Shown here: in pieces, positions 1-64,000 of the stretch
Layout: each line of letters starts with the position of its first letter
Position numbering within the stretch: position 1 is the first letter of the stretch
Notes under the pieces: model-generated
Databases searched by the model: none
Seen by the model: only the letters and a program-made list of their open reading frames with translations
What the model was told of the DNA's origin: nothing
DNA from: Erysipelotrichaceae bacterium
GTDB lineage: Bacteria > Bacillota_I > Bacilli_A > ML615J-28 > CAG-313
DNA: 64,000 nucleotides
Reading direction: 5' to 3'
Assembly: GCA_015059015.1 (NCBI GenBank)
Contig: SVBG01000003.1
Coordinates: 124,001 to 188,000, forward strand
Made by a program: the position numbers and the translations under genes

Positions 1-148
1 CAAATACTAGTGCAAGTAAATTAGGAAAAATATCAAGTAAAATCCTATAATTACTACTTACACCATTTTTAAATGATTCATAGCAATTAACCTTTTTAAT
101 AACGCCATATAAAATGATAAAACTTATATAAATAACAATTACAATCAT
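1..148 (-). CDS. spmB: Spore maturation protein B, N-terminal part (cut by window edge)
   Basis: About 49 N-terminal residues are visible: a hydrophobic segment (MIVIVIYISFIILYG) followed by KKVNCYESFKNGV and a second hydrophobic stretch, and the frame stays open to the window edge. The pattern of membrane segment, K-K-V, Y-E-x-F and x-x-G matches SpmB, a nucleoside-recognition (Gate) domain membrane protein. In Bacillus subtilis spmA and spmB follow dacB in one operon and affect spore core dehydration. The start ATG overlaps the spmA stop codon (ATGA), so the two are probably translationally coupled. The identification leans on the neighbours as much as on the short sequence. Confidence 0.8.
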   Translation of the reverse strand, partial: MIVIVIYISFIILYGVIKKVNCYESFKNGVSSNYRILLDIFPNLLALVF

Positions 149-723
149 AATTTACTTCTTTTATAAAATATACGATCTAATATTATCGCAAGAAAAGTTG
201 AAATGGATGTTGTAGCAATCATCATTAGAATTAATCCAAAACTACTACTACCATTATTTAATTTTCTAAGACTAATAATAGTGGTAGGAACCAAAGTTAA
301 ACAACTACAGTTTATCGCAATAAAAGTAAGCATACTTCTAGTCACCGTTTTTCCATTACTTGATTCTTTTGCCATTTCTTTAAAAGCTTTTAAACCTATA
401 GGTGTTGCAGCAGCGCCAAGTCCTAAAATATTAGCAACCATATTTGAACAAATAAGTTCATAAGCATAACTATCCATATCAAGTTCAGGATAGATCTTTT
501 TTAAAGGTTTCTTTAAATATTGACTAAATCTTTTTACCATTCCTGAATCAATCGCAATCTGAAATAAACCACCCCAAAATAAAATAAGGATTCCAGTTTG
601 AAAAAAAATTTCAAAAGCTTTCCTACTTGAATCAATCATAATATTTCCAAGGTTATTTATATTACCAGTAAATATACTAATAAAAATTCCTACTATTAAT
701 AGAAAACACCAAATCTTATTCAT
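145..723 (-). CDS. spmA: Spore maturation protein A (Gate-domain membrane protein)
   Basis: This 192-residue polytopic membrane protein has the Gate/nucleoside-recognition features of SpmA: an N-terminal transmembrane helix, then F-W-G-G-L around residues 49-53, and a conserved central block (ANILGLGAAATPIGLKA, about residues 97-113) followed by further hydrophobic helices. Length is close to the usual 190-200 residues. The start has a strong GAGGAGGG site. It lies between a D,D-carboxypeptidase gene and spmB, the dacB-spmA-spmB order of spore formers, where the products act in cortex peptidoglycan modification and spore dehydration. The biochemical role of SpmA is not established, and a transport or scaffold role is inference. 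Confidence 0.9.
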   Translation of the reverse strand: MNKIWCFLLIVGIFISIFTGNINNLGNIMIDSSRKAFEIFFQTGILILFWGGLFQIAIDSGMVKRFSQYLKKPLKKIYPELDMDSYAYELICSNMVANILGLGAAATPIGLKAFKEMAKESSNGKTVTRSMLTFIAINCSCLTLVPTTIISLRKLNNGSSSFGLILMMIATTSISTFLAIILDRIFYKRSKL

Positions 724-745
724 AAACCCTCCTCAAATCGTTTGA

Positions 746-795
746 AATAAAAAAGACGAATAAATATCCACTCAACTTCTTAGAATTCGTCTTTT
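746..795 (-). terminator. Rho-independent terminator after dacB
   Basis: Arms AAAAGACGAAT (785-795) and its complement (751-761) enclose a 23-nt loop and are followed on the minus strand by a T-run. The hairpin overlaps the last codons of dacB and precedes the spmA ribosome binding site, so it may only partly uncouple spmAB from dacB. The loop still contains an ACTCAACTTCT remnant like the stem of the terminator near 3650. Confidence 0.7.
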
Positions 796-1623
796 AATTT
801 GACTAAAACCATATTCACTAAGTCTTTTATGTAAGTCCCAATCATTATATGCATCAAGTGTTACAACAACTACTTGATTAAATTCATTTTCAAATCCAGT
901 AATTAAAGTTCGTCCTGCTTTTTTGGTATAACCAGTTTTTCCACCTAAACAGTTTTCTAAAGAGTGTACTAGACGATGTTTATTTCTAAAGTTCAATATT
1001 TTATATTCATAGTTTACACATCTATAGGTTTTGGTTCTAAAAACTTCTTTAAAAAAATTAATCTTATAACAAGCAGAATAAAGAATTGCTAAGTCATATG
1101 CAGTAGTATAGTTATTAGTAATACCATCTAAACCATGAGGATTTTCAAAAGATGAATCTTTCATTCCTAGTTTTTCTTTCGTCTTATTCATAAGAATAAT
1201 AAAATCGTCAAGCACACCACTATATTTATATGCAAGTGCAAGAGCAGCATCATTACCACTACAAAGGAGTAATCCATAAATTAAATCTTTAACGCTTATG
1301 ACATCTCCTACTTCTAAATAAATTCTTGAACCTTCAACATTAATCATATCATAAGTTATTACAACAAAATCATCTAAATCATAATATTTATAAGCAACAT
1401 ATGCAGTTAAAACTTTAGTAAGTGAGGCCGGTAACATTTTAGTATAAGCGTTATTTTCATATAAAATTTCATTATTATATAAGTCAAGAACAATTGAGGA
1501 TTTTGAAGTGTCATTAAATATATTTGTATTTACAACTTGATCTATTTTTGTTTCAGGAATACATAAACCAATCATTAATATAATTATAACCATTAATAAT
1601 GTACCAATTAATTTATATTTCAT
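772..1623 (-). CDS. dacB: D-alanyl-D-alanine carboxypeptidase (DacB/DacF-type)
   Basis: This penicillin-binding protein removes the terminal D-Ala from peptidoglycan stem peptides and acts outside the membrane. An N-terminal hydrophobic segment (residues 5-22) serves as signal peptide or anchor. The three S11-peptidase motifs are present: SLTK (catalytic Ser, about residue 67), SGN (about 122) and KTGYT (about 230). At 283 residues it is shorter than Bacillus DacB or DacF and lacks the C-terminal beta domain of PBP5. It directly precedes spmA-spmB, as dacB does in Bacillus, which supports a role in spore cortex cross-link control. A CATATACT element upstream fits sigma-E control. A vegetative DacA-like role cannot be excluded. 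Confidence 0.88.
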   Translation of the reverse strand: MKYKLIGTLLMVIIILMIGLCIPETKIDQVVNTNIFNDTSKSSIVLDLYNNEILYENNAYTKMLPASLTKVLTAYVAYKYYDLDDFVVITYDMINVEGSRIYLEVGDVISVKDLIYGLLLCSGNDAALALAYKYSGVLDDFIILMNKTKEKLGMKDSSFENPHGLDGITNNYTTAYDLAILYSACYKINFFKEVFRTKTYRCVNYEYKILNFRNKHRLVHSLENCLGGKTGYTKKAGRTLITGFENEFNQVVVVTLDAYNDWDLHKRLSEYGFSQIKRRILRS

Positions 1624-1639
1624 ACTAGCATCACCACTT

Positions 1640-1648
1640 AAGTATATG
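1640..1648 (-). promoter_or_regulatory. Candidate sigma-E-type -10 element of dacB
   Basis: CATATACTT lies about 16 nt before the dacB start and matches 7 of the first 8 positions of the Bacillus SigE -10 consensus (CATACAnT). The same CATATACT followed by GGTGAT and AGTATG occurs before spoIVFA (22304-22311). In Bacillus both dacB and spoIVF are SigE genes. I see no convincing -35, and the region where it would lie overlaps the terminator of the upstream gene. Confidence 0.4.
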
Positions 1649-1660
1649 ATTTAATGATAA

Positions 1661-1690
1661 TAAAAAGACCACAATAAAATATTGTGGTCT
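1661..1690 (-). terminator. Rho-independent terminator after the lipoprotein gene
   Basis: AGACCACAAT (minus strand 1690-1681) pairs with ATTGTGGTCT (1675-1666), followed by TTTTTA on the minus strand. A nearly identical stem serves the miaA terminator near 4490. Confidence 0.85.
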
Positions 1691-1710
1691 ACGGATAGAA
1701 AGGGATTCAA

Positions 1711-3504
1711 TTAATTTAATTTTTTTATCGTTATATCGCCTTTATCAACAATTTCTTTTACATCATCACCAACTTCTATTAAATTACCATTAGCATCATA
1801 ATATCCAACACCTTCAGTTAATAAGGAATTTAGAGTATTGAAACATTTTAATCCACCAATAAATGTTACACCGATTCCTTCATCATTAGTTCCGAAGTTG
1901 ATTGGTTTATCGCTATAAATATGATTTTTGTTACTTTCGATTGTTCCACCATTAATATAATTTGTACTTCTTAAATGAAGTCCTTCTGCAAATGGACCAT
2001 TCACACAAATGTAACCATCATTCATTGTTAATGTACCACCGTTACCTTCAAAATATATTCCTGCAGTAATCCACATTTCACTAACACTATTAACAACGAT
2101 TAATCCACCATTTATTGTAAGAGTTCCTAAATACATACATATTCCGTTTGCAACCCAATCACCTATTGTATTATTTACTTCTATTATTCCATTATTGAAT
2201 ATTAATGTTCCACCTTGATTATAAATTCCTATATATTCAGCAAGAATTTTACCACTTTGACCAATTGAATTATCTTCAATAGTTACAACTGCATCACATA
2301 ATTCTCCCCACTCTTTACCTATTTGAATTACTGAAAATGGTGAATTTAATGCACTTAATTGATTTCCATTTAAATCAATAATTATATTACCAGTATCTAT
2401 TAAGATAGCATATTCTATTTGATCATGTTCATTCTTCTTAGCTTCTACTACGATATCATTCATTAATTTAAATGTTGCAGGATTTTCTGAAGAACTATTT
2501 TTTTTAGCGTTTGAAGTTGCATTTAAAATACCATTTGAAGAATATACTAAATATGTATTAGAAAATACATTGTATTCGTAACCATCCATATTATAATTAA
2601 TTTCATCAATCATACCTAAAATTTCACTATTTTCACCATAAGTTAATTCAAACATAGATATTAGATTTCCATATTCATCATGAATATAGATTCCTTCAAG
2701 TAGTGTAGCGGCATCATTTAATTTTATATCTATAGTTGTATTTGACGAGTTAGTATAACTAAACATTGTTTCACCTTCAAATAAACCATAAGTGCAATCA
2801 TATAATGAAATGTCACTTGCTACTTCTAAATTATATTTATCAGAAAAAATACTTGTAATGTTATAAGTTAATACTTCGGAAGTAATTGTTTTTGACCAGT
2901 CAGTGGTTTTTTTAAATAAATATGTAACATTTTCGTTAGTGTAATAATACATTTCACCAAGATAATTGTTTAAATATAGTAAGTTATCATCTAAATAATA
3001 TATTGTTTCATCAGCAGATGGAATATAATATTCTTTTACTGTAACTTTATTTAATGAAAGTGTATTATTAATAATTTGTTGTAATGCTTCTTTATTTAAA
3101 AGTATTTTACCACAATTATAATCACAAATAAAATCCTTATTTTTATCACTATGTTCAATTTTATTGATCTTTAAATCATTATATGAAGTTTTGGAAGTTC
3201 CAAATTCATCATTAAAATAAATTTCACATTCTGTGCAATACCAATATTCTTGCATGCCTTCTAATATACAAGTCGCATCTATTAATTCATGATGTTCTAA
3301 GCTATGACCGAGTTTATCAATTTCTTGATATGTTGTATAATCACATTCTTCGCATTTTTCGTAAGCTTCATATCCTTTGTCTGTACATGTAGGAAGCTTT
3401 TCTTCAAAGTTTACAAGTTCATGCTCATGTTTATTTTTGTTTTTACACCCTGTTAAACTAAAAAAGATTCCTATCATTAAGATTAGTAAAATAGTTCTTT
3501 TCAT
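1711..3504 (-). CDS. Secreted lipoprotein with Cys-rich N-terminal repeats and beta-helix-like C-terminus
   Basis: No specific function is recognised. I place the start at the ATG at 3504 (597 residues) because a perfect AGGAGGG site sits just before it; the longer frame beginning MPRREK lacks one. The N-terminus is a lipoprotein signal with lipobox LTGC (Cys about residue 20). Residues about 30-140 hold Cys/His-rich repeats (H-x-L-V/E, C-x-x-C-x-Y, G-x-x-x-x-Y-x-x-C), a type seen in other gut Bacillota lipoproteins. The C-terminal third has repeated GGT-L/I-x-x-N-x-G-x-I strands, typical of a right-handed beta-helix. It is a monocistronic unit with its own promoter, palindrome and terminator. 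An adhesin or polysaccharide-binding role is only a guess. Confidence 0.6.
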   Translation of the reverse strand: MKRTILLILMIGIFFSLTGCKNKNKHEHELVNFEEKLPTCTDKGYEAYEKCEECDYTTYQEIDKLGHSLEHHELIDATCILEGMQEYWYCTECEIYFNDEFGTSKTSYNDLKINKIEHSDKNKDFICDYNCGKILLNKEALQQIINNTLSLNKVTVKEYYIPSADETIYYLDDNLLYLNNYLGEMYYYTNENVTYLFKKTTDWSKTITSEVLTYNITSIFSDKYNLEVASDISLYDCTYGLFEGETMFSYTNSSNTTIDIKLNDAATLLEGIYIHDEYGNLISMFELTYGENSEILGMIDEINYNMDGYEYNVFSNTYLVYSSNGILNATSNAKKNSSSENPATFKLMNDIVVEAKKNEHDQIEYAILIDTGNIIIDLNGNQLSALNSPFSVIQIGKEWGELCDAVVTIEDNSIGQSGKILAEYIGIYNQGGTLIFNNGIIEVNNTIGDWVANGICMYLGTLTINGGLIVVNSVSEMWITAGIYFEGNGGTLTMNDGYICVNGPFAEGLHLRSTNYINGGTIESNKNHIYSDKPINFGTNDEGIGVTFIGGLKCFNTLNSLLTEGVGYYDANGNLIEVGDDVKEIVDKGDITIKKLN

Positions 3505-3541
3505 TTTTTCCCTCCTAGGCATTAAAATTTTTGTTTAGTTT

Positions 3542-3568
3542 TATACTCAAGTTCAATACTTGAGTATA
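3542..3568. promoter_or_regulatory. Perfect 11-bp palindrome over the transcription start (operator candidate)
   Basis: TATACTCAAGT (3542-3552) and ACTTGAGTATA (3558-3568) form a perfect inverted repeat with a 5-nt spacer. It begins at the last base of the -10 box and covers the predicted start of the lipoprotein transcript, where a repressor would bind. It could instead act as an mRNA 5' hairpin. Confidence 0.55.
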
Positions 3569-3596
3569 TTATAGTTAAAAAATTTTATATTTTCAA
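3568..3596 (-). promoter_or_regulatory. Sigma-A promoter of the lipoprotein gene
   Basis: TTGAAA (3591-3596) and TATAAT (3568-3573) are separated by exactly 17 nt on the minus strand, about 65 nt upstream of the chosen start codon. Confidence 0.75.
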
Positions 3597-3639
3597 TCAT
3601 TTAAATAATTTTTTTAATAAAACCCTTTCTAAAATCGTT

Positions 3640-3676
3640 TGAAATAAAAAAAGTTGAGTAAATATTCACTCAACTT
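3640..3676 (-). terminator. Rho-independent terminator after the SGNH hydrolase gene
   Basis: AAGTTGAGT pairs with ACTCAACTT (arms 3668-3676 and 3651-3659), followed by a run of T on the minus strand. The flanking AAATCGTTTGAAATAAAAAA is duplicated at about 735-754 beside the dacB terminator. Confidence 0.85.
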
Positions 3677-3688
3677 CTATAAAATAAG

Positions 3689-4426
3689 TTAATTAAAATT
3701 TGGATAAATAGTTAATATTTCTATTAATACCGGTTTTATTAAATTGGTAACAACATCATATCCTAATTCCGTAAAATGCCCTCCATCAATTGTATAACCA
3801 TCATATACTTCATTAGTAGTTACATCTAATAAAGGAGTATATAAATCAATAAAATGATAATTATATTTTTCTGCTAATTTTTTAATTTTAACATTATTAA
3901 AAGCAGCAAGTTGATTTTTTCTTCCCCAATTATCACCCATTGCGGTCAAAGATAACAACACAACTTTAGTATTTGGTAAATTTTCACTTAGTCCTATCAA
4001 TAAATTTTCATAATTATTAAACATTGAATCCATATTATTTGCACCAATAAGCATTACTACAACTTTAGGTTTTAAATCATATACACTTACTTGCATACGT
4101 TTTTCCAACCCTATTGTTGTTTCACCACCAATCCCACGATTAGAAACCACAAACTCTGGATAGTATTTTTCTAAATCATAAGCGTCAGTTAAGCTATCAC
4201 CAATAAATGCAACATCAATTTCATAGTCTTCAAATTTCTCATTTTCTTCTTCATAAATTTTTAATTTATTTTCGTAATATAACTTAACTTGTTCTTCAAA
4301 ATACTCTTTTTCTTTTCTTTCAGGAATAATTATTGTAAATAAGATAATCAAAAATGAAATTAATGTTAAAAAAAATATTGATAAAATAATTAAAATTATT
4401 TTCTTTTGTTTAATCATATTATACAC
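3689..4426 (-). CDS. Membrane-anchored SGNH/GDSL-family hydrolase
   Basis: This is a lipase/acylhydrolase-fold esterase, probably exported, since an N-terminal hydrophobic helix precedes the domain. All four SGNH blocks are visible: FIGDSLTD (block I, catalytic Ser), RGIGG (block II Gly), GANNM (block III Asn) and DGGHFTELGY (block V Asp-His). I prefer a GTG start at 4426 (245 residues) because AGAAAGG lies 8 nt upstream of it; the longer frame from the ATG at 4465 has no ribosome binding site, and the ATG at 4417 is also possible. The substrate is unknown; surface polysaccharide or peptidoglycan O-acetyl groups are typical for the family. Confidence 0.75.
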   Translation of the reverse strand: MYNMIKQKKIILIILSIFFLTLISFLIILFTIIIPERKEKEYFEEQVKLYYENKLKIYEEENEKFEDYEIDVAFIGDSLTDAYDLEKYYPEFVVSNRGIGGETTIGLEKRMQVSVYDLKPKVVVMLIGANNMDSMFNNYENLLIGLSENLPNTKVVLLSLTAMGDNWGRKNQLAAFNNVKIKKLAEKYNYHFIDLYTPLLDVTTNEVYDGYTIDGGHFTELGYDVVTNLIKPVLIEILTIYPNFN

Positions 4427-4473
4427 AAATAATACCTTTCTAAATCGCATAACTAATTTTAGCATATTATGAA

Positions 4474-4504
4474 TAAAAAGACCACAATAATGATATTGTG
4501 ATCT
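4474..4504 (-). terminator. Rho-independent terminator after miaA
   Basis: AGATCACAAT pairs with ATTGTGGTCT (one G-T pair) with a short loop and TTTTTATTC following on the minus strand. It overlaps the miaA stop codon. Confidence 0.85.
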
Positions 4505-5403
4505 TATTTTGTTAAGAAAATATTTATTAAGTTATAAATTTCATCAACAGTATTATTAAAGTTATTTACATCGATCAATACTTCTGTAACATATTCTTTG
4601 TTTCTAAACCATGTGAGTTGACGCTTTGCGTAGTTTCGTGAATATTGTTTAATTTTATCAATAGCTTCTTCTAAGGTATACTTACCACTTAGATAGTCAA
4701 ATAATTCTTTATAGCCTATTGCAGCTTTAGCGGTTGTCCCTAGTTTATCTGGATAAAAACTTTTAACTTCTTCAAGTAAACCTTCTTCAAGCATTTTATC
4801 AACTCTAGAATTAATTCGGTTATATAAAGCATTTCGATCATCATTTAAAACGATTACTAATGCATCATATAACATTTCTTTCTTTTTAGTTCCTTTTTGT
4901 TCATTACTAAGTGCTAATTCTAATGCTCTTAAAACTCTTTTTCTATTGTTTGGATGAATATTTTCATATGAAACAGGATCAATATCTTTTAATAATGCAT
5001 GTAGTTCTTCGTTTGATAAATTAAGATACTTTTCTTCAAAACTAGCATCTCTTGTTTTTCCATCAAAAGTATAATTACAAATAACACTTTCTAAATATAA
5101 TCCACTTCCTCCAACAATTAAAGGAACTAAGTTTTTTTCTTTAAAATCATTAATTTTTTGTCTTACAATTTTTTGATAATCTGCAACACTAAATGATTCT
5201 AAAGGATCTAAATAATCTATTAAATGATGGTTAATTTTAGATAATTCTTCTTTTGTTGGTTTAGCAGTTCCAATATTCATGCCTTTATATACTTGATATG
5301 CATCACCATTAATAATCTCAGTTTTAAGCGCTTGAGCGACTAATAGTGAACACTTTGTTTTTCCAACCGCTGTAGGACCGGTTATGATAACGACCTTATC
5401 CAT
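4504..5403 (-). CDS. miaA: tRNA dimethylallyltransferase
   Basis: MiaA adds a dimethylallyl group to N6 of adenosine 37 in tRNAs reading UNN codons. The N-terminal P-loop GPTAVGKT (residues 9-16), the D-x-x-Q-V-Y-K-G-M-N-I-G-T-A-K-P block (about 35-50), GGSGLY (about 99-104) and the C-terminal YAKRQLTWFRN motif are all present. The length of 299 residues is usual. It follows mutL with no gap (its ATG abuts the mutL stop), completing a mutS-mutL-miaA operon like that of many Bacillota. No hfq follows; a terminator overlaps the end of the gene. Confidence 0.97.
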   Translation of the reverse strand: MDKVVIITGPTAVGKTKCSLLVAQALKTEIINGDAYQVYKGMNIGTAKPTKEELSKINHHLIDYLDPLESFSVADYQKIVRQKINDFKEKNLVPLIVGGSGLYLESVICNYTFDGKTRDASFEEKYLNLSNEELHALLKDIDPVSYENIHPNNRKRVLRALELALSNEQKGTKKKEMLYDALVIVLNDDRNALYNRINSRVDKMLEEGLLEEVKSFYPDKLGTTAKAAIGYKELFDYLSGKYTLEEAIDKIKQYSRNYAKRQLTWFRNKEYVTEVLIDVNNFNNTVDEIYNLINIFLTK

Positions 5404-7274
5404 TAAATAACCCTCTTAAACATTTTTTCAATTTCATAAGTAGAAATTTTCACAAGTGTTGGACGGCCATGTGGACAAGTATAAGGCATCTGGCATTGTT
5501 TTAAGTTATTTAATAGTTCATTTACTTCTGATTCAAGAATAAAAGTATTTGCTTTAATAGATTTTTTACAAGATAACTTTTTAGCTAGGCTTTCATACAT
5601 AACACTTTTAGAAACATTTTGATTATTAATTAAATGATTAATAATGTCATTAATAAACTCAATTTCTAAATTTTTAGGAATCCATAAAGGTATCTCTCTA
5701 ACAATGATTGTTGTACCTCCAAATGGTTCAAATTTAATACCTAATTTATTTAATTCAGGTTCTTTTTCATTGATAAGAGGAATTTCAGAAACACTAAATT
5801 CTAATTTGATTGGAACTAATAATTCATAAGATTGATTAGATTCTTTTTCAAAAGATTTTCTAATCTTTTCATACATACATCTTTCCATTGCAGCATGTTG
5901 ATCGATTAAATATAATTCAGCTCCACCATCAAATAAAAGGTATGTTTTATGATATTGACCAATATAAGTAAGCGTATCAAAGATTGATTCTTGAAACTCT
6001 ACTTTTTGAACTTCTACTTTAGTTTCTATTTCTAATTCAAAAGCATTATCATCGTCTTCATCATATTCATCATCATCGTAATCTTCATCATCGTCAAAAT
6101 TATCTTCCGCATCTTCTAAGTCAGGAAAAACATTCCCCTCATCAAACTCGTCCCATAGCGTTTCAATGGATTCTTCTTTAATAATTTCTGGTTCATCCTC
6201 TTTAATTACAGTTACATAAGGATTTTCATCAATTACAGGAATTTCTTTCTTAATATCTTTTTCTTTTGCTTCATAGACAAGTTCTGTATGATATAATGCT
6301 TTTCCAATAGTTGAAGTGATCATTTCTCGTAAAATTAGTTCATCAGTAAATCTAATTTCAAGTTTTGTAGGATGAACGTTTACATCAATAAGGGATGGAT
6401 CACATTCTATTTCTAATACTGTTATTGGATATTTACCAACAGGAATGATTGATTTATATGCATCTGTTACTGCAAATAAGATATTTAAATTTCTAATAAT
6501 ACGATTATTAATAATTATATTAATGTAGTTTTTATTAGAACGATATACATTATTTGTCGTAGTGTATCCTTTAATATGATATAAATCGTTCCTATTTTCG
6601 AATTTTATTAAGCTTTTGGCAACATCAAGACCATATGTTTGTCCCATTAAAGAAATAATGTCACCTGATCCATCTGTTTGATAAATTAATTTATTATTAT
6701 TAATTAGAATAAACTGAATTGTTGGATTTGCAAGCGCAATACGGTTAATTAACGTTGTTATATGTGATAATTCGACACTTTCTGTACTTAGGTGTTTTAG
6801 TCTTGCGGGAGTATTAAAAAATAGATTTTCAACCTCTACTTTAGTACCAATTGGCATTGAAGTTATTCCTTCATCTACTAAATCACTTGACTTATATTGA
6901 TAAAAATAACCATTAACACCATCAGTACAAGATGAAATACGCATTTTAGAAACACTTTGAATTGATGGTAGTGCTTCACCTCTAAAGCCAAGTGTTGCAA
7001 TATTAAATAAATCTTTAGAAGTTTTAATTTTTGAAGTTGCATGAGGTTTTATAGCAACAGGTATTTGATCTTTAGTCATCCCAAAACCGTTATCTAAGAC
7101 GGTGATTTTTTTTATTCCACTATTTATTAATTCAACTTTTATAACAGAAGATAAAGCATCGATTGCATTTTCAACAAGTTCTTTTACAACACTCGCAGGA
7201 CGTTCTACTACTTCACCTGCTGATATTAAATTAGCAATTTCTTTTGATAATTCATTAATTGTAGGTAGACTCAT
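5403..7274 (-). CDS. mutL: DNA mismatch repair protein MutL with endonuclease motif
   Basis: MutL couples mismatch recognition by MutS to strand incision. The GHKL ATPase motifs are present: ELVENAID (about 31-38), DNGFGM (about 61-66), ATSKI and GFRGEAL. The C-terminal domain carries the nuclease motif DQHAAMERCMYE and a CPHGRP motif near the end, so this is the nicking type found in organisms lacking MutH. The linker (about residues 350-430) is exceptionally acidic, including a run of Asp/Glu with interspersed Tyr. The gene abuts mutS (shared base at 7274) and miaA (5403), indicating one operon. At 623 residues it is normal in length. Confidence 0.97.
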   Translation of the reverse strand: MSLPTINELSKEIANLISAGEVVERPASVVKELVENAIDALSSVIKVELINSGIKKITVLDNGFGMTKDQIPVAIKPHATSKIKTSKDLFNIATLGFRGEALPSIQSVSKMRISSCTDGVNGYFYQYKSSDLVDEGITSMPIGTKVEVENLFFNTPARLKHLSTESVELSHITTLINRIALANPTIQFILINNNKLIYQTDGSGDIISLMGQTYGLDVAKSLIKFENRNDLYHIKGYTTTNNVYRSNKNYINIIINNRIIRNLNILFAVTDAYKSIIPVGKYPITVLEIECDPSLIDVNVHPTKLEIRFTDELILREMITSTIGKALYHTELVYEAKEKDIKKEIPVIDENPYVTVIKEDEPEIIKEESIETLWDEFDEGNVFPDLEDAEDNFDDDEDYDDDEYDEDDDNAFELEIETKVEVQKVEFQESIFDTLTYIGQYHKTYLLFDGGAELYLIDQHAAMERCMYEKIRKSFEKESNQSYELLVPIKLEFSVSEIPLINEKEPELNKLGIKFEPFGGTTIIVREIPLWIPKNLEIEFINDIINHLINNQNVSKSVMYESLAKKLSCKKSIKANTFILESEVNELLNNLKQCQMPYTCPHGRPTLVKISTYEIEKMFKRVI

Positions 7275-9853
7275 TAATTATCTGCCTCCTTCTTCCATTT
7301 ATTAAGTAACATTAACGCATCAATTGGTCTTAAACTATCTACATCAAGGCTTTCTAATTCTGATAAAATAGCTTTTTGTTTTGGATCTAGTTCAGAAATA
7401 ATAATTGGTTCTGTATAATTATTTTTCGATAAAACTTCCGCATCATAATTATTTTTACTTTCTAGTTTATTTAAAATATCTTTAGCACGCAGTGTTACTT
7501 TTAAAGGTATTTTTGCAAGACTCGCAACATTAATACCATAACTTTGTAGAGTAGCACCAGGAAGTACTTTATGTAAGAAAATTAGTTCTCCTGTTTCATT
7601 AAAGTTATCGGCATTAGCTTCTACATGGACATTTCTTAAAAATGGTAGGCTCTTATCTAAACTCGTAAGTTCATGATAATGTGTTGAAAAGAAAGTTTTT
7701 GCACCAATTGTATCATGAATATATTCTAGAATGGCTTGTGCAAGAGCCATACCATCAAATGTAGCTGTTCCACGACCTACCTCATCTAAAACGATTAAAC
7801 TTCTTTCTGTTGCGTTAGTAAGAGCATCATTAACTTCTAACATTTCAGTCATAAATGTAGATTCCCCACTTGCAATATCATCACTTGAACCAATTCTTGT
7901 GAAGATTTGATCAAAAATTGGAAGTGTGCAACTCTTACAAGGAACATATGAACCCATTTGTGCCATTATCGCAATAATAGCATTTTGTCGCATAAAAGTA
8001 CTTTTACCACTCATATTAGGTCCAGTGATAACTAAAATCTTTTCATCATTATATAAAGTTAAATCATTTGGAATAAACTCTTTTTCTGATACTACTTCAA
8101 TAACTGGATGACGACCATCTTTAATAATAAGTTCATTATATCTTGAGAAAGTTGGTCTTACATAGTTGTTTTCTTTTGAAACAATACTTAAACTAATTAA
8201 CATATCGATATGCGAAATTATATTAGCCAGTTTTTGAATTTCGTGAGTTTGTTCTTTACATTTATTTCTTAAGTTGTTAAATAATTCAATTTCAAGATTA
8301 AGCGCAAGTTCAGCACTTCTTAAAATTAGAGCTTCACGTTCTTTTAATTCTTCTGTAATATAACGTTCAGAATTAGCAGTAGTTTGTTTACGAATATAAC
8401 CAAACTCATCTTTTACTAGTGGTAAATATGATTTAGTTACTTCAATATAATAACCAAATACTCTATTATAACCAACTTTTAATCCCTTAATTCCTGTACG
8501 TTCACGTTCTCTTTGTTCTAAATTAAGTAAGAACTCTTTATTTGTAGATTCAACGTTACGAATCTTATCTAGTTCAGCACTATAACCATCTTTAATTACG
8601 TCACCATCTTTTAATAGATATGGCGCATCTTCTCTAATGGCATTTTCTAATTCGTCATGTAATTCATTAAATAAAGTAACTGATTCACTAAATTTAGCAC
8701 TTTCTACACCTTTTAATTCTTTTAATTTAAGTTTAACAGAAGGTAAAACACCAATTGATTTTTTTAGCTGTAATAAATCTTTTGGACTAGGTGCACCAAA
8801 ACTAATACGACCAACAATACGTTCTAAATCGTAAATTTCAGTAAGTAATTTTTTTAGTTCTTCGGTAACAATATAGTTTTTATGAAGTTCACCAATAAAA
8901 TCAAGTCTTGAATTAATTTTATTTAAATCAACTAGTGGAAATAAAATACTTTTCTTTAAAAATCTTGATCCCATTGCTGTAGAACATTTGTCTAAAATAG
9001 CAAATAAATTGTTTTTAAAGCGATTACCATGAAGACTTTCTACAAGTTCTAAATTTCTAACCGCATTATTATCAAGTCTTAAATACTCTTTATTATCATA
9101 ATAAACAAATTCTTTTAAATGTACTAAAACTCTCTTTTGAGTTTTAATAATATATGATAATAATCTTTTTGCAGAAAACTCTAAAGATGTATTTAAATTA
9201 GCCGTTAAGCCATTTAAATAACCATCAACAGTTAAATCTTCATTAATTGAAAGTAATATACCATAAATTTTAGTAAGAGAATTTTTTATACTATTGTTTA
9301 TATTACTTGGAACAACTAATTCTTTGATACCAAGTTTATTGATTTCACTTATTACTAAATCAATGTTATTTGGAAAGCTTGTAATTAAAGCATCACCTGT
9401 AGATAAATCTATATAGCTAAGAATATACCCAGTTTCGTATTTATCTAAACAACCAATATAGTTATTACTTTTATCAGATAAGTAAGATTCATCAATATTT
9501 GTACCTGGTGTAATGATACGGATAACATCACGATGTACAATCTTCTTTCCACCTGGTTCTTCTAGTTGTTCTACAATCGCAACTTTATAGCCTTTTTGAC
9601 TTAGTTTTTCAATATATGAATTAACTGCATGATGAGGAACACCACACATTGGCACTCGGTCATTTTCTACCCCAGCATCTCGCCCTGTTAAAACGATCTC
9701 TAATTCACGACTTGCAACAATTGCATCATTAAAAAACATCTCATAAAAATCCCCTAGTCTAAAGAATACTAAAGCATCTTTATATTGTTCTTTAATTTCT
9801 AAGTATTGACGCATCATTGGAGTGTATTTACTTTTATCAATATTTTCGTACAT
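7274..9853 (-). CDS. mutS: DNA mismatch repair protein MutS
   Basis: MutS recognises mismatches and small loops. The N-terminal mismatch-binding motif (FFRLGDFYEMF, about 29-39) contains the intercalating Phe and Glu. The C-terminal ABC-type ATPase has GPNMSGKST (Walker A, about 614-622), DEVGRGTATFDG and the FSTHYHEL switch. At 859 residues this is canonical MutS1. A promoter (9886-9914) and an AATGAGGAAA ribosome binding site precede it, and it is the first gene of mutS-mutL-miaA. Confidence 0.98.
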   Translation of the reverse strand: MYENIDKSKYTPMMRQYLEIKEQYKDALVFFRLGDFYEMFFNDAIVASRELEIVLTGRDAGVENDRVPMCGVPHHAVNSYIEKLSQKGYKVAIVEQLEEPGGKKIVHRDVIRIITPGTNIDESYLSDKSNNYIGCLDKYETGYILSYIDLSTGDALITSFPNNIDLVISEINKLGIKELVVPSNINNSIKNSLTKIYGILLSINEDLTVDGYLNGLTANLNTSLEFSAKRLLSYIIKTQKRVLVHLKEFVYYDNKEYLRLDNNAVRNLELVESLHGNRFKNNLFAILDKCSTAMGSRFLKKSILFPLVDLNKINSRLDFIGELHKNYIVTEELKKLLTEIYDLERIVGRISFGAPSPKDLLQLKKSIGVLPSVKLKLKELKGVESAKFSESVTLFNELHDELENAIREDAPYLLKDGDVIKDGYSAELDKIRNVESTNKEFLLNLEQRERERTGIKGLKVGYNRVFGYYIEVTKSYLPLVKDEFGYIRKQTTANSERYITEELKEREALILRSAELALNLEIELFNNLRNKCKEQTHEIQKLANIISHIDMLISLSIVSKENNYVRPTFSRYNELIIKDGRHPVIEVVSEKEFIPNDLTLYNDEKILVITGPNMSGKSTFMRQNAIIAIMAQMGSYVPCKSCTLPIFDQIFTRIGSSDDIASGESTFMTEMLEVNDALTNATERSLIVLDEVGRGTATFDGMALAQAILEYIHDTIGAKTFFSTHYHELTSLDKSLPFLRNVHVEANADNFNETGELIFLHKVLPGATLQSYGINVASLAKIPLKVTLRAKDILNKLESKNNYDAEVLSKNNYTEPIIISELDPKQKAILSELESLDVDSLRPIDALMLLNKWKKEADN

Positions 9854-9885
9854 AATATTTCCTCATTTTTATAGTTTTGTAATTA

Positions 9886-9914
9886 TTATATCATAATTTG
9901 TGATTTTAATCAAA
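9886..9914 (-). promoter_or_regulatory. Sigma-A promoter of mutS-mutL-miaA
   Basis: TTGATT (9909-9914) and TATAAT (9886-9891) are 17 nt apart, with an extended TGA before the -10. The start codon is about 30 nt downstream. Confidence 0.7.
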
Positions 9915-9987
9915 TAATTGTCAAGTTTTTAGCGTTTGAGATGATTAATTACCCATCTTTTTAAACTCGACCGCTTATAAAAGGGTA

Positions 9988-10013
9988 TAAAAAAAGGCCC
10001 AAAAATTGGACCT
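9988..10013 (-). terminator. Rho-independent terminator after the Sel1-like gene
   Basis: AGGTCCAA pairs with TTGGGCCT (10013-10006 with 10002-9995), followed by seven T on the minus strand. Confidence 0.85.
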
Positions 10014-10018
10014 ATAAA

Positions 10019-11128
10019 TTACATTTTATTTAAATTATAAAAATTTAAAACTTTAATTGCTAATTCATCATTTAGTTTTGCATACTTTTCAACAAGCTCT
10101 AACGCAACATTAAATCTTGTAGCTTCTTTTGTTACATATAAAGAATCATACTCATCGCCAATATTTTCTTCATATTCATAAGCTATTAGGCCTGAGTGTC
10201 CTTTTTCTTTCCATGCAAAATATCCGCCTAAAAATAAAACGCATTTTTCATAATTATTATTTTCAATCAAATTATTATCAATAATTAATTTTGTTGCTTC
10301 AAGTTGTGTTAATGCTAAAAACTTTCGTCTTCTAGTATATGCTTTATCTTCTTGTTTATCTACATCATAGTCCCAAAATCCTGCATAGGTAATTAATTCT
10401 TCAATAGCTTGTTTTTTATATTCAGTATCTAATAATAAGATATTAAAAATATAAGCTGATTCAATATAATTTTCAAATAATAATTCTTCATAATTAGGAA
10501 ATCTATTTATCCCAAATCCTAATTCAAAAAATCTTTTTAAATCATATTCCGAATGACCTAATAAATAATGAATATAAGCTTTTTCTAGATCTATTTCCAA
10601 CCCCATACCATATTCATAACGTTCACCTAAAATAATATTTAATTCTTTTAGATTAAACAATTCATCTGTTTTTAATACTTCATTAATATAATTATCGGCA
10701 ACATTATATTGTTCTAACTTAAGATAAATTCTAATTAATAATAAATGATTTTGAGTAGTATCTTTAGTAGTTAATTCCTCAATTATCTTTTCGATTGGAA
10801 CGATGCTTGCAGTAAACGTTTCATAATCATTAATGGCCCCTTTGATATATTCCCATCGCATTTTTATATAGCTTGCATTAAATTTTTCATTTTTTGAAAT
10901 AATAAAACTTTCTTTTACCGTTTCTAAAGTATAATCGTAATTAAAGCTACTTTTACCTGCATTAGCATATTTAGTATAATCATATTCAACAAGATATGTC
11001 CCATTATCTAAATCAGTACAAGAAATATTAACAGGAAAATCGTAAGATGCATGAGTTACTTTTCCATTAATAATTACATATTGTTGATGTTCTTTATAGG
11101 TTTGATAATTTATTTTAAGTACTTTCAT
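10019..11128 (-). CDS. Conserved hypothetical protein with Sel1/TPR-like helical repeats
   Basis: No named function is recognised. The 369-residue soluble protein has a beta-rich N-terminal part (about 1-75) and then mostly helices. Residues about 120-200 look like TPR/Sel1 repeats, for example LLLIRIYLKLEQYNVADNYI and the Sel1-like stretch GERYEYGMGLEIDLEKAYIH. There is no signal peptide or membrane segment. The start has a good TAGGAG site. It stands alone between its own terminator and the mutS promoter region. Such repeats usually mediate protein contacts, so a scaffold role is the most that can be inferred. Confidence 0.5.
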   Translation of the reverse strand: MKVLKINYQTYKEHQQYVIINGKVTHASYDFPVNISCTDLDNGTYLVEYDYTKYANAGKSSFNYDYTLETVKESFIISKNEKFNASYIKMRWEYIKGAINDYETFTASIVPIEKIIEELTTKDTTQNHLLLIRIYLKLEQYNVADNYINEVLKTDELFNLKELNIILGERYEYGMGLEIDLEKAYIHYLLGHSEYDLKRFFELGFGINRFPNYEELLFENYIESAYIFNILLLDTEYKKQAIEELITYAGFWDYDVDKQEDKAYTRRRKFLALTQLEATKLIIDNNLIENNNYEKCVLFLGGYFAWKEKGHSGLIAYEYEENIGDEYDSLYVTKEATRFNVALELVEKYAKLNDELAIKVLNFYNLNKM

Positions 11129-11273
11129 ATATTACTCCTAAACTATATTCATATTTTTATTTTACAATAATTAATTTTTTATGTCAATTAATTAATATAA
11201 TATCTAACTTTTTTAACGAACTTGAGATAAATATTTATCTACTTTTTTTATTTCATCAGCTTAAAAAAGGGTT

Positions 11274-11302
11274 TAAAAAAGACTTAATCAAAAGATTAAG
11301 CC
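11274..11302 (-). terminator. Rho-independent terminator after the ECF S-component gene
   Basis: GGCTTAATC pairs with GATTAAGTC around an AAAA-type loop, followed by TTTTTT on the minus strand. It overlaps the end of the coding region. Confidence 0.85.
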
Positions 11303-11874
11303 ATTCTTTTTTTGAACATATAAATAACTTTACTTAGTGCAATACTAATTACTGAGTTAACTACTAATTCAATTAAGAAATTAACTGTCATTGCGCCAAT
11401 AATGATTTTAAATAAATTATCTTGATTATTAAAGAAAGCCCAAAAGAAAGTTAAAAAGAATAGTGTGTTTAAAAATGTTCCAGAAATACTCGCAATAGTT
11501 ATTGAAATAATATCTTGTTTGATATATTTATTCAATAAGCGATATAAAAGTGCAACGCCTAATCCCATTAAAATTCTTGAACCAATACATACAATAGCAA
11601 GAGCAATTGGTTGTTGTTCAAAAAGTACAGCACCTACTGGATCTTTACCTTGAACAGCAGTTAAATAACTAGTTAGACCAAACATTAATCCTAAAACTAT
11701 TCCGCCTTTTTCTTTCAAACAAATTGCTGCTATTGCAACAGGGAATACTAAAAGAGTAATAGTAAGGCCTGGACCTGTCGGAATATAACCAATTCCAGTT
11801 AAGTCTAACATCCATAAAAGAGCAATTAAAATTGCTAACAAGGACATTTCATAAATAATTTTTTTGTTTTTCAT
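11296..11874 (-). CDS. ECF transporter S component (substrate-binding membrane subunit)
   Basis: This 192-residue protein has about six hydrophobic helices, a short charged N-terminus (MKNKKIIYEM) and the GPGLTITLLVFPVAIAAICL stretch typical of the ECF S-component superfamily. Such subunits bind a vitamin or other micronutrient and share the EcfA-EcfA'-EcfT energising module, which is not in this window. The substrate cannot be read from the sequence; it resembles the pantothenate/generic S-component group more than ThiT or RibU, but weakly. No known riboswitch is recognisable upstream. A palindrome overlaps the -10 box, which hints at repressor control. Confidence 0.75.
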   Translation of the reverse strand: MKNKKIIYEMSLLAILIALLWMLDLTGIGYIPTGPGLTITLLVFPVAIAAICLKEKGGIVLGLMFGLTSYLTAVQGKDPVGAVLFEQQPIALAIVCIGSRILMGLGVALLYRLLNKYIKQDIISITIASISGTFLNTLFFLTFFWAFFNNQDNLFKIIIGAMTVNFLIELVVNSVISIALSKVIYMFKKRMA

Positions 11875-11962
11875 TTTCTTCTCCTTTTAAAATATCGTTT
11901 AATATAAATTAATATGATTTTTAATTTAAGAAAACATAAAATTTTAAATGCTACAATCTTAT

Positions 11963-11996
11963 ATAGTATAAGTATCGTGCAGTATTATTATACTAT
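11963..11996. promoter_or_regulatory. Inverted repeat overlapping the -10 box of the ECF gene
   Basis: ATAGTATAA (11963-11971) and TTATACTAT (11988-11996) are perfect inverted arms 16 nt apart. The arm nearer the upstream end contains the TATAAT element (11987-11992, minus strand). This is the layout of an operator, or of a structured 5' end. The spacer contains TGCACG. Confidence 0.4.
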
Positions 11997-12015
11997 TTTT
12001 TAATAGATTTTAAAA

Positions 12016-12048
12016 GAAAAAAGGCCTAAAACTTATGTCTTAAGCCTA
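12016..12048 (-). terminator. Rho-independent terminator after obg
   Basis: AGGCTTAAGACATAAG...TTTTAGGCCT forms an imperfect hairpin, followed by TTTTTTCT on the minus strand, just downstream of the obg stop. Confidence 0.8.
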
Positions 12049-12054
12049 AAAATT

Positions 12055-13332
12055 TTATGCTACAAATTCAAATTCATAACCTAAAATAATTATTGTTTCA
12101 CCTTGTTCAGCACCTAGTTTACGAAGTTCATCATCAACTCCTAAGTCACGAAGTGCTCTTGCAAATTGTCTAACACTAACTTCATTATTAAAGTCGGTTC
12201 TTTCAAATATCTTTTCAATGGCTGGACCATCTACATGGAAGAATCCTGAATCATCCATTGTGATTTCAAATTTTGCTTTTTCTGGAACAAAGTTATATTC
12301 AACTACTGTATCAGTAATTACTTGATAATCAACTTTAGATCTTACTTCATCTAGTGTATCTGCTATTTTATACAACAATTCATTTAAATTATCTTTTGTA
12401 TAAGCACTAATTGGAATAATATTATCAATACCAGTTTCTTCTTTAAAACGTTTCAAGTTATCTATTGCACCTGGTACATCCATTTTATTAGCTACTAAAA
12501 TTTCAGCACGTTTTAATAAATCTTCTTTAAAATCACCAAGTTCTTTTCTAATTATTTTATAATCCTCAACTGGATTTCTTCCATCTGTTGCAGACATATC
12601 AATAATATGAACGATTACTTTAGTTCTTTCAATATGTTTTAAAAACTGAATTCCAAGACCAGCCCCGCTTGAAGCACCTTCAATTAAACCTGGTAAATCA
12701 GCCATAATAAAACTTCTTCCGTCCCCTACACCAACAACACCTAGATTTGGTACAAGTGTTGTAAAGTGATATGCAGCAATTTTAGGTTTTGCTTTAGATA
12801 CAACGCTAATTAATGTAGATTTACCTACACTAGGAAAACCTACAAGTCCAACATCAGCTAAAACTTTTAGTTCTAATTGAACATCAAATTCTTCACCTTT
12901 AATCCCTTTTTCTGCAAATTGGGGGGTAGTATTTCTTGGACTTGCAAAAGCAGCATTACCTTTACCACCACGACCTCCATGTGCAACAATAACTTCTTGG
13001 TTATGTTCTGTGATATCACCAATTACTTGATTAGTTTCAGCATTAATAATAGTTGTACCAACTGGAACTTTTATATAAGTGTTTGCACCTTTTTTACCAG
13101 CACAATTTTTATCCATCCCTTTTTGACCAGGTTCAGCTTTAATTTTTCTATTAAATCTAAAGTCAAGAAGTGTAGTTAGACCTTCTTCACCAACAAAGAT
13201 AACACTTCCACCACGGCCTCCATGTCCACCTGATGGACCACCTTTGTCCATATATTTTTCATGTAAAAATGCAACAATCCCGTCTCCACCATCGCCTGCT
13301 TTAACGTGAATTCTGACACTATCTACAAACAT
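12055..13332 (-). CDS. obg: Obg/CgtA ribosome-associated GTPase
   Basis: Obg is a GTPase for late 50S assembly and stress signalling; in Bacillus it is also needed for sporulation initiation. The glycine-rich N-terminal Obg fold (GGPSGGHGGRGGSV, about 31-44) is followed by G1 GFPSVGKST (about 165-173), G3 DLPGL and G4 NKMD. The C-terminal OCT domain, present in Bacillota versions, starts near residue 345. At 425 residues it is standard. It lies downstream of rplU-prp-rpmA as in Bacillus, but spo0B, which sits between rpmA and obg there, is absent and a terminator separates rpmA from obg. Confidence 0.98.
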   Translation of the reverse strand: MFVDSVRIHVKAGDGGDGIVAFLHEKYMDKGGPSGGHGGRGGSVIFVGEEGLTTLLDFRFNRKIKAEPGQKGMDKNCAGKKGANTYIKVPVGTTIINAETNQVIGDITEHNQEVIVAHGGRGGKGNAAFASPRNTTPQFAEKGIKGEEFDVQLELKVLADVGLVGFPSVGKSTLISVVSKAKPKIAAYHFTTLVPNLGVVGVGDGRSFIMADLPGLIEGASSGAGLGIQFLKHIERTKVIVHIIDMSATDGRNPVEDYKIIRKELGDFKEDLLKRAEILVANKMDVPGAIDNLKRFKEETGIDNIIPISAYTKDNLNELLYKIADTLDEVRSKVDYQVITDTVVEYNFVPEKAKFEITMDDSGFFHVDGPAIEKIFERTDFNNEVSVRQFARALRDLGVDDELRKLGAEQGETIIILGYEFEFVA

Positions 13333-13371
13333 ATTTTCACCTCTTTTTATTAAGAATAAAAAATCAAAATA

Positions 13372-13398
13372 AAAGACACTTAAAATTTAAGTGCCTTT
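13372..13398 (-). terminator. Rho-independent terminator between rpmA and obg
   Basis: AAAGGCACTTAAA pairs with TTTAAGTGTCTTT with almost no loop, followed by a T-rich run. It may attenuate rather than stop transcription into obg. Confidence 0.8.
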
Positions 13399-13424
13399 AT
13401 TTTTACAATGTTCAATGTAATCAA

Positions 13425-13706
13425 TTATTCAGCTGGATAAACTGATACTTGCTTCTTACCTGCACCTTTAGTTTCGTATTTTACGATACCATCAATTAAG
13501 CAGAATAAAGTATCATCTTTACCAATACCAACATTGTTTCCTGGATGAACCTTAGTTCCTCTTTGACGGTAGATAATAGAACCAGCAGTAGCAAATTGAC
13601 CATCTGATAATTTAGCACCTAAACGTCTACCAATAGAGTCACGACCGTTCTTAGTAGAACTTACACCTTTTTTAGATGCGAATAATTGTAAATTAAATCT
13701 AATCAT
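13425..13706 (-). CDS. rpmA: 50S ribosomal protein bL27 with cleavable N-terminal extension
   Basis: bL27 lies near the peptidyl transferase centre. The protein begins [14 protein letters not shown]: the NLQLFA segment is the Bacillota-type extension that the protease Prp removes between Phe9 and Ala10, exposing the ASKKG end of mature L27. The rest ([17 protein letters not shown]) is canonical. The Prp gene is the immediate upstream neighbour, 9 nt away. At 93 residues it is normal. Confidence 0.98.
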
Positions 13707-13715
13707 GGCAACCTC

Positions 13716-14048
13716 CTATAAAATTTCGATTTTCAAATATTTTGGATAATTTCTTTTAATCTCTTCATACATATCAATTAAATTTCTAATAATCAATTGA
13801 ATTAAATCAACTTCTTCTTTAGATAATTTTTGATAATCCAAACTCATATGAAGATAACCAGCATCGTCATTAACATCAAGTTTAAAACAATCACTATTGA
13901 TTTTATCAATTAGATTGATTGATGTATAAGTTGCTGTTGTGATCCCGCTACATACAATATCAAATCCTGATTTTGCATAACCAGCGTGACCAGAAAGTTC
14001 AATAAAAGAACATAAGGATTTATCGTATTTTACGATAATTTTCGTCAT
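13716..14048 (-). CDS. prp: Ribosomal-processing cysteine protease Prp
   Basis: Prp (formerly YsxB) cleaves the N-terminal extension of bL27. The catalytic pair is visible in GHAGYAKSGFDIVCSG: His21 and Cys33, matching the H-x11-C spacing of the family. The 110-residue length is normal. The gene sits between rplU and rpmA in one operon, the fixed arrangement in Bacillota with extended L27, and its substrate site is present in the next gene. Confidence 0.96.
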   Translation of the reverse strand: MTKIIVKYDKSLCSFIELSGHAGYAKSGFDIVCSGITTATYTSINLIDKINSDCFKLDVNDDAGYLHMSLDYQKLSKEEVDLIQLIIRNLIDMYEEIKRNYPKYLKIEIL

Positions 14049-14066
14049 TAGTTAATACCTCTACAA

Positions 14067-14366
14067 TTAAGCGATAACTTCTTTAACTGTAACTTTAGTA
14101 TAAGCTTGACGATGACCTTGTTTTTTACGTTCATTTTTCTTAGATTTGTATTTGAAAACAACGATCTTTTTTCCTAGTCCTTGTTTTTCAATCGTACCAG
14201 TTACTTTTGCACTTTCAATATAAGGTTGACCAATTTTGTCACCTGCAATTAAAACTTGATCAAAAACAACTTCAGTACCAGCTTCGCCTTCTAGTTTTTC
14301 AACATAAAGAACGTCACCAGCTTGAGCACGATATTGTTTACCGCCTACTACAAAAATTGCGTACAT
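14067..14366 (-). CDS. rplU: 50S ribosomal protein bL21
   Basis: bL21 binds 23S rRNA. The sequence starts MYAIFVVGGKQYRAQ and has the KYKSKKNERKKQGHRQ basic segment typical of L21 C-termini. At 99 residues it is usual. A strong GAGGAGG site and an L21 leader precede it; it is the first gene of rplU-prp-rpmA. Confidence 0.99.
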   Translation of the reverse strand: MYAIFVVGGKQYRAQAGDVLYVEKLEGEAGTEVVFDQVLIAGDKIGQPYIESAKVTGTIEKQGLGKKIVVFKYKSKKNERKKQGHRQAYTKVTVKEVIA

Positions 14367-14379
14367 CTAAAAGCACCTC

Positions 14380-14460
14380 CTCATTAAAATTTAAGACACG
14401 CCATCAGAGTGATAATTAAATAATTATGCTTTAAGACTCTTCTTGAGCGGTTGCTTATTC
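14380..14460 (-). ncRNA. Ribosomal protein L21 leader
   Basis: The untranslated region before rplU contains ACCGCTCAAGAAGAGTCTT, then CTCTGATGGCGTGTCTT, just before the ribosome binding site. These two blocks resemble the conserved L21 leader of Bacillota, thought to give autogenous control by an operon product. The call is from memory of the motif; a covariance-model search for L21_leader would confirm the exact ends. Confidence 0.7.
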
Positions 14461-14482
14461 TCATAGATTTTGCAACGAATAT

Positions 14483-14511
14483 ATTATACACTAAAACAAC
14501 ATTTTTTGCAA
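14483..14511 (-). promoter_or_regulatory. Sigma-A promoter of rplU-prp-rpmA
   Basis: TTGCAA (14506-14511) and TATAAT (14483-14488) with a 17-nt spacer on the minus strand, upstream of the L21 leader. Confidence 0.8.
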
Positions 14512-14528
14512 CTATTTGGCCTTATTTT

Positions 14529-15206
14529 TTATGATAAGAATATATCAATTACGCCAAGCATTTGTACAATAGTTCCAATACAACAAAAAATATGAAATAT
14601 AGAATGATACCACTTATTATTTTTACCACTTATAAAAAAGAAAATCCCAACAGTATACGCTACTCCTCCAGATAAAATCATAATAAATTGATATACATTT
14701 AATAATTTAATTGCTGCAGGAAATGCAATAAGTCCCCAACCCATAATTACATAAAGGCTTGTTGATATTATCTTGATAATTTTATTATTCATATCAATAA
14801 CTTTTAATAATATTCCTAGTACTGCACATACCCATTCTAGTACTAATAATATTGTACAATAAATACTACCTTCCATTGCAATTAAACAAATAGGCGTATA
14901 TGTACCGGCAATAAGTAAATAAATAGTACAATGATCTAATATTCTAAATACTCTTTTTGCAATACTTCCCTTTTTTAACGCATGATAAAGTGTAGAAATT
15001 GTATACAACAATATAATACTAACTGCAAATACCAGCATTCCAAGATATGAAGATAATTTAATATCACTCACACCAAACAATATTGAACTAAAAATAATTA
15101 AAAAAATTCCAATGCTTCCTCCTACGATGTGTGAAACATAATTAAAGATTTCTTCTCCTTTTGTATATTCTGGCATTGGATCTGAAATAAATTTTTGATA
15201 TGTCAT
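14529..15206 (-). CDS. Hemolysin III family membrane protein (YqfA-like)
   Basis: The protein belongs to the PAQR/hemolysin III family of seven-helix membrane proteins. It starts MTYQKFISDPMPEYTKGEEIFNYVSHIVGG; the E-x-x-N-x-x-S-H-x-x-G motif and later STLYHAL and HS-x-F-H-x-F segments hold the conserved Ser/His/Asp residues thought to bind metal. I chose the ATG at 15206 (225 residues) because AGGAGGG sits just upstream; the longer frame starts inside that site. Function in bacteria is unclear (membrane homeostasis has been suggested), and haemolytic activity should not be assumed. The next upstream gene lies about 235 nt away behind a large terminator. Confidence 0.88.
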   Translation of the reverse strand: MTYQKFISDPMPEYTKGEEIFNYVSHIVGGSIGIFLIIFSSILFGVSDIKLSSYLGMLVFAVSIILLYTISTLYHALKKGSIAKRVFRILDHCTIYLLIAGTYTPICLIAMEGSIYCTILLVLEWVCAVLGILLKVIDMNNKIIKIISTSLYVIMGWGLIAFPAAIKLLNVYQFIMILSGGVAYTVGIFFFISGKNNKWYHSIFHIFCCIGTIVQMLGVIDIFLS

Positions 15207-15353
15207 ATAACCCTCCTGTATAAAAATCACATACTTAGATTATATAACAAAGTATTTAAAAAGTCACCCTACTGTTAATTTTATCACTCTAACTTATGTT
15301 TTATTAATCTACTGAGTTATTTTTTAATTCTACTTAAAGTAGAGTGTTAAATT

Positions 15354-15436
15354 CTACAAAAAAATAACCCATTTTTAAGACGATGAGGTAAATTTTAACG
15401 GGGATTTACCTACTCAAACGTTTAAAAACGGGTTTT
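15354..15436 (-). terminator. Long nested hairpin, probable terminator after the CYTH gene
   Basis: AACCCGTTTTTAA and TTAAAAATGGGTT form an outer stem, with an inner hairpin GGTAAAT/ATTTACC around it. A run of seven T follows on the minus strand. The roughly 75-nt structure is unusually long for a terminator; a small structured RNA is the alternative. Confidence 0.6.
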
Positions 15437-15442
15437 GTGATT

Positions 15443-15970
15443 TTATCCAAAATACTTAATTAAATTACTATTTTTATATTTAGGGTTTAAAGTTACATCA
15501 ATAAATTCTAATTTAAAATAATCTTTTAAAATAGACTCAATTTCATCTTTATGTTTATCAAACTCATTATCTTCTATTTCACATGTAAATAGTTTTATCT
15601 TTAAATTTAAGTATTCATCAAATTCAAAAGTATAAATGGAATTATTAATTTTATATCGATTCTTAATAACACAAGATAATATCTTTTCTTTTAGAATCTC
15701 ATTATATAATTTTTCACTTATTTCTACTTCATATTCTTCTCTTGAATACATGCCTTTAGTTTTAAGAGTAATAACGTAAGAGATTTTATCTGTCTTAATA
15801 AGTCTTACTCTTTTTGTAGAAATATTTTCTAACGAATTAAGATTAAATAATTCTAAAATTTTATTTAAAGTATTAACAGGTTCAAAATATCTTTGTTCAA
15901 TATATATTGGATTGGGTAAGTTATTAGGTAATTTATTTATTAAATATTTAACTTCAGTTTCAATTGTCAT
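15443..15970 (-). CDS. CYTH-domain protein (triphosphate tunnel metalloenzyme family)
   Basis: The N-terminal ETEVKYLI has the E-x-E-x-K signature of CYTH/adenylate cyclase-thiamine triphosphatase proteins, which act on triphosphate or polyphosphate substrates in a beta-barrel tunnel. Further alternating charged strands (KRVRLIKT, ITLKTKG, REEYEVEIS) fit the barrel. I chose the ATG at 15970 because GGGAG lies 8 nt upstream; its A overlaps the stop codon of the upstream gene (TAATG), so the two are coupled. At 175 residues it is normal. Substrate (thiamine triphosphate, inorganic triphosphate or other) cannot be decided. Confidence 0.75.
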   Translation of the reverse strand: MTIETEVKYLINKLPNNLPNPIYIEQRYFEPVNTLNKILELFNLNSLENISTKRVRLIKTDKISYVITLKTKGMYSREEYEVEISEKLYNEILKEKILSCVIKNRYKINNSIYTFEFDEYLNLKIKLFTCEIEDNEFDKHKDEIESILKDYFKLEFIDVTLNPKYKNSNLIKYFG

Positions 15971-17208
15971 TATTTCCACTCCCTATTCTTTTTAAACCAT
16001 TCAGTATCTTTTAAAATTATATTATTATTAGAACAGTTAACAACAAGTCCTGTACTATTTGATGTTATTACAATATTACCGTTCATTGATTCAAATCCTG
16101 TTTCTGTCGCAAGAGTAGTTACAAAAACTTGATCTGTATATTTACAAATTCTTGAAATAAAATCTTGTGCAGGAAATGTATTTAAAGGATTATCAGTATA
16201 TTCATCATGTCCAGCACAACAACAGATACATACAATATCAGGATCAATAACTTCTAATAATTTATCACTACCTGCAGTATAAGAGCCATGGTGACCAGCT
16301 TTATAGACATCTACTTTTCCAAGTTCATTATACTCTACTAACTTTTCTTCACCTTCATCTTCTAAGTCACCAGTAAGTAAGAATTTCTTATTACCATGTG
16401 TTAGCATTACACAAACTGAATAATTATTTTCATTAGTAGTTTTATGATCATAAAAGTAATTATATAGAATTTCTAAAGTAACATCATCACTTAAATTAAA
16501 TATTCTTGATGCTCCATTTTCATTATTGTAACATTCTAATGCAGTATAATGTTTAGCTCCATTTTCAATTTCGATATCTCTTTTTGCTACATAATCTTTG
16601 TAAATTTGTGATGTAGCATTTGTCATAGGAAAATCTATAATTGTTTTAACATCATAAAAATCAAAGATTCCTCCCTCTGTTTTAGTTCCGACAAAACCTG
16701 CAATATGATCTTGATGTGCATGAGTTGCAATAACATATTCTAAGACATTATCATTTACATATTGATCTATAAAATTCTTTATAGTTACAGAACTAGATTT
16801 TCTTGAACCAGCATCAATTAATAAATCTGTTTCTCCAGCTTTTATATAAACAGCATCTCCTGTAAATGTATTACCAGTTTCTAAAAAAGCTACTGTAAGA
16901 TCTCCAGATACAATTACTTCATTATTATTATTTTCATCACCTACTCCATCATTTGAGTTGTTGTTATTATTTGAATTTTCATTATTATTATTTTCATCAC
17001 CTATTACATCATTTGAGTTGTTATTATTATTTGAATTATTATCATTAATAACTTCACTATCTATAATACCTAAATCATAAATATTATAGTAATCTACAAT
17101 TAATAGTCCACCCATAATTAAAATTAGTATTAATAAAATAACTACAAATACCGTAGGGTTTTTTCTTGCAAACTTTTTAACATGTTTTTTTACTTTTTTA
17201 GATGCCAT
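15970..17208 (-). CDS. Membrane-anchored ComEC-like metallo-beta-lactamase-fold protein
   Basis: After a basic N-terminus (ASKKVKKHVKKFARK) and one transmembrane helix (about residues 18-42), an Asn-rich linker (about 55-95) leads to a metallo-beta-lactamase domain with the THAHQDH metal motif (about 165), LTGDLEDEG and GHHGS. This matches the extracellular ComEC/Rec2 C-terminal domain, found here without the competence channel. The family degrades extracellular DNA strand or hydrolyses phosphodiesters. The linker is encoded by a 60-bp tandem repeat. The gene is coupled to the downstream CYTH gene. The substrate is unknown. Confidence 0.8.
   Translation of the reverse strand: MASKKVKKHVKKFARKNPTVFVVILLILILIMGGLLIVDYYNIYDLGIIDSEVINDNNSNNNNNSNDVIGDENNNNENSNNNNNSNDGVGDENNNNEVIVSGDLTVAFLETGNTFTGDAVYIKAGETDLLIDAGSRKSSSVTIKNFIDQYVNDNVLEYVIATHAHQDHIAGFVGTKTEGGIFDFYDVKTIIDFPMTNATSQIYKDYVAKRDIEIENGAKHYTALECYNNENGASRIFNLSDDVTLEILYNYFYDHKTTNENNYSVCVMLTHGNKKFLLTGDLEDEGEEKLVEYNELGKVDVYKAGHHGSYTAGSDKLLEVIDPDIVCICCCAGHDEYTDNPLNTFPAQDFISRICKYTDQVFVTTLATETGFESMNGNIVITSNSTGLVVNCSNNNIILKDTEWFKKNREWK
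16921..17040 (-). repeat. 60-bp tandem repeat (2 copies) encoding the Asn-rich linker
   Basis: Copies 16921-16980 and 16981-17040 differ at a handful of positions and each encodes a 20-residue unit of the type NSNNNNNSND-x-x-GDENNNNE. The 60-bp unit keeps the reading frame, so copy number could vary between strains without breaking the protein. Confidence 0.9.
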
Positions 17209-17263
17209 ATAACTTACTCCCTTCTTTTCTATTAATATTATATCAAAAAATTGTTATTTTTAA

Positions 17264-17297
17264 AAGAAAATAGTTCCTAAATTAATAGGAACTATTT
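17264..17297 (-). terminator. Rho-independent terminator after ppdK
   Basis: AAATAGTTCCTA pairs with TAGGAACTATTT (17297-17286 with 17279-17268), followed by TTCTTTT on the minus strand. Confidence 0.85.
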
Positions 17298-17310
17298 ATA
17301 ATATTATTAA

Positions 17311-19935
17311 TTATTTTCTAGGGAATTTGATGTTAGCATGTGCAGCTGCTAAACGTGCAATTGGAACACGGAATGGAGAGCATGACACATAGTCTAAGCC
17401 AGCACGGTGACAGAATTCAATTGATTCTGGATCACCACCATGTTCACCACAGATACCACAGTGAATGTCTTGACGAGTTTCATGACCAGCTTTAACTGCC
17501 ATTTCAACAAGTTTACCAACACCATTTTGGTCTAAGTGAGCAAATGGATCGCTTTCAAATACTTTTCTAGCGTAATATTCTTCTAAGAACTTACCAGCAT
17601 CATCACGGCTGAAACCGTAAGTCATTTGAGTTAAGTCATTAGTACCGAAACTGAAGAATTCAGCAACTTCTGCAATTTCACCAGCTGTTAAAGCACCACG
17701 AGGAACTTCAATCATTGTACCGAATTTGTATTCAAGTTCAACACCAGCTTCAGCGATAACTGCATCAGCAGTAGCTTTAACTACTTCATGAACATACTTA
17801 AGTTCTTTAACATCACCAACAAGTGGGATCATGATTTCAGGAACTACTTTGTAACCTTCTTTGTTAACAGCGATTGCAGCTTCAATTACAGCTCTTGTTT
17901 GCATTTCAGCAATTTCAGGATAAGTAATTGATAGACGGCATCCACGGTGACCTAGCATTGGGTTAAATTCATGTAATCCTTCAACTGTAGTTTTAATCTT
18001 TTCAAATGGTAATCCCATTTCTTTAGCAAGTTCAGCCATTTCTTCTTCTGTATGAGGAACGAATTCATGTAGAGGTGGATCTAGGTAACGAACTGTAACA
18101 TTTTTACCTTCCATAGCTTTATAAATTCCGATGAAGTCTTGACGTTGCATTGGAAGTAATTTAGCTAAAGCCTTTTTACGATCTTCAACGTTGTCAGCAA
18201 CGATCATTTCACGAATAGCCATGATACGATCACCTTCAAAGAACATATGTTCTGTACGGCATAGACCAACACCTTCAGCACCAAAGTCATTAGCAACTTT
18301 AGCATCACGAGGATTATCAGCATTTGTTCTAACTTTTAATGCACGATATTTGTCAGCCCAACCCATTAATACTGCGAAATCACCAGAGATTTCAGCATCA
18401 ACAGTTACGATAGCTTCACCATATACATAACCAGTAGAACCATCACATGAAATCCATGCACCTTCTTCATATCGTACACCATTAACTTCAAAGTACTTTT
18501 CTTCTTCGTTAACTCTGATTTCACCAGCACCAGCAACACATGGAGTACCCATACCACGAGCAACTACTGCAGCATGGCTTGTCATACCACCACGACCAGT
18601 TAAGATACCTTGAGAAGCAATCATACCTTCGATATCTTCTGGAGAAGTTTCCATACGAACAAGTACTACTTTTTTACCAGCAGCATTCCATTCTTTAGCA
18701 ACTTCAGCACTAAATACAGCTTGACCACAAGCAGCACCAGGAGACGCAGCTAAACCTTTTGTAATAGGTTTTGCAGCTTTTAAAGCTTTTTGATCAAATC
18801 CTTTGTGAAGTAATGCATCAAGTGATTTAGGCTCAACCATTAATACTGCTTCTTGTTCAGTAATTAAACCTTCTTTAACTAAATCAATAGCAATCTTTAA
18901 TGCAGCTTGAGCAGTTCTCTTACCATTACGAGTTTGTAACATAAATAATTTACCATTTTCAATAGTAAATTCCATATCTTGCATGTCACGGTAATGTTTT
19001 TCAAGTTTTAATGCAACTTCTTTGAATTGAGCATATACTGCAGGATTATCTTGTTCTAAGTGAGCGATTGGTTGAGGAGTTCTAATACCTGCAACAACGT
19101 CTTCACCTTGAGCATTAAATAAGTATTCACCATAAAGTACATTTTCACCAGTTGATGGATTTCTTGAGAATGCAACACCTGTACCAGATGTAGGTCCCAT
19201 GTTACCAAATACCATTGATTGTACGTTTACAGCAGTACCCCAAGAATAAGGAATACCATTTAAACGACGGTAAACATTAGCACGAGGATTATCCCATGAT
19301 CTAAATACTGCTTTAACTGCTTCAATTAATTGTTCATTTGGATCTTGAGGGAATGGTTCACCTTTTAATTCAGCATAACGAACTAAGAATTTTGCAACAA
19401 TTCCTTTTAAATCTTCTGCATCTAATTCAGTATCTAATTTTACACCTTTTTCTTCTTTTCTAACATCCATAATTGCTTCAAAGTTAGCTTTGTCGATTTC
19501 CATTACAACGTCAGCAAACATTTGAATGAAACGACGATATGAGTCATAAGCAAAACGAGGATTGTTAGTAAGTTTAGCTAAGCCTTCAACAGAAACATTA
19601 TTTAAACCTAAGTTTAAGATTGTATCCATCATACCAGGCATTGATGCTCTAGCACCACTTCTTACAGAAACTAGTAATGGGTTAGCGTTATCACCAAATT
19701 TTTTACCTTGTTGTTCTTCAACAACTTTTAATGCAGCAAAAATTTGATCAACTACTTCTTGTGCTAAAACTTTACCATCTTCATAGTATTTAGTACAAGC
19801 TTCAGTTGTAACTGTAAAACCATGAGGAACTGGTAATCCTAAACCTGTCATTTCAGCAAGGTTAGCACCTTTACCACCAAGAAGATTACGCATTGTAGCA
19901 TTACCTTCTGCGAATAAATAAACAAATTTACTCAT
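17311..19935 (-). CDS. ppdK: Pyruvate, phosphate dikinase
   Basis: PPDK interconverts pyruvate + ATP + Pi and phosphoenolpyruvate + AMP + PPi; in fermentative bacteria it can act in glycolysis or gluconeogenesis. The N-terminal nucleotide-binding domain starts VYLFAEGNATMRNLLGGKGA; the phosphohistidine domain has GGMTSHAAVVARGMG (catalytic His about residue 455); the C-terminal PEP/pyruvate domain ends with HCGICGEHGGDPESI. At 874 residues the enzyme is full length. Codon use is visibly cleaner and richer in preferred codons than in its neighbours, suggesting high expression. An extended -10 (TGATATAAT at about 19978-19986) and AAAGGAG site precede it. No regulatory kinase gene is adjacent. 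Confidence 0.98.
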   Translation of the reverse strand: MSKFVYLFAEGNATMRNLLGGKGANLAEMTGLGLPVPHGFTVTTEACTKYYEDGKVLAQEVVDQIFAALKVVEEQQGKKFGDNANPLLVSVRSGARASMPGMMDTILNLGLNNVSVEGLAKLTNNPRFAYDSYRRFIQMFADVVMEIDKANFEAIMDVRKEEKGVKLDTELDAEDLKGIVAKFLVRYAELKGEPFPQDPNEQLIEAVKAVFRSWDNPRANVYRRLNGIPYSWGTAVNVQSMVFGNMGPTSGTGVAFSRNPSTGENVLYGEYLFNAQGEDVVAGIRTPQPIAHLEQDNPAVYAQFKEVALKLEKHYRDMQDMEFTIENGKLFMLQTRNGKRTAQAALKIAIDLVKEGLITEQEAVLMVEPKSLDALLHKGFDQKALKAAKPITKGLAASPGAACGQAVFSAEVAKEWNAAGKKVVLVRMETSPEDIEGMIASQGILTGRGGMTSHAAVVARGMGTPCVAGAGEIRVNEEEKYFEVNGVRYEEGAWISCDGSTGYVYGEAIVTVDAEISGDFAVLMGWADKYRALKVRTNADNPRDAKVANDFGAEGVGLCRTEHMFFEGDRIMAIREMIVADNVEDRKKALAKLLPMQRQDFIGIYKAMEGKNVTVRYLDPPLHEFVPHTEEEMAELAKEMGLPFEKIKTTVEGLHEFNPMLGHRGCRLSITYPEIAEMQTRAVIEAAIAVNKEGYKVVPEIMIPLVGDVKELKYVHEVVKATADAVIAEAGVELEYKFGTMIEVPRGALTAGEIAEVAEFFSFGTNDLTQMTYGFSRDDAGKFLEEYYARKVFESDPFAHLDQNGVGKLVEMAVKAGHETRQDIHCGICGEHGGDPESIEFCHRAGLDYVSCSPFRVPIARLAAAHANIKFPRK

Positions 19936-20025
19936 ATTTTTCTCCTTTATATAATATTGTGTATTTTCACGATACCTATTATATCATATTTTAGAGATTT
20001 TTTTATAGAAATTGCTTAAATAAAT

Positions 20026-20060
20026 AAGAAAAAACTAACTAAATTTTCTTAGTTAGTTTT
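20026..20060 (-). terminator. Rho-independent terminator after the LRR protein gene
   Basis: AAAACTAACTA pairs with TAGTTAGTTTT (20060-20050 with 20041-20031), followed by TTCTTATTT. It overlaps the last bases of the gene. Confidence 0.85.
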
Positions 20061-21030
20061 AATCTTCTGCTCTTTTTTGATATTGTTTTAAAACTTCCAG
20101 TTCTTGTAATTTTGTCAAATTATCACTAGAAGTTACAATTATAAAGTTTTTTGACACTTCAGAAAAAATATTTCTACCAAATTCCATACAATTTTTACCT
20201 ATATAACAATAGTCTAAATTATAATTAAATGCGAAACACAAATCACTTAAAGATTGAACAGTTTCTGGTAATTTAATGCTGGTAAAGTCACAATCTTTAA
20301 ATGCAGCTTGACCAATAGACTTTAATTTGTCATTAAATGTAATAGTAGATAATTTAGTACAACCAGTAAAAGCTAAATTACCGATATGTTCAACATTTTT
20401 ACCCAAAACCAATTTAGTAATCTTATCGTTATAATAAAAAGCTCTATTATAAATAGTTACAACAGTATCAGGAATTACAACATTAAATGATTCTATACTA
20501 TCAATTTTATTATTAGGATATCTTATTAAAACAGTAAAATCTTTATTATATAATACTCCATCTCTTGATGCGTATACAGGATTTTCTTCATCAACAATAA
20601 TGGTTGAAGTTTTACTTATAGAACTTAAGAAATTATCACCTAATGTTCCACCATTTAAAACACCATTATTATCTTCTTCTGTACCAATGTATTCTATATT
20701 CTTACCTATTCTAATAGTTATACAATTGTTCCATGAAGTAAAATTATTTGAATCCTTATTTGCTAATATTTTTTTAACAGGAATGTTATCAATAGTATCT
20801 GGAATTTCAACTGAAGTTAATGATGTATTTTTTAATTTTGTAATTGAATAATATGTTTTATCATTAGATAATTTTAGACTAAACATCTCACTATAATAAA
20901 TGTATTCATCACTTTTTTTCTCATTTTTAGTAAAATCTTCACCTGAAAGCTTAATACCAACTAAAATAGCTAGTACAATTATCGCAACCCCAAATATGCA
21001 AATAGTAAAAATATAACCTTTTTTATTCAT
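20059..21030 (-). CDS. Membrane-anchored leucine-rich-repeat (BspA-type) protein
   Basis: The 323-residue protein has one N-terminal transmembrane helix (about residues 5-27) and an outside domain made of LRR_5/BspA-like repeats: for example VEIPDTIDNIPVKKI, VVIPDTVVTIYNRAFYYNDKI, LVLGKNVEHIGNLAFTGCTKL and IKLPETVQSLSDLCFA. These modules are common in gut and oral bacteria and often bind host or bacterial surface ligands. A good AGAGG site supports the start. It is transcribed alone between spoIVFB and ppdK. No enzymatic domain is visible and the ligand is unknown. Confidence 0.8.
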   Translation of the reverse strand: MNKKGYIFTICIFGVAIIVLAILVGIKLSGEDFTKNEKKSDEYIYYSEMFSLKLSNDKTYYSITKLKNTSLTSVEIPDTIDNIPVKKILANKDSNNFTSWNNCITIRIGKNIEYIGTEEDNNGVLNGGTLGDNFLSSISKTSTIIVDEENPVYASRDGVLYNKDFTVLIRYPNNKIDSIESFNVVIPDTVVTIYNRAFYYNDKITKLVLGKNVEHIGNLAFTGCTKLSTITFNDKLKSIGQAAFKDCDFTSIKLPETVQSLSDLCFAFNYNLDYCYIGKNCMEFGRNIFSEVSKNFIIVTSSDNLTKLQELEVLKQYQKRAED

Positions 21031-21100
21031 TGTTTACCTCTATTTTTTATAACTTAATAATATTATATCAAATAAAAGTATATATTTAAAATATTTAAAC

Positions 21101-21703
21101 TTATTTTTTTAATAAATACATTAATTTCTTTAATTTCTTATCATCGATGTTATATTTAAAATATTTATATAGTAAAAAACACCATATCAAAAATAAACCA
21201 TATATTCTTAATAAAAGTAATATTATTAACAACATTATTAAACAAAAAATATCTATTCTTTTTATTAATAAAAAAGTATAATCATCATCATAAATGCTCA
21301 AAAGTAAATCATTTAAGATTCTAAATCCATCTAGTGGAATAATAGGTATTAAATTAAATACAATAATACAAAAATTATAAGATACTAAATAATTAAGTGA
21401 AACAATGTTCAAATGCTTTAAAAAAATTATTATTAAAATATTTGAACATATTCCTGATGCATTAATTATTAATTTCTTTATAAGTGGTAAATCTACTTCT
21501 TCAATATCTAATATTCCACCAATAATTGAAAGTTCTAATTTATGTACTTTTACTTTAAATAATTTAAGAAATAAATAATGACTGAGTTCATGAAGACAAA
21601 TACAAATAATAATACTAAATATTTTAAAAAAACTTCCAGTAAATAGACTTAAAATCAGCAAAAAAACAAGTGAATAATGTATTTTAATCTTCGCTATTTT
21701 CAT
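21101..21703 (-). CDS. spoIVFB: M50-family intramembrane metalloprotease, SpoIVFB-like
   Basis: A site-2-type protease with several transmembrane helices. The zinc motif CICLHELSHYLFLKL (HELSH, about residues 37-41) and the second motif NLIPIIPLDGFRI (about 116-128, Asp as third ligand) are intact. The length of 200 residues suits the short SpoIVFB form without CBS domain. In Bacillus SpoIVFB cleaves pro-sigma-K in the mother cell and is held inactive by SpoIVFA, BofA. Here the gene overlaps the SpoIVFA-like gene by 20 nt, and the order folC-radC-spoIVFA-spoIVFB agrees with Bacillus. Whether pro-sigma-K exists in this organism is unknown from the window. Confidence 0.85.
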   Translation of the reverse strand: MKIAKIKIHYSLVFLLILSLFTGSFFKIFSIIICICLHELSHYLFLKLFKVKVHKLELSIIGGILDIEEVDLPLIKKLIINASGICSNILIIIFLKHLNIVSLNYLVSYNFCIIVFNLIPIIPLDGFRILNDLLLSIYDDDYTFLLIKRIDIFCLIMLLIILLLLRIYGLFLIWCFLLYKYFKYNIDDKKLKKLMYLLKK

Positions 21704-22289
21704 AGTAACTAATAAATTTATTGTCTTTTATAATATATAATTCAAACTGATATAAATCGTTTATTAATCTTGCTTTACCAATTACATCTTTTTGTTTTAC
21801 ATAACTATAAATATGAATATCAATACTTTCTAAATTACAATATTTATAAATAATATTATCAGATGATTGAATATAAACATTATAAAAATTATTAATTTTT
21901 TCTATTTTTATTACCACACCATCAACAAGTGTTTCTACACCTGCAAATGAGGAGTTGGTAATATAATTAACTTCATTTTCAAATTTCACCTCTTCATAGA
22001 AGGTTTGTGAATACACAGTTAATTCTCCTTTATTAAATAAATTACTACCAAATAAATTATCAATCTTAGTACTTATACTCAAGAAATTAATATTATTCTT
22101 TATATTTTTCATAAAACCATTTTCTATGGTTTGAAAATAAGTTAAAAATAATAGTACTAAACTACTAAAAAATATTCTAATAAAGACCTTATCAATAAAT
22201 TTAATATGTTTTTTCTTTTCTTTTTTATCATTTAAATACTTTTTATGTAACAACTTTTGTCTTTTTTTATCGTTTAAATATGAGTTCAT
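21684..22289 (-). CDS. spoIVFA: SpoIVFA-like membrane protein with degenerate LytM domain
   Basis: The protein (201 residues from the ATG at 22289, which follows GGTGAT) has a basic, Lys-rich cytoplasmic N-terminus, one transmembrane helix (about 37-55) and an extracytoplasmic C-terminal domain with the strand pattern of a LytM/M23 fold (VDGVVIKIEKINNFYNVYIQ, IIYKYCNLESID). The HxH zinc residues of active M23 peptidases are missing, as expected for SpoIVFA, which is a regulator and not an enzyme. Sequence similarity alone is weak; the call rests on topology, overlap with spoIVFB and position after radC. Confidence 0.75.
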   Translation of the reverse strand: MNSYLNDKKRQKLLHKKYLNDKKEKKKHIKFIDKVFIRIFFSSLVLLFLTYFQTIENGFMKNIKNNINFLSISTKIDNLFGSNLFNKGELTVYSQTFYEEVKFENEVNYITNSSFAGVETLVDGVVIKIEKINNFYNVYIQSSDNIIYKYCNLESIDIHIYSYVKQKDVIGKARLINDLYQFELYIIKDNKFISYYENSED

Positions 22290-22303
22290 ACTATCACCAT
22301 TAT

Positions 22304-22311
22304 AGTATATG
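22304..22311 (-). promoter_or_regulatory. Candidate sigma-E-type -10 element of spoIVFA-spoIVFB
   Basis: CATATACT, followed by ATAATGGTGATAGTATG, lies 14 nt before the start, the same arrangement as before dacB (1640-1648). It matches 7 of 8 positions of the SigE -10 consensus. TATAAT-like sequence (CTATAATG) is also present just after it, so a sigma-A reading is possible. Confidence 0.4.
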
Positions 22312-22326
22312 AACATTTAATAAAGA

Positions 22327-23007
22327 TTAGAACACTTTAATATCTTTAATGTTTTTTCGCATGCTAAAATATTCATCCCCTATAATAACATGATCTAAAA
22401 CTTCCAAATTAACAATTTTACTTTTTTTAACTAAATCTATTGTAAGCTTAATATCGGCAATTGATGGTGTTGCGTCACCTGATGGATGATTATGAACTAA
22501 AATAAAATTTGTAGATGAAAGCTTATAGGCCCATTTAAAAATTAGATTAGCATCAATCAATGTTGATGATATAGTTCCGATTGTTAAATTTTTAATTGCA
22601 GTAACTTTACCTTTTAAATCTAAATAAATAACATATAAATGTTCTTGTTTTAAGTCTTTTACTCTTGGATAAAAGTATTCAAATATTTCTTTGGGATTTG
22701 CAAACGTTAGTTTATTTTGTTTGTGTTCACTTATTCTTTTACCTAGTTCAACACTAGCTAAAATTGTAATCGCTTTAGACTCTCCAATTCCTTTAATTTT
22801 AGTTAATTCTTGAATAGTAAGGCTAGATAAATCTGTAATATCTTCAAGTAAATAAATAACTTTTTTTGCTACCTCTAATACATTTTCATCTTTACAACCT
22901 GTTCTAAGCAATATTGCTAATAATTCAATATTGGATAATTTTTCACTCCCTTCTTGTAATAATTTTTCTCTTGGACGTTCACACATTGGAACTTCTTTTA
23001 AAATCAT
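22327..23007 (-). CDS. radC: RadC-family JAB-domain protein
   Basis: RadC proteins have an N-terminal helix-hairpin-helix region (LTKIKGIGESKAITILASVELGKR, seen in parts) and a C-terminal JAMM/MPN+ domain. The metal motif is intact: HNHPSGDATPSIADI (about 171-185), preceded by ENVL and the conserved Glu in the domain. The length of 226 residues is normal. In Bacillus it lies between folC/comC and mreBCD-minCD-spoIVFAB; here spoIVFA follows directly after about 40 nt, so the mre and min genes are missing from the block. The cellular function of RadC is uncertain despite its name. A GGGAGGG site supports the start. Confidence 0.95.
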   Translation of the reverse strand: MILKEVPMCERPREKLLQEGSEKLSNIELLAILLRTGCKDENVLEVAKKVIYLLEDITDLSSLTIQELTKIKGIGESKAITILASVELGKRISEHKQNKLTFANPKEIFEYFYPRVKDLKQEHLYVIYLDLKGKVTAIKNLTIGTISSTLIDANLIFKWAYKLSSTNFILVHNHPSGDATPSIADIKLTIDLVKKSKIVNLEVLDHVIIGDEYFSMRKNIKDIKVF

Positions 23008-23020
23008 TTTACCCTCCCTA

Positions 23021-23056
23021 AAGTAAAAAGAATTAGCTTAAAAACTAATTCTTTTT
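23021..23056 (-). terminator. Rho-independent terminator between folC and radC
   Basis: AAAAAGAATTAG pairs with CTAATTCTTTTT (23056-23045 with 23036-23025), followed by ACTTTAGGG, so the T-run is inside the stem. It overlaps the folC stop codon; without a trailing U-run, it may be weak. Confidence 0.65.
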
Positions 23057-24331
23057 ATAATTTAAAATTAAAGGCCTTATTTCACTAATTAAATATAAAC
23101 TTCCAATAAACAAAGTAAATTCACATTGATTATTAAAACAATAATCTATTGCATCATCAATATCTTTAATAATAATCTTATTACTACTATTAGATAATTC
23201 AAATAATTCACTAGATGAAGCACTACGTTTATAAGTATACTTAGTAAATATTAATTCATTAAATGTATGATCAAATAAATCAATCATTGATTTCTTATCT
23301 TTATCATCAGAGATTGAAATAACAACACGTTTATAATTAAAATTCAAATTATTAACAAATTCACATACACGTTTAATACAATCAATGTTATGCCCTCCAT
23401 CAATATAAATTAGTGGATTTTTTGATACACATTCAAGTCTACCAGGCCAAGTAGTAGAAATAAGCCCCTCATATAATAATTCGCACGAAACACGCAAATT
23501 GCTCTTTTTATTTAAAAAATTTATTACTTCAATCGCAAGTATACTATTTTCAATTTGATGCATACCAGGTAGTTTTATTTTTAAATCATTAAATCCTTTA
23601 TATGAGAAGATGGATGAATCTAAATCCATCTTTTTTATTTTTAAGTTCTCATAATCGACTTTTATAAAATCAGATGAAGTACTAATACATTTTTCCTTCA
23701 TTTGATTAATTAAAGCATCTTCTTTTACAGCCGTAAATAAAGGAATACATTCTTTAACTATTCCAAGTTTTTCATTTAAAATTAATTCTTTAGAATTTCC
23801 AAGTTGTTCAGTATGATCCATTCCAACACTAGTTATTACAGATGCGATAGGAGTAATAACATTTGTCGCGTCAAGTCTTCCACCAATACCTACTTCTATT
23901 ATTGCAATATCAATATTTAAATCTGCAAAATATAAAAAAGCAAGTAAAGTAAGAAACTCAAAAAAACCTGGTAATTCATAACCACTATTTTCTATATAAT
24001 CATACTTTGAAAGAATCATATTACCATATTTTAATAAATCTTCATCTGAAATATACTCATTATTATAAGTAATACGTTCATTAAATTTAATTACATAAGG
24101 AGATGTATAAGTTGCGACATTATAACCATTTTTTAGATAAATATTTTTTAAATATGATACAGTACTTCCTTTTCCATTAGTTCCTGTAACATGAATTGAC
24201 TTAAATTTATTTTCTGGATGATCAAAAAGTGATACAAAGTATTCCATATTTTCCAAAGATACTTTTTTAGAAAATCTTTTCCTAGACTCTACAAATTCAA
24301 TAAATGAATTTATATCAGTAAAAAATTGCAT
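23045..24331 (-). CDS. folC: Folylpolyglutamate synthase / dihydrofolate synthase
   Basis: FolC adds glutamate to folates using ATP. The Mur-ligase-type P-loop VTGTNGKGSTVSYL (about 49-62) is present, followed by TSPY and NERI (folate-site loop), GIGGRLDATN (about 147-156) and MDHTEQLG. At 428 residues it is normal. It begins 3 nt after the valS stop, in the valS-folC order conserved in Bacillota, and so is probably controlled by the valS T-box as well. Confidence 0.96.
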   Translation of the reverse strand: MQFFTDINSFIEFVESRKRFSKKVSLENMEYFVSLFDHPENKFKSIHVTGTNGKGSTVSYLKNIYLKNGYNVATYTSPYVIKFNERITYNNEYISDEDLLKYGNMILSKYDYIENSGYELPGFFEFLTLLAFLYFADLNIDIAIIEVGIGGRLDATNVITPIASVITSVGMDHTEQLGNSKELILNEKLGIVKECIPLFTAVKEDALINQMKEKCISTSSDFIKVDYENLKIKKMDLDSSIFSYKGFNDLKIKLPGMHQIENSILAIEVINFLNKKSNLRVSCELLYEGLISTTWPGRLECVSKNPLIYIDGGHNIDCIKRVCEFVNNLNFNYKRVVISISDDKDKKSMIDLFDHTFNELIFTKYTYKRSASSSELFELSNSSNKIIIKDIDDAIDYCFNNQCEFTLFIGSLYLISEIRPLILNYKKN

Positions 24332-24333
24332 GA

Positions 24334-26964
24334 TTATTTTCCTTCGTACTTATTTAAAGTAGTTTCAATTTCAGATAATTGTAGTTTATAATCTTCTAAT
24401 TTTTTACGTTCAGCTTCTACTTTTTGAGCTGGAGCTTTTTCTACAAATTTAGGATTAGAAAGCATTCCTTCACAACGTGCAATTTCAGAAAGTAATTTTT
24501 CTTTTTGAGCCTTTAATTTAGCAATTTCTTCTTCCATATTAACAAGTTCTTTAAGTGGAACAATGACTGTACAGTCACTTAAAACACTAACAACTGCATC
24601 TTCTTTTTTAGATCCTGCTTCAAACATAACTTCAAGTGTTTCAAAATTTAAGAATTTTGCTAGATATTCATCATAGGTTTTAGTAAATGATTCTAAACCT
24701 AATTTCTTAGTATCTTCTAAAATAATATTAATTTTCTTACTATTTCCAACATTCTTTTCAGCACGAATATTACGAACTGTTGTAATGATATTAAACAAAC
24801 GATTAATTTCATCCATATCAAATGTTGCAAGTTTATCATTTACAACTGGCCAATCACTTACCATAATTGAACCATCATAGAAATGTTGATAAATTTCTTC
24901 AGTAACAAATGGCATAAATGGGTGAAGTAATTTAATAATTGTTGTAAGAACTTGTTTTAAAATAGCACAAGTATTTTGTTTTTGATCAACTGTTCCTGTT
25001 GCAAAAGTTACTTTAGTAAGTTCAAGATACCAACTTGCGAAATCATTCCAAGTAAAGTTATAAATAAGTCTAGCAACTTCACCAAGTTCATAATCTTCAT
25101 ATCTTGCATCTACACCTTCAATTAATGCTTTTTCAGCATTTAAAATCCATTCATCAATCTTAGTAAGATTATTGAAGTCAATACTTCTTCCATCATATTC
25201 TACTTTATCTAAATTCATTTGAATAAAACGAGATACATTCCAAATCTTATTGATATAATTCCAAGAAGATGCCATCTTTTCACTTGAGAATGTTAAATCT
25301 TGACCAGGTGTTGCATTAGTTGTTAAGAAATATCGCATTGCATCACATCCATATTGATCGATTAAATCAAATGGGTCTATACCATTTCCAAGTGATTTTG
25401 ACATCTTTCTTCCTTGTTCATCACGAATTAAACCATGAATGAAACATTTCTTAAATGGTCTTTTACCTGTGAAGTGACGTCCTTGAAGAGCCATTCTAGA
25501 TACCCAGAATGTAATAATATCATAACCTGTAACTAAACAATCAGTTGGATAATATCTTTCTAAATCAGGTGTTATTTCAGGCCAACCAAGTGTTGAAAAA
25601 GGCCATAGTGCACTTGAAAACCAAGTGTCAAGAACATCTTCATCTTGAACCCACCCATCTTCTTTAGGTGCTTCATATCCAACATAAATTTCATCACCTT
25701 TATACCAAGCTGGAATTCTATGTCCCCACCAAAGTTGACGTGATACACACCAGTCTTGAACATCTTCACAATCAAACCATTGAACAAGAGTTTTATTAAA
25801 ACGACTTGGAACAAATTCAATTGCTTCATCGCTTGATTGCATTTTAACAACATCTTCTGCAAGAGGTTTCATCTTAATAAACCATTGTTTAGATAAACGT
25901 GGTTCAACAACTACACCTGTACGCTCAGAATGACCTACTGAGTGAATCATTTTTTCAACTTTTGGACAAAGTCCAGCTTCAGTTAAATCTTTAACTACTG
26001 CTTTACGACATTCGAAACGGTCCATTCCTTCATACTTACCAGCTAAAGAATTCATTGTACCATCTTCATTCATACATATAATTCTTTCTAAGTTATGACG
26101 ATTTCCTACTTCAAAGTCATTAGGGTCGTGAGCTGGAGTTACTTTAACTACACCTGTACCAAAACCAATTTCTACATATTCATCAGCAATAACTGTTATT
26201 TTACGAGTAGTTCCTGGAATATAAACTTCTTTACCAATAGCCCAATTATATTTTTCATCATTTGGATGAACCATTAAAGCACTATCGCCAAACATTGTTT
26301 CTGGACGAGTTGTCGCAATTTCTAAACCACCACTTCCATCAACAAATGGATAAATAAAATGATAGAAAGCACCTTCAATATCTTTATATTCTACTTCAAC
26401 ATTAGATAATGCAGTTTTAGCTTGAACATCCCAGTTAATAATCTTTTCGCCACGATATAATAAACCTTCGTTATATAAAGTAACAAATACAGTATTTACT
26501 GCTTTATGTAAACCTTCATCAAGTGTAAATCGTTCTTTAGAATAATCAAGTGATAGACCTAGTGCTGCCCATTGAGCACGAATGTATGTAGCATATTCAT
26601 GTTTCCAATCCCATGCAACTTCTAAGAATTTTTCACGACCTAAATCATAACGACTTACACCTTGACTTTTAAGTTTTGCGTCAATCTTTGCTTGAGTTGC
26701 AATACCTGCATGGTCCATACCTGGAAGCCATAACGCATCATACCCTTGCATTCTCTTTCTTCTAATTAAAATATCCTGAAGTGTTGTATCCCACGCATGA
26801 CCTAAATGTAATTTACCAGTTACATTTGGTGGTGGAATAACAATTGTATAAGGAATTTTAGTGTTATCACCGCTAGTAAAATATCCTTCTTTTAACCATT
26901 CATCATATTTGCCCGCTTCTACTAATTTAAAATCGTATTTTGGAGCCATAAGTTCTTTTTTCAT
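24334..26964 (-). CDS. valS: Valyl-tRNA synthetase
   Basis: ValS charges tRNA-Val. Class I signatures are clear: PPPNVTGKLHLGHAWD (HIGH motif as HLGH, about 52-55) and KMSKS (about 523-527). The editing CP1 domain includes TTRPETMFGD. A C-terminal coiled coil (MEEEIAKLKAQKEKLLSEIA) is the tRNA-binding arm typical of ValRS. At 876 residues it is full length. It is preceded by a T-box leader and followed by folC. Confidence 0.99.
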   Translation of the reverse strand: MKKELMAPKYDFKLVEAGKYDEWLKEGYFTSGDNTKIPYTIVIPPPNVTGKLHLGHAWDTTLQDILIRRKRMQGYDALWLPGMDHAGIATQAKIDAKLKSQGVSRYDLGREKFLEVAWDWKHEYATYIRAQWAALGLSLDYSKERFTLDEGLHKAVNTVFVTLYNEGLLYRGEKIINWDVQAKTALSNVEVEYKDIEGAFYHFIYPFVDGSGGLEIATTRPETMFGDSALMVHPNDEKYNWAIGKEVYIPGTTRKITVIADEYVEIGFGTGVVKVTPAHDPNDFEVGNRHNLERIICMNEDGTMNSLAGKYEGMDRFECRKAVVKDLTEAGLCPKVEKMIHSVGHSERTGVVVEPRLSKQWFIKMKPLAEDVVKMQSSDEAIEFVPSRFNKTLVQWFDCEDVQDWCVSRQLWWGHRIPAWYKGDEIYVGYEAPKEDGWVQDEDVLDTWFSSALWPFSTLGWPEITPDLERYYPTDCLVTGYDIITFWVSRMALQGRHFTGKRPFKKCFIHGLIRDEQGRKMSKSLGNGIDPFDLIDQYGCDAMRYFLTTNATPGQDLTFSSEKMASSWNYINKIWNVSRFIQMNLDKVEYDGRSIDFNNLTKIDEWILNAEKALIEGVDARYEDYELGEVARLIYNFTWNDFASWYLELTKVTFATGTVDQKQNTCAILKQVLTTIIKLLHPFMPFVTEEIYQHFYDGSIMVSDWPVVNDKLATFDMDEINRLFNIITTVRNIRAEKNVGNSKKINIILEDTKKLGLESFTKTYDEYLAKFLNFETLEVMFEAGSKKEDAVVSVLSDCTVIVPLKELVNMEEEIAKLKAQKEKLLSEIARCEGMLSNPKFVEKAPAQKVEAERKKLEDYKLQLSEIETTLNKYEGK

Positions 26965-26997
26965 AGTATCATTTTCCTTTCATTAAGTTTTAGGCAA

Positions 26998-27240
26998 ATA
27001 AAAAATTCGCCCTTAAGTTTTTAAGGACGAATAAATATTCGTGGTACCACCTTAATTTAGAAGACAACGTCTTCCCTCATTATCTGTTAACGCCAGCTAC
27101 GTTTATCAGTACTACTTTTTTCCCAATAACATCTCCTAGGCTACCTTCAATTAATAACTTGATATTCTTTCACCACCCGAATATTCTCTAATTACTATTA
27201 TTAATTTACTCTTCCTATTCATAGACTTTAATATAAATAC
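26998..27240 (-). promoter_or_regulatory. T-box leader of valS-folC
   Basis: The T-box sequence AAGGTGGTACCACG is at 27040-27053 (minus strand). It is followed by a 12-bp terminator stem, ATTCGTCCTTAA with TTAAGGGCGAAT (27005-27032), and a U-run before valS. Upstream are stem I features: AGAGAAT, GGTGGTGAAAG and GGTAGCC. The triplet GTA (27142-27144) in GGTAGCC is a plausible valine specifier, but the exact specifier loop needs folding. Uncharged tRNA-Val would stabilise the antiterminator and allow transcription. This accounts for the 319-bp gap between valS and the upstream gene. Confidence 0.93.
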
Positions 27241-27246
27241 ACAACC

Positions 27247-27255
27247 ATTATATCA
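27247..27255 (-). promoter_or_regulatory. Extended -10 promoter of the valS T-box transcript
   Basis: TGATATAAT (TATAAT at 27247-27252) starts the leader transcript about 8 nt downstream. The -35 at 17 nt is weak (TTTAAT). Confidence 0.6.
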
Positions 27256-27283
27256 AAATATTACTTTAAATTAAAGAATTTTG

Positions 27284-29020
27284 CTAATAAAGTTCATTTT
27301 TAATAATATAATCATAAACTTCTTTACAAACAATATCTTTATTTAAAGACTTTCTAAACTCAGTTGATGACACATCAGGCACTTTTAAATCAATAATTTC
27401 AAACTTATTTAAAAACTTATTAAGATAAATATTAGTATTAATCATATTTGAAATATTGCTTTCACCTCTATTAAAAACAATGAAATTATTTTCAGTCATT
27501 AATTCATCAAAATGTTTCCATAAATGAAGTTTATCTAAACAATCAGCGCCAAGCACAAATGTTGGATGATTTAGAGTTCTTAGTGTCCAATAAGTCCCCA
27601 TAAATTCTTGTTCATTTTCAAGTTCTAATACCTTTACATTTGGTAAATATTTAACCATTTCATATAACATATTAACTCGGTGTTTAAATGAATCTAATAC
27701 TTTTCCAGCAAATGTATAAGTATCACCATTAGGCAACACTAAAACTTCATCATAATTTTTACTTAAATATTTAATTATTTCATAATGAGCAATCGTAGGA
27801 GGATTAAAAGATCCACCAAATAATACACTTCTTTTTTCTTTTTCAATTATTTTAGAAACACACTCACGTGCTGTAAGATTAGCACTTGCAAAATTACTAG
27901 CACCACTATATGCATCACCAATTACATAAATATTATCATTTTCAATATCAGTAACATAACCTTTTTCGTTTAATAAAGACGGGTAATTTTCCTTTATAAA
28001 TTTAAGGTCAGAATTTGCACCTATTGCTTCTATAACTACATCACAAGTAATATTAACTTCATCACTTGTTTCTTTAAAATTAAGACGTGTTCCTCCATCA
28101 TTAACAAGACTAGTTTTAACAAATCTAATTTGTTTTTTATTACCAACAATAGTTATTTCTTTAGGTGCAATACATTCTAAAACTTTAACACCTTCACTTA
28201 CTGCAACTTCTACTTCTTTAATTGCAGCAGGTGAATTTTTAATATCCCTTCTGTAAGCAATTGAAACATTATTACCAAGCCGATTAACAACTCGAGCTAC
28301 GTCATAAGCGGTATTTCCACCACCTAAAACTACAACATCTAACCCATTAAAATTTAATTTATTAAGTTTTACTTCTTCTAATACTTTTAACGCATCAACA
28401 GTAAGTTTATCATCATATAATCTTTTGGCAATTCCAGCACCTGTTGCAACAACTAAATAATCAAATTTTTCAATATCAGATAAACTATTTACAGTTTTAT
28501 TTAAATAAACATTTAATCCAAGTGTTTTTAAGCGTTCTTCCCATTTATTAAATACGCTCATATCATATCTAAACTCAGGCATTACTAAATTTAATACCCC
28601 ACCAAGCTTATTGCTTTTTTCATAAAGTGATACTTCAAATCCAGCCTCTAATAACTTTTCTGCTGCAATCATTCCAGCTACTCCACCACCAATAATTACA
28701 ACATGTTTATTACGAGGTTTCATTTTATGAATTTCTAAATTAAGTCTTTGAACACCTAATAAATAACAAAGTTCATTTGTTGATACAGGATTTTTCTTAT
28801 TATTACAACCACCTAAACATCCACGCATATGATCACATAATATACCACATATAAAACCAATACTATTATAATTATAATGTAAATTTATAGCTTCTTCAAT
28901 TTTATCTTCCTTCATTAAATTAATAATATCTTTAATATTGGTATTGATAAAACAATTATTATTGCAACCTGCTTTTTTACAATTTAAACAATTATTGATA
29001 CTAGCAATTTTATTCTTCAT
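27284..29020 (-). CDS. Fusion of a GltD-like FAD/NAD(P) oxidoreductase with nicotinate-nucleotide adenylyltransferase (NadD)
   Basis: This 578-residue frame joins two enzymes. Residues 1-395 resemble the small subunit of glutamate synthase and related oxidoreductases: an N-terminal Fe-S region with Cys 11, 14, 19, 23 and 58, 62, 68, 72, then the FAD site IIGGGVAGMIAAEKL (about 109-123), the NAD(P) site VLGGGNTAYDVAR (about 231-243) and GDAYSGASNFASA near 369. Residues about 398-578 are a complete NadD: FGGSFNPPTIAHYE (nucleotidyltransferase HxGH-type loop), FVLGADCLDKLHLWKH and DVSSTEFRK (the SSTxIR motif). No Met lies near the junction, so NadD cannot start separately. It is the last gene of the murE-mraY-murD direction. 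The NadD half probably makes deamido-NAD; the redox partner of the first half is unknown. Confidence 0.9.
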   Translation of the reverse strand: MKNKIASINNCLNCKKAGCNNNCFINTNIKDIINLMKEDKIEEAINLHYNYNSIGFICGILCDHMRGCLGGCNNKKNPVSTNELCYLLGVQRLNLEIHKMKPRNKHVVIIGGGVAGMIAAEKLLEAGFEVSLYEKSNKLGGVLNLVMPEFRYDMSVFNKWEERLKTLGLNVYLNKTVNSLSDIEKFDYLVVATGAGIAKRLYDDKLTVDALKVLEEVKLNKLNFNGLDVVVLGGGNTAYDVARVVNRLGNNVSIAYRRDIKNSPAAIKEVEVAVSEGVKVLECIAPKEITIVGNKKQIRFVKTSLVNDGGTRLNFKETSDEVNITCDVVIEAIGANSDLKFIKENYPSLLNEKGYVTDIENDNIYVIGDAYSGASNFASANLTARECVSKIIEKEKRSVLFGGSFNPPTIAHYEIIKYLSKNYDEVLVLPNGDTYTFAGKVLDSFKHRVNMLYEMVKYLPNVKVLELENEQEFMGTYWTLRTLNHPTFVLGADCLDKLHLWKHFDELMTENNFIVFNRGESNISNMINTNIYLNKFLNKFEIIDLKVPDVSSTEFRKSLNKDIVCKEVYDYIIKNELY

Positions 29021-29072
29021 ATAATCACCTATAAAATTCTTTTTTTATAGTATATCATAAAATTAAATAAAT

Positions 29073-30335
29073 TTAATTTTTTAACTTTTTAAAAATCAAT
29101 TCTTTAAATTTTTCTCCACGATCTTCATATGATTTAAATTCATCAAAACTCTGAGCAGCAGGTGAAAATAATATAACTTGTTTAATACTTAAATTAACAT
29201 TATCTATTACATCACTTAAATTTTTATAATGATTGATATTCAATATTTTACTTATTATTAACTTATTTTCACCATAACAATAAACTTTATAATTGTTTAA
29301 TTTTTTTATCAATGAAATATTACTTCTAATTTCTTCAATATCAATTTTACCACCAATTATAATACTTAACTTATAATCATCATAATTATTTATGCAATAA
29401 TCAATAGCTTTATTTAAAGAATTAAAACTAGTTGATTTAGAATCATTGATGACAATTAAATCATTGCAATTAATTATTTCTTCCATTCGGTGTGGTAAGC
29501 TAATATAATTTTTCATTTTATCAATTATTAATGTATCATCAATCATCAATAATTTCATTAAAATAAATATACTTAAGAAATTTTCTTTATTAAATTCATA
29601 TTTAAAATATTCAATATTGCTAATGTCAAATCTTTCATCATTAAAATATAATTTTGTATCTTCATAGTAAGCATCTCTTTTTAAAGAGAGCGAATAAGTA
29701 AATACCTTACATTTTATATCTCGACCTATTAAATAATGGTTTAATTCATCATTAATAATTAAAGTATCATCTAAAGATGAATTCTTAATCACACTCATTT
29801 TAGCATTTACATAATTATTAAAAGTTTGATGATGATTTAAATGATGATTATAAACATTTAAAATAATAAAATAATCTACTCTAAATTTATCAATATATTC
29901 TAATTGATAACTAGATAGTTCAACAATTAAATAATCTAATTTTTCTTCAATAAAACTAAAGATTGGAATACCAATATTACCACAAAGTCCGACTTTATAC
30001 TTTTCTTTTATTATATTATATAAGATACTACAAGTCGTAGTCTTTCCACAGGAACCAGTAATGCCTATGTATTTAATATCATTTCTAAGTAAATAAAATA
30101 ATTCAATATCATTAATAATTAATAAATTTAATTTACGACATTTTCTTAAAAACATTGTATCATTTGGAATACCAGGGGATTTAATAACAACATAATTGTT
30201 TAGTATATCTAAATCTTCAAAAACGATTATGTAATTAATATTATTTTTAATAAAGAATTTTTCAACTTCTTTATTGCTTATCCCCATTCCATATAAAATA
30301 AACTTATTTTTTAGAAAAACATTATTCCAAGCCAT
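29073..30335 (-). CDS. murD: UDP-N-acetylmuramoyl-L-alanine--D-glutamate ligase
   Basis: MurD adds D-Glu to UDP-MurNAc-L-Ala in the cytoplasm. The N-terminal Rossmann-like segment FILYGMGISNKEV is followed by the P-loop GITGSCGKTTT (about 94-104), the LSSYQLEY block, NVYNHHLNHH and the C-terminal INDSKSTSF motif characteristic of MurD. At 420 residues it is slightly short. It overlaps mraY by 25 nt. An AGGTG site is very close to the annotated ATG, so the exact start is not certain. Confidence 0.95.
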   Translation of the reverse strand: MAWNNVFLKNKFILYGMGISNKEVEKFFIKNNINYIIVFEDLDILNNYVVIKSPGIPNDTMFLRKCRKLNLLIINDIELFYLLRNDIKYIGITGSCGKTTTCSILYNIIKEKYKVGLCGNIGIPIFSFIEEKLDYLIVELSSYQLEYIDKFRVDYFIILNVYNHHLNHHQTFNNYVNAKMSVIKNSSLDDTLIINDELNHYLIGRDIKCKVFTYSLSLKRDAYYEDTKLYFNDERFDISNIEYFKYEFNKENFLSIFILMKLLMIDDTLIIDKMKNYISLPHRMEEIINCNDLIVINDSKSTSFNSLNKAIDYCINNYDDYKLSIIIGGKIDIEEIRSNISLIKKLNNYKVYCYGENKLIISKILNINHYKNLSDVIDNVNLSIKQVILFSPAAQSFDEFKSYEDRGEKFKELIFKKLKN

Positions 30336-31300
30336 ACACCTATCACTGTCATAATTAATTGTAACACCCCAAATGCAATATCAATTTCAACTTCACTAAA
30401 TCCTGATAATTCTAAATGATGATGAATAGGTGTCATTTTAAATAATCGTTCTCCCTTTTTCTTTTTAAAAAACCATACTTGTAAAACAACTGATACTACT
30501 TCTATAAAATAAACAAAACCAATAAATATTAATAATATTTCAACATGCAAAATAATACTCATCATTACAAGACCACTTCCAAGTAGTAATGATCCAATAT
30601 TTCCCATAAATAGTTTTGCGGCAGGAAGATTAAAGAATAGAAATGAACATAAAGCTAAAACTACAGAAAAACTTAATACAACAACACTTAATTCCCCTTT
30701 ATAAATTCCTAGTACTCCAAATCCTAAATAAGATATTATTGAACAAATAGATAAAAGGCCATCAATTCCATCAGTAAGATTTGTAGCGTTAGTCACACCT
30801 ACTAATAAAAATATAATAAATGAACCATATAAAAATTTAATATCTACCATTATTCCAAAGAAATTTAATTCATTAGACTTAAATATTGTTAAATAACAAA
30901 AATAAACAATAACTGATATAACTAACTGAATAATAAACTTTAATGTAGGTTTAATACCATCATTGTTATGTTTAAAAATAATTAAATAATCATCAACAAA
31001 CCCAATTAAACCGTATAAAATAATTGGTATTATCAAAAACAAACATTTAAATAATTCAACATGATAATAATATTTAAATTCAATTAATAATAAACTATAA
31101 AAAATTAGGACACATATTAGAATTATTATTCCTCCCATTGTAGGCGTTCCAGATTTTTTATAATGTTCTTTAGGTCCTAAAGCCCTTATATTTTGTCCGA
31201 AATTTAATCTTTTTAATAATGGTAGAAAATATGAATATAATAATATACCAAAAGATACAAACAAAACACAATCTAAAATAATTAAAGAATTAATTGTCAT
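30311..31300 (-). CDS. mraY: Phospho-N-acetylmuramoyl-pentapeptide transferase
   Basis: MraY transfers phospho-MurNAc-pentapeptide to undecaprenyl phosphate, forming lipid I at the membrane. The polytopic protein has the cytoplasmic motifs GFVDDYLI (Asp-Asp), TNATNLTDGIDGL and TPIHHHLELSG with the HHH signature of the bacterial family. At 329 residues it is normal. It overlaps murE by 11 nt and murD by 25 nt, indicating a coupled operon. Confidence 0.98.
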   Translation of the reverse strand: MTINSLIILDCVLFVSFGILLYSYFLPLLKRLNFGQNIRALGPKEHYKKSGTPTMGGIIILICVLIFYSLLLIEFKYYYHVELFKCLFLIIPIILYGLIGFVDDYLIIFKHNNDGIKPTLKFIIQLVISVIVYFCYLTIFKSNELNFFGIMVDIKFLYGSFIIFLLVGVTNATNLTDGIDGLLSICSIISYLGFGVLGIYKGELSVVVLSFSVVLALCSFLFFNLPAAKLFMGNIGSLLLGSGLVMMSIILHVEILLIFIGFVYFIEVVSVVLQVWFFKKKKGERLFKMTPIHHHLELSGFSEVEIDIAFGVLQLIMTVIGVWLGIMFF

Positions 31301-32684
31301 TATTTATTACCTCTTTTACAATTTCAAAATCACTTAAGTATCTATCATAACATTTTGTTTTATCTATCCCTTTTCCAATTATTAATAATACATCATTTTT
31401 ACCTAATAAATTAATTCCATATTTAATAGCATCATATCTATTTAATATACAACTATAATTATTTTTATTTAAACATATTGTCATATCATTTATAATATCT
31501 ACTGTATCTTCACTTCTACTATTATCTTCAGTAAAGATGACTAAATCAGCAAATGATGTAGTTAAAAAACCAAATACTGGTCGCTTACTTCTATCACGAT
31601 CACCACCAGATCCTATGATTATATAACGATTATTAAACTTATAGTCATTTACATAATTTAATAATCTTTCTACTTCTTTTTCTGTATGAGCAAAGTCTAT
31701 TATAATTTTATTTTCTTTATAACTTATAACATTAAACCTTCCATCAACAATAAATCCATTATTTAAACATTTAATTAAATAATTAGTATCAATATTCAAT
31801 AAAGAAAGAATTGCATTAACAGCACTTATATTTTCTGCATTATAATCCCCAACAAGATAAGTTAATGCATATTTATCTTCTAATTTTATTTTCATCGTCT
31901 CAAAATCGACTTTTTCATAGGATATATAATAGTCACCTTCATTAATTCCAAATGTATAGGTATCATATTTATCAGATAAAAATAAACTCTTAAATTTGTT
32001 ATGATAATTCACTAAACCAATTCCATTATTTTTTAAATTATTAAATAATTCTAATTTAGCATTTAAATAATTACTTAATGTCTTATGATAATCTAAATGG
32101 TCACTAGATAAATTTAAAAATACACACATATCAAAAACAATACCTTTTAATCTATTATTCATTAAACCTTGGCTACTAGCTTCAATTATAACATAATCAT
32201 AAGGATAAATATTTAACAATTCATAAATTGTTTCTATATCAGGAGTAGTATTAGAAGTTTTATAATAATTTTCTATACCATTTATATAAGTATAATTCCC
32301 ATTACTACTTATTAATAATAAATTTTTATTTATATTTTTAAATGTTTCATATAATAAAGTTACTGTAGTAGTTTTGCCACATGTTCCTGTAACACCGATT
32401 TTAAAACCATTAGCTATATTATAAAAAGTTTTTAATGCGCGATAATAGAAACATTTTATATCTTTAACGTAAATAACAATAACATTACTACAATCAATAT
32501 AATTTTCAGATACAATAACTCTAACTCCATTATCAATAGCATTTTTTAAATAATTATTATTTAAATTAATATATAAACTATTTTCATCACATTTTCTAGA
32601 ATCACTTGTAATATTTAAAATATCTAACTTAACATTTTCATTAATCATAATATTTAATTTATTTAAAAAATTATATAATTTCAT
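31290..32684 (-). CDS. murE: UDP-N-acetylmuramyl-tripeptide synthetase MurE
   Basis: MurE adds the third amino acid of the stem peptide. P-loop GVTGTCGKTTTVTL (about 96-109), the SSQGL motif, LSSDHLDYH and GDRDRSKRP are present. The substrate loop reads TEDNSRSED: it keeps the Asp-Asn and Arg of the DNPR motif found in meso-diaminopimelate-adding enzymes but has Ser for Pro, so mDAP is more likely than Lys, with moderate confidence. At 464 residues it is slightly shorter than average. Order murE-mraY-murD follows the classical dcw cluster. Confidence 0.95.
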   Translation of the reverse strand: MKLYNFLNKLNIMINENVKLDILNITSDSRKCDENSLYINLNNNYLKNAIDNGVRVIVSENYIDCSNVIVIYVKDIKCFYYRALKTFYNIANGFKIGVTGTCGKTTTVTLLYETFKNINKNLLLISSNGNYTYINGIENYYKTSNTTPDIETIYELLNIYPYDYVIIEASSQGLMNNRLKGIVFDMCVFLNLSSDHLDYHKTLSNYLNAKLELFNNLKNNGIGLVNYHNKFKSLFLSDKYDTYTFGINEGDYYISYEKVDFETMKIKLEDKYALTYLVGDYNAENISAVNAILSLLNIDTNYLIKCLNNGFIVDGRFNVISYKENKIIIDFAHTEKEVERLLNYVNDYKFNNRYIIIGSGGDRDRSKRPVFGFLTTSFADLVIFTEDNSRSEDTVDIINDMTICLNKNNYSCILNRYDAIKYGINLLGKNDVLLIIGKGIDKTKCYDRYLSDFEIVKEVINNDN

Positions 32685-32721
32685 TTACAGTACCTCTTTA
32701 TATGAAATTATATGCTTGAAA

Positions 32722-32758
32722 AATAAAAAAAATAACGTTTTAATGCAAAACGTTATTT
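32722..32758 (-). terminator. Rho-independent terminator between the SASA gene and murE
   Basis: AAATAACGTTT pairs with AAACGTTATTT, followed by TTTTTTATTT on the minus strand. It separates the esterase gene from murE-mraY-murD. Confidence 0.85.
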
Positions 32759-33700
32759 AAAAAATTTAATAAGTTCTTCTGCAAATAAATTTCCGAGTCT
32801 TAATTGACTCAAAGAATCATAATGTGCTAAATCAGGTGCATCAATTGGTTCATTTGAACAAGTTAATCCATATTTATTAGTATCAATAACTACATTCATA
32901 TTTGACATTAATGAAACTTCTTTTTTTGATTTATTTACCAAATCATAATATACCCAATAAGCTGGATTAGCCGCAATATAAGCATCAATAAAGGCTATAC
33001 CATCTTGCGAACTATACTTATTAAAATGTTTTCTAAGATCTTTAATAAAATTATTTAAATTATCTTTATAATTAGTAGCATTATCAACTGAAAATGAATC
33101 TGATTCACCTTGCATCCAACATATACCTTCAATCTCAACTTTAAAGTTTTTATGTTTTAAATAAAGTAAACTATTATCAACATATTTAATAAATTTTTTA
33201 TATAACTCTCCTGTTTTACCTTTACTTGATGGTGATAACCATTGATTAAATAAATTAGTTCCACCCCATGCCCATTTTATAATAAAAAATAGTTCGTTGG
33301 GATATATTTCATTTAATTTTTCTGCAATTCCAAGTTCTGGACCAAAATAGCCACCACTTTCACCTTGACAAGTTGAACACTTAACAAATCCATTAGAAAT
33401 ATTTGTATTAGAAGCAAAATAATTAATATATACATTATCAAAACCATTTTGATATTTAAAATATTGTTCATTAGTTACATTTGCTTTTAAATAATCATCT
33501 CTACTACACCCAGAAGCATTAGATTGTCCTGCTAAAATGATAACTTTTACACTTTTACCATTCCCATACGGTAAATTATCATTAAAACTATTAATAATCA
33601 TTTCATTCTTATAACTTTCAATCCTAATAATCAAACCACAAAAAACTATTATGGTAACAAAATAAATAAAAGTAAAAATTAAATATTTATTTTTATACAT
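32753..33700 (-). CDS. Exported SASA/SGNH-type carbohydrate acetylesterase
   Basis: The 315-residue protein has an N-terminal transmembrane/signal segment (about 6-24) and an SGNH-type fold of the sialate O-acetylesterase-like (SASA, DUF303) group: VIILAGQSNASGCS (GQSN block with catalytic Ser, about 53-66), WAWGGTNLF, CWMQGESDS (block III, GE-S-D) and APDLAHYDS with the C-terminal Asp/His. Such enzymes remove O-acetyl groups from sugars. It is inserted between ftsI/spoVD and murE within the cell-wall gene cluster, suggesting but not proving peptidoglycan or wall-polysaccharide deacetylation. It has its own terminator. Confidence 0.8.
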   Translation of the reverse strand: MYKNKYLIFTFIYFVTIIVFCGLIIRIESYKNEMIINSFNDNLPYGNGKSVKVIILAGQSNASGCSRDDYLKANVTNEQYFKYQNGFDNVYINYFASNTNISNGFVKCSTCQGESGGYFGPELGIAEKLNEIYPNELFFIIKWAWGGTNLFNQWLSPSSKGKTGELYKKFIKYVDNSLLYLKHKNFKVEIEGICWMQGESDSFSVDNATNYKDNLNNFIKDLRKHFNKYSSQDGIAFIDAYIAANPAYWVYYDLVNKSKKEVSLMSNMNVVIDTNKYGLTCSNEPIDAPDLAHYDSLSQLRLGNLFAEELIKFFK

Positions 33701-33775
33701 TTATAATACCTCAATATAATAAATTAAATCTATAAATAATATATCAAATGAAAAACATAATTATTTATATTTTGC

Positions 33776-35683
33776 TTAATCACCTGTATAAATAATAACA
33801 CTTCCACCTTCAATTAATCTTTCACCAGGTGCAGGTACTTGAGAAATAACAGTATTACCTGTTCCTTCAATTATAAAATTGTATTTATTTGTATATGGCA
33901 ATTTCTTTACATTCATTCCAATATAATCATCAACCAAATATATTTGTTTATCAATATACCATCTAGCATCAAGCGGTATACCATCATTAGAAGGTTTGAT
34001 ACCTAAAATTTCAAAACTTTCTTGTAAAGCTTCTTTTACAATAGGGGCACATACTACACCACCATATTGAATTGTATTTTTAGGATTCTCAATCGCAAGA
34101 TAAATTAAAATTTCAGGATCATCCATTGGTGCAATCCCCATAAACGATAAAATATATTTACCTGATACATAACTACCATTTTCTGCAATCTGCGCTGTAC
34201 CCGTTTTTCCACCTACACGATATCCATCTATATATGCACCTCGTGCAGTTCCACGAGAAGCAACACTTTCTAGCGCATATCTAACTTTACTTGATGTTTC
34301 CTCACTTATTACCCTTCTTACTTTTGTTGGTTCTTTTTCAAGTAATATTTCACCATTTTTTTCTATTTTAGATAACACGTATGGTGTATTTAAAATACCT
34401 CCATTTACTGCAGCAGACGCAGCGTTAACAAGTTGTATTGCGGTAACAGCATTACCTTGTCCAAAACTTGCAGTAGCAAGTTCAACATTACCAATTTTTT
34501 CTTCATTGAATATTATTCCACTTGACTCTCCAAGTAAATCAATTCCTGTTTTTTTTCCTAACCCAAAACTTCTAATATATTTAAATAATCTATCTTTACC
34601 AAGTCTCATTCCAATTGTCATAAATCCTGGATTACAAGAATTCTCAATTACTTGTAAAAAAGTTTCTGTTCCATGCCCTCCTGCCTTCCAGTCTTTAATT
34701 CTTACACCATCAATTACTAAGTATCCTGGATCATGATACATTTCATCCATTGTAAATACACCTTCTTCAAGACCTGCTGCATAAGTAATAATTTTTTGTA
34801 CACTACCTGGCTCATAATTTTTCCAAATTGGTAAATTTCTGTTATATACTTCTTCACTATAATCTTGATAATTTTCTGGATTATATGTAGGCCTACTTGC
34901 CATACCTAAAACTTCTGAAGTTTTTGGATTTACCGCAATCATAATAGCTTCATCATAATTATACTTTACATAAGCATTATCTAGTAACCTCTCTAGAATC
35001 AATTGAATATTCAAATCAATGGTTAAATATACATCAGCACCTGATACGGCACTATTATAGTAACTAGTTAAATCACTGATTAAATTACCATGTGCATCCG
35101 TATAAATATTTAATCCACCCAAACTGCCCTTTAAATAACTATCATAAATATATTCAATTCCTGTTATACCTTGATTATCACTACCTACTACACCTAAAAT
35201 AGGTGCTAAAACACTTTGATAAGGGTAACTTCTTTTACTATCACTTACTACATAAATCCCTTTAATATTTTTATTAATGATTTCGATTGCTTTATCAACA
35301 CTTATGTATCTACCAGATGGTTTAATAATCTCAACAGAAACATTTTTATTTAAATGTTTCAAAATATCTTCTTTTTTAACTGCTAATATACTTGCTAAAA
35401 TATTAGCAGTTTCATCTTTATTTTCTACTTGTTTAGGAATACAAACAACAGTAGGTGCTAAATAACTGCCTACAATTAAATTACCATTACGATCATAAAT
35501 ATTTCCCCTAACTCCTTTAGTAGGAGCAGTTCTTGTCCATAAATCAAGTGCTAAACTATAATAATCTTGCCCTTTAATAATTTTAACATATGATAGTCTA
35601 ACAATAAGAGATATAAAACCAATTAATGTAATAATATAAATAAATACAACTCTTTTAGCTTTTAATAATCTATACTTTTTCAA
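33776..35683 (-). CDS. Class B penicillin-binding protein with PASTA domain (FtsI/SpoVD type)
   Basis: This transpeptidase cross-links septal or spore peptidoglycan. One N-terminal transmembrane helix (about 12-31) is followed by the PBP dimerisation domain with RGNIYDRNGN (about 55-64). The catalytic domain has EPGSVQKIIT (Ser-x-x-Lys), SCNPG (SxN) and KTGTAQ. A single C-terminal PASTA domain (about 570-635) ends in GSVIIYTG. I keep the TTG start at 35683 because GGTGAG lies 6 nt upstream. A PASTA domain and position before murE suit either FtsI/Pbp2b or SpoVD. ftsL, normally just upstream, is missing. Confidence 0.92.
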   Translation of the reverse strand: MKKYRLLKAKRVVFIYIITLIGFISLIVRLSYVKIIKGQDYYSLALDLWTRTAPTKGVRGNIYDRNGNLIVGSYLAPTVVCIPKQVENKDETANILASILAVKKEDILKHLNKNVSVEIIKPSGRYISVDKAIEIINKNIKGIYVVSDSKRSYPYQSVLAPILGVVGSDNQGITGIEYIYDSYLKGSLGGLNIYTDAHGNLISDLTSYYNSAVSGADVYLTIDLNIQLILERLLDNAYVKYNYDEAIMIAVNPKTSEVLGMASRPTYNPENYQDYSEEVYNRNLPIWKNYEPGSVQKIITYAAGLEEGVFTMDEMYHDPGYLVIDGVRIKDWKAGGHGTETFLQVIENSCNPGFMTIGMRLGKDRLFKYIRSFGLGKKTGIDLLGESSGIIFNEEKIGNVELATASFGQGNAVTAIQLVNAASAAVNGGILNTPYVLSKIEKNGEILLEKEPTKVRRVISEETSSKVRYALESVASRGTARGAYIDGYRVGGKTGTAQIAENGSYVSGKYILSFMGIAPMDDPEILIYLAIENPKNTIQYGGVVCAPIVKEALQESFEILGIKPSNDGIPLDARWYIDKQIYLVDDYIGMNVKKLPYTNKYNFIIEGTGNTVISQVPAPGERLIEGGSVIIYTGD

Positions 35684-35735
35684 AATAAACTCACCATTAT
35701 TATTTATTAATTTTACATTTCTTTTATTACAATAA

Positions 35736-35764
35736 TTGAACTATATTATTTTATTTGTTATAAT
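35736..35764 (+). promoter_or_regulatory. Sigma-A promoter of the aldose-epimerase gene
   Basis: TTGAAC (35736-35741) and TATAAT (35759-35764) with a 17-nt spacer and an extended TGT. An AAAGGAGA site and the ATG at 35793 follow. It faces away from the divergent PBP gene. Confidence 0.8.
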
Positions 35765-35792
35765 ATCAGTGTAAAAAAGGAGAAAAAACTTT

Positions 35793-36671
35793 ATGTTATA
35801 TACAATTAAAAACGACTATTTAGAAGTACAAATTTCAGATAGTGGTGCTGAAATTAAATCTATTAAATACTTAGGTAAAGACTATTTACACGATAGTGAT
35901 CCAAAATATTGGGGCAGAAGCGCTCCACTTCTTTGGCCAAATATAGGTACAATTAAAAATGGTACTGCAACAATTGATGGAATTAGTTACCCAATGAAAA
36001 AACATGGTTTCTTAAGGGATACTATGTGTGAACTTGAATATCAAACTGACGATAAAATTACATTTAAAGTTACATCAAATGAAGACACTTTAAAACTATA
36101 TCCATATAATTTTACAATTTTAATTACTTATGAATTATTAGAACAAACAATTCAAAGTAGTTTAAAATTTACTAACAACTCTAAAACAACTATGCCATTT
36201 AATTTAGGACTTCATCCAGCATTTAAAGTTCCACTAGATGATAAAGAATCATTTGAAGATTACAAAATTATCTTTGATGTACCTGGAACATACGAAATGC
36301 CAACAGTTGTTCTTACAGATGGAACAATTGATTACGAAAAAAGAATTCGTACATTTACTAACCTTAAAGAATTACCACTAAATTATGCAGATTATGATTA
36401 TGACGCATTAGTATTTGAAAATATCAAATCTCATCAAGTTACTCTTACTAATAAAGATGAAACTCATGGAGTTGTATTTAATTTTGAAGATTTCCCAATG
36501 CTAGGTATTTGGACACCTAATCATATTAAATCACCATTCATTTGTTTAGAACCATGGATTGGTTGTGCAGATGCACCACAATCAAATGGAGATTTCAAAA
36601 CAAAAAGAGATTTAATATCTGTAGAACCTAATAATTCTAAAACTATTAATTATTCAATCAAATTCTTCTAA
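35793..36671 (+). CDS. Aldose 1-epimerase family protein (galactose mutarotase-like, LacX type)
   Basis: The 292-residue protein belongs to the galactose mutarotase-like superfamily, enzymes that interconvert alpha and beta anomers of aldoses. Recognisable blocks are SDSGAEIKSIKYLGKDYLHD, PLLWPNIGTI, KKHGFLRD (His), GLHPAFKVP (His) and LEPWIGCADAP (catalytic Glu region), ending EPNNSKTINYSIKF. This resembles LacX-type proteins whose sugar is unknown. It is the only clear plus-strand gene of the window and sits inside the cell-wall cluster between rsmH and the PBP, convergent with rsmH, so it looks like an insertion into that cluster. Confidence 0.9.
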   Translation: MLYTIKNDYLEVQISDSGAEIKSIKYLGKDYLHDSDPKYWGRSAPLLWPNIGTIKNGTATIDGISYPMKKHGFLRDTMCELEYQTDDKITFKVTSNEDTLKLYPYNFTILITYELLEQTIQSSLKFTNNSKTTMPFNLGLHPAFKVPLDDKESFEDYKIIFDVPGTYEMPTVVLTDGTIDYEKRIRTFTNLKELPLNYADYDYDALVFENIKSHQVTLTNKDETHGVVFNFEDFPMLGIWTPNHIKSPFICLEPWIGCADAPQSNGDFKTKRDLISVEPNNSKTINYSIKFF

Positions 36672-36677
36672 AAAAAC

Positions 36678-36692
36678 AAAAACTATTACAAA
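36678..36692. repeat. Left arm of a bidirectional terminator split by the IS
   Basis: AAAAACTATTACAAA is the exact reverse complement of the segment at 38262-38276. Without the IS the arms would be 17 nt apart and form a 15-bp hairpin between the convergent epimerase and rsmH genes, with A-runs and T-runs on the outer sides. See the right arm. Confidence 0.8.
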
Positions 36693-36705
36693 CATACTTA
36701 AACAG

Positions 36706-36713
36706 TATATTTG
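36706..36713. repeat. Left 8-bp target-site duplication
   Basis: TATATTTG here is repeated exactly at 38258-38265, directly flanking the IS ends. Eight base pairs is the usual duplication of ISL3 elements. Confidence 0.92.
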
Positions 36714-36768
36714 GGCTCTATATAATTGTATAGGGTTTTGAAAAAAGCTATAGAATTTAATAGGGTGG
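36714..36768. repeat. Left terminal inverted repeat of the IS with double subrepeat
   Basis: The segment begins GGCTCTATATAATTGTATAG and contains the subrepeat twice (TTGTATAGGGT and TTTAATAGGGT). Its reverse complement aligns with 38203-38257 with scattered mismatches. Confidence 0.85.
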
Positions 36769-36770
36769 AA

Positions 36771-38098
36771 TTAACCACCCTTTTTTCTGCTTTTTTTATA
36801 CAACTTTCTTTTATTATCTCCTTTTTTAAATACATAATTTCCATTACTTGAAATATATAATATTCTAGCTCTATATATCGCGAAATTATCTAAGCCACAA
36901 CTGAATGCTTTTATTTCTTTACAAAGCCTATTTTTTCCCTCAATAAAAGCGTTAGATACTTTTTTATTATATGGTCTATAAGTTAAAAAAGAATTACAAA
37001 TTTCTGTAAACCAATGTCTATATGTTTTTGCTATAGAAATCATTTCAGGTATTTTTGTTTCTTCTAACTTTTTAATTAATTTGTTCAATTCATCTTTTGC
37101 TTGTTCTGCTACACACTTATCTCTAAATTTATATATTTCTTGTAAAATACACCAAGCAGTCTCTAATCTTATATCTGAATTAATACAATATTCAACTTTT
37201 TCTCTTTCGCTTATGAACCTATTTAATAATTTACTATAATATCTTTTTTCACTCAAAATATTTTCTTTTTTACTAAATGATTTCCAATCATTTCTTAATA
37301 TAGTTTTTACTTTGGGATTATCTGTTTCGTCTTCGACAATTCTTCTAAGTTTATGAAAATTATCTGTTGCTAGTTTTATCCAATGAAATGGATCTACTGC
37401 TATCTTGGCGTTCCAACAATAATTTGTAAATACCACTTTATAAGCTTCCCACATATCAATATTTACAATTTTAACCATTAAACGCTCTTCTAAAGGTATA
37501 TTTGCTAGATATCGTTCTAAATATTCCTGATGTCTTGAAGGTAAAATGTCTATTATTTCTTTCTTCACTGGGTCTCCTATTATACATGCGTATTTATTAT
37601 CTTCATCTATATTTGCTGAAAATTCATCCACACATATAATTTCTGTTAATTCTTTTCTATCAAAGGTAAAATGTTCCATAAAAGTATTAATTACTGTCAT
37701 TGTATCAACGTTTAATTGTTTAGCTATAGTGGTAAATGAATGTTTATATTTACATTGTTTTATTATTTCTAATTTTAAATAATTTGATATTCTATTTCTT
37801 TTCGAAACTATTGAATTATTTTCAGACATAGTTTTTCCACAGTCGCATAATAATCGTCTTTGTTTATATTTCAATAAAACTGGATAATCATAATTTATAA
37901 ATGTCTTTACTGTGCGCACTTTATATTCTTTAATTCTATGCACTAAACATCCACATCGTTCACAAACGACAGGTTCAAACTGTCTTGAAACATAATATAC
38001 TAAATATTTAACTCCCTTAATTATTTCAAACTTTTCCCATTAATTATAAGTTTTTCATCCATTAATTTTACGTTTTGTGATATAATATCATTGTACAT
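36771..38098 (-). pseudogene. ISL3-family transposase with an N-terminal frame break
   Basis: The main frame (open from 38039 down to 36771) encodes a zinc-finger region (PVVCERCGC...LLCDCGK), a helix-turn-helix segment (LKLEIIKQCKYKHSF) and a DDE catalytic core with CVDEFSA (Asp), AVDPFHW (Asp) and NAFIEGKNR (Glu). The true start is almost certainly the ATG at 38098, which has a GAAAGGAA site and encodes MYNDIISQNVKLMDEKLIIN, but that frame stops at 38021. A -1 shift between about 38040 and 38024 would restore a normal protein. No canonical slippery heptamer is visible, so a 1-nt indel and loss of function is the simplest reading; translation from the GTG at 37943 would lack the first zinc-finger cysteines. 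Confidence 0.85.
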
Positions 38099-38146
38099 AC
38101 TTTTCCTTTCTATAATTGTGTAGCAACTTTATTATATCAAAGGAGT

Positions 38147-38188
38147 GTACAAAAAAAAGCGGTAATAGATTTCTCTATTATCGCTTTT
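38147..38188 (-). terminator. Terminator just inside the right end of the IS
   Basis: AAAAGCGATAATAG pairs with CTATTACCGCTTTT (one mismatch), followed by a run of eight T on the minus strand. It lies upstream of the transposase and would stop read-in from rsmH. Confidence 0.8.
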
Positions 38189-38202
38189 CATTTTCTAATT
38201 TT

Positions 38203-38257
38203 AGACCCTATCGAATTCTATAGTTTTTTTATAAACCCTATTGAATTCTATCTAGTC
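38203..38257. repeat. Right terminal inverted repeat of the IS with double subrepeat
   Basis: Reading inward on the minus strand it begins GACTAGATAGAATTCAATAG and has a second copy (AGAATTCGATAGGGT). It pairs with the left end. Confidence 0.85.
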
Positions 38258-38265
38258 TATATTTG
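38258..38265. repeat. Right 8-bp target-site duplication
   Basis: TATATTTG, identical to 36706-36713. Confidence 0.92.
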
Positions 38266-38276
38266 TAATAGTTTTT
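38262..38276. repeat. Right arm of the terminator split by the IS
   Basis: TTTGTAATAGTTTTT is the exact complement of the arm at 36678-36692. It lies 4 nt beyond the rsmH stop codon and now stands alone, so rsmH transcripts may read into the IS. Confidence 0.8.
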
Positions 38277-38280
38277 TATT

Positions 38281-39213
38281 TTATAATTTTTCAATTCCTC
38301 TCATTTTAGCAGAGTGACTTCTGTTATTCTCATCTAATTCTTTTTCACTTGGAAGGATTACCTTATTATTTACCAGTTTATATTCTACTTTCATATAATC
38401 AGGAATAAAGGGAAGTCCCTTTGGAACATCAAGCGTAGTATATTTCTTAAACATCTGTTTTACAATTCTATCCTCTAAAGATTGGAAGGTAATAACTACA
38501 ACTCTACCACCAATATTAAGAAGTTTAATTGCATCTTCTAAACTATTTTTTAGAACATCTAACTCACCATTTACTTCAATTCTTAAAGCTTGGAATGTTT
38601 GTTTAGCAGGGTGACCTAACTTTCTTAAAACTGAAGCAGGTAATGCTTTTTTAATAACTTCAACTAATTCAAATGTAGTTTCAATAGGTTTCACGGATCT
38701 TGCTTTAACAATAGCTCTTGCAATACTAGGTGCAAATTTCTCTTCACCATATTCGTAAAGAATTCTTTTTAGTTCATTTTCTGAATAATCATTAATTACA
38801 TCATATGCAGAAAGATTTGCATTTTGATCCATTCTCATATCTAATGGGCCATCAAAACGATAACTAAAACCACGTTCTGGAATATCAAATTGAAAACTAG
38901 ATACACCTAAATCATAAATTATTCCATCAACATGTTCTATTCCTAAATCTAACAGTGATGATTTAATATTTGAAAAGTTAGTATTAATAATTGTATATTT
39001 ATCTTCAAACCCTTCTAGGCGAGTACGAGCTTTTGAAATCGCATAAGTATCTTGATCAAATGCGTACAAATGACCATTTTTTAATTTTTTTACAATTTCT
39101 AAAGAATGACCACCACCACCTAAAGTACAGTCTACATAAATACCATCTTCTTTAATATTTAACATTTCAATACTTTCATTTAATAATACTGAATAGTGCT
39201 TATAGTTATCCAT
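38281..39213 (-). CDS. rsmH: 16S rRNA m4C1402 methyltransferase
   Basis: RsmH (MraW) methylates N4 of C1402 in 16S rRNA using SAM. The sequence begins HYSVLLNESIEML, with the SAM motif VDCTLGGGGHS (about 29-39), YDLGVSSFQFD and the C-terminal NNRSHSAKMRGIEKL end. At 310 residues it is normal. It heads the dcw cluster in most Bacillota; here mraZ is absent upstream and ftsL is absent downstream, and an IS plus the epimerase gene separate it from the PBP gene. A GGAGG site supports the start. Confidence 0.98.
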   Translation of the reverse strand: MDNYKHYSVLLNESIEMLNIKEDGIYVDCTLGGGGHSLEIVKKLKNGHLYAFDQDTYAISKARTRLEGFEDKYTIINTNFSNIKSSLLDLGIEHVDGIIYDLGVSSFQFDIPERGFSYRFDGPLDMRMDQNANLSAYDVINDYSENELKRILYEYGEEKFAPSIARAIVKARSVKPIETTFELVEVIKKALPASVLRKLGHPAKQTFQALRIEVNGELDVLKNSLEDAIKLLNIGGRVVVITFQSLEDRIVKQMFKKYTTLDVPKGLPFIPDYMKVEYKLVNNKVILPSEKELDENNRSHSAKMRGIEKL

Positions 39214-39233
39214 CTTAAGCCTCCAAAATTTTT

Positions 39234-39264
39234 ATTAAAAAAAACGCATCCTCTGATGCGCTTT
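39234..39264 (-). terminator. Rho-independent terminator after rpmF
   Basis: AAGCGCATC pairs with GATGCGTTT with a CAGA-type loop, followed by a run of eight T on the minus strand, between rpmF and rsmH. Confidence 0.9.
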
Positions 39265-39302
39265 TACTAGGATTACTCCTAAACGAATCATTAAAACCCT
39301 AA

Positions 39303-39509
39303 TTATTCGTTATCTTTGTTTTCTTTTTGTTTGATTTCTTTAACTTGTTTTCCGTTGTAGAAACCACATTCAGGACAAACACGGTGACTTAATTTTAATT
39401 CACCACAGTTTGAACAAACTACCATTCCAGGAACTTCTAGTTTGTAATGTGTACGACGTTTTAATTTACGAGTCTTAGAAACACGACGTTGTTGAGCAAT
39501 TGCACCCAT
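39303..39509 (-). CDS. rpmF: 50S ribosomal protein bL32 (zinc-binding form)
   Basis: The 68-residue protein begins [21 protein letters not shown] and has four zinc-ligand cysteines, [18 protein letters not shown], i.e. the C+ paralogue used when zinc is sufficient. A short charged tail ([15 protein letters not shown]) extends beyond the usual end. It lies 16 nt after yceD, the conserved yceD-rpmF pair. Confidence 0.98.
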
Positions 39510-39525
39510 TGTCTAATACCTCTTT

Positions 39526-40014
39526 CTAATTTTCTTCTTCTTGTTGGCGACCATCTGAATATGAAATAACATAATCATCATCGTCTAACTCGATTTCATC
39601 TTCTAATGAAATACCTCTTTGTTTTAATACTTCATACGCATCTGGTCTTGTAACATTGATGGGTTTATCAATAATTATATTAGACCAAACCATTTGATAA
39701 GTATCAATTGTGTTTTTTTCAATTAAGATATATTCATCAGATTCTTGGGTAGAATAAATTTCATCATAATCTTCTTCAAATAAATACTCAACAGGATCAA
39801 GTGTTAAAGCACATTGTAAAACAAGTTTTACAGATACTTTATAAGTAAATTGGTATGTTTCATGATCTAATCGATTTATACTACCAGTTATATTTACTGG
39901 ACCAATTTCATAGATATCTTCAACACTTTCAATTTCAGCACTTAAATCTAAAGTTTCTTCAAAATAATGAGGAAATTTGTTGATTTTTAATAATTGTTGT
40001 AAAGACCATTTCAT
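39526..40014 (-). CDS. yceD: YceD/YlbN family protein (DUF177)
   Basis: This small acidic protein is the conserved partner of rpmF, linked to 23S rRNA/50S biogenesis in bacteria and plastids; the mechanism is unknown. The start is placed at the ATG at 40014 (162 residues, MKWSLQQLLKI) because GGTGAT lies 4 nt before it. Family features include the VNITGSINRL strand, C-A-L-T-L-D-P-V and the C-terminal D-x-x-R-G-I-S-L-like segment (KQRGISLEDE). A strong promoter lies just upstream (40036-40064). Confidence 0.9.
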   Translation of the reverse strand: MKWSLQQLLKINKFPHYFEETLDLSAEIESVEDIYEIGPVNITGSINRLDHETYQFTYKVSVKLVLQCALTLDPVEYLFEEDYDEIYSTQESDEYILIEKNTIDTYQMVWSNIIIDKPINVTRPDAYEVLKQRGISLEDEIELDDDDYVISYSDGRQQEEEN

Positions 40015-40035
40015 AAAATCACCTACACCTAATAT

Positions 40036-40064
40036 ATTATACCACAAATCAAACTAAAACTCAA
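40036..40064 (-). promoter_or_regulatory. Sigma-A promoter of yceD-rpmF
   Basis: TTGAGT (40059-40064), 17-nt spacer, TATAAT (40036-40041) with an extended TGG. Confidence 0.82.
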
Positions 40065-40090
40065 GTATAAAGAATTATTATTTTATAATG

Positions 40091-40327
40091 TTACAGCATA
40101 TTAAATAAATTATCATTTACACCATTTTTCATAATTTCACGAACAATATTATCTTCTTGTGCTTTATCAATTGGTTTACCTGCTAGTTTAGATACATCTC
40201 TAATTACACTTCGAATATTATCTTCATTAGATAAATCCATATTTTTTACTTTTTCAACAAGTTCAAATACCGCTTCAGGTTGAATATTATTATCTGTAAT
40301 AAATTGTAACGCTTTATTAAAATTCAT
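40091..40327 (-). CDS. SpoVIF-like small protein (stage VI sporulation protein F family)
   Basis: The 78-residue acidic helical protein contains PEAVFELVEKVKNMDLSN, then NIRSVIRDVSKLAGKP and KAQEDNIVREIMKNG. This layout (a PE-x-x-F-x-L-x-x-x-V block, then IR-x-x-I/V-x-x-x-S-x-x-A-G-x-P, then K-x-x-E-D-x-I-V) matches what I recall of SpoVIF, a sigma-K-dependent coat-assembly protein of Bacillus. The gene is monocistronic with a TGAGGTGAG site. It could belong to a related short family not tied to spores. Confidence 0.6.
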   Translation of the reverse strand: MNFNKALQFITDNNIQPEAVFELVEKVKNMDLSNEDNIRSVIRDVSKLAGKPIDKAQEDNIVREIMKNGVNDNLFNML

Positions 40328-40362
40328 TTTCTCACCTCAAATAATAATATGTAATAACAATA

Positions 40363-40394
40363 TAAAAAAGACTCCAAACCTAAGTTTGAAGTCT
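40363..40394 (-). terminator. Rho-independent terminator after amidase 1
   Basis: AGACTTCAAAC pairs with GTTTGGAGTCT, followed by TTTTTTATA on the minus strand. Confidence 0.88.
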
Positions 40395-40405
40395 AATTTT
40401 TATTA

Positions 40406-43400
40406 TTAAGCTACAGTACCAGGAATAATTACTGATAATGTACGAGTCTTACCACCATAAGTTACAGTATAAGTTTGACAAGTTGAATATGTTGGTAAAC
40501 TTGTAACTCTACCTTTATCACCAATATATGAACTACTTTCACTAAATGTTGGAGCAGTACCACCAGCCTTAGGTGAAGATTTAGTAGAACCATTAGCTTT
40601 GAAGTAAGCCATTTCTTGTTCAACCATTTCAACAAAAATATACCATATTTCAAGTTCATTAGCTAGTAATGGTTGAGGACAGTCTTTACCAGAGAAGAAA
40701 TGATGAGGTACAAGACGTTGAATTGGTAAACCAAATTCGATTAATAACTTAGCACAAAGTTGTGCTGAATATTGCCATGTTAACCATAAGTCAGAAAGTT
40801 TTCTAACTGATGATTCAATACCAATTGAGTTACCATTACCACCTTGTGATGAAATATAACCATATGATGAGTTATAATAACATCCACCAATATACCATTT
40901 AGTACCACTTAATTTAACAGCAAGACCAGCTTTATTAAGTTTTGTATAACCAGTTGAATTAGCAACTGAAGTCTTCTTACCTTTAATGTAGAAGTAACCA
41001 TTCTTTAATGTTACATCTGTTGTATAAACATCAGTTCCAATATCAGATGTAGTTAAACCTGAATCGTACCAATATAATGTCTTATTAGAACCTGCATGCC
41101 ATGCACCCCATTTAGTATTTGCACAAGCATAAATACCATCCATACCTGTTGCATAGTGATATGAAACACCTGAAGCAGTTTGTTGATAAGCTGCTAAGTT
41201 CTTACCACCAGTCTTATAAGCAGTACCACCTTGAGGCATATCTGCTGCATAGTGGAATGTAACAAATTCAACACTACTCATTGTAGTTGTCTTAGTAGGA
41301 CTTGATAAATAATATGCAGTATTTTCATAGTAATTTGCAAATAATAATTGAGATACACTTCCATAAATATCAGTGTAATATTCAGGAGTTCCAGCACCAA
41401 TACCTAGGTTTTCTCTAATAAAGATATCTTCATTATTACTTTCAAGAATTACTAACCAAGCACCAGATGCTTCAGTAACAACAGTTACATAGAATGTGAA
41501 TTTAATTGTAGGAGCTTCTGTTGCATAAACAACGATAGTAGCTAAGCCTTCAGCAAGACCTGTAACGTTACCTTCTGAGTCTACTTCTGCAATACTTGGA
41601 GTACTTGATTTCCAAGTAACACTAATATTACTACCAGAAACAAATTGATGGTTAAGTTTAATTGTTTTACCTACTACAACCCATGAATTAGTTTCAAATG
41701 AACCAATTAAAGTATCATCAAATGTATATTTAGCAGTTACAAGAATCTTATCAATTCCTGCAAAGTCAGTATATGAATCATATAAGTTACCATTTGCATC
41801 ATACCAGCCACTGAACTTATAACCTTCTTTAATAGGAGTATCAAATACTACACTACTACTAATAGTTTGATTAATTGTAGTAGTTGCAAGAGTTCCTTTA
41901 TAGAAAGTAAATGTAACTAAATTTGATGATGAAGCACCAGTAAATGCTTTATCAAAGAATACATAGTCACCAGCTTCTAGTGCAGAAATATTTAAATTAT
42001 CTGCATAAGTACCTGTATATGAATCACTAACTGTAAGAATATATTCTGTTCCAGTAGGTTTTGAACTAACACCACTAGTTTGAACACCTAAAATTTCATA
42101 GAATCCAGTACTTGCATTTTTAGCAATGTATATACGTTTAGCCCCTTGAGGATTATAGTTTGTACTACCAACATATACAAATGTGTTAGAAGCATATAAA
42201 TCCCAGAAGTTTCCACCATAGTTACTTACTATTAATGAACCAACAGATCCGTTAGCCTTAATTAATTTTTCAGAAACACCACCATTGTAATCAAATGTAA
42301 CACCAGCACTAATATTTGAAAGTACCCAGTTTGCATAAACTGTTACAGCACCTGTAGTAGATGCAGAAATAGCAGTGATATAACTAGTTGAACCACTTGT
42401 TAATGACCAACCAAGGAATGTATAATCTTGTTTTGTAGGTACAGGAAGAGTAAATTCTTCTCCTTCTACATATTTAGTAGCAGCACCTTCTGGTAATTCA
42501 CCACCATTTACTTGATAGCTAATAGTTCCATAAGTAACAATCTTAGTGAATTTAGCAGTAAGTGTAATTTCATATACACCTAAGAAATCAGATACTGAAT
42601 CATATAAATTACCATTTGTATCATACCAACCATCAAATGTATAACCAGTTTTATATACTTTACTAATTAAAGAACTTTCATTTGTAATTGTATAATTAGT
42701 AGTTTCTGCAGTACTTAATTCATCCCAAAAACCATTATATTTAGCCTCGACAGTGAAATCTTCACTAGCAGGATATGAAGTATAATGTTGTTTAAATAAA
42801 AATGCACCAAGTGAATATCTCCAGAATTGGTCATTACCAGCTTCAAGTTGTGTTTTAGTATTTGCAACATCTGTAGCAGCAATAACATAGTCCTTTAACC
42901 AAGCCCATTTTGCAGCATAAGTTTCATCAACAAAAATGTCGTATATTGCACTAAATACATTAGCAAAACCAACAGTTGTAGGTGAAACATTTGTATGTAC
43001 ACCATCTGGTTTAGATGTTTTACCAAATTTAGTCATAGCATCAGTTAAGAAATCTTCAACCATAGCTTCACGAGTAGCATACTTAGTATTACCACCATTA
43101 AAATCGAATGTTACATTAGCATTAATTTCAGCACTCCAAACAGCTGTATATGTAATATCACCAGGATTTTCCATATAACCAGGATATTCTTTAATAATGC
43201 TACCATCTAAACTTGATCTCCAACCAGTAAATGATTCAGATCCATTTGTAGGAACAGGTAATGTTCCAGGTTTCTTTAATGTAGTAGTATAATTAGTTAA
43301 AGAATCTAAACTATTATAAACTTTAGCTACTTGAGGAGCAGTTTTTAAAGCATCTACATCAATATAAACATATTGACCAACAGCAAAATCACCAGTAAAA

Positions 43401-45106
43401 CTTACCTTAGAGTTTGCGATTGCATGAGTCCAAGTAGCACCATTAGCAGCATCAGCTAATGCTTTAGTAGCAGCATCAACAGCAACTACTTTATATAATC
43501 CAAGAGTACTATCATAATTTAAAAGCACTTTATATTGGAATTTTAGTGTAGAAACACCTGACCCAGGAGTAATATATGGAAGCATATATGTAACATCTGA
43601 AGCATAACCATTAGCAGCATATTTTTCAACTTCAAGTTCAAAATCTCCTGCAACATAAGATGAAGGTAATCTACCACCATTAGCATCAAATGTAACATTT
43701 ACATTTACATGTGTTGTTTGTTCTACTTTAGCATAGTAAACTTTATCACCAGTTGTACCAACTTCAATCATTTCAATTGGATCACCAGTTAATTCAGGAT
43801 TGTCATACCAACCTAATAAATCATATCCATCAAATACAGATTCTGGTAAATGGAAATCATCTTCAATATTATATGTACGTTCTAAATCAGTTAATTCAAC
43901 TTCACCGTACATATATTTAATAGTATAACATACAGGAGCAAATTGTGGAGCGTAAGAAACTGTTTCAGTTGGAACTTTAACAGTTGTAGATGCAACACCA
44001 GAACCTGAATCGTAACCTTCAAAGTTATAACCTTCATTAATTAAATCAGAAAGTTCTACTTCTTTTCCTATCATAACTAATTTAGGATTAGATGCAATAA
44101 TTTGATCGTTGTATTTTCCTATTTGTGCAAATGCACTAGAATCTGGGAATGCAACACCTGGATAATCATGAACATTTTCATAACCTGCACTAAAGAAATT
44201 ATGTAATGATCTAGAGAAATGCATTAATTTCCATAATTGAGTAACAGGAGTACCATTATTATCAACTTCATAAGTACCATTACCTAAAAGGGCATTAATT
44301 TGTAATTTTGAATGAACACCAGTAGCAGTTTCACCTAAGAAGAATTCTAATAACCAATCCCATTTAGCACTTGTTACAGGGTCTGTATTAAAGAATTCAT
44401 ATGCATTTGTTCCAGAACAGTCAGTATCTGTAGTTGCAGTTAAAGGTGCTGTACCTTCGATTGCACTTACATCAAAATCTTTATAATTAAATTCAGTCCA
44501 AGTAGTACCAAATTTAGCATTCCAGTCTTTAACAAATTCTTTTTCTAAATTTGCAGGGTTAATTTCGTATTTTGACACACCAAAGTTAACTGCACCATCG
44601 AAACCAACATATAATGTTTTATAATTTGATTCAACAAAATTAACTACATTTTTAACAAATGTTCCAGCTGCATCAGTATTATATGCAGTAAGTGCAACTT
44701 CACCAAGATTTCTAACTACTGTATTTGAAGAATATGTATAAGTATTTCCTACTTTAACATATGCTCTAACACTTATATCTTGACCTGCAGCAGATTGTGG
44801 GAATTTAACCATTGTAGCACTATATGATAAATTTTCAGCATCAACACCAGTTACAACTTGATTAATTACACCATTTGTTTCAGCAGTTAAATTAGCAACA
44901 TCGCCTTGAGCGAATAAGAAACCATAAACGTTTGAATCATTATGATTTGTAACATTGGCAACCCATCTTAAACCATTGTTTCCATCTGTTCTAATTTGAA
45001 CACCTTCAGCAAGATCAACAGTAGTTGCAGCATCTGCTTTAACTAAAGTTAAACTAACAGCAACAAAAGCTAAAGCAACTAATAAACTTAAAAAGATCTT
45101 TTTCAT
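40406..45106 (-). CDS. Giant secreted modular N-acetylmuramoyl-L-alanine amidase (paralogue 1)
   Basis: The 1566-residue exported protein has a signal peptide (residues 1-25), an N-terminal domain shared by the three paralogues (about 26-150), a W-rich helical module (about 180-340), several InlB/Flg_new-type repeats (FDANGG ... GYDLLGWYD), a second helical module in a repeat (about 675-800), a Big_2-like domain (VTWKSSTPSIAEVDSEGNVTG) and a C-terminal amidase_2/PGRP domain (about 1215-1480). Its zinc and catalytic residues are visible in TFHYAAD and PHHFFSGKDCP (His, Lys, Cys). It should cleave between MurNAc and L-Ala outside the cell. No LPxTG or SLH anchor is present. A 41-aa peptide gene lies just upstream and its stop overlaps this gene's ribosome binding site. 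Confidence 0.85.
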   Translation of the reverse strand: MKKIFLSLLVALAFVAVSLTLVKADAATTVDLAEGVQIRTDGNNGLRWVANVTNHNDSNVYGFLFAQGDVANLTAETNGVINQVVTGVDAENLSYSATMVKFPQSAAGQDISVRAYVKVGNTYTYSSNTVVRNLGEVALTAYNTDAAGTFVKNVVNFVESNYKTLYVGFDGAVNFGVSKYEINPANLEKEFVKDWNAKFGTTWTEFNYKDFDVSAIEGTAPLTATTDTDCSGTNAYEFFNTDPVTSAKWDWLLEFFLGETATGVHSKLQINALLGNGTYEVDNNGTPVTQLWKLMHFSRSLHNFFSAGYENVHDYPGVAFPDSSAFAQIGKYNDQIIASNPKLVMIGKEVELSDLINEGYNFEGYDSGSGVASTTVKVPTETVSYAPQFAPVCYTIKYMYGEVELTDLERTYNIEDDFHLPESVFDGYDLLGWYDNPELTGDPIEMIEVGTTGDKVYYAKVEQTTHVNVNVTFDANGGRLPSSYVAGDFELEVEKYAANGYASDVTYMLPYITPGSGVSTLKFQYKVLLNYDSTLGLYKVVAVDAATKALADAANGATWTHAIANSKVSFTGDFAVGQYVYIDVDALKTAPQVAKVYNSLDSLTNYTTTLKKPGTLPVPTNGSESFTGWRSSLDGSIIKEYPGYMENPGDITYTAVWSAEINANVTFDFNGGNTKYATREAMVEDFLTDAMTKFGKTSKPDGVHTNVSPTTVGFANVFSAIYDIFVDETYAAKWAWLKDYVIAATDVANTKTQLEAGNDQFWRYSLGAFLFKQHYTSYPASEDFTVEAKYNGFWDELSTAETTNYTITNESSLISKVYKTGYTFDGWYDTNGNLYDSVSDFLGVYEITLTAKFTKIVTYGTISYQVNGGELPEGAATKYVEGEEFTLPVPTKQDYTFLGWSLTSGSTSYITAISASTTGAVTVYANWVLSNISAGVTFDYNGGVSEKLIKANGSVGSLIVSNYGGNFWDLYASNTFVYVGSTNYNPQGAKRIYIAKNASTGFYEILGVQTSGVSSKPTGTEYILTVSDSYTGTYADNLNISALEAGDYVFFDKAFTGASSSNLVTFTFYKGTLATTTINQTISSSVVFDTPIKEGYKFSGWYDANGNLYDSYTDFAGIDKILVTAKYTFDDTLIGSFETNSWVVVGKTIKLNHQFVSGSNISVTWKSSTPSIAEVDSEGNVTGLAEGLATIVVYATEAPTIKFTFYVTVVTEASGAWLVILESNNEDIFIRENLGIGAGTPEYYTDIYGSVSQLLFANYYENTAYYLSSPTKTTTMSSVEFVTFHYAADMPQGGTAYKTGGKNLAAYQQTASGVSYHYATGMDGIYACANTKWGAWHAGSNKTLYWYDSGLTTSDIGTDVYTTDVTLKNGYFYIKGKKTSVANSTGYTKLNKAGLAVKLSGTKWYIGGCYYNSSYGYISSQGGNGNSIGIESSVRKLSDLWLTWQYSAQLCAKLLIEFGLPIQRLVPHHFFSGKDCPQPLLANELEIWYIFVEMVEQEMAYFKANGSTKSSPKAGGTAPTFSESSSYIGDKGRVTSLPTYSTCQTYTVTYGGKTRTLSVIIPGTVA

Positions 45107-45120
45107 AAAATTTTTACCTC

Positions 45121-45246
45121 CTATGCGAAGTAATCTTCGTCACCTTCTGCCCATGGGAAATCAATAACAACACTTCCACCAGCAGTAAGTACTTCAGATT
45201 CATAATTTAAAATTTCGATAGAAGGAGTTTCATAATTTTTATTCAT
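45121..45246 (-). CDS. 41-residue leader-like peptide upstream of amidase 1 (YETP peptide)
   Basis: This short frame has an AAAGGAG site and an upstream extended -10 promoter. Its product starts MNKNYETPSIEI, continues LNYESEVLTAGG and ends in an acidic aromatic tail SVVIDFPWAEGDEDYFA. A second copy at 53907-54032 differs at six of 126 nucleotides but only one residue (Leu to Ile), showing selection on the peptide. The stop codon TAG overlaps the AGGAGG of the amidase gene 14 nt on, so translation is coupled. The Y-x-x-P and T-x-G pattern resembles lasso/RiPP precursors, but no modification enzymes are near. No Cys, signal peptide or membrane helix. Confidence 0.85.
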   Translation of the reverse strand: MNKNYETPSIEILNYESEVLTAGGSVVIDFPWAEGDEDYFA

Positions 45247-45281
45247 AATCTTCTTCTCCTTTAAAAAAAATTTTACAATTT

Positions 45282-45290
45282 ATTATATCA
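45282..45290 (-). promoter_or_regulatory. Extended -10 promoter of the peptide-amidase 1 unit
   Basis: TGATATAAT (TATAAT at 45282-45287) on the minus strand, about 36 nt before the peptide start; the -35 at 17 nt (AACATT) is poor. The same TATGATATAATAA occurs before the second peptide copy. Confidence 0.6.
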
Positions 45291-45352
45291 TATAAAAAAA
45301 TAAAAATGTTATATTTTGATAAAAAATGCTCTCAATTACTAAAAGTTTTCAA

Positions 45353-45388
45353 AGAAAAATAAGGTTCCAATACACAAATTGGAACCTT
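45353..45388 (-). terminator. Rho-independent terminator after amidase 2
   Basis: AAGGTTCCAA pairs with TTGGAACCTT around TTTGTGTA, followed by ATTTTTC on the minus strand. Confidence 0.88.
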
Positions 45389-45399
45389 ATTTAAATAAT

Positions 45400-48300
45400 T
45401 TAAGCAACACTACCTGGAATAATTGTAGATAATGTAATAGTTTTTGTAGATGAACCATCTTTATAAGTTAAAGTATAAGTTTGACAAGTAGAATATGTTG
45501 GTAAACTAGAAATTCTACCATTTGAATCAATATATGAGCTACTTGTTGTTAAAGTAGGTGCAGCACCACAAGAACCATATGCTTCATAATATAATCTTTG
45601 TTGTTTACTCATTTCAAAGAATTCATACCAAATTTCTAAATCATTTTCTAACATAGGTTGAGGACAATCTTTACCAGAGAAGAAATGATGTCCAACTAAA
45701 CGTTGCATTGGTAGGTTAAATTGAATCAATAATTTTGCACAAAGTTGTGCAGAATATTGCCAAGTTAACCATAGATCTGATTTTTCTCTTACTGATGATT
45801 CAATACCGATTGAGTTGGTATTACCACCTAGAGAAGATATTAATGCATATGTTGAATTATAATAACATCCACCTAAGTACCATTTAGTTCCTTCTAATTT
45901 AACAGCTAACCCCATTGCATTAAGTTTAGTATATCCAGTTGTATTTTGAATACCAGATTTTATTCCTTTAATATAGAAGTATCCATCAGATCCAAGAGTA
46001 ACATCAGTTGTATAAATATCTGTTCCAATATCACTTGTAGTTAATCCAGAGTCATACCATTTCATTGATTTAGATGTTCCAGCATGCCATGCACCCCAAG
46101 CAACATTTTGACAATAATAAATACCATCCATACCTGTAGAATAATGGAATGAAACGTTATCAGCAGTATAATTATAACCAGCTAAATTTTTACCACCTGT
46201 TAAATAAGCACTACCACCTTGAGGCATATCTGCAGCATAGTGGAATGTAACAAAATCAATGCCATTAGTGCTTGCATCACCATCTAAATCATAAGTTTTA
46301 GTAGGTTCCGCAATATAGTAATCTTTATGTTCAACATAATCAACAAACAATAATTGAGAGACACTACCAATAATATCTGAATAGTAAGCAGGTGTACCAG
46401 AACCAATACCTAAATTATATCTAGTAAATATTGCTTCATTATTACTATCTAACAATACTTTTAACATACCACTTGCATCTTCAACAACTGTTACATAATA
46501 AGTAAATGATACACTACTATTATCAGTTACATAAACAACAATCGTAGCAACACCTTCTGCAAGACCAGTTACTAAACCATTTTGATCAACTTCTGCAATA
46601 TTAGGTGTTTCAGATTTCCATGTTACAGGTAAAGCTACACCTGATGCAAATTCATAATTTAGTTGAATTTCATTATTTATTTCAACCCAAGAATTATTTT
46701 CAAATGAACCTATAATCTTATCATCATATTTCCAATTAGCTGTAACTGTAATACTAGATATTCCCGCAAAATCAGTAACTACATCATATAAATTCCCTTT
46801 TGAATCATACCAACCAAGGAATGAACATCCAAGTTTTGTAGGAGATGGTAATGTTGAATCAAGTGTTATTGTTTCAGTTTTTATATCATTAGAAATATTA
46901 TTTGAATAGAAAGTAAATGTTACAAGATTTGATTCACTAGCAGTCGTAAATGCTTTATCAAATAAGATAACATTCCCCACTGCAATATTTCCTACTTTAA
47001 AATTATCATCATATGTTCCTGAATAAGCATTAGCTATAGTAATACATACTTCTGCTTCTTCTGGCCAAACAGAATTTGATACACCGCTTAAAACAATTTT
47101 CACAACTTTATATAAACCAGTAGCAGAATCCTTACCGATATAAATACGATCAGAGAATAATGCTCCTGGAGTAGTAGATTTAGTATTTATGTAAATATTT
47201 GTTTTATAAGGAGCACTAGAATTCCAATAATCAGTCGCGTTATATTTACTAGCAATTAAAGAACCTAAACTTGTTCCATTAGATAAATATAATGCTTCAG
47301 TAATACCACCATCATAATCAAATGTTACACTTGCATTAACTTCTTCAGGTTCTTCATCTACATAACCTTGATAAATAGACATTGTAACTACATTTGAAGT
47401 ACTAGCCTTAGTAACATCTTTATCAAATAAAACTAAATTTCCAACACTAACACTATTAAAATCAAAGTTATCATCATATGAACCTGAATAATCAGATGGA
47501 ACTACAATACAGTATGATGCACCAGTTGGCCATCCACCAGAAGTACCAGCAGGGACAAGTTTTAATACTTTTTGTAATCCAGTTTCTGAATCAAGTCCAA
47601 TATAAATTCTATTTGAGAATAAAACACCAAAATATGTACTTGAATCATTAATAAATATATTACTCTTATAAATATATGTAGATGTATCGAAATAATCATT
47701 TTCACTAGTATTATATTTACTAATCATTAATGAAGTTACTTCTTTCCCTAATGCAGAATCCCATTCAGCTGTATAAGTTATATCAGCAGTTGTAGTTTTA
47801 TAACCAGGAAATTCAGTAACAATAGTATTATCTAAACTTGATTTCCAACCTACAAAATCATAATTTGTTCTATAAACAGTAGGTAAAGTAGTTGGATCTT
47901 GAAGGTAAGTTGGTTCAGCAAAATATTCATTCCACCAACCTTCAGTTTGTGAAGTAAAGTCAGAACAAGTAAATTTACTAGCAAAACCACTTAATCCGTA
48001 ACCACCACTATCAGTAGCAGCAATTGCAGTAGCATAATTAGTTCCAAGTAAAACTAAAACAATATTTTGCGTAGCATAACCAGATAACGAAGATCCTTCT
48101 AATATAATATCAACATATTGAGTATCAACACCTTGTTTAATATGCATATCTTTAATATACTGAATCATCCATAACCATTTATTACGGAATTCAGTATTAG
48201 ATAATCTCCATACAGTTGATTTATTACCATTTGCATGATAATCAGCAGGAGTTAATAAAGTAACACCTAATAAATTACCAGCATCAGTTAAGAAATCACT

Positions 48301-49767
48301 AACTAAATCATCTTGTGATGCATAGCCATAATAACCACCATTTAAATCAAATGTTACATTAACTTTAACATAGTCTTGAACTTCATATTTTGCATAAAGA
48401 ACCCTATCACCAGTTGTTCCTGCAGAAATCATTTCAATAGGATCACCTGTAAAATCAGGATTATTATACCAGCCCATAAAATCATAACCAGTAATTTCTG
48501 GTGTTGGTAAATAGAAATATTCTTCTACATTATAGTTCATTGCAAGATCAGTTAATTCTTCATTACCATTCATAAATGTAATTGAATAACTTACAGCACT
48601 AAATTGAGGTGTTAAACTTACATCCTCATTTGTAATTGTAATTGAATTAGAAACATCACTATTTGAATCTAAATATCCATCAAAATTATATCCATCTTTA
48701 TTGATTGTATTTAAATCAACTTCTTCACCTATTTTAACTAGAATTGGCATAGATGCAATAACTTGATCATTATATTTACCAATTTGCATTAAAGCATTTG
48801 AATTATTAAATGAAATTGAAGGCCAATCATTAATATTTTCACTACCTGCTTTAAAGAAATTATGAAGTGCTCTAGATAAATGTTTAAATTGCCATAATTG
48901 AGTATAAGTAGAAGTTCCACTAGTTAATGTATATTCACCAGTTTCACTTAATAACGCATTAATTTGTAACTTAGGATGAATACCTGTTGCAGTTTCACCT
49001 AAGAAAAATTCTAATAACCAACCCCATTTAGCACTAGTTTCTTGATTTGAATTAAAGAATTCGTACGCATTTGTACCCGCACAATTAGTATCAGCATTAG
49101 CAGATAATGGTACAGACCCTTCAATTGCACTAGTATTAAATGTTTCATAATTAAATTCAGTCCATGATGTACCAAATAGCGCATTCCAATCCTTAACAAA
49201 TTCTTCTTCTAATTTGACAGGATTAGTTTCATATTTAGCAGATGAAACACTAATAGCACCATCAAAACCAACATATAAAGATTTATAGTTTTGATCAACA
49301 TATTCAACAACATTATCAACGAATTCTTTAGAATTTGTTGAATCATACACTGCTAAAGCTACTTCTGCAAGATTTCTTACAACTGTATTATCAGAATACG
49401 TATATGTATCACCAACTTTAACATATGCTTTAACACTTATATCTTGCGCCACAGCGGATGTAGGAAATTTAACCATTGTAGCACAAAAAGAATTATTATC
49501 ACTTAATCCATTAACAACTTGATTAATTACACCAGGTGTTTCGACAGTTAAATTATCAACTTCTCCTTGTGCAAATATAAATCCATAAACGTTATCTTCA
49601 TTATGATTTTTAACATTAGCAACCCATTTTAACCCATTATTTCCATCTGTTCTAATCTTAACACCATTAACAAGTTCAACAGTAGTTACATTATCTGCTT
49701 TAACAAAAGTAAAACAAATTGAAATTAATGATAAAATTACCAATAAACCTAAAAAGATTTTTTTCAT
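45400..49767 (-). CDS. Giant secreted modular N-acetylmuramoyl-L-alanine amidase (paralogue 2)
   Basis: The 1455-residue paralogue has the same plan: signal peptide, shared N-terminal domain (GVKIRTDGNNGLKWVANV), a W-rich helical module (about 185-340), InlB-type repeats with a second helical module (about 475-630), two further related repeat blocks (NVVTMSIYQGY and NLVTFTFYSNN), a Big_2-like domain (VTWKSETPNIAEVDQNG) and the amidase_2/PGRP domain with TFHYAAD and GHHFFSGKDCP. The C-terminal 350 residues are very close to paralogue 1. Unlike the other two, it has no upstream peptide gene; its untranslated leader (GGAGTAGAAGATTATG) looks like that of the peptide genes. No cell-wall anchor is seen. 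Confidence 0.85.
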   Translation of the reverse strand: MKKIFLGLLVILSLISICFTFVKADNVTTVELVNGVKIRTDGNNGLKWVANVKNHNEDNVYGFIFAQGEVDNLTVETPGVINQVVNGLSDNNSFCATMVKFPTSAVAQDISVKAYVKVGDTYTYSDNTVVRNLAEVALAVYDSTNSKEFVDNVVEYVDQNYKSLYVGFDGAISVSSAKYETNPVKLEEEFVKDWNALFGTSWTEFNYETFNTSAIEGSVPLSANADTNCAGTNAYEFFNSNQETSAKWGWLLEFFLGETATGIHPKLQINALLSETGEYTLTSGTSTYTQLWQFKHLSRALHNFFKAGSENINDWPSISFNNSNALMQIGKYNDQVIASMPILVKIGEEVDLNTINKDGYNFDGYLDSNSDVSNSITITNEDVSLTPQFSAVSYSITFMNGNEELTDLAMNYNVEEYFYLPTPEITGYDFMGWYNNPDFTGDPIEMISAGTTGDRVLYAKYEVQDYVKVNVTFDLNGGYYGYASQDDLVSDFLTDAGNLLGVTLLTPADYHANGNKSTVWRLSNTEFRNKWLWMIQYIKDMHIKQGVDTQYVDIILEGSSLSGYATQNIVLVLLGTNYATAIAATDSGGYGLSGFASKFTCSDFTSQTEGWWNEYFAEPTYLQDPTTLPTVYRTNYDFVGWKSSLDNTIVTEFPGYKTTTADITYTAEWDSALGKEVTSLMISKYNTSENDYFDTSTYIYKSNIFINDSSTYFGVLFSNRIYIGLDSETGLQKVLKLVPAGTSGGWPTGASYCIVVPSDYSGSYDDNFDFNSVSVGNLVLFDKDVTKASTSNVVTMSIYQGYVDEEPEEVNASVTFDYDGGITEALYLSNGTSLGSLIASKYNATDYWNSSAPYKTNIYINTKSTTPGALFSDRIYIGKDSATGLYKVVKIVLSGVSNSVWPEEAEVCITIANAYSGTYDDNFKVGNIAVGNVILFDKAFTTASESNLVTFTFYSNNISNDIKTETITLDSTLPSPTKLGCSFLGWYDSKGNLYDVVTDFAGISSITVTANWKYDDKIIGSFENNSWVEINNEIQLNYEFASGVALPVTWKSETPNIAEVDQNGLVTGLAEGVATIVVYVTDNSSVSFTYYVTVVEDASGMLKVLLDSNNEAIFTRYNLGIGSGTPAYYSDIIGSVSQLLFVDYVEHKDYYIAEPTKTYDLDGDASTNGIDFVTFHYAADMPQGGSAYLTGGKNLAGYNYTADNVSFHYSTGMDGIYYCQNVAWGAWHAGTSKSMKWYDSGLTTSDIGTDIYTTDVTLGSDGYFYIKGIKSGIQNTTGYTKLNAMGLAVKLEGTKWYLGGCYYNSTYALISSLGGNTNSIGIESSVREKSDLWLTWQYSAQLCAKLLIQFNLPMQRLVGHHFFSGKDCPQPMLENDLEIWYEFFEMSKQQRLYYEAYGSCGAAPTLTTSSSYIDSNGRISSLPTYSTCQTYTLTYKDGSSTKTITLSTIIPGSVA

Positions 49768-49801
49768 AATCTTCTACTCCTTTTTAATTTTTTTATATCT
49801 C

Positions 49802-49810
49802 ATTATAACA
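49802..49810 (-). promoter_or_regulatory. Extended -10 promoter of amidase 2
   Basis: TGTTATAAT (TATAAT at 49802-49807), about 35 nt before the start; no good -35. Confidence 0.55.
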
Positions 49811-49837
49811 TAAAAAAATTTTTTTTACTTTAAAAGA

Positions 49838-49873
49838 AATAAAAAAAGCGATTATTTCAGTGAAATAACCGCT
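49838..49873 (-). terminator. Rho-independent terminator after amidase 3
   Basis: AGCGGTTATTTCA pairs with TGAAATAATCGCT, followed by TTTTTTATTTC on the minus strand. Confidence 0.9.
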
Positions 49874-49880
49874 TAATATT

Positions 49881-52800
49881 TTACCCTTCAGATCCTGGAA
49901 TAGTACTAAAATATGTTACAGAATTTGAAACACCAGTAGTTTTATCAGTTAATGTAATAGTATAACTAACTACAGTATCATCTTCAGGAACTTTAATAAC
50001 ACGACCTGTATTAGAAACATATTCTGTGTTATTTGAAACAAATGAAATAGTATAATTACTAAACTTAGTTAATAATTCATATTCATACTTAACTAAATCC
50101 ATGAATTCCCACCAAATTTCCATATTGTTTTCAAGCATTGGTTGAGGACAATCTTTTGCAGTATAAGCATGGTGAGGTCTAACTCTTTCTAATCCAAGAT
50201 TATTATCATAGCAAAGTTTTGCAACAAGTTGAGCTGTTTTTTGCCATGTATACCAAAGGTCAGATCCTTTATCTACACAGGATTCAATACCAATTGAATT
50301 TAAGTTACCACCACTAGCGCAAATACGCCCTTCATGAACTTGAGTATAGCACCACCATGTAGTTCCCATATAATATTCTCCATTAACAACTTTTACTGGG
50401 AATCCCCAATCATTAAAGAATGATTCAGCAGAACGATTTGAGAAAGCACCACCTGTATAATCTGATTGTGAACTAATAGTTCCATTAGAATTAAATATAT
50501 GATCTGTATTTCTTGAACTATAATTATATGTTGATGGTAGTTTAATTGAAGTCTTCTTACCATTGATTTCGAAATAAAAATCATCAGATGCACTCCAATT
50601 AATGTGTAATAAATCAGCACCATCATAAGCAACACCAGTTGCATTCCAAGTAAAGTATCCTACTTGATCAACAGATGCACCATCACCAGCATGCCAAGCT
50701 CCTTTATCATGCGTTAATGCTTGATATACACCATCATTACCAGTTGTATAATGAATTGAAGTACTATTATCAGATACAAAATATTTTGCATTAGCCAATG
50801 CATTAGCACCAGTTGACATATTACCAGTATAGTGAACAGTTACAAATTCAAGTGATCTTAACGTATTAAAGTCATCTACCTCAGAATTAGCATAAGTAGT
50901 ATCAATTACTAATGAATCATTAAATAATATCTTACTAACACTACCATATATATCTGTGTAATATACTGGAGTTCCAGCACCAATACCTAATTGTGATTTT
51001 GTATATACTTGATTATTATGAGCTTCAGAAATAATACTGAAAATTTCACTTAAACCTTCAGCAATAACGGAAATAGAAACTGTTAAATTAACTGAAGGAT
51101 CACCAGAATCATATACATAAATATCAACTGTTCCTTCACTAACACCTGTAACTAAACCTGTTTGATCAACAGTTGCAATACTAGTATTTTTACTTTCCCA
51201 TACAAAATTACCAACTAATTCACCAGAAATAGCAGCATTTAATTGAATTGAATTATCAACTTCAGTAAATGGATCAGTATCATATGTAACAATAATTGAA
51301 CTTGACCATTTAGCATAATAAGTAATTACACCTGGATTAGTGTAGTAACCAGGATATGTAGTTACTGCATCACCAGTTAATGATTCATTAGTGTACCAAC
51401 CTTTAAATGTATAACCTTGTTTGAATGGTTTAGGTAAAGTGCAAGGATCAGTATATACATAACTTGTAGGAAGTGTATTAGCAGTATTGAATGCAGATTT
51501 AACAGATTCACTACTATAATCAGCAGATACAAAATTAGTATTTTGTGAATATTTAGCTTGTCCTACCCATCCACGAAGTTCATAAGCCACTGAATAAATG
51601 TAATTACCATTTGCAGCATTTAATTCAGATTGTGATGTATAATTATAAAAATTCACAAATGCATTTTTATTACTACCACCAGCAACACCAGCAATATAAT
51701 TTACAAGCCAAGTCCATTTTTCTTTATAATTTGAATTATATAAGAATAATGAAGCATCAGAAATTTCTCCCCATGATCCTAATGCATAGAATGTTTCAGG
51801 AGTATGAGATTTATTTCTTGCAGTATTATAATCTTTTAAGAAATCAGCAATAGCATCATCGACTGTATTATAATTTACAAATGCTCCACCATTAGTATCA
51901 TAATTAACAGTAACGCTTTGTAATTGAGAGACCCATTGTGCAGTATATGTAATATCACCTGGATTTGATGAATAACCTGGGAACTCAGTTACAACACTAC
52001 CATCAACACTTGATTTCCAACCAGTAAATGTATAATAATTATGTGTTGGAACTATTAAAGAAGTTGGTTCAGATAATACCATATTCAATGTTGTAGGATA
52101 AGCATTACTAGGGTCATTTGTTTTAATATATTTTAGATCTGTATCTTTTAAAACTGGTGTTTTTAAGAAAACAAGATACTCTCCAACAGTATATTGCTTA
52201 GTAACATTAGTACTTGAACTTGAAATAGCATGTGTCCATGTTACACCAGCATTAGTAGCAACAGAATTAGCACCTGCAGTTGCAGCATCAACCGCAACAA
52301 CTTTATAAGCATTTAGACTTGAGTCATATTGTAATAATGCTTTATATTGCCATCTTAAACTATTATTGCTAGTTACAGCAGTATCACAGAAATAAATACC
52401 ACTTGCTAAACCAGTATTAGAATATTCACCCAATGTTTCAATATTTGAAGCATATTCTAATGGGAAATATCCGCCATTAGCATCTAGAGTTACATTAACA
52501 TTAGCATAAGTAGCTTCTTCTACTTTTGCATAATATACTTTAGCGCCAGTAGTACCAGCAGTAATGGTTGTAATTGCATCACCATTTAATTCAGCATTAT
52601 CATACCATCCTAAGAAATTATAACCATCAAATTGAGGAGTAGGTAAAACTACTTCACTTTCTACATTATATGTTGAAGCTAAACTAGTTAATTCTTCAGC
52701 ACCATTAAAATATTTAATTGTATAAGAAATAGTTTCATATTTTGGAACAAAAACATAATTTAATTCACTATCTAATGTGAAATTAGATCCTACTTCATAT

Positions 52801-53891
52801 ACATTTTCATTATATGTCCACGAAGAAGTATAACCATTTTTATAATTAGTTTCAGGAAGAATTATATCATCACCATTATTTATAAATGAGCAATTAGCAT
52901 TTTTAGTATAAATAATATTATTGTAGTTTACTAATAAACTTAATTTAGTAGGATTTTTTGAGAAGTTATAACTTCCCCATCCACTTGATGCATAATCACC
53001 TAGCATTATAGACATTATATAAGAACATAAATGTCCACCATAATACCAATTTGCTGTATCTTCAACATTATTTATAATAGCTTCAGCTTGAGCTTTTGCA
53101 AAACTATGCCCTGTACCATTTGAAAGTTCATTAATAATATAATTTAATAACCAACCCCATTTAGCATACATATCTTCATTTTGGAAGAATTCTTTTAATT
53201 TAGCACCTTCCCAAGAAGATTGTACTGAAGTCTTAGCAGATTTATACCATGTAGAACTAGAACCACCAGTAAAAGCACTATCAGCATTTAATGAAGTAGC
53301 AAATAATGTATTCCAATCATTAATAAATTCTACTGCTAACGTTTTAGGATTTGTTTCATATAATGCATTATCATAATATAAATTTCCAATTGCATCAGTA
53401 AATGTTTTCTTATAGTTTTCACCAACATATTCAGCAACAGCATTTACAAAATCACCCTCAACAGAGTTTTTAGCATAAACAGCAACTTCTGCAAGGTTTC
53501 TAACAACTACATTTGAGTAAGAATAATCTTCACCTACTTTAACGTATGCAACAACAGAAATATCTTGTGCAGCAGCAGCTTTAGGGAAGTTAACCATTGT
53601 AGCTGACATATAAGGTTCTTCTTCAGTTACACCTTCAACAACTTGTTTAACAACACCAGTTGTTTCAACAGTAACTTCTGCTAAATCACCTTTTGCAAAT
53701 AAGAAACCATATTCATTGCTTTCAACATGGTTTTCAACATTAGCAAACCATCTTAAACCATTATTTCCATCAGTTCTAATTTGTACACCTTCTTCTAATG
53801 AAACAGTAGTTGTTACATCAGCTCTAACAAGTACAACACTTAATGATAGAACCATGAAAACAGTTAATAAACTTAAAACTATTTTTTTCAT
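49881..53891 (-). CDS. Giant secreted modular N-acetylmuramoyl-L-alanine amidase (paralogue 3)
   Basis: The 1336-residue paralogue has a signal peptide (1-25), the shared N-terminal domain (GVQIRTDGNNGLRWFANV), a W-rich helical module (about 180-335), InlB-type repeats (FDGYNFLGWYDNAEL), a second helical module (about 665-815, with EKWTWLVNYIAG), a Big_2-like domain (FVWESKNTSIATVDQTG) and a C-terminal amidase_2/PGRP domain with VTVHYTGN and PHHAYTAKDCP. The amidase part is more divergent than those of paralogues 1 and 2. The 41-aa peptide gene precedes it and its TAG stop overlaps the GGAGGA site. It is followed by a separate terminator, so each paralogue is its own transcript. Confidence 0.85.
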   Translation of the reverse strand: MKKIVLSLLTVFMVLSLSVVLVRADVTTTVSLEEGVQIRTDGNNGLRWFANVENHVESNEYGFLFAKGDLAEVTVETTGVVKQVVEGVTEEEPYMSATMVNFPKAAAAQDISVVAYVKVGEDYSYSNVVVRNLAEVAVYAKNSVEGDFVNAVAEYVGENYKKTFTDAIGNLYYDNALYETNPKTLAVEFINDWNTLFATSLNADSAFTGGSSSTWYKSAKTSVQSSWEGAKLKEFFQNEDMYAKWGWLLNYIINELSNGTGHSFAKAQAEAIINNVEDTANWYYGGHLCSYIMSIMLGDYASSGWGSYNFSKNPTKLSLLVNYNNIIYTKNANCSFINNGDDIILPETNYKNGYTSSWTYNENVYEVGSNFTLDSELNYVFVPKYETISYTIKYFNGAEELTSLASTYNVESEVVLPTPQFDGYNFLGWYDNAELNGDAITTITAGTTGAKVYYAKVEEATYANVNVTLDANGGYFPLEYASNIETLGEYSNTGLASGIYFCDTAVTSNNSLRWQYKALLQYDSSLNAYKVVAVDAATAGANSVATNAGVTWTHAISSSSTNVTKQYTVGEYLVFLKTPVLKDTDLKYIKTNDPSNAYPTTLNMVLSEPTSLIVPTHNYYTFTGWKSSVDGSVVTEFPGYSSNPGDITYTAQWVSQLQSVTVNYDTNGGAFVNYNTVDDAIADFLKDYNTARNKSHTPETFYALGSWGEISDASLFLYNSNYKEKWTWLVNYIAGVAGGSNKNAFVNFYNYTSQSELNAANGNYIYSVAYELRGWVGQAKYSQNTNFVSADYSSESVKSAFNTANTLPTSYVYTDPCTLPKPFKQGYTFKGWYTNESLTGDAVTTYPGYYTNPGVITYYAKWSSSIIVTYDTDPFTEVDNSIQLNAAISGELVGNFVWESKNTSIATVDQTGLVTGVSEGTVDIYVYDSGDPSVNLTVSISVIAEGLSEIFSIISEAHNNQVYTKSQLGIGAGTPVYYTDIYGSVSKILFNDSLVIDTTYANSEVDDFNTLRSLEFVTVHYTGNMSTGANALANAKYFVSDNSTSIHYTTGNDGVYQALTHDKGAWHAGDGASVDQVGYFTWNATGVAYDGADLLHINWSASDDFYFEINGKKTSIKLPSTYNYSSRNTDHIFNSNGTISSQSDYTGGAFSNRSAESFFNDWGFPVKVVNGEYYMGTTWWCYTQVHEGRICASGGNLNSIGIESCVDKGSDLWYTWQKTAQLVAKLCYDNNLGLERVRPHHAYTAKDCPQPMLENNMEIWWEFMDLVKYEYELLTKFSNYTISFVSNNTEYVSNTGRVIKVPEDDTVVSYTITLTDKTTGVSNSVTYFSTIPGSEG

Positions 53892-53906
53892 AATTTTAAT
53901 TTCCTC

Positions 53907-54032
53907 CTATGCGAAGTAATCTTCGTCACCTTCTGCCCATGGGAAATCGATAACAACGCTTCCACCAGCAGTAAGAACTTCAGATTCATAATTAATGATT
54001 TCGATAGAAGGAGTTTCATAATTTTTATTCAT
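53907..54032 (-). CDS. 41-residue leader-like peptide upstream of amidase 3 (YETP peptide, second copy)
   Basis: The product differs from the copy at 45121-45246 only at residue 13 (Ile for Leu). It has an AAAAGGAGAAA ribosome binding site and a good sigma-A promoter. The stop TAG overlaps the AGGAGGA site of the amidase gene, whose ATG is 15 nt further on. Of six nucleotide differences from the other copy, most are synonymous. Y5-E-T-P8, Thr21 two residues before Gly23 and a 19-residue C-terminal segment with Asp at its position 7 fit the outline of a lasso peptide precursor; this is inference only. Confidence 0.87.
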   Translation of the reverse strand: MNKNYETPSIEIINYESEVLTAGGSVVIDFPWAEGDEDYFA

Positions 54033-54064
54033 TATATTTTCTCCTTTTAAAAAATTACACTCTT

Positions 54065-54093
54065 ATTATATCATATTTAAAAAATTATTGCAA
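54065..54093 (-). promoter_or_regulatory. Sigma-A promoter of the peptide-amidase 3 unit
   Basis: TTGCAA (54088-54093), 17-nt spacer, TATAAT (54065-54070) with an extended TGA on the minus strand. Confidence 0.82.
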
Positions 54094-54102
54094 AAATGAA
54101 AT

Positions 54103-54148
54103 AAAAAAAGATGAATAAAGTTTTTATAAAAGCTCTTATTCATCTTTT
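54103..54148 (-). terminator. Rho-independent terminator after gpsA
   Basis: AAAAGATGAATAAG pairs with CTTTATTCATCTTTT (imperfect) around a 15-nt loop, followed by TTTTAT on the minus strand; it overlaps the gpsA end. Confidence 0.85.
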
Positions 54149-55134
54149 AATGATCTTTTCATTAATTGATTAATTGCAGTTTTAACAGGTTTTTTATTAT
54201 ATAAAACGTCATATACAGCATCAATAATAGGGGTTTCTAAATTATTTACTCTAGCATATTGATATGCTGCAACAACAGTTCTTGCACCTTCAACAACCAT
54301 TGTCATTGATGAAATCGTTTCTTCAAGATTTTTACCAGTTGCTAAACGATAACCTGCTTGAAAGTTTCTTGAATGTAGGCTAGTTGTAGTAACAACTAAA
54401 TCACCAAGGCCAGTTAATCCATAAATTGTTTCTTCGTGAGCACCAAAAGAAATAATAAATCTTCGCATTTCAACAAGTGCGCGTGAAATTAAACCTGCTT
54501 TAGCATTATCTCCTAAACCTATACCAGTTAACATCCCAGATGCAATTGCATAAATATTCTTAAGCGCACCACAAAGTTCTGCACCAACAAGATCATAACT
54601 TGTATAAACTCTAAAATATTTATTATTATTAAATAGAGATTGAACAAGTTTTGCAGCTTTTTTATTTGTACTTACAGCACATATAGTTGTTAGTAATTGA
54701 TTAATTACTTCTTCTGCATGTGATGGTCCTGTAAGTGCTACAAAATCATCAATAAATTCATTATTAATTTCTTGATATACTATTTCTGATACTCTTAAGA
54801 AAGTATCAGGTTCTAAACCTTTACTAGCGTTTACGAATAATGATTTATGCGTTAAAACATTATTCATTTCATTTAATACACATCTTATAACCTTAGTAGG
54901 TACTGCAATAACAATTACATTACATTCAATTAATGCTTCACTTAAACAAGCAGTGGCAGATACATTAAGTGGTAATGTTCCAATTGGTAATTTACTTTTA
55001 TTAGTATGATAAATATTTATTTCATTTACTATCTCAAGTGATTGTTCATAAACAATTACATCATGACCATTATCACCTAAAATTCTAGCTAGAGCACTTC
55101 CCCAACTTCCTCCACCAATAACAGTAACTTTCAT
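54136..55134 (-). CDS. gpsA: Glycerol-3-phosphate dehydrogenase [NAD(P)+]
   Basis: GpsA makes sn-glycerol 3-phosphate from dihydroxyacetone phosphate for phospholipid synthesis. The Rossmann motif VIGGGSWGSALA (about 4-15), GPSHAEEV, LCGALKNIYAIASGM (catalytic Lys) and GLTGLGDLVVT are present. At 332 residues it is normal. Its ATG directly follows the der stop codon and its ribosome binding site (GAGGAC) is within der, so the pair is coupled, as in Bacillus. Confidence 0.98.
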   Translation of the reverse strand: MKVTVIGGGSWGSALARILGDNGHDVIVYEQSLEIVNEINIYHTNKSKLPIGTLPLNVSATACLSEALIECNVIVIAVPTKVIRCVLNEMNNVLTHKSLFVNASKGLEPDTFLRVSEIVYQEINNEFIDDFVALTGPSHAEEVINQLLTTICAVSTNKKAAKLVQSLFNNNKYFRVYTSYDLVGAELCGALKNIYAIASGMLTGIGLGDNAKAGLISRALVEMRRFIISFGAHEETIYGLTGLGDLVVTTTSLHSRNFQAGYRLATGKNLEETISSMTMVVEGARTVVAAYQYARVNNLETPIIDAVYDVLYNKKPVKTAINQLMKRSLKDE

Positions 55135-56445
55135 TTAGTCCTCTTTCTTTCTTAAAATAAACTTAATTGGAGTTCCTTCAAAACTAAAAGCTTCTCTTAA
55201 TTTATTTTCAAGATATCTTTGATAAGAGAAATGTAAATAATTAGGATCATTTACAAATAAAACAAACGAAGGAGGATTTTTTTCAACTTGAGATGCATAA
55301 TAAATCTTTAATCGATCGCCATTAAAGAATGGTGCTTGTTGAATTAATGTTGCATCAAGTAATACATCATTTAAGACATTAGTAGCAACACGCCTTGTAT
55401 AGTTTTGATAAACAATCTTAATTTGCTCAAAGACAGTATGAACTCTTTGATTTTTAAGTGCTGATACAAATACAATTGGTGCATAATCTAAAAAAACAAA
55501 ATGAGATTTAATTTTCTTAATCCATTCTTGCATTGATTTATCATTTTTCTCAACTGCATCCCACTTATTTACAACAATAATAACAGCTTTATTAGCATCC
55601 ATTGCGTAGCCTGCAACACGTTTATCTTGTTCTTCGATTTCTTTAGTTGCATCAAGAAGTAGTAAAACAACACTTGATCTTTCAATTGCTTTAATAGCCC
55701 TCAAAAAACTATATTTCTCAGCATTTTCATAGATTTTACCAGTCTTTCTAATCCCAGCAGTATCTATTACTACATAGTCAGCTCCATCTCTTGTAAATGG
55801 TGTATCGATTGCATCACGAGTAGTACCTGCAATATCACTAACAATTACTCTTTCTGTACCTAAAATTGCATTAGTAAGTGAACTCTTACCAACATTAGGT
55901 TGACCAATTAAACAAAATTCAATTGTGTCATCATATTTTTTACTTTTCTTTTCTGGTAATAACTCAACTATTTTATCTAATAAATCACCGATACCAATAC
56001 CATGAAGTGTACTTATTGCAAATACTTCTTCTACCCCAAAATTATAAAATTCATAGATATTATCCATGAATTTTACGTCGTCTATTTTATTTGCAGCCAC
56101 GATAACAGGTTTCTTAGATTTATGAAGAATAGTCATTACATCGCTATCTTCTTTAGTAATTCCTACTCGTCCATCACAGACAAAGATAATTACATCAGCT
56201 TCGTCAATAGCTAGTTCAGCTTGTGCTCTAATTTCAAACATAAATGGAACATCCGATAATTCTATTCCACCAGTATCGATTATTGCAAATTGCTGATCTA
56301 GCCATTCACATTTAGCATATAAGCGATCACGAGTAACTCCACTTGCATCATCTGTTATAGCAAGTTTATCACCAGCTAAACGATTGAATAGACTTGATTT
56401 TCCTACATTAGGACGTCCTACAATCGCAACTGTTCCGTGTCTCAT
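55135..56445 (-). CDS. der: Double-domain GTPase Der (EngA)
   Basis: Der acts in 50S subunit maturation. Two G domains are seen: GRPNVGKSSLFNRL (about 10-23) with DTGGI, and GQPNVGKSSLTNAI (about 181-194) with DTAGIRK and NKWD. A KH-like C-terminal domain follows from about residue 350. At 436 residues it is canonical. It lies between the cmk-rpsA fusion and gpsA, matching the Bacillus order cmk-rpsA homologue-der-gpsA. Confidence 0.98.
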   Translation of the reverse strand: MRHGTVAIVGRPNVGKSSLFNRLAGDKLAITDDASGVTRDRLYAKCEWLDQQFAIIDTGGIELSDVPFMFEIRAQAELAIDEADVIIFVCDGRVGITKEDSDVMTILHKSKKPVIVAANKIDDVKFMDNIYEFYNFGVEEVFAISTLHGIGIGDLLDKIVELLPEKKSKKYDDTIEFCLIGQPNVGKSSLTNAILGTERVIVSDIAGTTRDAIDTPFTRDGADYVVIDTAGIRKTGKIYENAEKYSFLRAIKAIERSSVVLLLLDATKEIEEQDKRVAGYAMDANKAVIIVVNKWDAVEKNDKSMQEWIKKIKSHFVFLDYAPIVFVSALKNQRVHTVFEQIKIVYQNYTRRVATNVLNDVLLDATLIQQAPFFNGDRLKIYYASQVEKNPPSFVLFVNDPNYLHFSYQRYLENKLREAFSFEGTPIKFILRKKED

Positions 56446-56467
56446 ATTAAGTTCTTCCTATTCTTTA

Positions 56468-58540
56468 TTATTTCTTTAAAGCATCACCAAGAAGATCACC
56501 AATAGTGCTACCAGTGTTTTCTTGTTCTTGTTCTTTCATATAAGAATCAAATGATTCTCTTTCTTTAGCAACTTCAATAGCTTTAACTGAAACTACTAAT
56601 TTTGCACGATTTGGATCGCATTCTAATACCATAGCATTAACTTTAGTTCCTGCAGCAAATTCATCAGTTACATTAGTAACGCGTTTAGAACTTGAAACTT
56701 CATTAACAGGTAAGAAACCAGTAACTGTTTTATAAGTAACTTCAGCTCCACGTTCTACATCACGTACTACTTCAACTTCAACAATTTCACCTTTACGAAG
56801 CTTAATTCCGCTCCATGCATTTTCAACAGTTTCACGATGTGATAAGCTTACTCTAAATTTCTTATCATCAATATTCATTACTTTAACTAAGATTTTGTCG
56901 CCTTCATTAACAACACCATCATATTTTTCATTTACTAACCAAGAGTATTCCATTTTAGACATTAAACCAGAATATTCAGGAGTAAGTTCAATAATTAAAC
57001 CAGCTGGAATAATTTTCTTAACTGTACCTTCAAATACATCACCAACATGATATTTTTCTTTTAATACTTCCCAAGGATGAGTAGTTAAAGCTTTCATTGA
57101 AAGACCAATTTTTTCTTCATCAATCTTAATAACTTTAACAGTAACTTTTTTACCAACTGATAAAACTTTCTTAACATCACGAACAGGGAAATGATCAATT
57201 TCAGATGCATGTAATAAACCACTTACTAAACCAAGTTTAACAATTGCACCATAAGCAAGAATTGATACAACTTCACCTTCAACAACTTGACCAACTTCTA
57301 AAGCACCATAAGCTGCTTCTTTAGCAAGTCTCTTTTGTTTCTTTTCAGCAGCAATTTGGCTAACTGAAATGAAATGACGTTCTTCATTTACATATAATAC
57401 GATAACAGGGATTTCTTCACCTTTTAATTGTTTTAAAGCATCTTCACTAAGTGATGAATGTTTATAAGATAAGAATAGTTTAGTATTATTATAAAGTAAT
57501 TCTGCACCATTTTTTGTAGTTCTTAATACTTTAGCATTGATAACTTCATCAGCTTCTTTAATAGCATGGAATTGAGCAATTTTTTCTTGTAATGCTTTTT
57601 CTTTTGCTTCAGCTTGTTCTTTTTCATAAGCAAGTTTAGTTGAAAGATATAAAACTACAACATTAGGGTTTTTCTTATCTTTACCAATAGACTTAACTTG
57701 AGCAGTATATTCTGCACCTTCAGAGTATTCTAAATATAATTTACCTGGTACTTCTAGTAAATCATTTGCATAGATTACAGCCTTAACTCCTTCTTCGATT
57801 TCTAAATAAATTGCATTACTGTTTACACCAGTAACTGTACCTGTAACAGTTTGTCCTACATAGTACTTTTCGTTCTTTTCGCTCATTTTAATTAAGCCCC
57901 TTTCATTCACTAATTTAATAATTTCACTCACTACCTCATCGATTGTCATATCTGATGAATCGACAACGATAGCGTCCTCAGCACATTTTAGAGGACTGAT
58001 TTTTCGCGTTGAATCTTTATGATCTCTAGTTTCAATTTCAAGCATAGTTTCTTCCAATGACTTGAATATTCCACTTTGTTCGCGCTCTAACATTCTTCTT
58101 TTAGCACGACATTCAACGGATGCAATTAAGTAGATTTTAAGTTCTGCATTAGGAAGAACGACAGTACCAATGTCACGTCCATCCATAATTACACTCTTAG
58201 AATCACTTATTTTACGTTGATAATCAACTAAATAACTTCTGACAACACCTATCTTTGATGGAGTAGAAACGTTCTCAGTTACTTCAACGGTTCTAATAGC
58301 TTCAGATACATCTTCACCATCCATAATAAATCTACCATTACAAATATCAAGGACAGTAGAACTTAAAAATCCATAAGCATTTTCATCTTCCATATCAATA
58401 CCAAGACGTAGTGCTTTAAGTGTTACAGCACGATACATAGCACCAGTATCGATATATTCAATATTTAATTTTTTTGCTAATATTTTAGCAATAGTACTTT
58501 TCCCAGCACCTGCTGGACCGTCAATAGCAATTTTAAACAT
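56468..58540 (-). CDS. Fusion of cytidylate kinase with ribosomal protein S1-like protein
   Basis: The 690-residue frame begins with a full Cmk (residues 1-216: P-loop IAIDGPAGAGKST, DTGAMYRAV, MDGRDIGT) that phosphorylates CMP/dCMP. It continues without a stop into an S1-type protein with five S1 repeats (starting at about 229, 328, 413, 498 and 583; the second and fifth are degenerate). The junction reads NERGLIKMSEKNEK: the internal Met219 (57886) is where a free S1 would start, and a GAAAGGGG site (57896-57904) lies 10 nt before it. The S1 part may therefore be made both as a fusion and alone. In Bacillus the two genes are adjacent but separate. A GAGGTGA site precedes the first ATG. Confidence 0.93.
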   Translation of the reverse strand: MFKIAIDGPAGAGKSTIAKILAKKLNIEYIDTGAMYRAVTLKALRLGIDMEDENAYGFLSSTVLDICNGRFIMDGEDVSEAIRTVEVTENVSTPSKIGVVRSYLVDYQRKISDSKSVIMDGRDIGTVVLPNAELKIYLIASVECRAKRRMLEREQSGIFKSLEETMLEIETRDHKDSTRKISPLKCAEDAIVVDSSDMTIDEVVSEIIKLVNERGLIKMSEKNEKYYVGQTVTGTVTGVNSNAIYLEIEEGVKAVIYANDLLEVPGKLYLEYSEGAEYTAQVKSIGKDKKNPNVVVLYLSTKLAYEKEQAEAKEKALQEKIAQFHAIKEADEVINAKVLRTTKNGAELLYNNTKLFLSYKHSSLSEDALKQLKGEEIPVIVLYVNEERHFISVSQIAAEKKQKRLAKEAAYGALEVGQVVEGEVVSILAYGAIVKLGLVSGLLHASEIDHFPVRDVKKVLSVGKKVTVKVIKIDEEKIGLSMKALTTHPWEVLKEKYHVGDVFEGTVKKIIPAGLIIELTPEYSGLMSKMEYSWLVNEKYDGVVNEGDKILVKVMNIDDKKFRVSLSHRETVENAWSGIKLRKGEIVEVEVVRDVERGAEVTYKTVTGFLPVNEVSSSKRVTNVTDEFAAGTKVNAMVLECDPNRAKLVVSVKAIEVAKERESFDSYMKEQEQENTGSTIGDLLGDALKK

Positions 58541-58613
58541 TTTTAGTCACCTCAACTCATTTAGTATAACATATTCTACTTTTTTTATCAAGAAAGTTAG
58601 ACTAAAATAAATT

Positions 58614-61600
58614 TTATTCTGTTCTAAGTGCTACTACAGGATCTTTTTTAGCTGCCATTCTAGATGGGAAAATACCTGCAATTAATGTTAAACCAACACT
58701 TAAAACAATTAATAAATAACCATACCAAGGAAGTACTGCTGTAAGCGAATTAATATTTGTAACGCCACGTGCAATCCAACTAATTGGGAAGCACAATAAT
58801 ACAGTAGTACCAATACCAATAACACCAGCAAATAAACCAATAATCATCGTTTCTGCATTAAATACTCTAGATACATCTTTTTTAGAAGCTCCCACAGCAC
58901 GTAAAATACCAATTTCTTTTGTTCTTTCAAGAACAGAAATATAAGTAATAATACCAATCATAATTGAAGATACTACTAAAGAAATCGAAACAAAACAAAT
59001 TAATACAACAGAAATTGCAGTAATAATATCAGAAACAGATGACATTAATAACGCAACCATATCTGTATATTCTATTTTATCTTCTTCATTAACACCATTG
59101 TTATATTCAGTAATCATGTTGGCAATAACTTCTTTATTTTCAAAGTCAATCGGATAAATATAAATAAAATCAGGATCTTCAGTTTTCTTAAAACCTAAAT
59201 CTTCAAGAATTTCAGTTTTAGTTTTATCAGAAACTTTATCCGGCATATGATTTTCATATAAATATACAAAATCATCATCTTTTAATGTATTTAGATAATC
59301 ATCAAATGCTTTTGCAACTTTAGCCTGTTTATCAGCATTAGAACTCATTCCACTATACTGCGCATACATTTGTGTAGCAGTTTCATCTAATGCTTTATTA
59401 AATACTATATTAAAATCATCTAAAGACATTGATTTCAAAATAGTTAGCGCATCATTACTAGACATACCAGTTTTTTGTGACCAATTACTTGCAACAAACA
59501 TATAATTAATTTGTTGTTTCATAATTGCTTGTTGCTCAACAGGCATAGAAGAAACACTCTTATACATTTCTGATAAAACCATCAATTTCATTGTTTGAAG
59601 TTCTTGTTCGGAAGGTGTTCCATAAATTTCTTCAATTAATTTAAGTGCTTTATCTTCATATTGCTTCACAATCATTTGTTTAACTGTTTCAGTAATGATT
59701 TCAATTAATTCTTCTTTTGTATAACCACTTAGCATATCTCTAATTAATTCTTCACTATATCCAAGTTCAGTAGCATATTGAGATGTAATATCATTAATGA
59801 TATCTTCAGCAGTTTTATCTTCATATTGTTTCAATAACATATCAATTGTTGCATCTACTTCTGCAACTTTTGGAGTAGATAATATTTTTTGATACAATTT
59901 TACTTTATCGTTATCCGTTAGACCATTAACATATTCTTTAAATGCAGCAATTTTTTCAGCATTGGTAAGTTCTTCAGTTTCTTCTAAAATAAATGGAAGT
60001 CCCGAAATAATATTATATTCATCACTATTAATTTGTTGCTTAATCATCTCTGTATTATTTAATGTTTCAATATAATAATTTGTTAATGCACTTGTATAAC
60101 ATAATGAACCATTTAAAAAAGCAGAAGTTGCATCTTCATTTGGTTTTACAATACCAGAAATTTTTAAATCAATCCCTTTATTAATAACTGAATTAAGTAA
60201 AGCTTGATTACTAGAAATATCTACCCATAATTTTGAAGATTCATCATATTGATAATAATCAGTAGGTAAAATCATTTTTAAATTAATATTGCAAATATCT
60301 TCATAACTCCAAGACTTACCTTCATATGCGTCCCAACCATTATCTTCTTTTCCCATCATAGCTGCCATTGTCGCATTGATCATTGTTTGTTTATCAACTA
60401 AACCTAAAGAATATAATGTAACATCTGAAATTTCATTATTTTCATTTAAAACAAGTAAAATTTCATTTTTTTCTTTCGGCCAAGTACCATGAATTAAATC
60501 ATATTGACTTTCTATTAAACTACTAATTTCCCCAGTTTTAGGATCTGTTAATAATTCTTGCCACACAGTCATACCACTTGAATCATCCATCATTGATGAA
60601 AGTCCCATAGACATAGACCCACCTTCAAATACTCCACTCATTAAATCCATAAAATCTGCTTTGGCATATTCACCATTTGGATCTGTTGAATAAATATTTA
60701 ACTTTATATTATAACCATATTGAATTGCAGTTGTATAATCACTTAATTCTTTATTATGTTCATCCAAATAAACTTTAAATTTTTCTAGATTATTGGTAGA
60801 TACTTCAGCATTAAGCATTGCTTTCATCATCTTGTACATAACTGGATTACCATAAACAGCTGTACGATCTTCTTTTGCAATACCATCAGCAGGTTCTTCA
60901 GTATCAACACCCATTAAAGAACTTATTAAAGCACTCATATTTGTTGATTCTTTTTCAATTTGAATTGGAAATGATGATAAAGTTTCTTGTTGTACTGTAT
61001 CTATATAATTATTGACACCAGTAGAAATTGAAAGAATTAATGCAATACCTATAATCCCAATACTACCTGCAATTGCAGTAAGAATTGTACGACCTTTTTT
61101 TGTAAGTAAATTATTAAATGATAAAGACAAGGCAGTCCAAAAAGACATTGACTTATTTTTAGCAATCTTCTTTTCTTTTTTATCTTTTTCTTCTTCATAC
61201 TTAGGTGTATAAGGATTAGAATCACCAATAATTTTACCATCTAATAATTTAACAATACGATTAGCATAAGTAGCAGCAAGTTCAGGATTATGAGTTACCA
61301 TAATAACTAACTTTTCTTTTGCAATTTCTTTTAAAATATCCATAATTTGAATACTTGTTTCAGAATCAAGTGCTCCTGTAGGTTCATCAGCAAGTAAAAT
61401 ATCAGGATTATTTACAAGTGCCCTTGCAATAGCAACACGTTGCATTTGACCACCAGACATTTGGTTAGGTTTTTTATAAAGTTGATCTCCTAATCCTACT
61501 TTATTTAATGCTTCAATTGCACGTTCCTTTCTTTCAGTTTTCGATACACCTGATAAAGTAAGTGCTAGTTCTACATTGGCAAGTACACTTTGATGTGGAA

Positions 61601-61883
61601 TTAAATTATAACTTTGAAACACAAAACCAATTGAATGATTACGATAAGCATCCCAATTAGCATCTTTATATTCTTTAGTTGAAATTCCATTAATTATTAA
61701 ATCACCTTCAGTATACTTATCAAGCCCACCAATAATATTAAGTAAAGTTGTTTTACCACAACCAGACTGTCCTAATATCGCAACAAACTCTGATTTTCTA
61801 AAAGCAATATTAATTCCTCTTAATGCAGTTAGGGTAGAATTACCCGTAGGATATTCTTTGACAATATTTTTAAGTTCTAACAT
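58614..61883 (-). CDS. MacB/FtsX-type ABC transporter, ATPase-permease fusion with large extracytoplasmic domain
   Basis: The first 220 residues are an ABC ATPase of the LolD/MacB type: Walker A GQSGCGKTTL (about 38-47), LSGGQ-like MSGGQMQRVAIA (about 143-154), Walker B LLADEPTGALD. A transmembrane helix follows (about 265-287), then an extracytoplasmic region of about 650 residues rich in helices, and three C-terminal helices of an FtsX permease (from about 955). Such type VII ABC proteins do mechanotransmission or extrude peptides, lipids or antibiotics. The fused order ATPase-permease is common in gut Bacillota. The substrate is unknown. A TGAGGTGA site supports the start. Confidence 0.9.
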   Translation of the reverse strand: MLELKNIVKEYPTGNSTLTALRGINIAFRKSEFVAILGQSGCGKTTLLNIIGGLDKYTEGDLIINGISTKEYKDANWDAYRNHSIGFVFQSYNLIPHQSVLANVELALTLSGVSKTERKERAIEALNKVGLGDQLYKKPNQMSGGQMQRVAIARALVNNPDILLADEPTGALDSETSIQIMDILKEIAKEKLVIMVTHNPELAATYANRIVKLLDGKIIGDSNPYTPKYEEEKDKKEKKIAKNKSMSFWTALSLSFNNLLTKKGRTILTAIAGSIGIIGIALILSISTGVNNYIDTVQQETLSSFPIQIEKESTNMSALISSLMGVDTEEPADGIAKEDRTAVYGNPVMYKMMKAMLNAEVSTNNLEKFKVYLDEHNKELSDYTTAIQYGYNIKLNIYSTDPNGEYAKADFMDLMSGVFEGGSMSMGLSSMMDDSSGMTVWQELLTDPKTGEISSLIESQYDLIHGTWPKEKNEILLVLNENNEISDVTLYSLGLVDKQTMINATMAAMMGKEDNGWDAYEGKSWSYEDICNINLKMILPTDYYQYDESSKLWVDISSNQALLNSVINKGIDLKISGIVKPNEDATSAFLNGSLCYTSALTNYYIETLNNTEMIKQQINSDEYNIISGLPFILEETEELTNAEKIAAFKEYVNGLTDNDKVKLYQKILSTPKVAEVDATIDMLLKQYEDKTAEDIINDITSQYATELGYSEELIRDMLSGYTKEELIEIITETVKQMIVKQYEDKALKLIEEIYGTPSEQELQTMKLMVLSEMYKSVSSMPVEQQAIMKQQINYMFVASNWSQKTGMSSNDALTILKSMSLDDFNIVFNKALDETATQMYAQYSGMSSNADKQAKVAKAFDDYLNTLKDDDFVYLYENHMPDKVSDKTKTEILEDLGFKKTEDPDFIYIYPIDFENKEVIANMITEYNNGVNEEDKIEYTDMVALLMSSVSDIITAISVVLICFVSISLVVSSIMIGIITYISVLERTKEIGILRAVGASKKDVSRVFNAETMIIGLFAGVIGIGTTVLLCFPISWIARGVTNINSLTAVLPWYGYLLIVLSVGLTLIAGIFPSRMAAKKDPVVALRTE

Positions 61884-61978
61884 TTAGTCACCTCAATATA
61901 TTTTTTTAAATATTATAATCATTTTTTATTAACTTATTATAAACTAATTTACCTTTTTTTTCAATTTCTTTACATTTT

Positions 61979-62014
61979 AAAAGGATTACACCAAAAATAA
62001 AGTGTAATCCTTTT
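61979..62014 (-). terminator. Rho-independent terminator after parC
   Basis: AAGGATTACAC pairs with GTGTAATCCTT around a 10-12 nt loop, followed by TTAAAATG; the T-run is short. Confidence 0.75.
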
Positions 62015-62018
62015 TATT

Positions 62019-64000
62019 TTATATTAAATCATTATCATTTCTTGAGATAACAATTCTTTCTGGTTTCATCTTATCATCATTAACAAAACGCTTACCATTA
62101 TCAGCAATTGCAATTCTTAATACTGTGTAATCAATATCAACTTTACCTTCATTACAGAAAATCCAACAGCCAAGACTAGCTTTTGCGTTAACACCATGAA
62201 TTACATCCATATGAATTGCACTATGCATATTAGATTTAACAACCTTCAAGTACATCTTACCAACATGATTTTTTTTACCCTTAAGAATTTCATCTGGTCT
62301 CATACGTTTAATATTACCTCTATTTGTAAGGAGTAAGATAATATCTTTTTCAGAAACATACTTAGCACCGACAACAAAGTCTTTAGGACGACTCTTAAGT
62401 TCAATTGATTTAACACCAAATGAAGATGGTTCAATAATACTAATTTCTTTAGCATCATAACGATTCATATAACCATCATGAGTTGCAACAACTACTTCTG
62501 AATCTTCACCTGTAATAACGTCAACACTTACAACTTCATCACCTTCACGAAGTTTAGTAGCCATTAATGTCTTAGAATAACGATTAACTTTTAGACTTGA
62601 TAGTTTCATACGTTTAATTAAACCACTCTTAGTAGCAAGTAATACATATTTTTCTTCTTCAAAGTCTGAAACTGGGAATGAGAAAATTACTTTTTCATTA
62701 GGTTCCATTGATATTAATGTACTTACATGATATCCTAAATCTTTATGTTTAGATTCTGGAATCTTGTGAATTGGTAAGAAAATATAATTACCTAAATTAG
62801 TAAATTGAAGTAATACATCAACCGTTGTAACTGAATAAATATCTGTTAATACATCTCCATCTTTTAGTTTAGTTTGCTCTCCTTCACCAAGTGTACCAAA
62901 TGCACGCATTGAAATACGTTTTAAATAACCATCATGAGTAATTAATAACATTACATCTTCTTTAGTAATTACATCTTCAGTCTTAACTTCTAAATCAGAA
63001 ATCTCATCTTCAATTTGTGTTAAACGAGGAGTATCAATAATTTCTTTAGTATGTAATAATTCTTCAATAATTGCGTTATTTAAAGCACTATTACTTGATA
63101 AAATAGATTTTAATTTTCTAACTTCTTGGTCTAATTCTTTAGATTCTTGTTTTAATGCAAAAATATCTGTATTAGTTAAACGATATAATTGTAACATAAC
63201 AATAGCTTCAGCTTGAATTTCTGTAAATCCATATTTAGAAATAATGTTTTCTTTAGCATCAGCTTTATTTTTAGAATTTTTAATTGTTGTAATAACAGCA
63301 TCTAAAATAGATACCATTGCAATTAAACCCGCAACAATCTCTTGACGTTTTAAAGCACGTTCTAGATCATAATTACATTTGTTACGCATTACTTCTTTTT
63401 GATGATCAATATAAGCATCAATAAAATCCATTAACCCCATATAACATGGTTTACCTCTTACAATTGCAACCATATTAAAGTTATAATTAATTTGAAGCTC
63501 AGTAGCTTTAAATAAGAAATTAAGTATTGTTTCAGGATTAACATCACGACGTACATCAATAACAATACGTAAACCACTTCTATCAGTTTCATCACGAATC
63601 ATCTTAACGCCATCAACATTTTTCAACTGAATTTGATTACTCATTTTTTGTAACAAACTAGCTTTATTAACTTCATATGGAATTTCTGTAATAATAATTC
63701 TTGGATCTACTTTAGATGTATCAATAAAAGTTTTTGCTTTTAAAATTACTTTACCACGACCTGTAGTATAAGCTTGTTTTAGACCTTCAATACCTTGCAT
63801 AATCCCACCAGTAGGAAAATCAGGTCCCTTTACAATTTCAAGTAATTCTTCTAATGTACATTTACGGTTTTTCATACGATAAATTACCGCATCAATACAT
63901 TCACCTGGATTATGTGGTGGAATTTCTGTTGCATACCCTGCAGAAATACCATTAGCACCATTTACTAAAAGGTTAGGAAATTTAGCAGGAAGTACAATAG
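62019..64000 (-). CDS. parC: DNA topoisomerase IV subunit A, C-terminal part (cut by window edge)
   Basis: The frame stays open to the window edge, so the N-terminus and catalytic Tyr lie outside. The visible start LPAKFPNLLVNGANGISAGYATEIPPHNPG has the GYATEIPPHN form of ParC rather than GyrA's GMATNIPPHN. It continues through the coiled-coil region and the C-terminal beta-pinwheel (repeats such as TKSGLIKRMKLSSLK and TNRGNIKRMRPDEI). ParC decatenates daughter chromosomes with ParE, whose gene is normally upstream, beyond the edge. GyrA is the alternative and less likely. Confidence 0.88.
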   Translation of the reverse strand, partial: IVLPAKFPNLLVNGANGISAGYATEIPPHNPGECIDAVIYRMKNRKCTLEELLEIVKGPDFPTGGIMQGIEGLKQAYTTGRGKVILKAKTFIDTSKVDPRIIITEIPYEVNKASLLQKMSNQIQLKNVDGVKMIRDETDRSGLRIVIDVRRDVNPETILNFLFKATELQINYNFNMVAIVRGKPCYMGLMDFIDAYIDHQKEVMRNKCNYDLERALKRQEIVAGLIAMVSILDAVITTIKNSKNKADAKENIISKYGFTEIQAEAIVMLQLYRLTNTDIFALKQESKELDQEVRKLKSILSSNSALNNAIIEELLHTKEIIDTPRLTQIEDEISDLEVKTEDVITKEDVMLLITHDGYLKRISMRAFGTLGEGEQTKLKDGDVLTDIYSVTTVDVLLQFTNLGNYIFLPIHKIPESKHKDLGYHVSTLISMEPNEKVIFSFPVSDFEEEKYVLLATKSGLIKRMKLSSLKVNRYSKTLMATKLREGDEVVSVDVITGEDSEVVVATHDGYMNRYDAKEISIIEPSSFGVKSIELKSRPKDFVVGAKYVSEKDIILLLTNRGNIKRMRPDEILKGKKNHVGKMYLKVVKSNMHSAIHMDVIHGVNAKASLGCWIFCNEGKVDIDYTVLRIAIADNGKRFVNDDKMKPERIVISRNDNDLI

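Follow-up and report, generated by a model that had tools for sequence, protein, structure and literature searches.

Two near-identical peptide genes in the window, the whole 64,000-nucleotide stretch of DNA analysed here, are likely to encode precursors of a lasso-related, non-lasso maturation system that is guided by an RRE and paired with secreted proteins. The peptide family, its leader, an enzyme cassette, their co-occurrence and the pairing are all features of the sequences themselves. Gene A1 (53907..54032, minus strand), identified as an ORF with a family match, encodes the 41-residue product MNKNYETPSIEIINYESEVLTAGGSVVIDFPWAEGDEDYFA, in which the leader MNKNYETPSIEIINYESEV is followed by an acidic and aromatic C-terminal part. 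Its 41-residue twin A2 (45121..45246, minus strand), identified in the same way, differs from it at six nucleotides and one residue, I13L. The earlier note had described both genes without their strand, and both prove to be real ORFs with the differences that it had counted. DNA identity between the copies is 95% in the peptide gene, 69–74% over the next 400 nucleotides and near background in the upstream region, so that it is the peptide itself that is held constant. By their substitution pattern the twin genes are under purifying selection (dS 0.21, dN 0.015, dN/dS ~0.07), and dN/dS is below 0.4 in all other comparisons among peptides of the same type (type A), with the exception of A1/A3, a pair too alike to measure.

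The source genome, that of a gut bacterium of the Bacilli (2.01 Mb, 14 contigs), yielded 13 family matches in a protein search and 15 after profile searches, the 15th being C8:493-633. With 15 leader-sharing copies in one genome, the twin ORFs are not chance occurrences. The constant part of all 15 is an N-terminal leader resembling K-x-[YF]-E-x-P-x-I-E-I-I-x-[FY], and the C-termini differ. Type A comprises five of the copies, the window twins plus one each on contigs C2, C8 and C3; six own copies end in ...NLGPNDEWYDSNVDMGGWI or variants of it, and further C-termini include ...SSIVIEYPWGSDYDVFFEE and ...STSSFGDVETYGGAQESSNGWLPWL, among others. An identical 38-residue type-B peptide is encoded by four genes (C3:8461, 37751, 67291 and C7:148787), each of which heads a different giant secreted protein; one reading that we offer of these identical copies is recent spread or conversion of a module made up of peptide and signal sequence. 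Contigs of related draft genomes end at peptide genes (G035:C19, G023:C37/C82/C96 and G022:C25), as would be expected if such a module is repeated, and draft genomes likely hold more peptide copies than are counted.

A plain YxxP regular expression had no value for finding the peptides among small ORFs (37 matches versus 55–59 in controls), whereas the leader profile was specific. The search of related genomes for YETP-like peptides and their neighbours, which the earlier note had proposed, returned about 50 family peptides from Bacilli and Clostridia, and no model in Pfam or NCBIfam matches the peptide. Among 50 family peptides, the cores are acidic (216 D/E vs 19 K/R), 41 peptides carry an aromatic residue within the last six positions, and 47 carry Ser/Thr near the leader/core junction; no core Ser/Thr position is common to all core types.

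The same note had asked for a genome-wide search for an RRE, and exactly one PqqD (PF05402) protein scored over cut-off, encoded on another contig (C3:14611-14886). Its gene overlaps that of a 147-residue S26/S24-like protein, which is followed in the same operon by the gene for a 232-residue protein; together the three genes span C3:13484-14886. The best matches of the PqqD profile among solved structures are the lasso B1 RREs TbiB1 (2.8e-8) and TfuB1. YxxP is the recognition motif of lasso RREs (PMC12710340), and both a B1-type RRE and a YxxP leader are present here. In the family of the 232-residue protein, the P-loop GTGKST is conserved; the structural model (pLDDT 94.8) matches HprK/P (1.6e-5) and PEPCK in Foldseek, and the NCBIfam matches are to ScmC and HprK-related kinase, below cut-off only. 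The protein is predicted to be an HprK-fold kinase. In the 147-residue family, Ser28 (SMxP box), His66 (HR box) and Asp81 (GD box) are invariant in 55 of 55 relatives, and the model adopts a signal-peptidase/LexA-like fold; SipA, LexA and signal peptidase match it only weakly in Foldseek (E values between about 1e-3 and 1e-2, the best being 1.1e-3). From these features an S26/S24-like Ser/His protease is predicted. Against curated families, the putative kinase and protease gave matches below cut-off or none. In many relatives this gene trio comes with NTP_transf_5, an ABC exporter or a radical SAM gene, the last in some only, and fusions of the types HprK-PqqD, S24-NTP, HprK-rSAM and HprK-S24 occur. 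The cassette of the source genome contains no radical SAM gene and is adjoined by no exporter; the only strong NTP_transf_5 of this genome (C11:32408-33575; L163 8409-9575) lies outside it, in a polysaccharide-type locus with epimerases and a flippase.

Peptide and cassette occur together well beyond this genome. In an order sample of 39 genomes, each 80% complete or better, the leader profile was found in 10, PqqD in 10 and both in 9 (Fisher 4.6e-7, kinship ignored), and peptide and PqqD change together in the within-genus contrasts G035/G015, G017/G029+G030 and G026/G031. Across 247 Bacilli genomes, the leader was found in 25, a B1-like RRE in 42 and both in 24 (Fisher 6e-21, kinship ignored). 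Outside the order, 18 genomes bear the peptide, none of which served to build the profile, and 17 of them carry an RRE. PqqD was not detected in peptide-bearing G003 (88% complete), nor in G070 of the class sample. In nine peptide-bearing Bacilli genomes the peptide and the RRE lie no more than about 5 kb apart, with cassette and peptide side by side and, in most of these loci, a secreted protein as well. Among small ORFs of 80 named loci found through their RRE, the leader profile gave 18 matches (E<=1) and 0 in reversed sequence; about half of the 18 belonged to the training set, and the independent, true-looking matches are L114, L118, L123, L142, L147, L148, L155 and a second L084 peptide. 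Linkage of peptide and cassette extends to Clostridia (e.g. L084, L123, L142 and L155), where the evidence is a set of individual loci rather than a genome sample. L142 (Clostridium manihotivorum CT4) and L147 (Clostridium sp. C8-1-8) have an operon of the order radical SAM - YxxP peptide - HprK - PqqD - S24 and a peptide core of Cys, Gly and basic residues; both are cultured clostridia and tractable hosts.

The suggestion in the earlier note of a precursor modified by enzymes encoded elsewhere in the genome is supported by the B1-type RRE/kinase/protease operon on C3, by the class-wide co-occurrence and by relatives that carry this cassette right beside the peptide gene; the modification itself we infer. 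The features expected of an RRE-dependent RiPP were found, namely a short encoded precursor with a conserved leader and a variable core (15 peptides in the source genome and about 50 in the family) and a linked or co-occurring RRE with candidate modifying enzymes.

Lasso biosynthesis requires B2 and C. The earlier note had fitted the type-A peptide to a lasso outline, in which a ring would close between Gly23 and Asp29 after cleavage by B2. The type-A copies do satisfy T-x-G and Asp/Glu at position 7, the RRE is of the lasso B1 type, and the strict fits to T-x-G with an acceptor at positions 7–9 (6 of 50 family peptides; 10 of 50 under a loose definition) exceed those in shuffled tails (mean 1.2). 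However, five of the six strict fits are type-A copies of the source genome, a single lineage, and the outline is missing in the other 44 of the 50; in the same genus, one homologue has Asn at the acceptor position (HTVGGSIVINFPW) and another has Glu at core position 1 (LTAEASVVIEFPW). The enzymes that the note had expected are likewise missing: the own genome gave 0 matches to transglutaminase-type B2 (PF13471) and two sub-cut-off fragments only to asparagine-synthetase-like C (PF00733), and the six genomes of the class sample with a B2 match include none of the 25 that bear the peptide. With both B2 and the cyclase missing, and with the Gly1/Asp7 outline lost in close homologues, we reject the lasso precursor, which we consider extremely improbable barring a cyclase that went unrecognised. 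B2-like and PqqD genes are neighbours in L071 (G014:C48), together with ABC and radical SAM genes, and in G106:C90; the YxxP family is missing from both genomes, and these loci probably represent a different, lasso- or sacti-like cluster.

In the window, each twin is followed by a giant amidase gene. The stop codon overlaps the Shine-Dalgarno sequence of the next gene in both copies (GCATAGGAGG), as TAGGAGG at 53903..53909 (minus strand) for A1 and likewise at 45117..45123 (minus strand) for A2, and the amidase starts 14–15 nucleotides on, in agreement with the original description. By domain search, the partner of A1 is a 1336-residue secreted Amidase_2/Flg_new/Big_2 protein with a signal sequence (49881..53891, minus strand) and that of A2 a 1566-residue secreted Amidase_2/Flg_new protein (40406..45106, minus strand); between them lies the gene for a paralogous 1455-residue amidase (45400..49767, minus strand) with no peptide gene of its own. 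All three amidases combine an Amidase_2 domain with repeats of the Flg_new and Big_2 types. A terminator-like stem-loop 3' of the 1336-residue amidase (49846..49874, minus strand; stem-loop scan) probably ends the A1 unit and cuts the middle amidase off from the preceding gene, and a second, found by the same scan, lies 3' of the middle amidase and upstream of A2 (45357..45392, minus strand). The promoter attributed to the peptide genes is found for A1, as a sigma-70-like TTGCAA-17-TATAAT at 54065..54093 (minus strand; 10/12 match, scan only), but for A2 a TATAAT is present and no match is better than 9/12. Elsewhere in the window, a 690-residue ORF (56468-58540, minus strand) resembles cytidylate kinase fused to an S1-domain (RpsA-like) protein.

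Most of the own copies abut a giant secreted gene, encoding amidases, BspA-type LRR proteins or Flg_new proteins, and among the 31 order peptides there are 23 whose stop lies −20 to +19 nucleotides from the start of the following gene, which encodes a hydrophobic N-terminus. The pairing is also seen in other Bacilli. These spacings, together with the stop/Shine-Dalgarno overlap and 14–15-nucleotide gap of both window copies, would suit a cis-acting leader ORF whose sole job is to set amidase translation by termination-reinitiation. Such coupling, which the earlier note had put forward as its second possibility, may hold locally: the overlap probably couples amidase translation to that of the peptide and would keep the pair in proportion. 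It is not a general role, since the peptide lies 3' of the secreted gene in the own copy C8:493-633 and in G001, G004c, L182, L186 and L188, and since a terminator-like sequence directly follows the own peptide gene C8:262-396. At L066 1636-1901 (G039:C159), a tandem pair of overlapping YxxP peptide genes, whose cores are dissimilar, has no giant secreted gene near. In the Clostridia loci examined, the peptide is usually 17–35 nucleotides 3' of a large protein of 446–2923 residues (L084, L123, L125, L129, L150 and L154; the large ORF of L123, as called, has no clear signal sequence). Gene order and the tandem and standalone copies led us to reject translation as the sole function; a pure leader ORF also leaves the tight co-occurrence with the RRE cassette unexplained and sits poorly with purifying selection on the amino-acid sequence, and we regard it as quite unlikely.

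The conservation of the pairing in both gene orders and in two classes would equally be expected if the peptide were a small partner of the secreted protein, such as a chaperone, inhibitor or subunit, with the RRE cassette a mere fellow traveller. However, the conserved portion is the leader and not the core, this leader bears a known RRE motif, and the cassette-adjacent peptides and class-wide co-occurrence tie the peptide to the RRE, which makes this reading, too, rather unlikely. No convincing LPxTG motif and no convincing membrane segment at the C-terminus was found in any of 32 partners, and a possible lipobox in only 2 of 32, both counts being made with no control set; one might speculate that the near-absence of partner anchors leaves room for the peptide to retain or modulate its partner.

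In the RRE-guided maturation that we favour, the binding, modification, cleavage, export and function of the peptides are our inference. Acting in trans, the RRE would bind each of the ~15 unlinked precursors by its YxxP leader and present them to the kinase, which would phosphorylate Ser/Thr near the leader/core junction; NTP_transf_5, where present, would decorate the phosphate, the S26-like protease, taking the part of lasso B2, would cut off the leader, and an acidic linear product would be exported. In the bsf system, both phosphorylation by the HprK homologue BsfK and the cleavage of YxxPxL precursors by B2 require the discrete RRE BsfB1; core Ser3 was seen to be phosphorylated, and Ala changes in YxxPxL did not block phosphorylation (PMC10368454), so that recognition need not depend on YxxP alone. 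In pseudomycoidin, a nucleotidyltransferase adds hexose to the phosphate (PMC8498205). By analogy, the present precursors are probably phosphorylated. As each precursor would be co-encoded with a large secreted protein, with genes overlapping or abutting in either order, the product most likely acts with this partner at the cell surface.

More tentatively, these genes might define an undescribed RiPP-like class of gut Bacilli and Clostridia, in which phospho- (or phosphoglyco-) peptides made by an RRE, a kinase and a protease are obligate partners of large secreted proteins; a role within such a class could, speculatively, be to attach or display surface proteins with no recognisable anchor. 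In the open-access literature we found no description of the HprK/PqqD/S26 peptide cassette or of the pairing, only lasso or unrelated work, and a prior description is possible. If our proposal is true, a RiPP-like system has been assembled from lasso parts (B1, kinase and nucleotidyltransferase) without lasso chemistry, and the S26-like protease is the likely leader peptidase. The system offers a way into the many short YxxP peptides of gut Firmicutes that are annotated as “hypothetical”, and raises the question of why a putatively modified peptide and a giant surface protein form one unit, in either order, in two classes.

The present system shares a PqqD-family leader binder, and in some relatives radical SAM proteins, with the PqqD-radical SAM systems of PQQ, mycofactocin and sactipeptides; unlike in those systems, radical SAM is not constant here, and the nearest solved RREs are of lasso B1 type, not PqqD proper. 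The models of the SynChlorMet cassette (NCBIfam TIGR04248-04251, ScmC/D/E/F), for HprK-like ScmC, PqqD-like ScmD and the radical SAM proteins ScmE/F, are among those in NCBIfam that come nearest to the present cassette proteins, with all matches below cut-off; the own cassette lacks radical SAM, and we know of no secreted-partner pairing in SynChlorMet. In prochlorosin-type systems, one enzyme handles in trans many scattered precursors that share a leader but differ in their cores. The many precursors, single leader and varied cores recur here, as would the trans handling, but the leader, RRE and enzymes are unrelated, and a further difference is the coupling of the precursors to secreted proteins. 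With the kinase-bearing lasso clusters (paeninodin, pseudomycoidin and Bradymonas bsf with BsfB1/BsfK/BsfN), the system has in common a YxxPx[LI] leader, a discrete B1-type PqqD RRE, an HprK-homologous kinase and a nucleotidyltransferase (PMC10368454, PMC8498205). Unlike those clusters, it lacks both B2 and the C cyclase and has an S26/S24-like Ser/His protease instead; its peptides conserve neither ring residues nor a C-terminal Ser, and its precursors are multiple and unlinked and come in pairs with secreted proteins.
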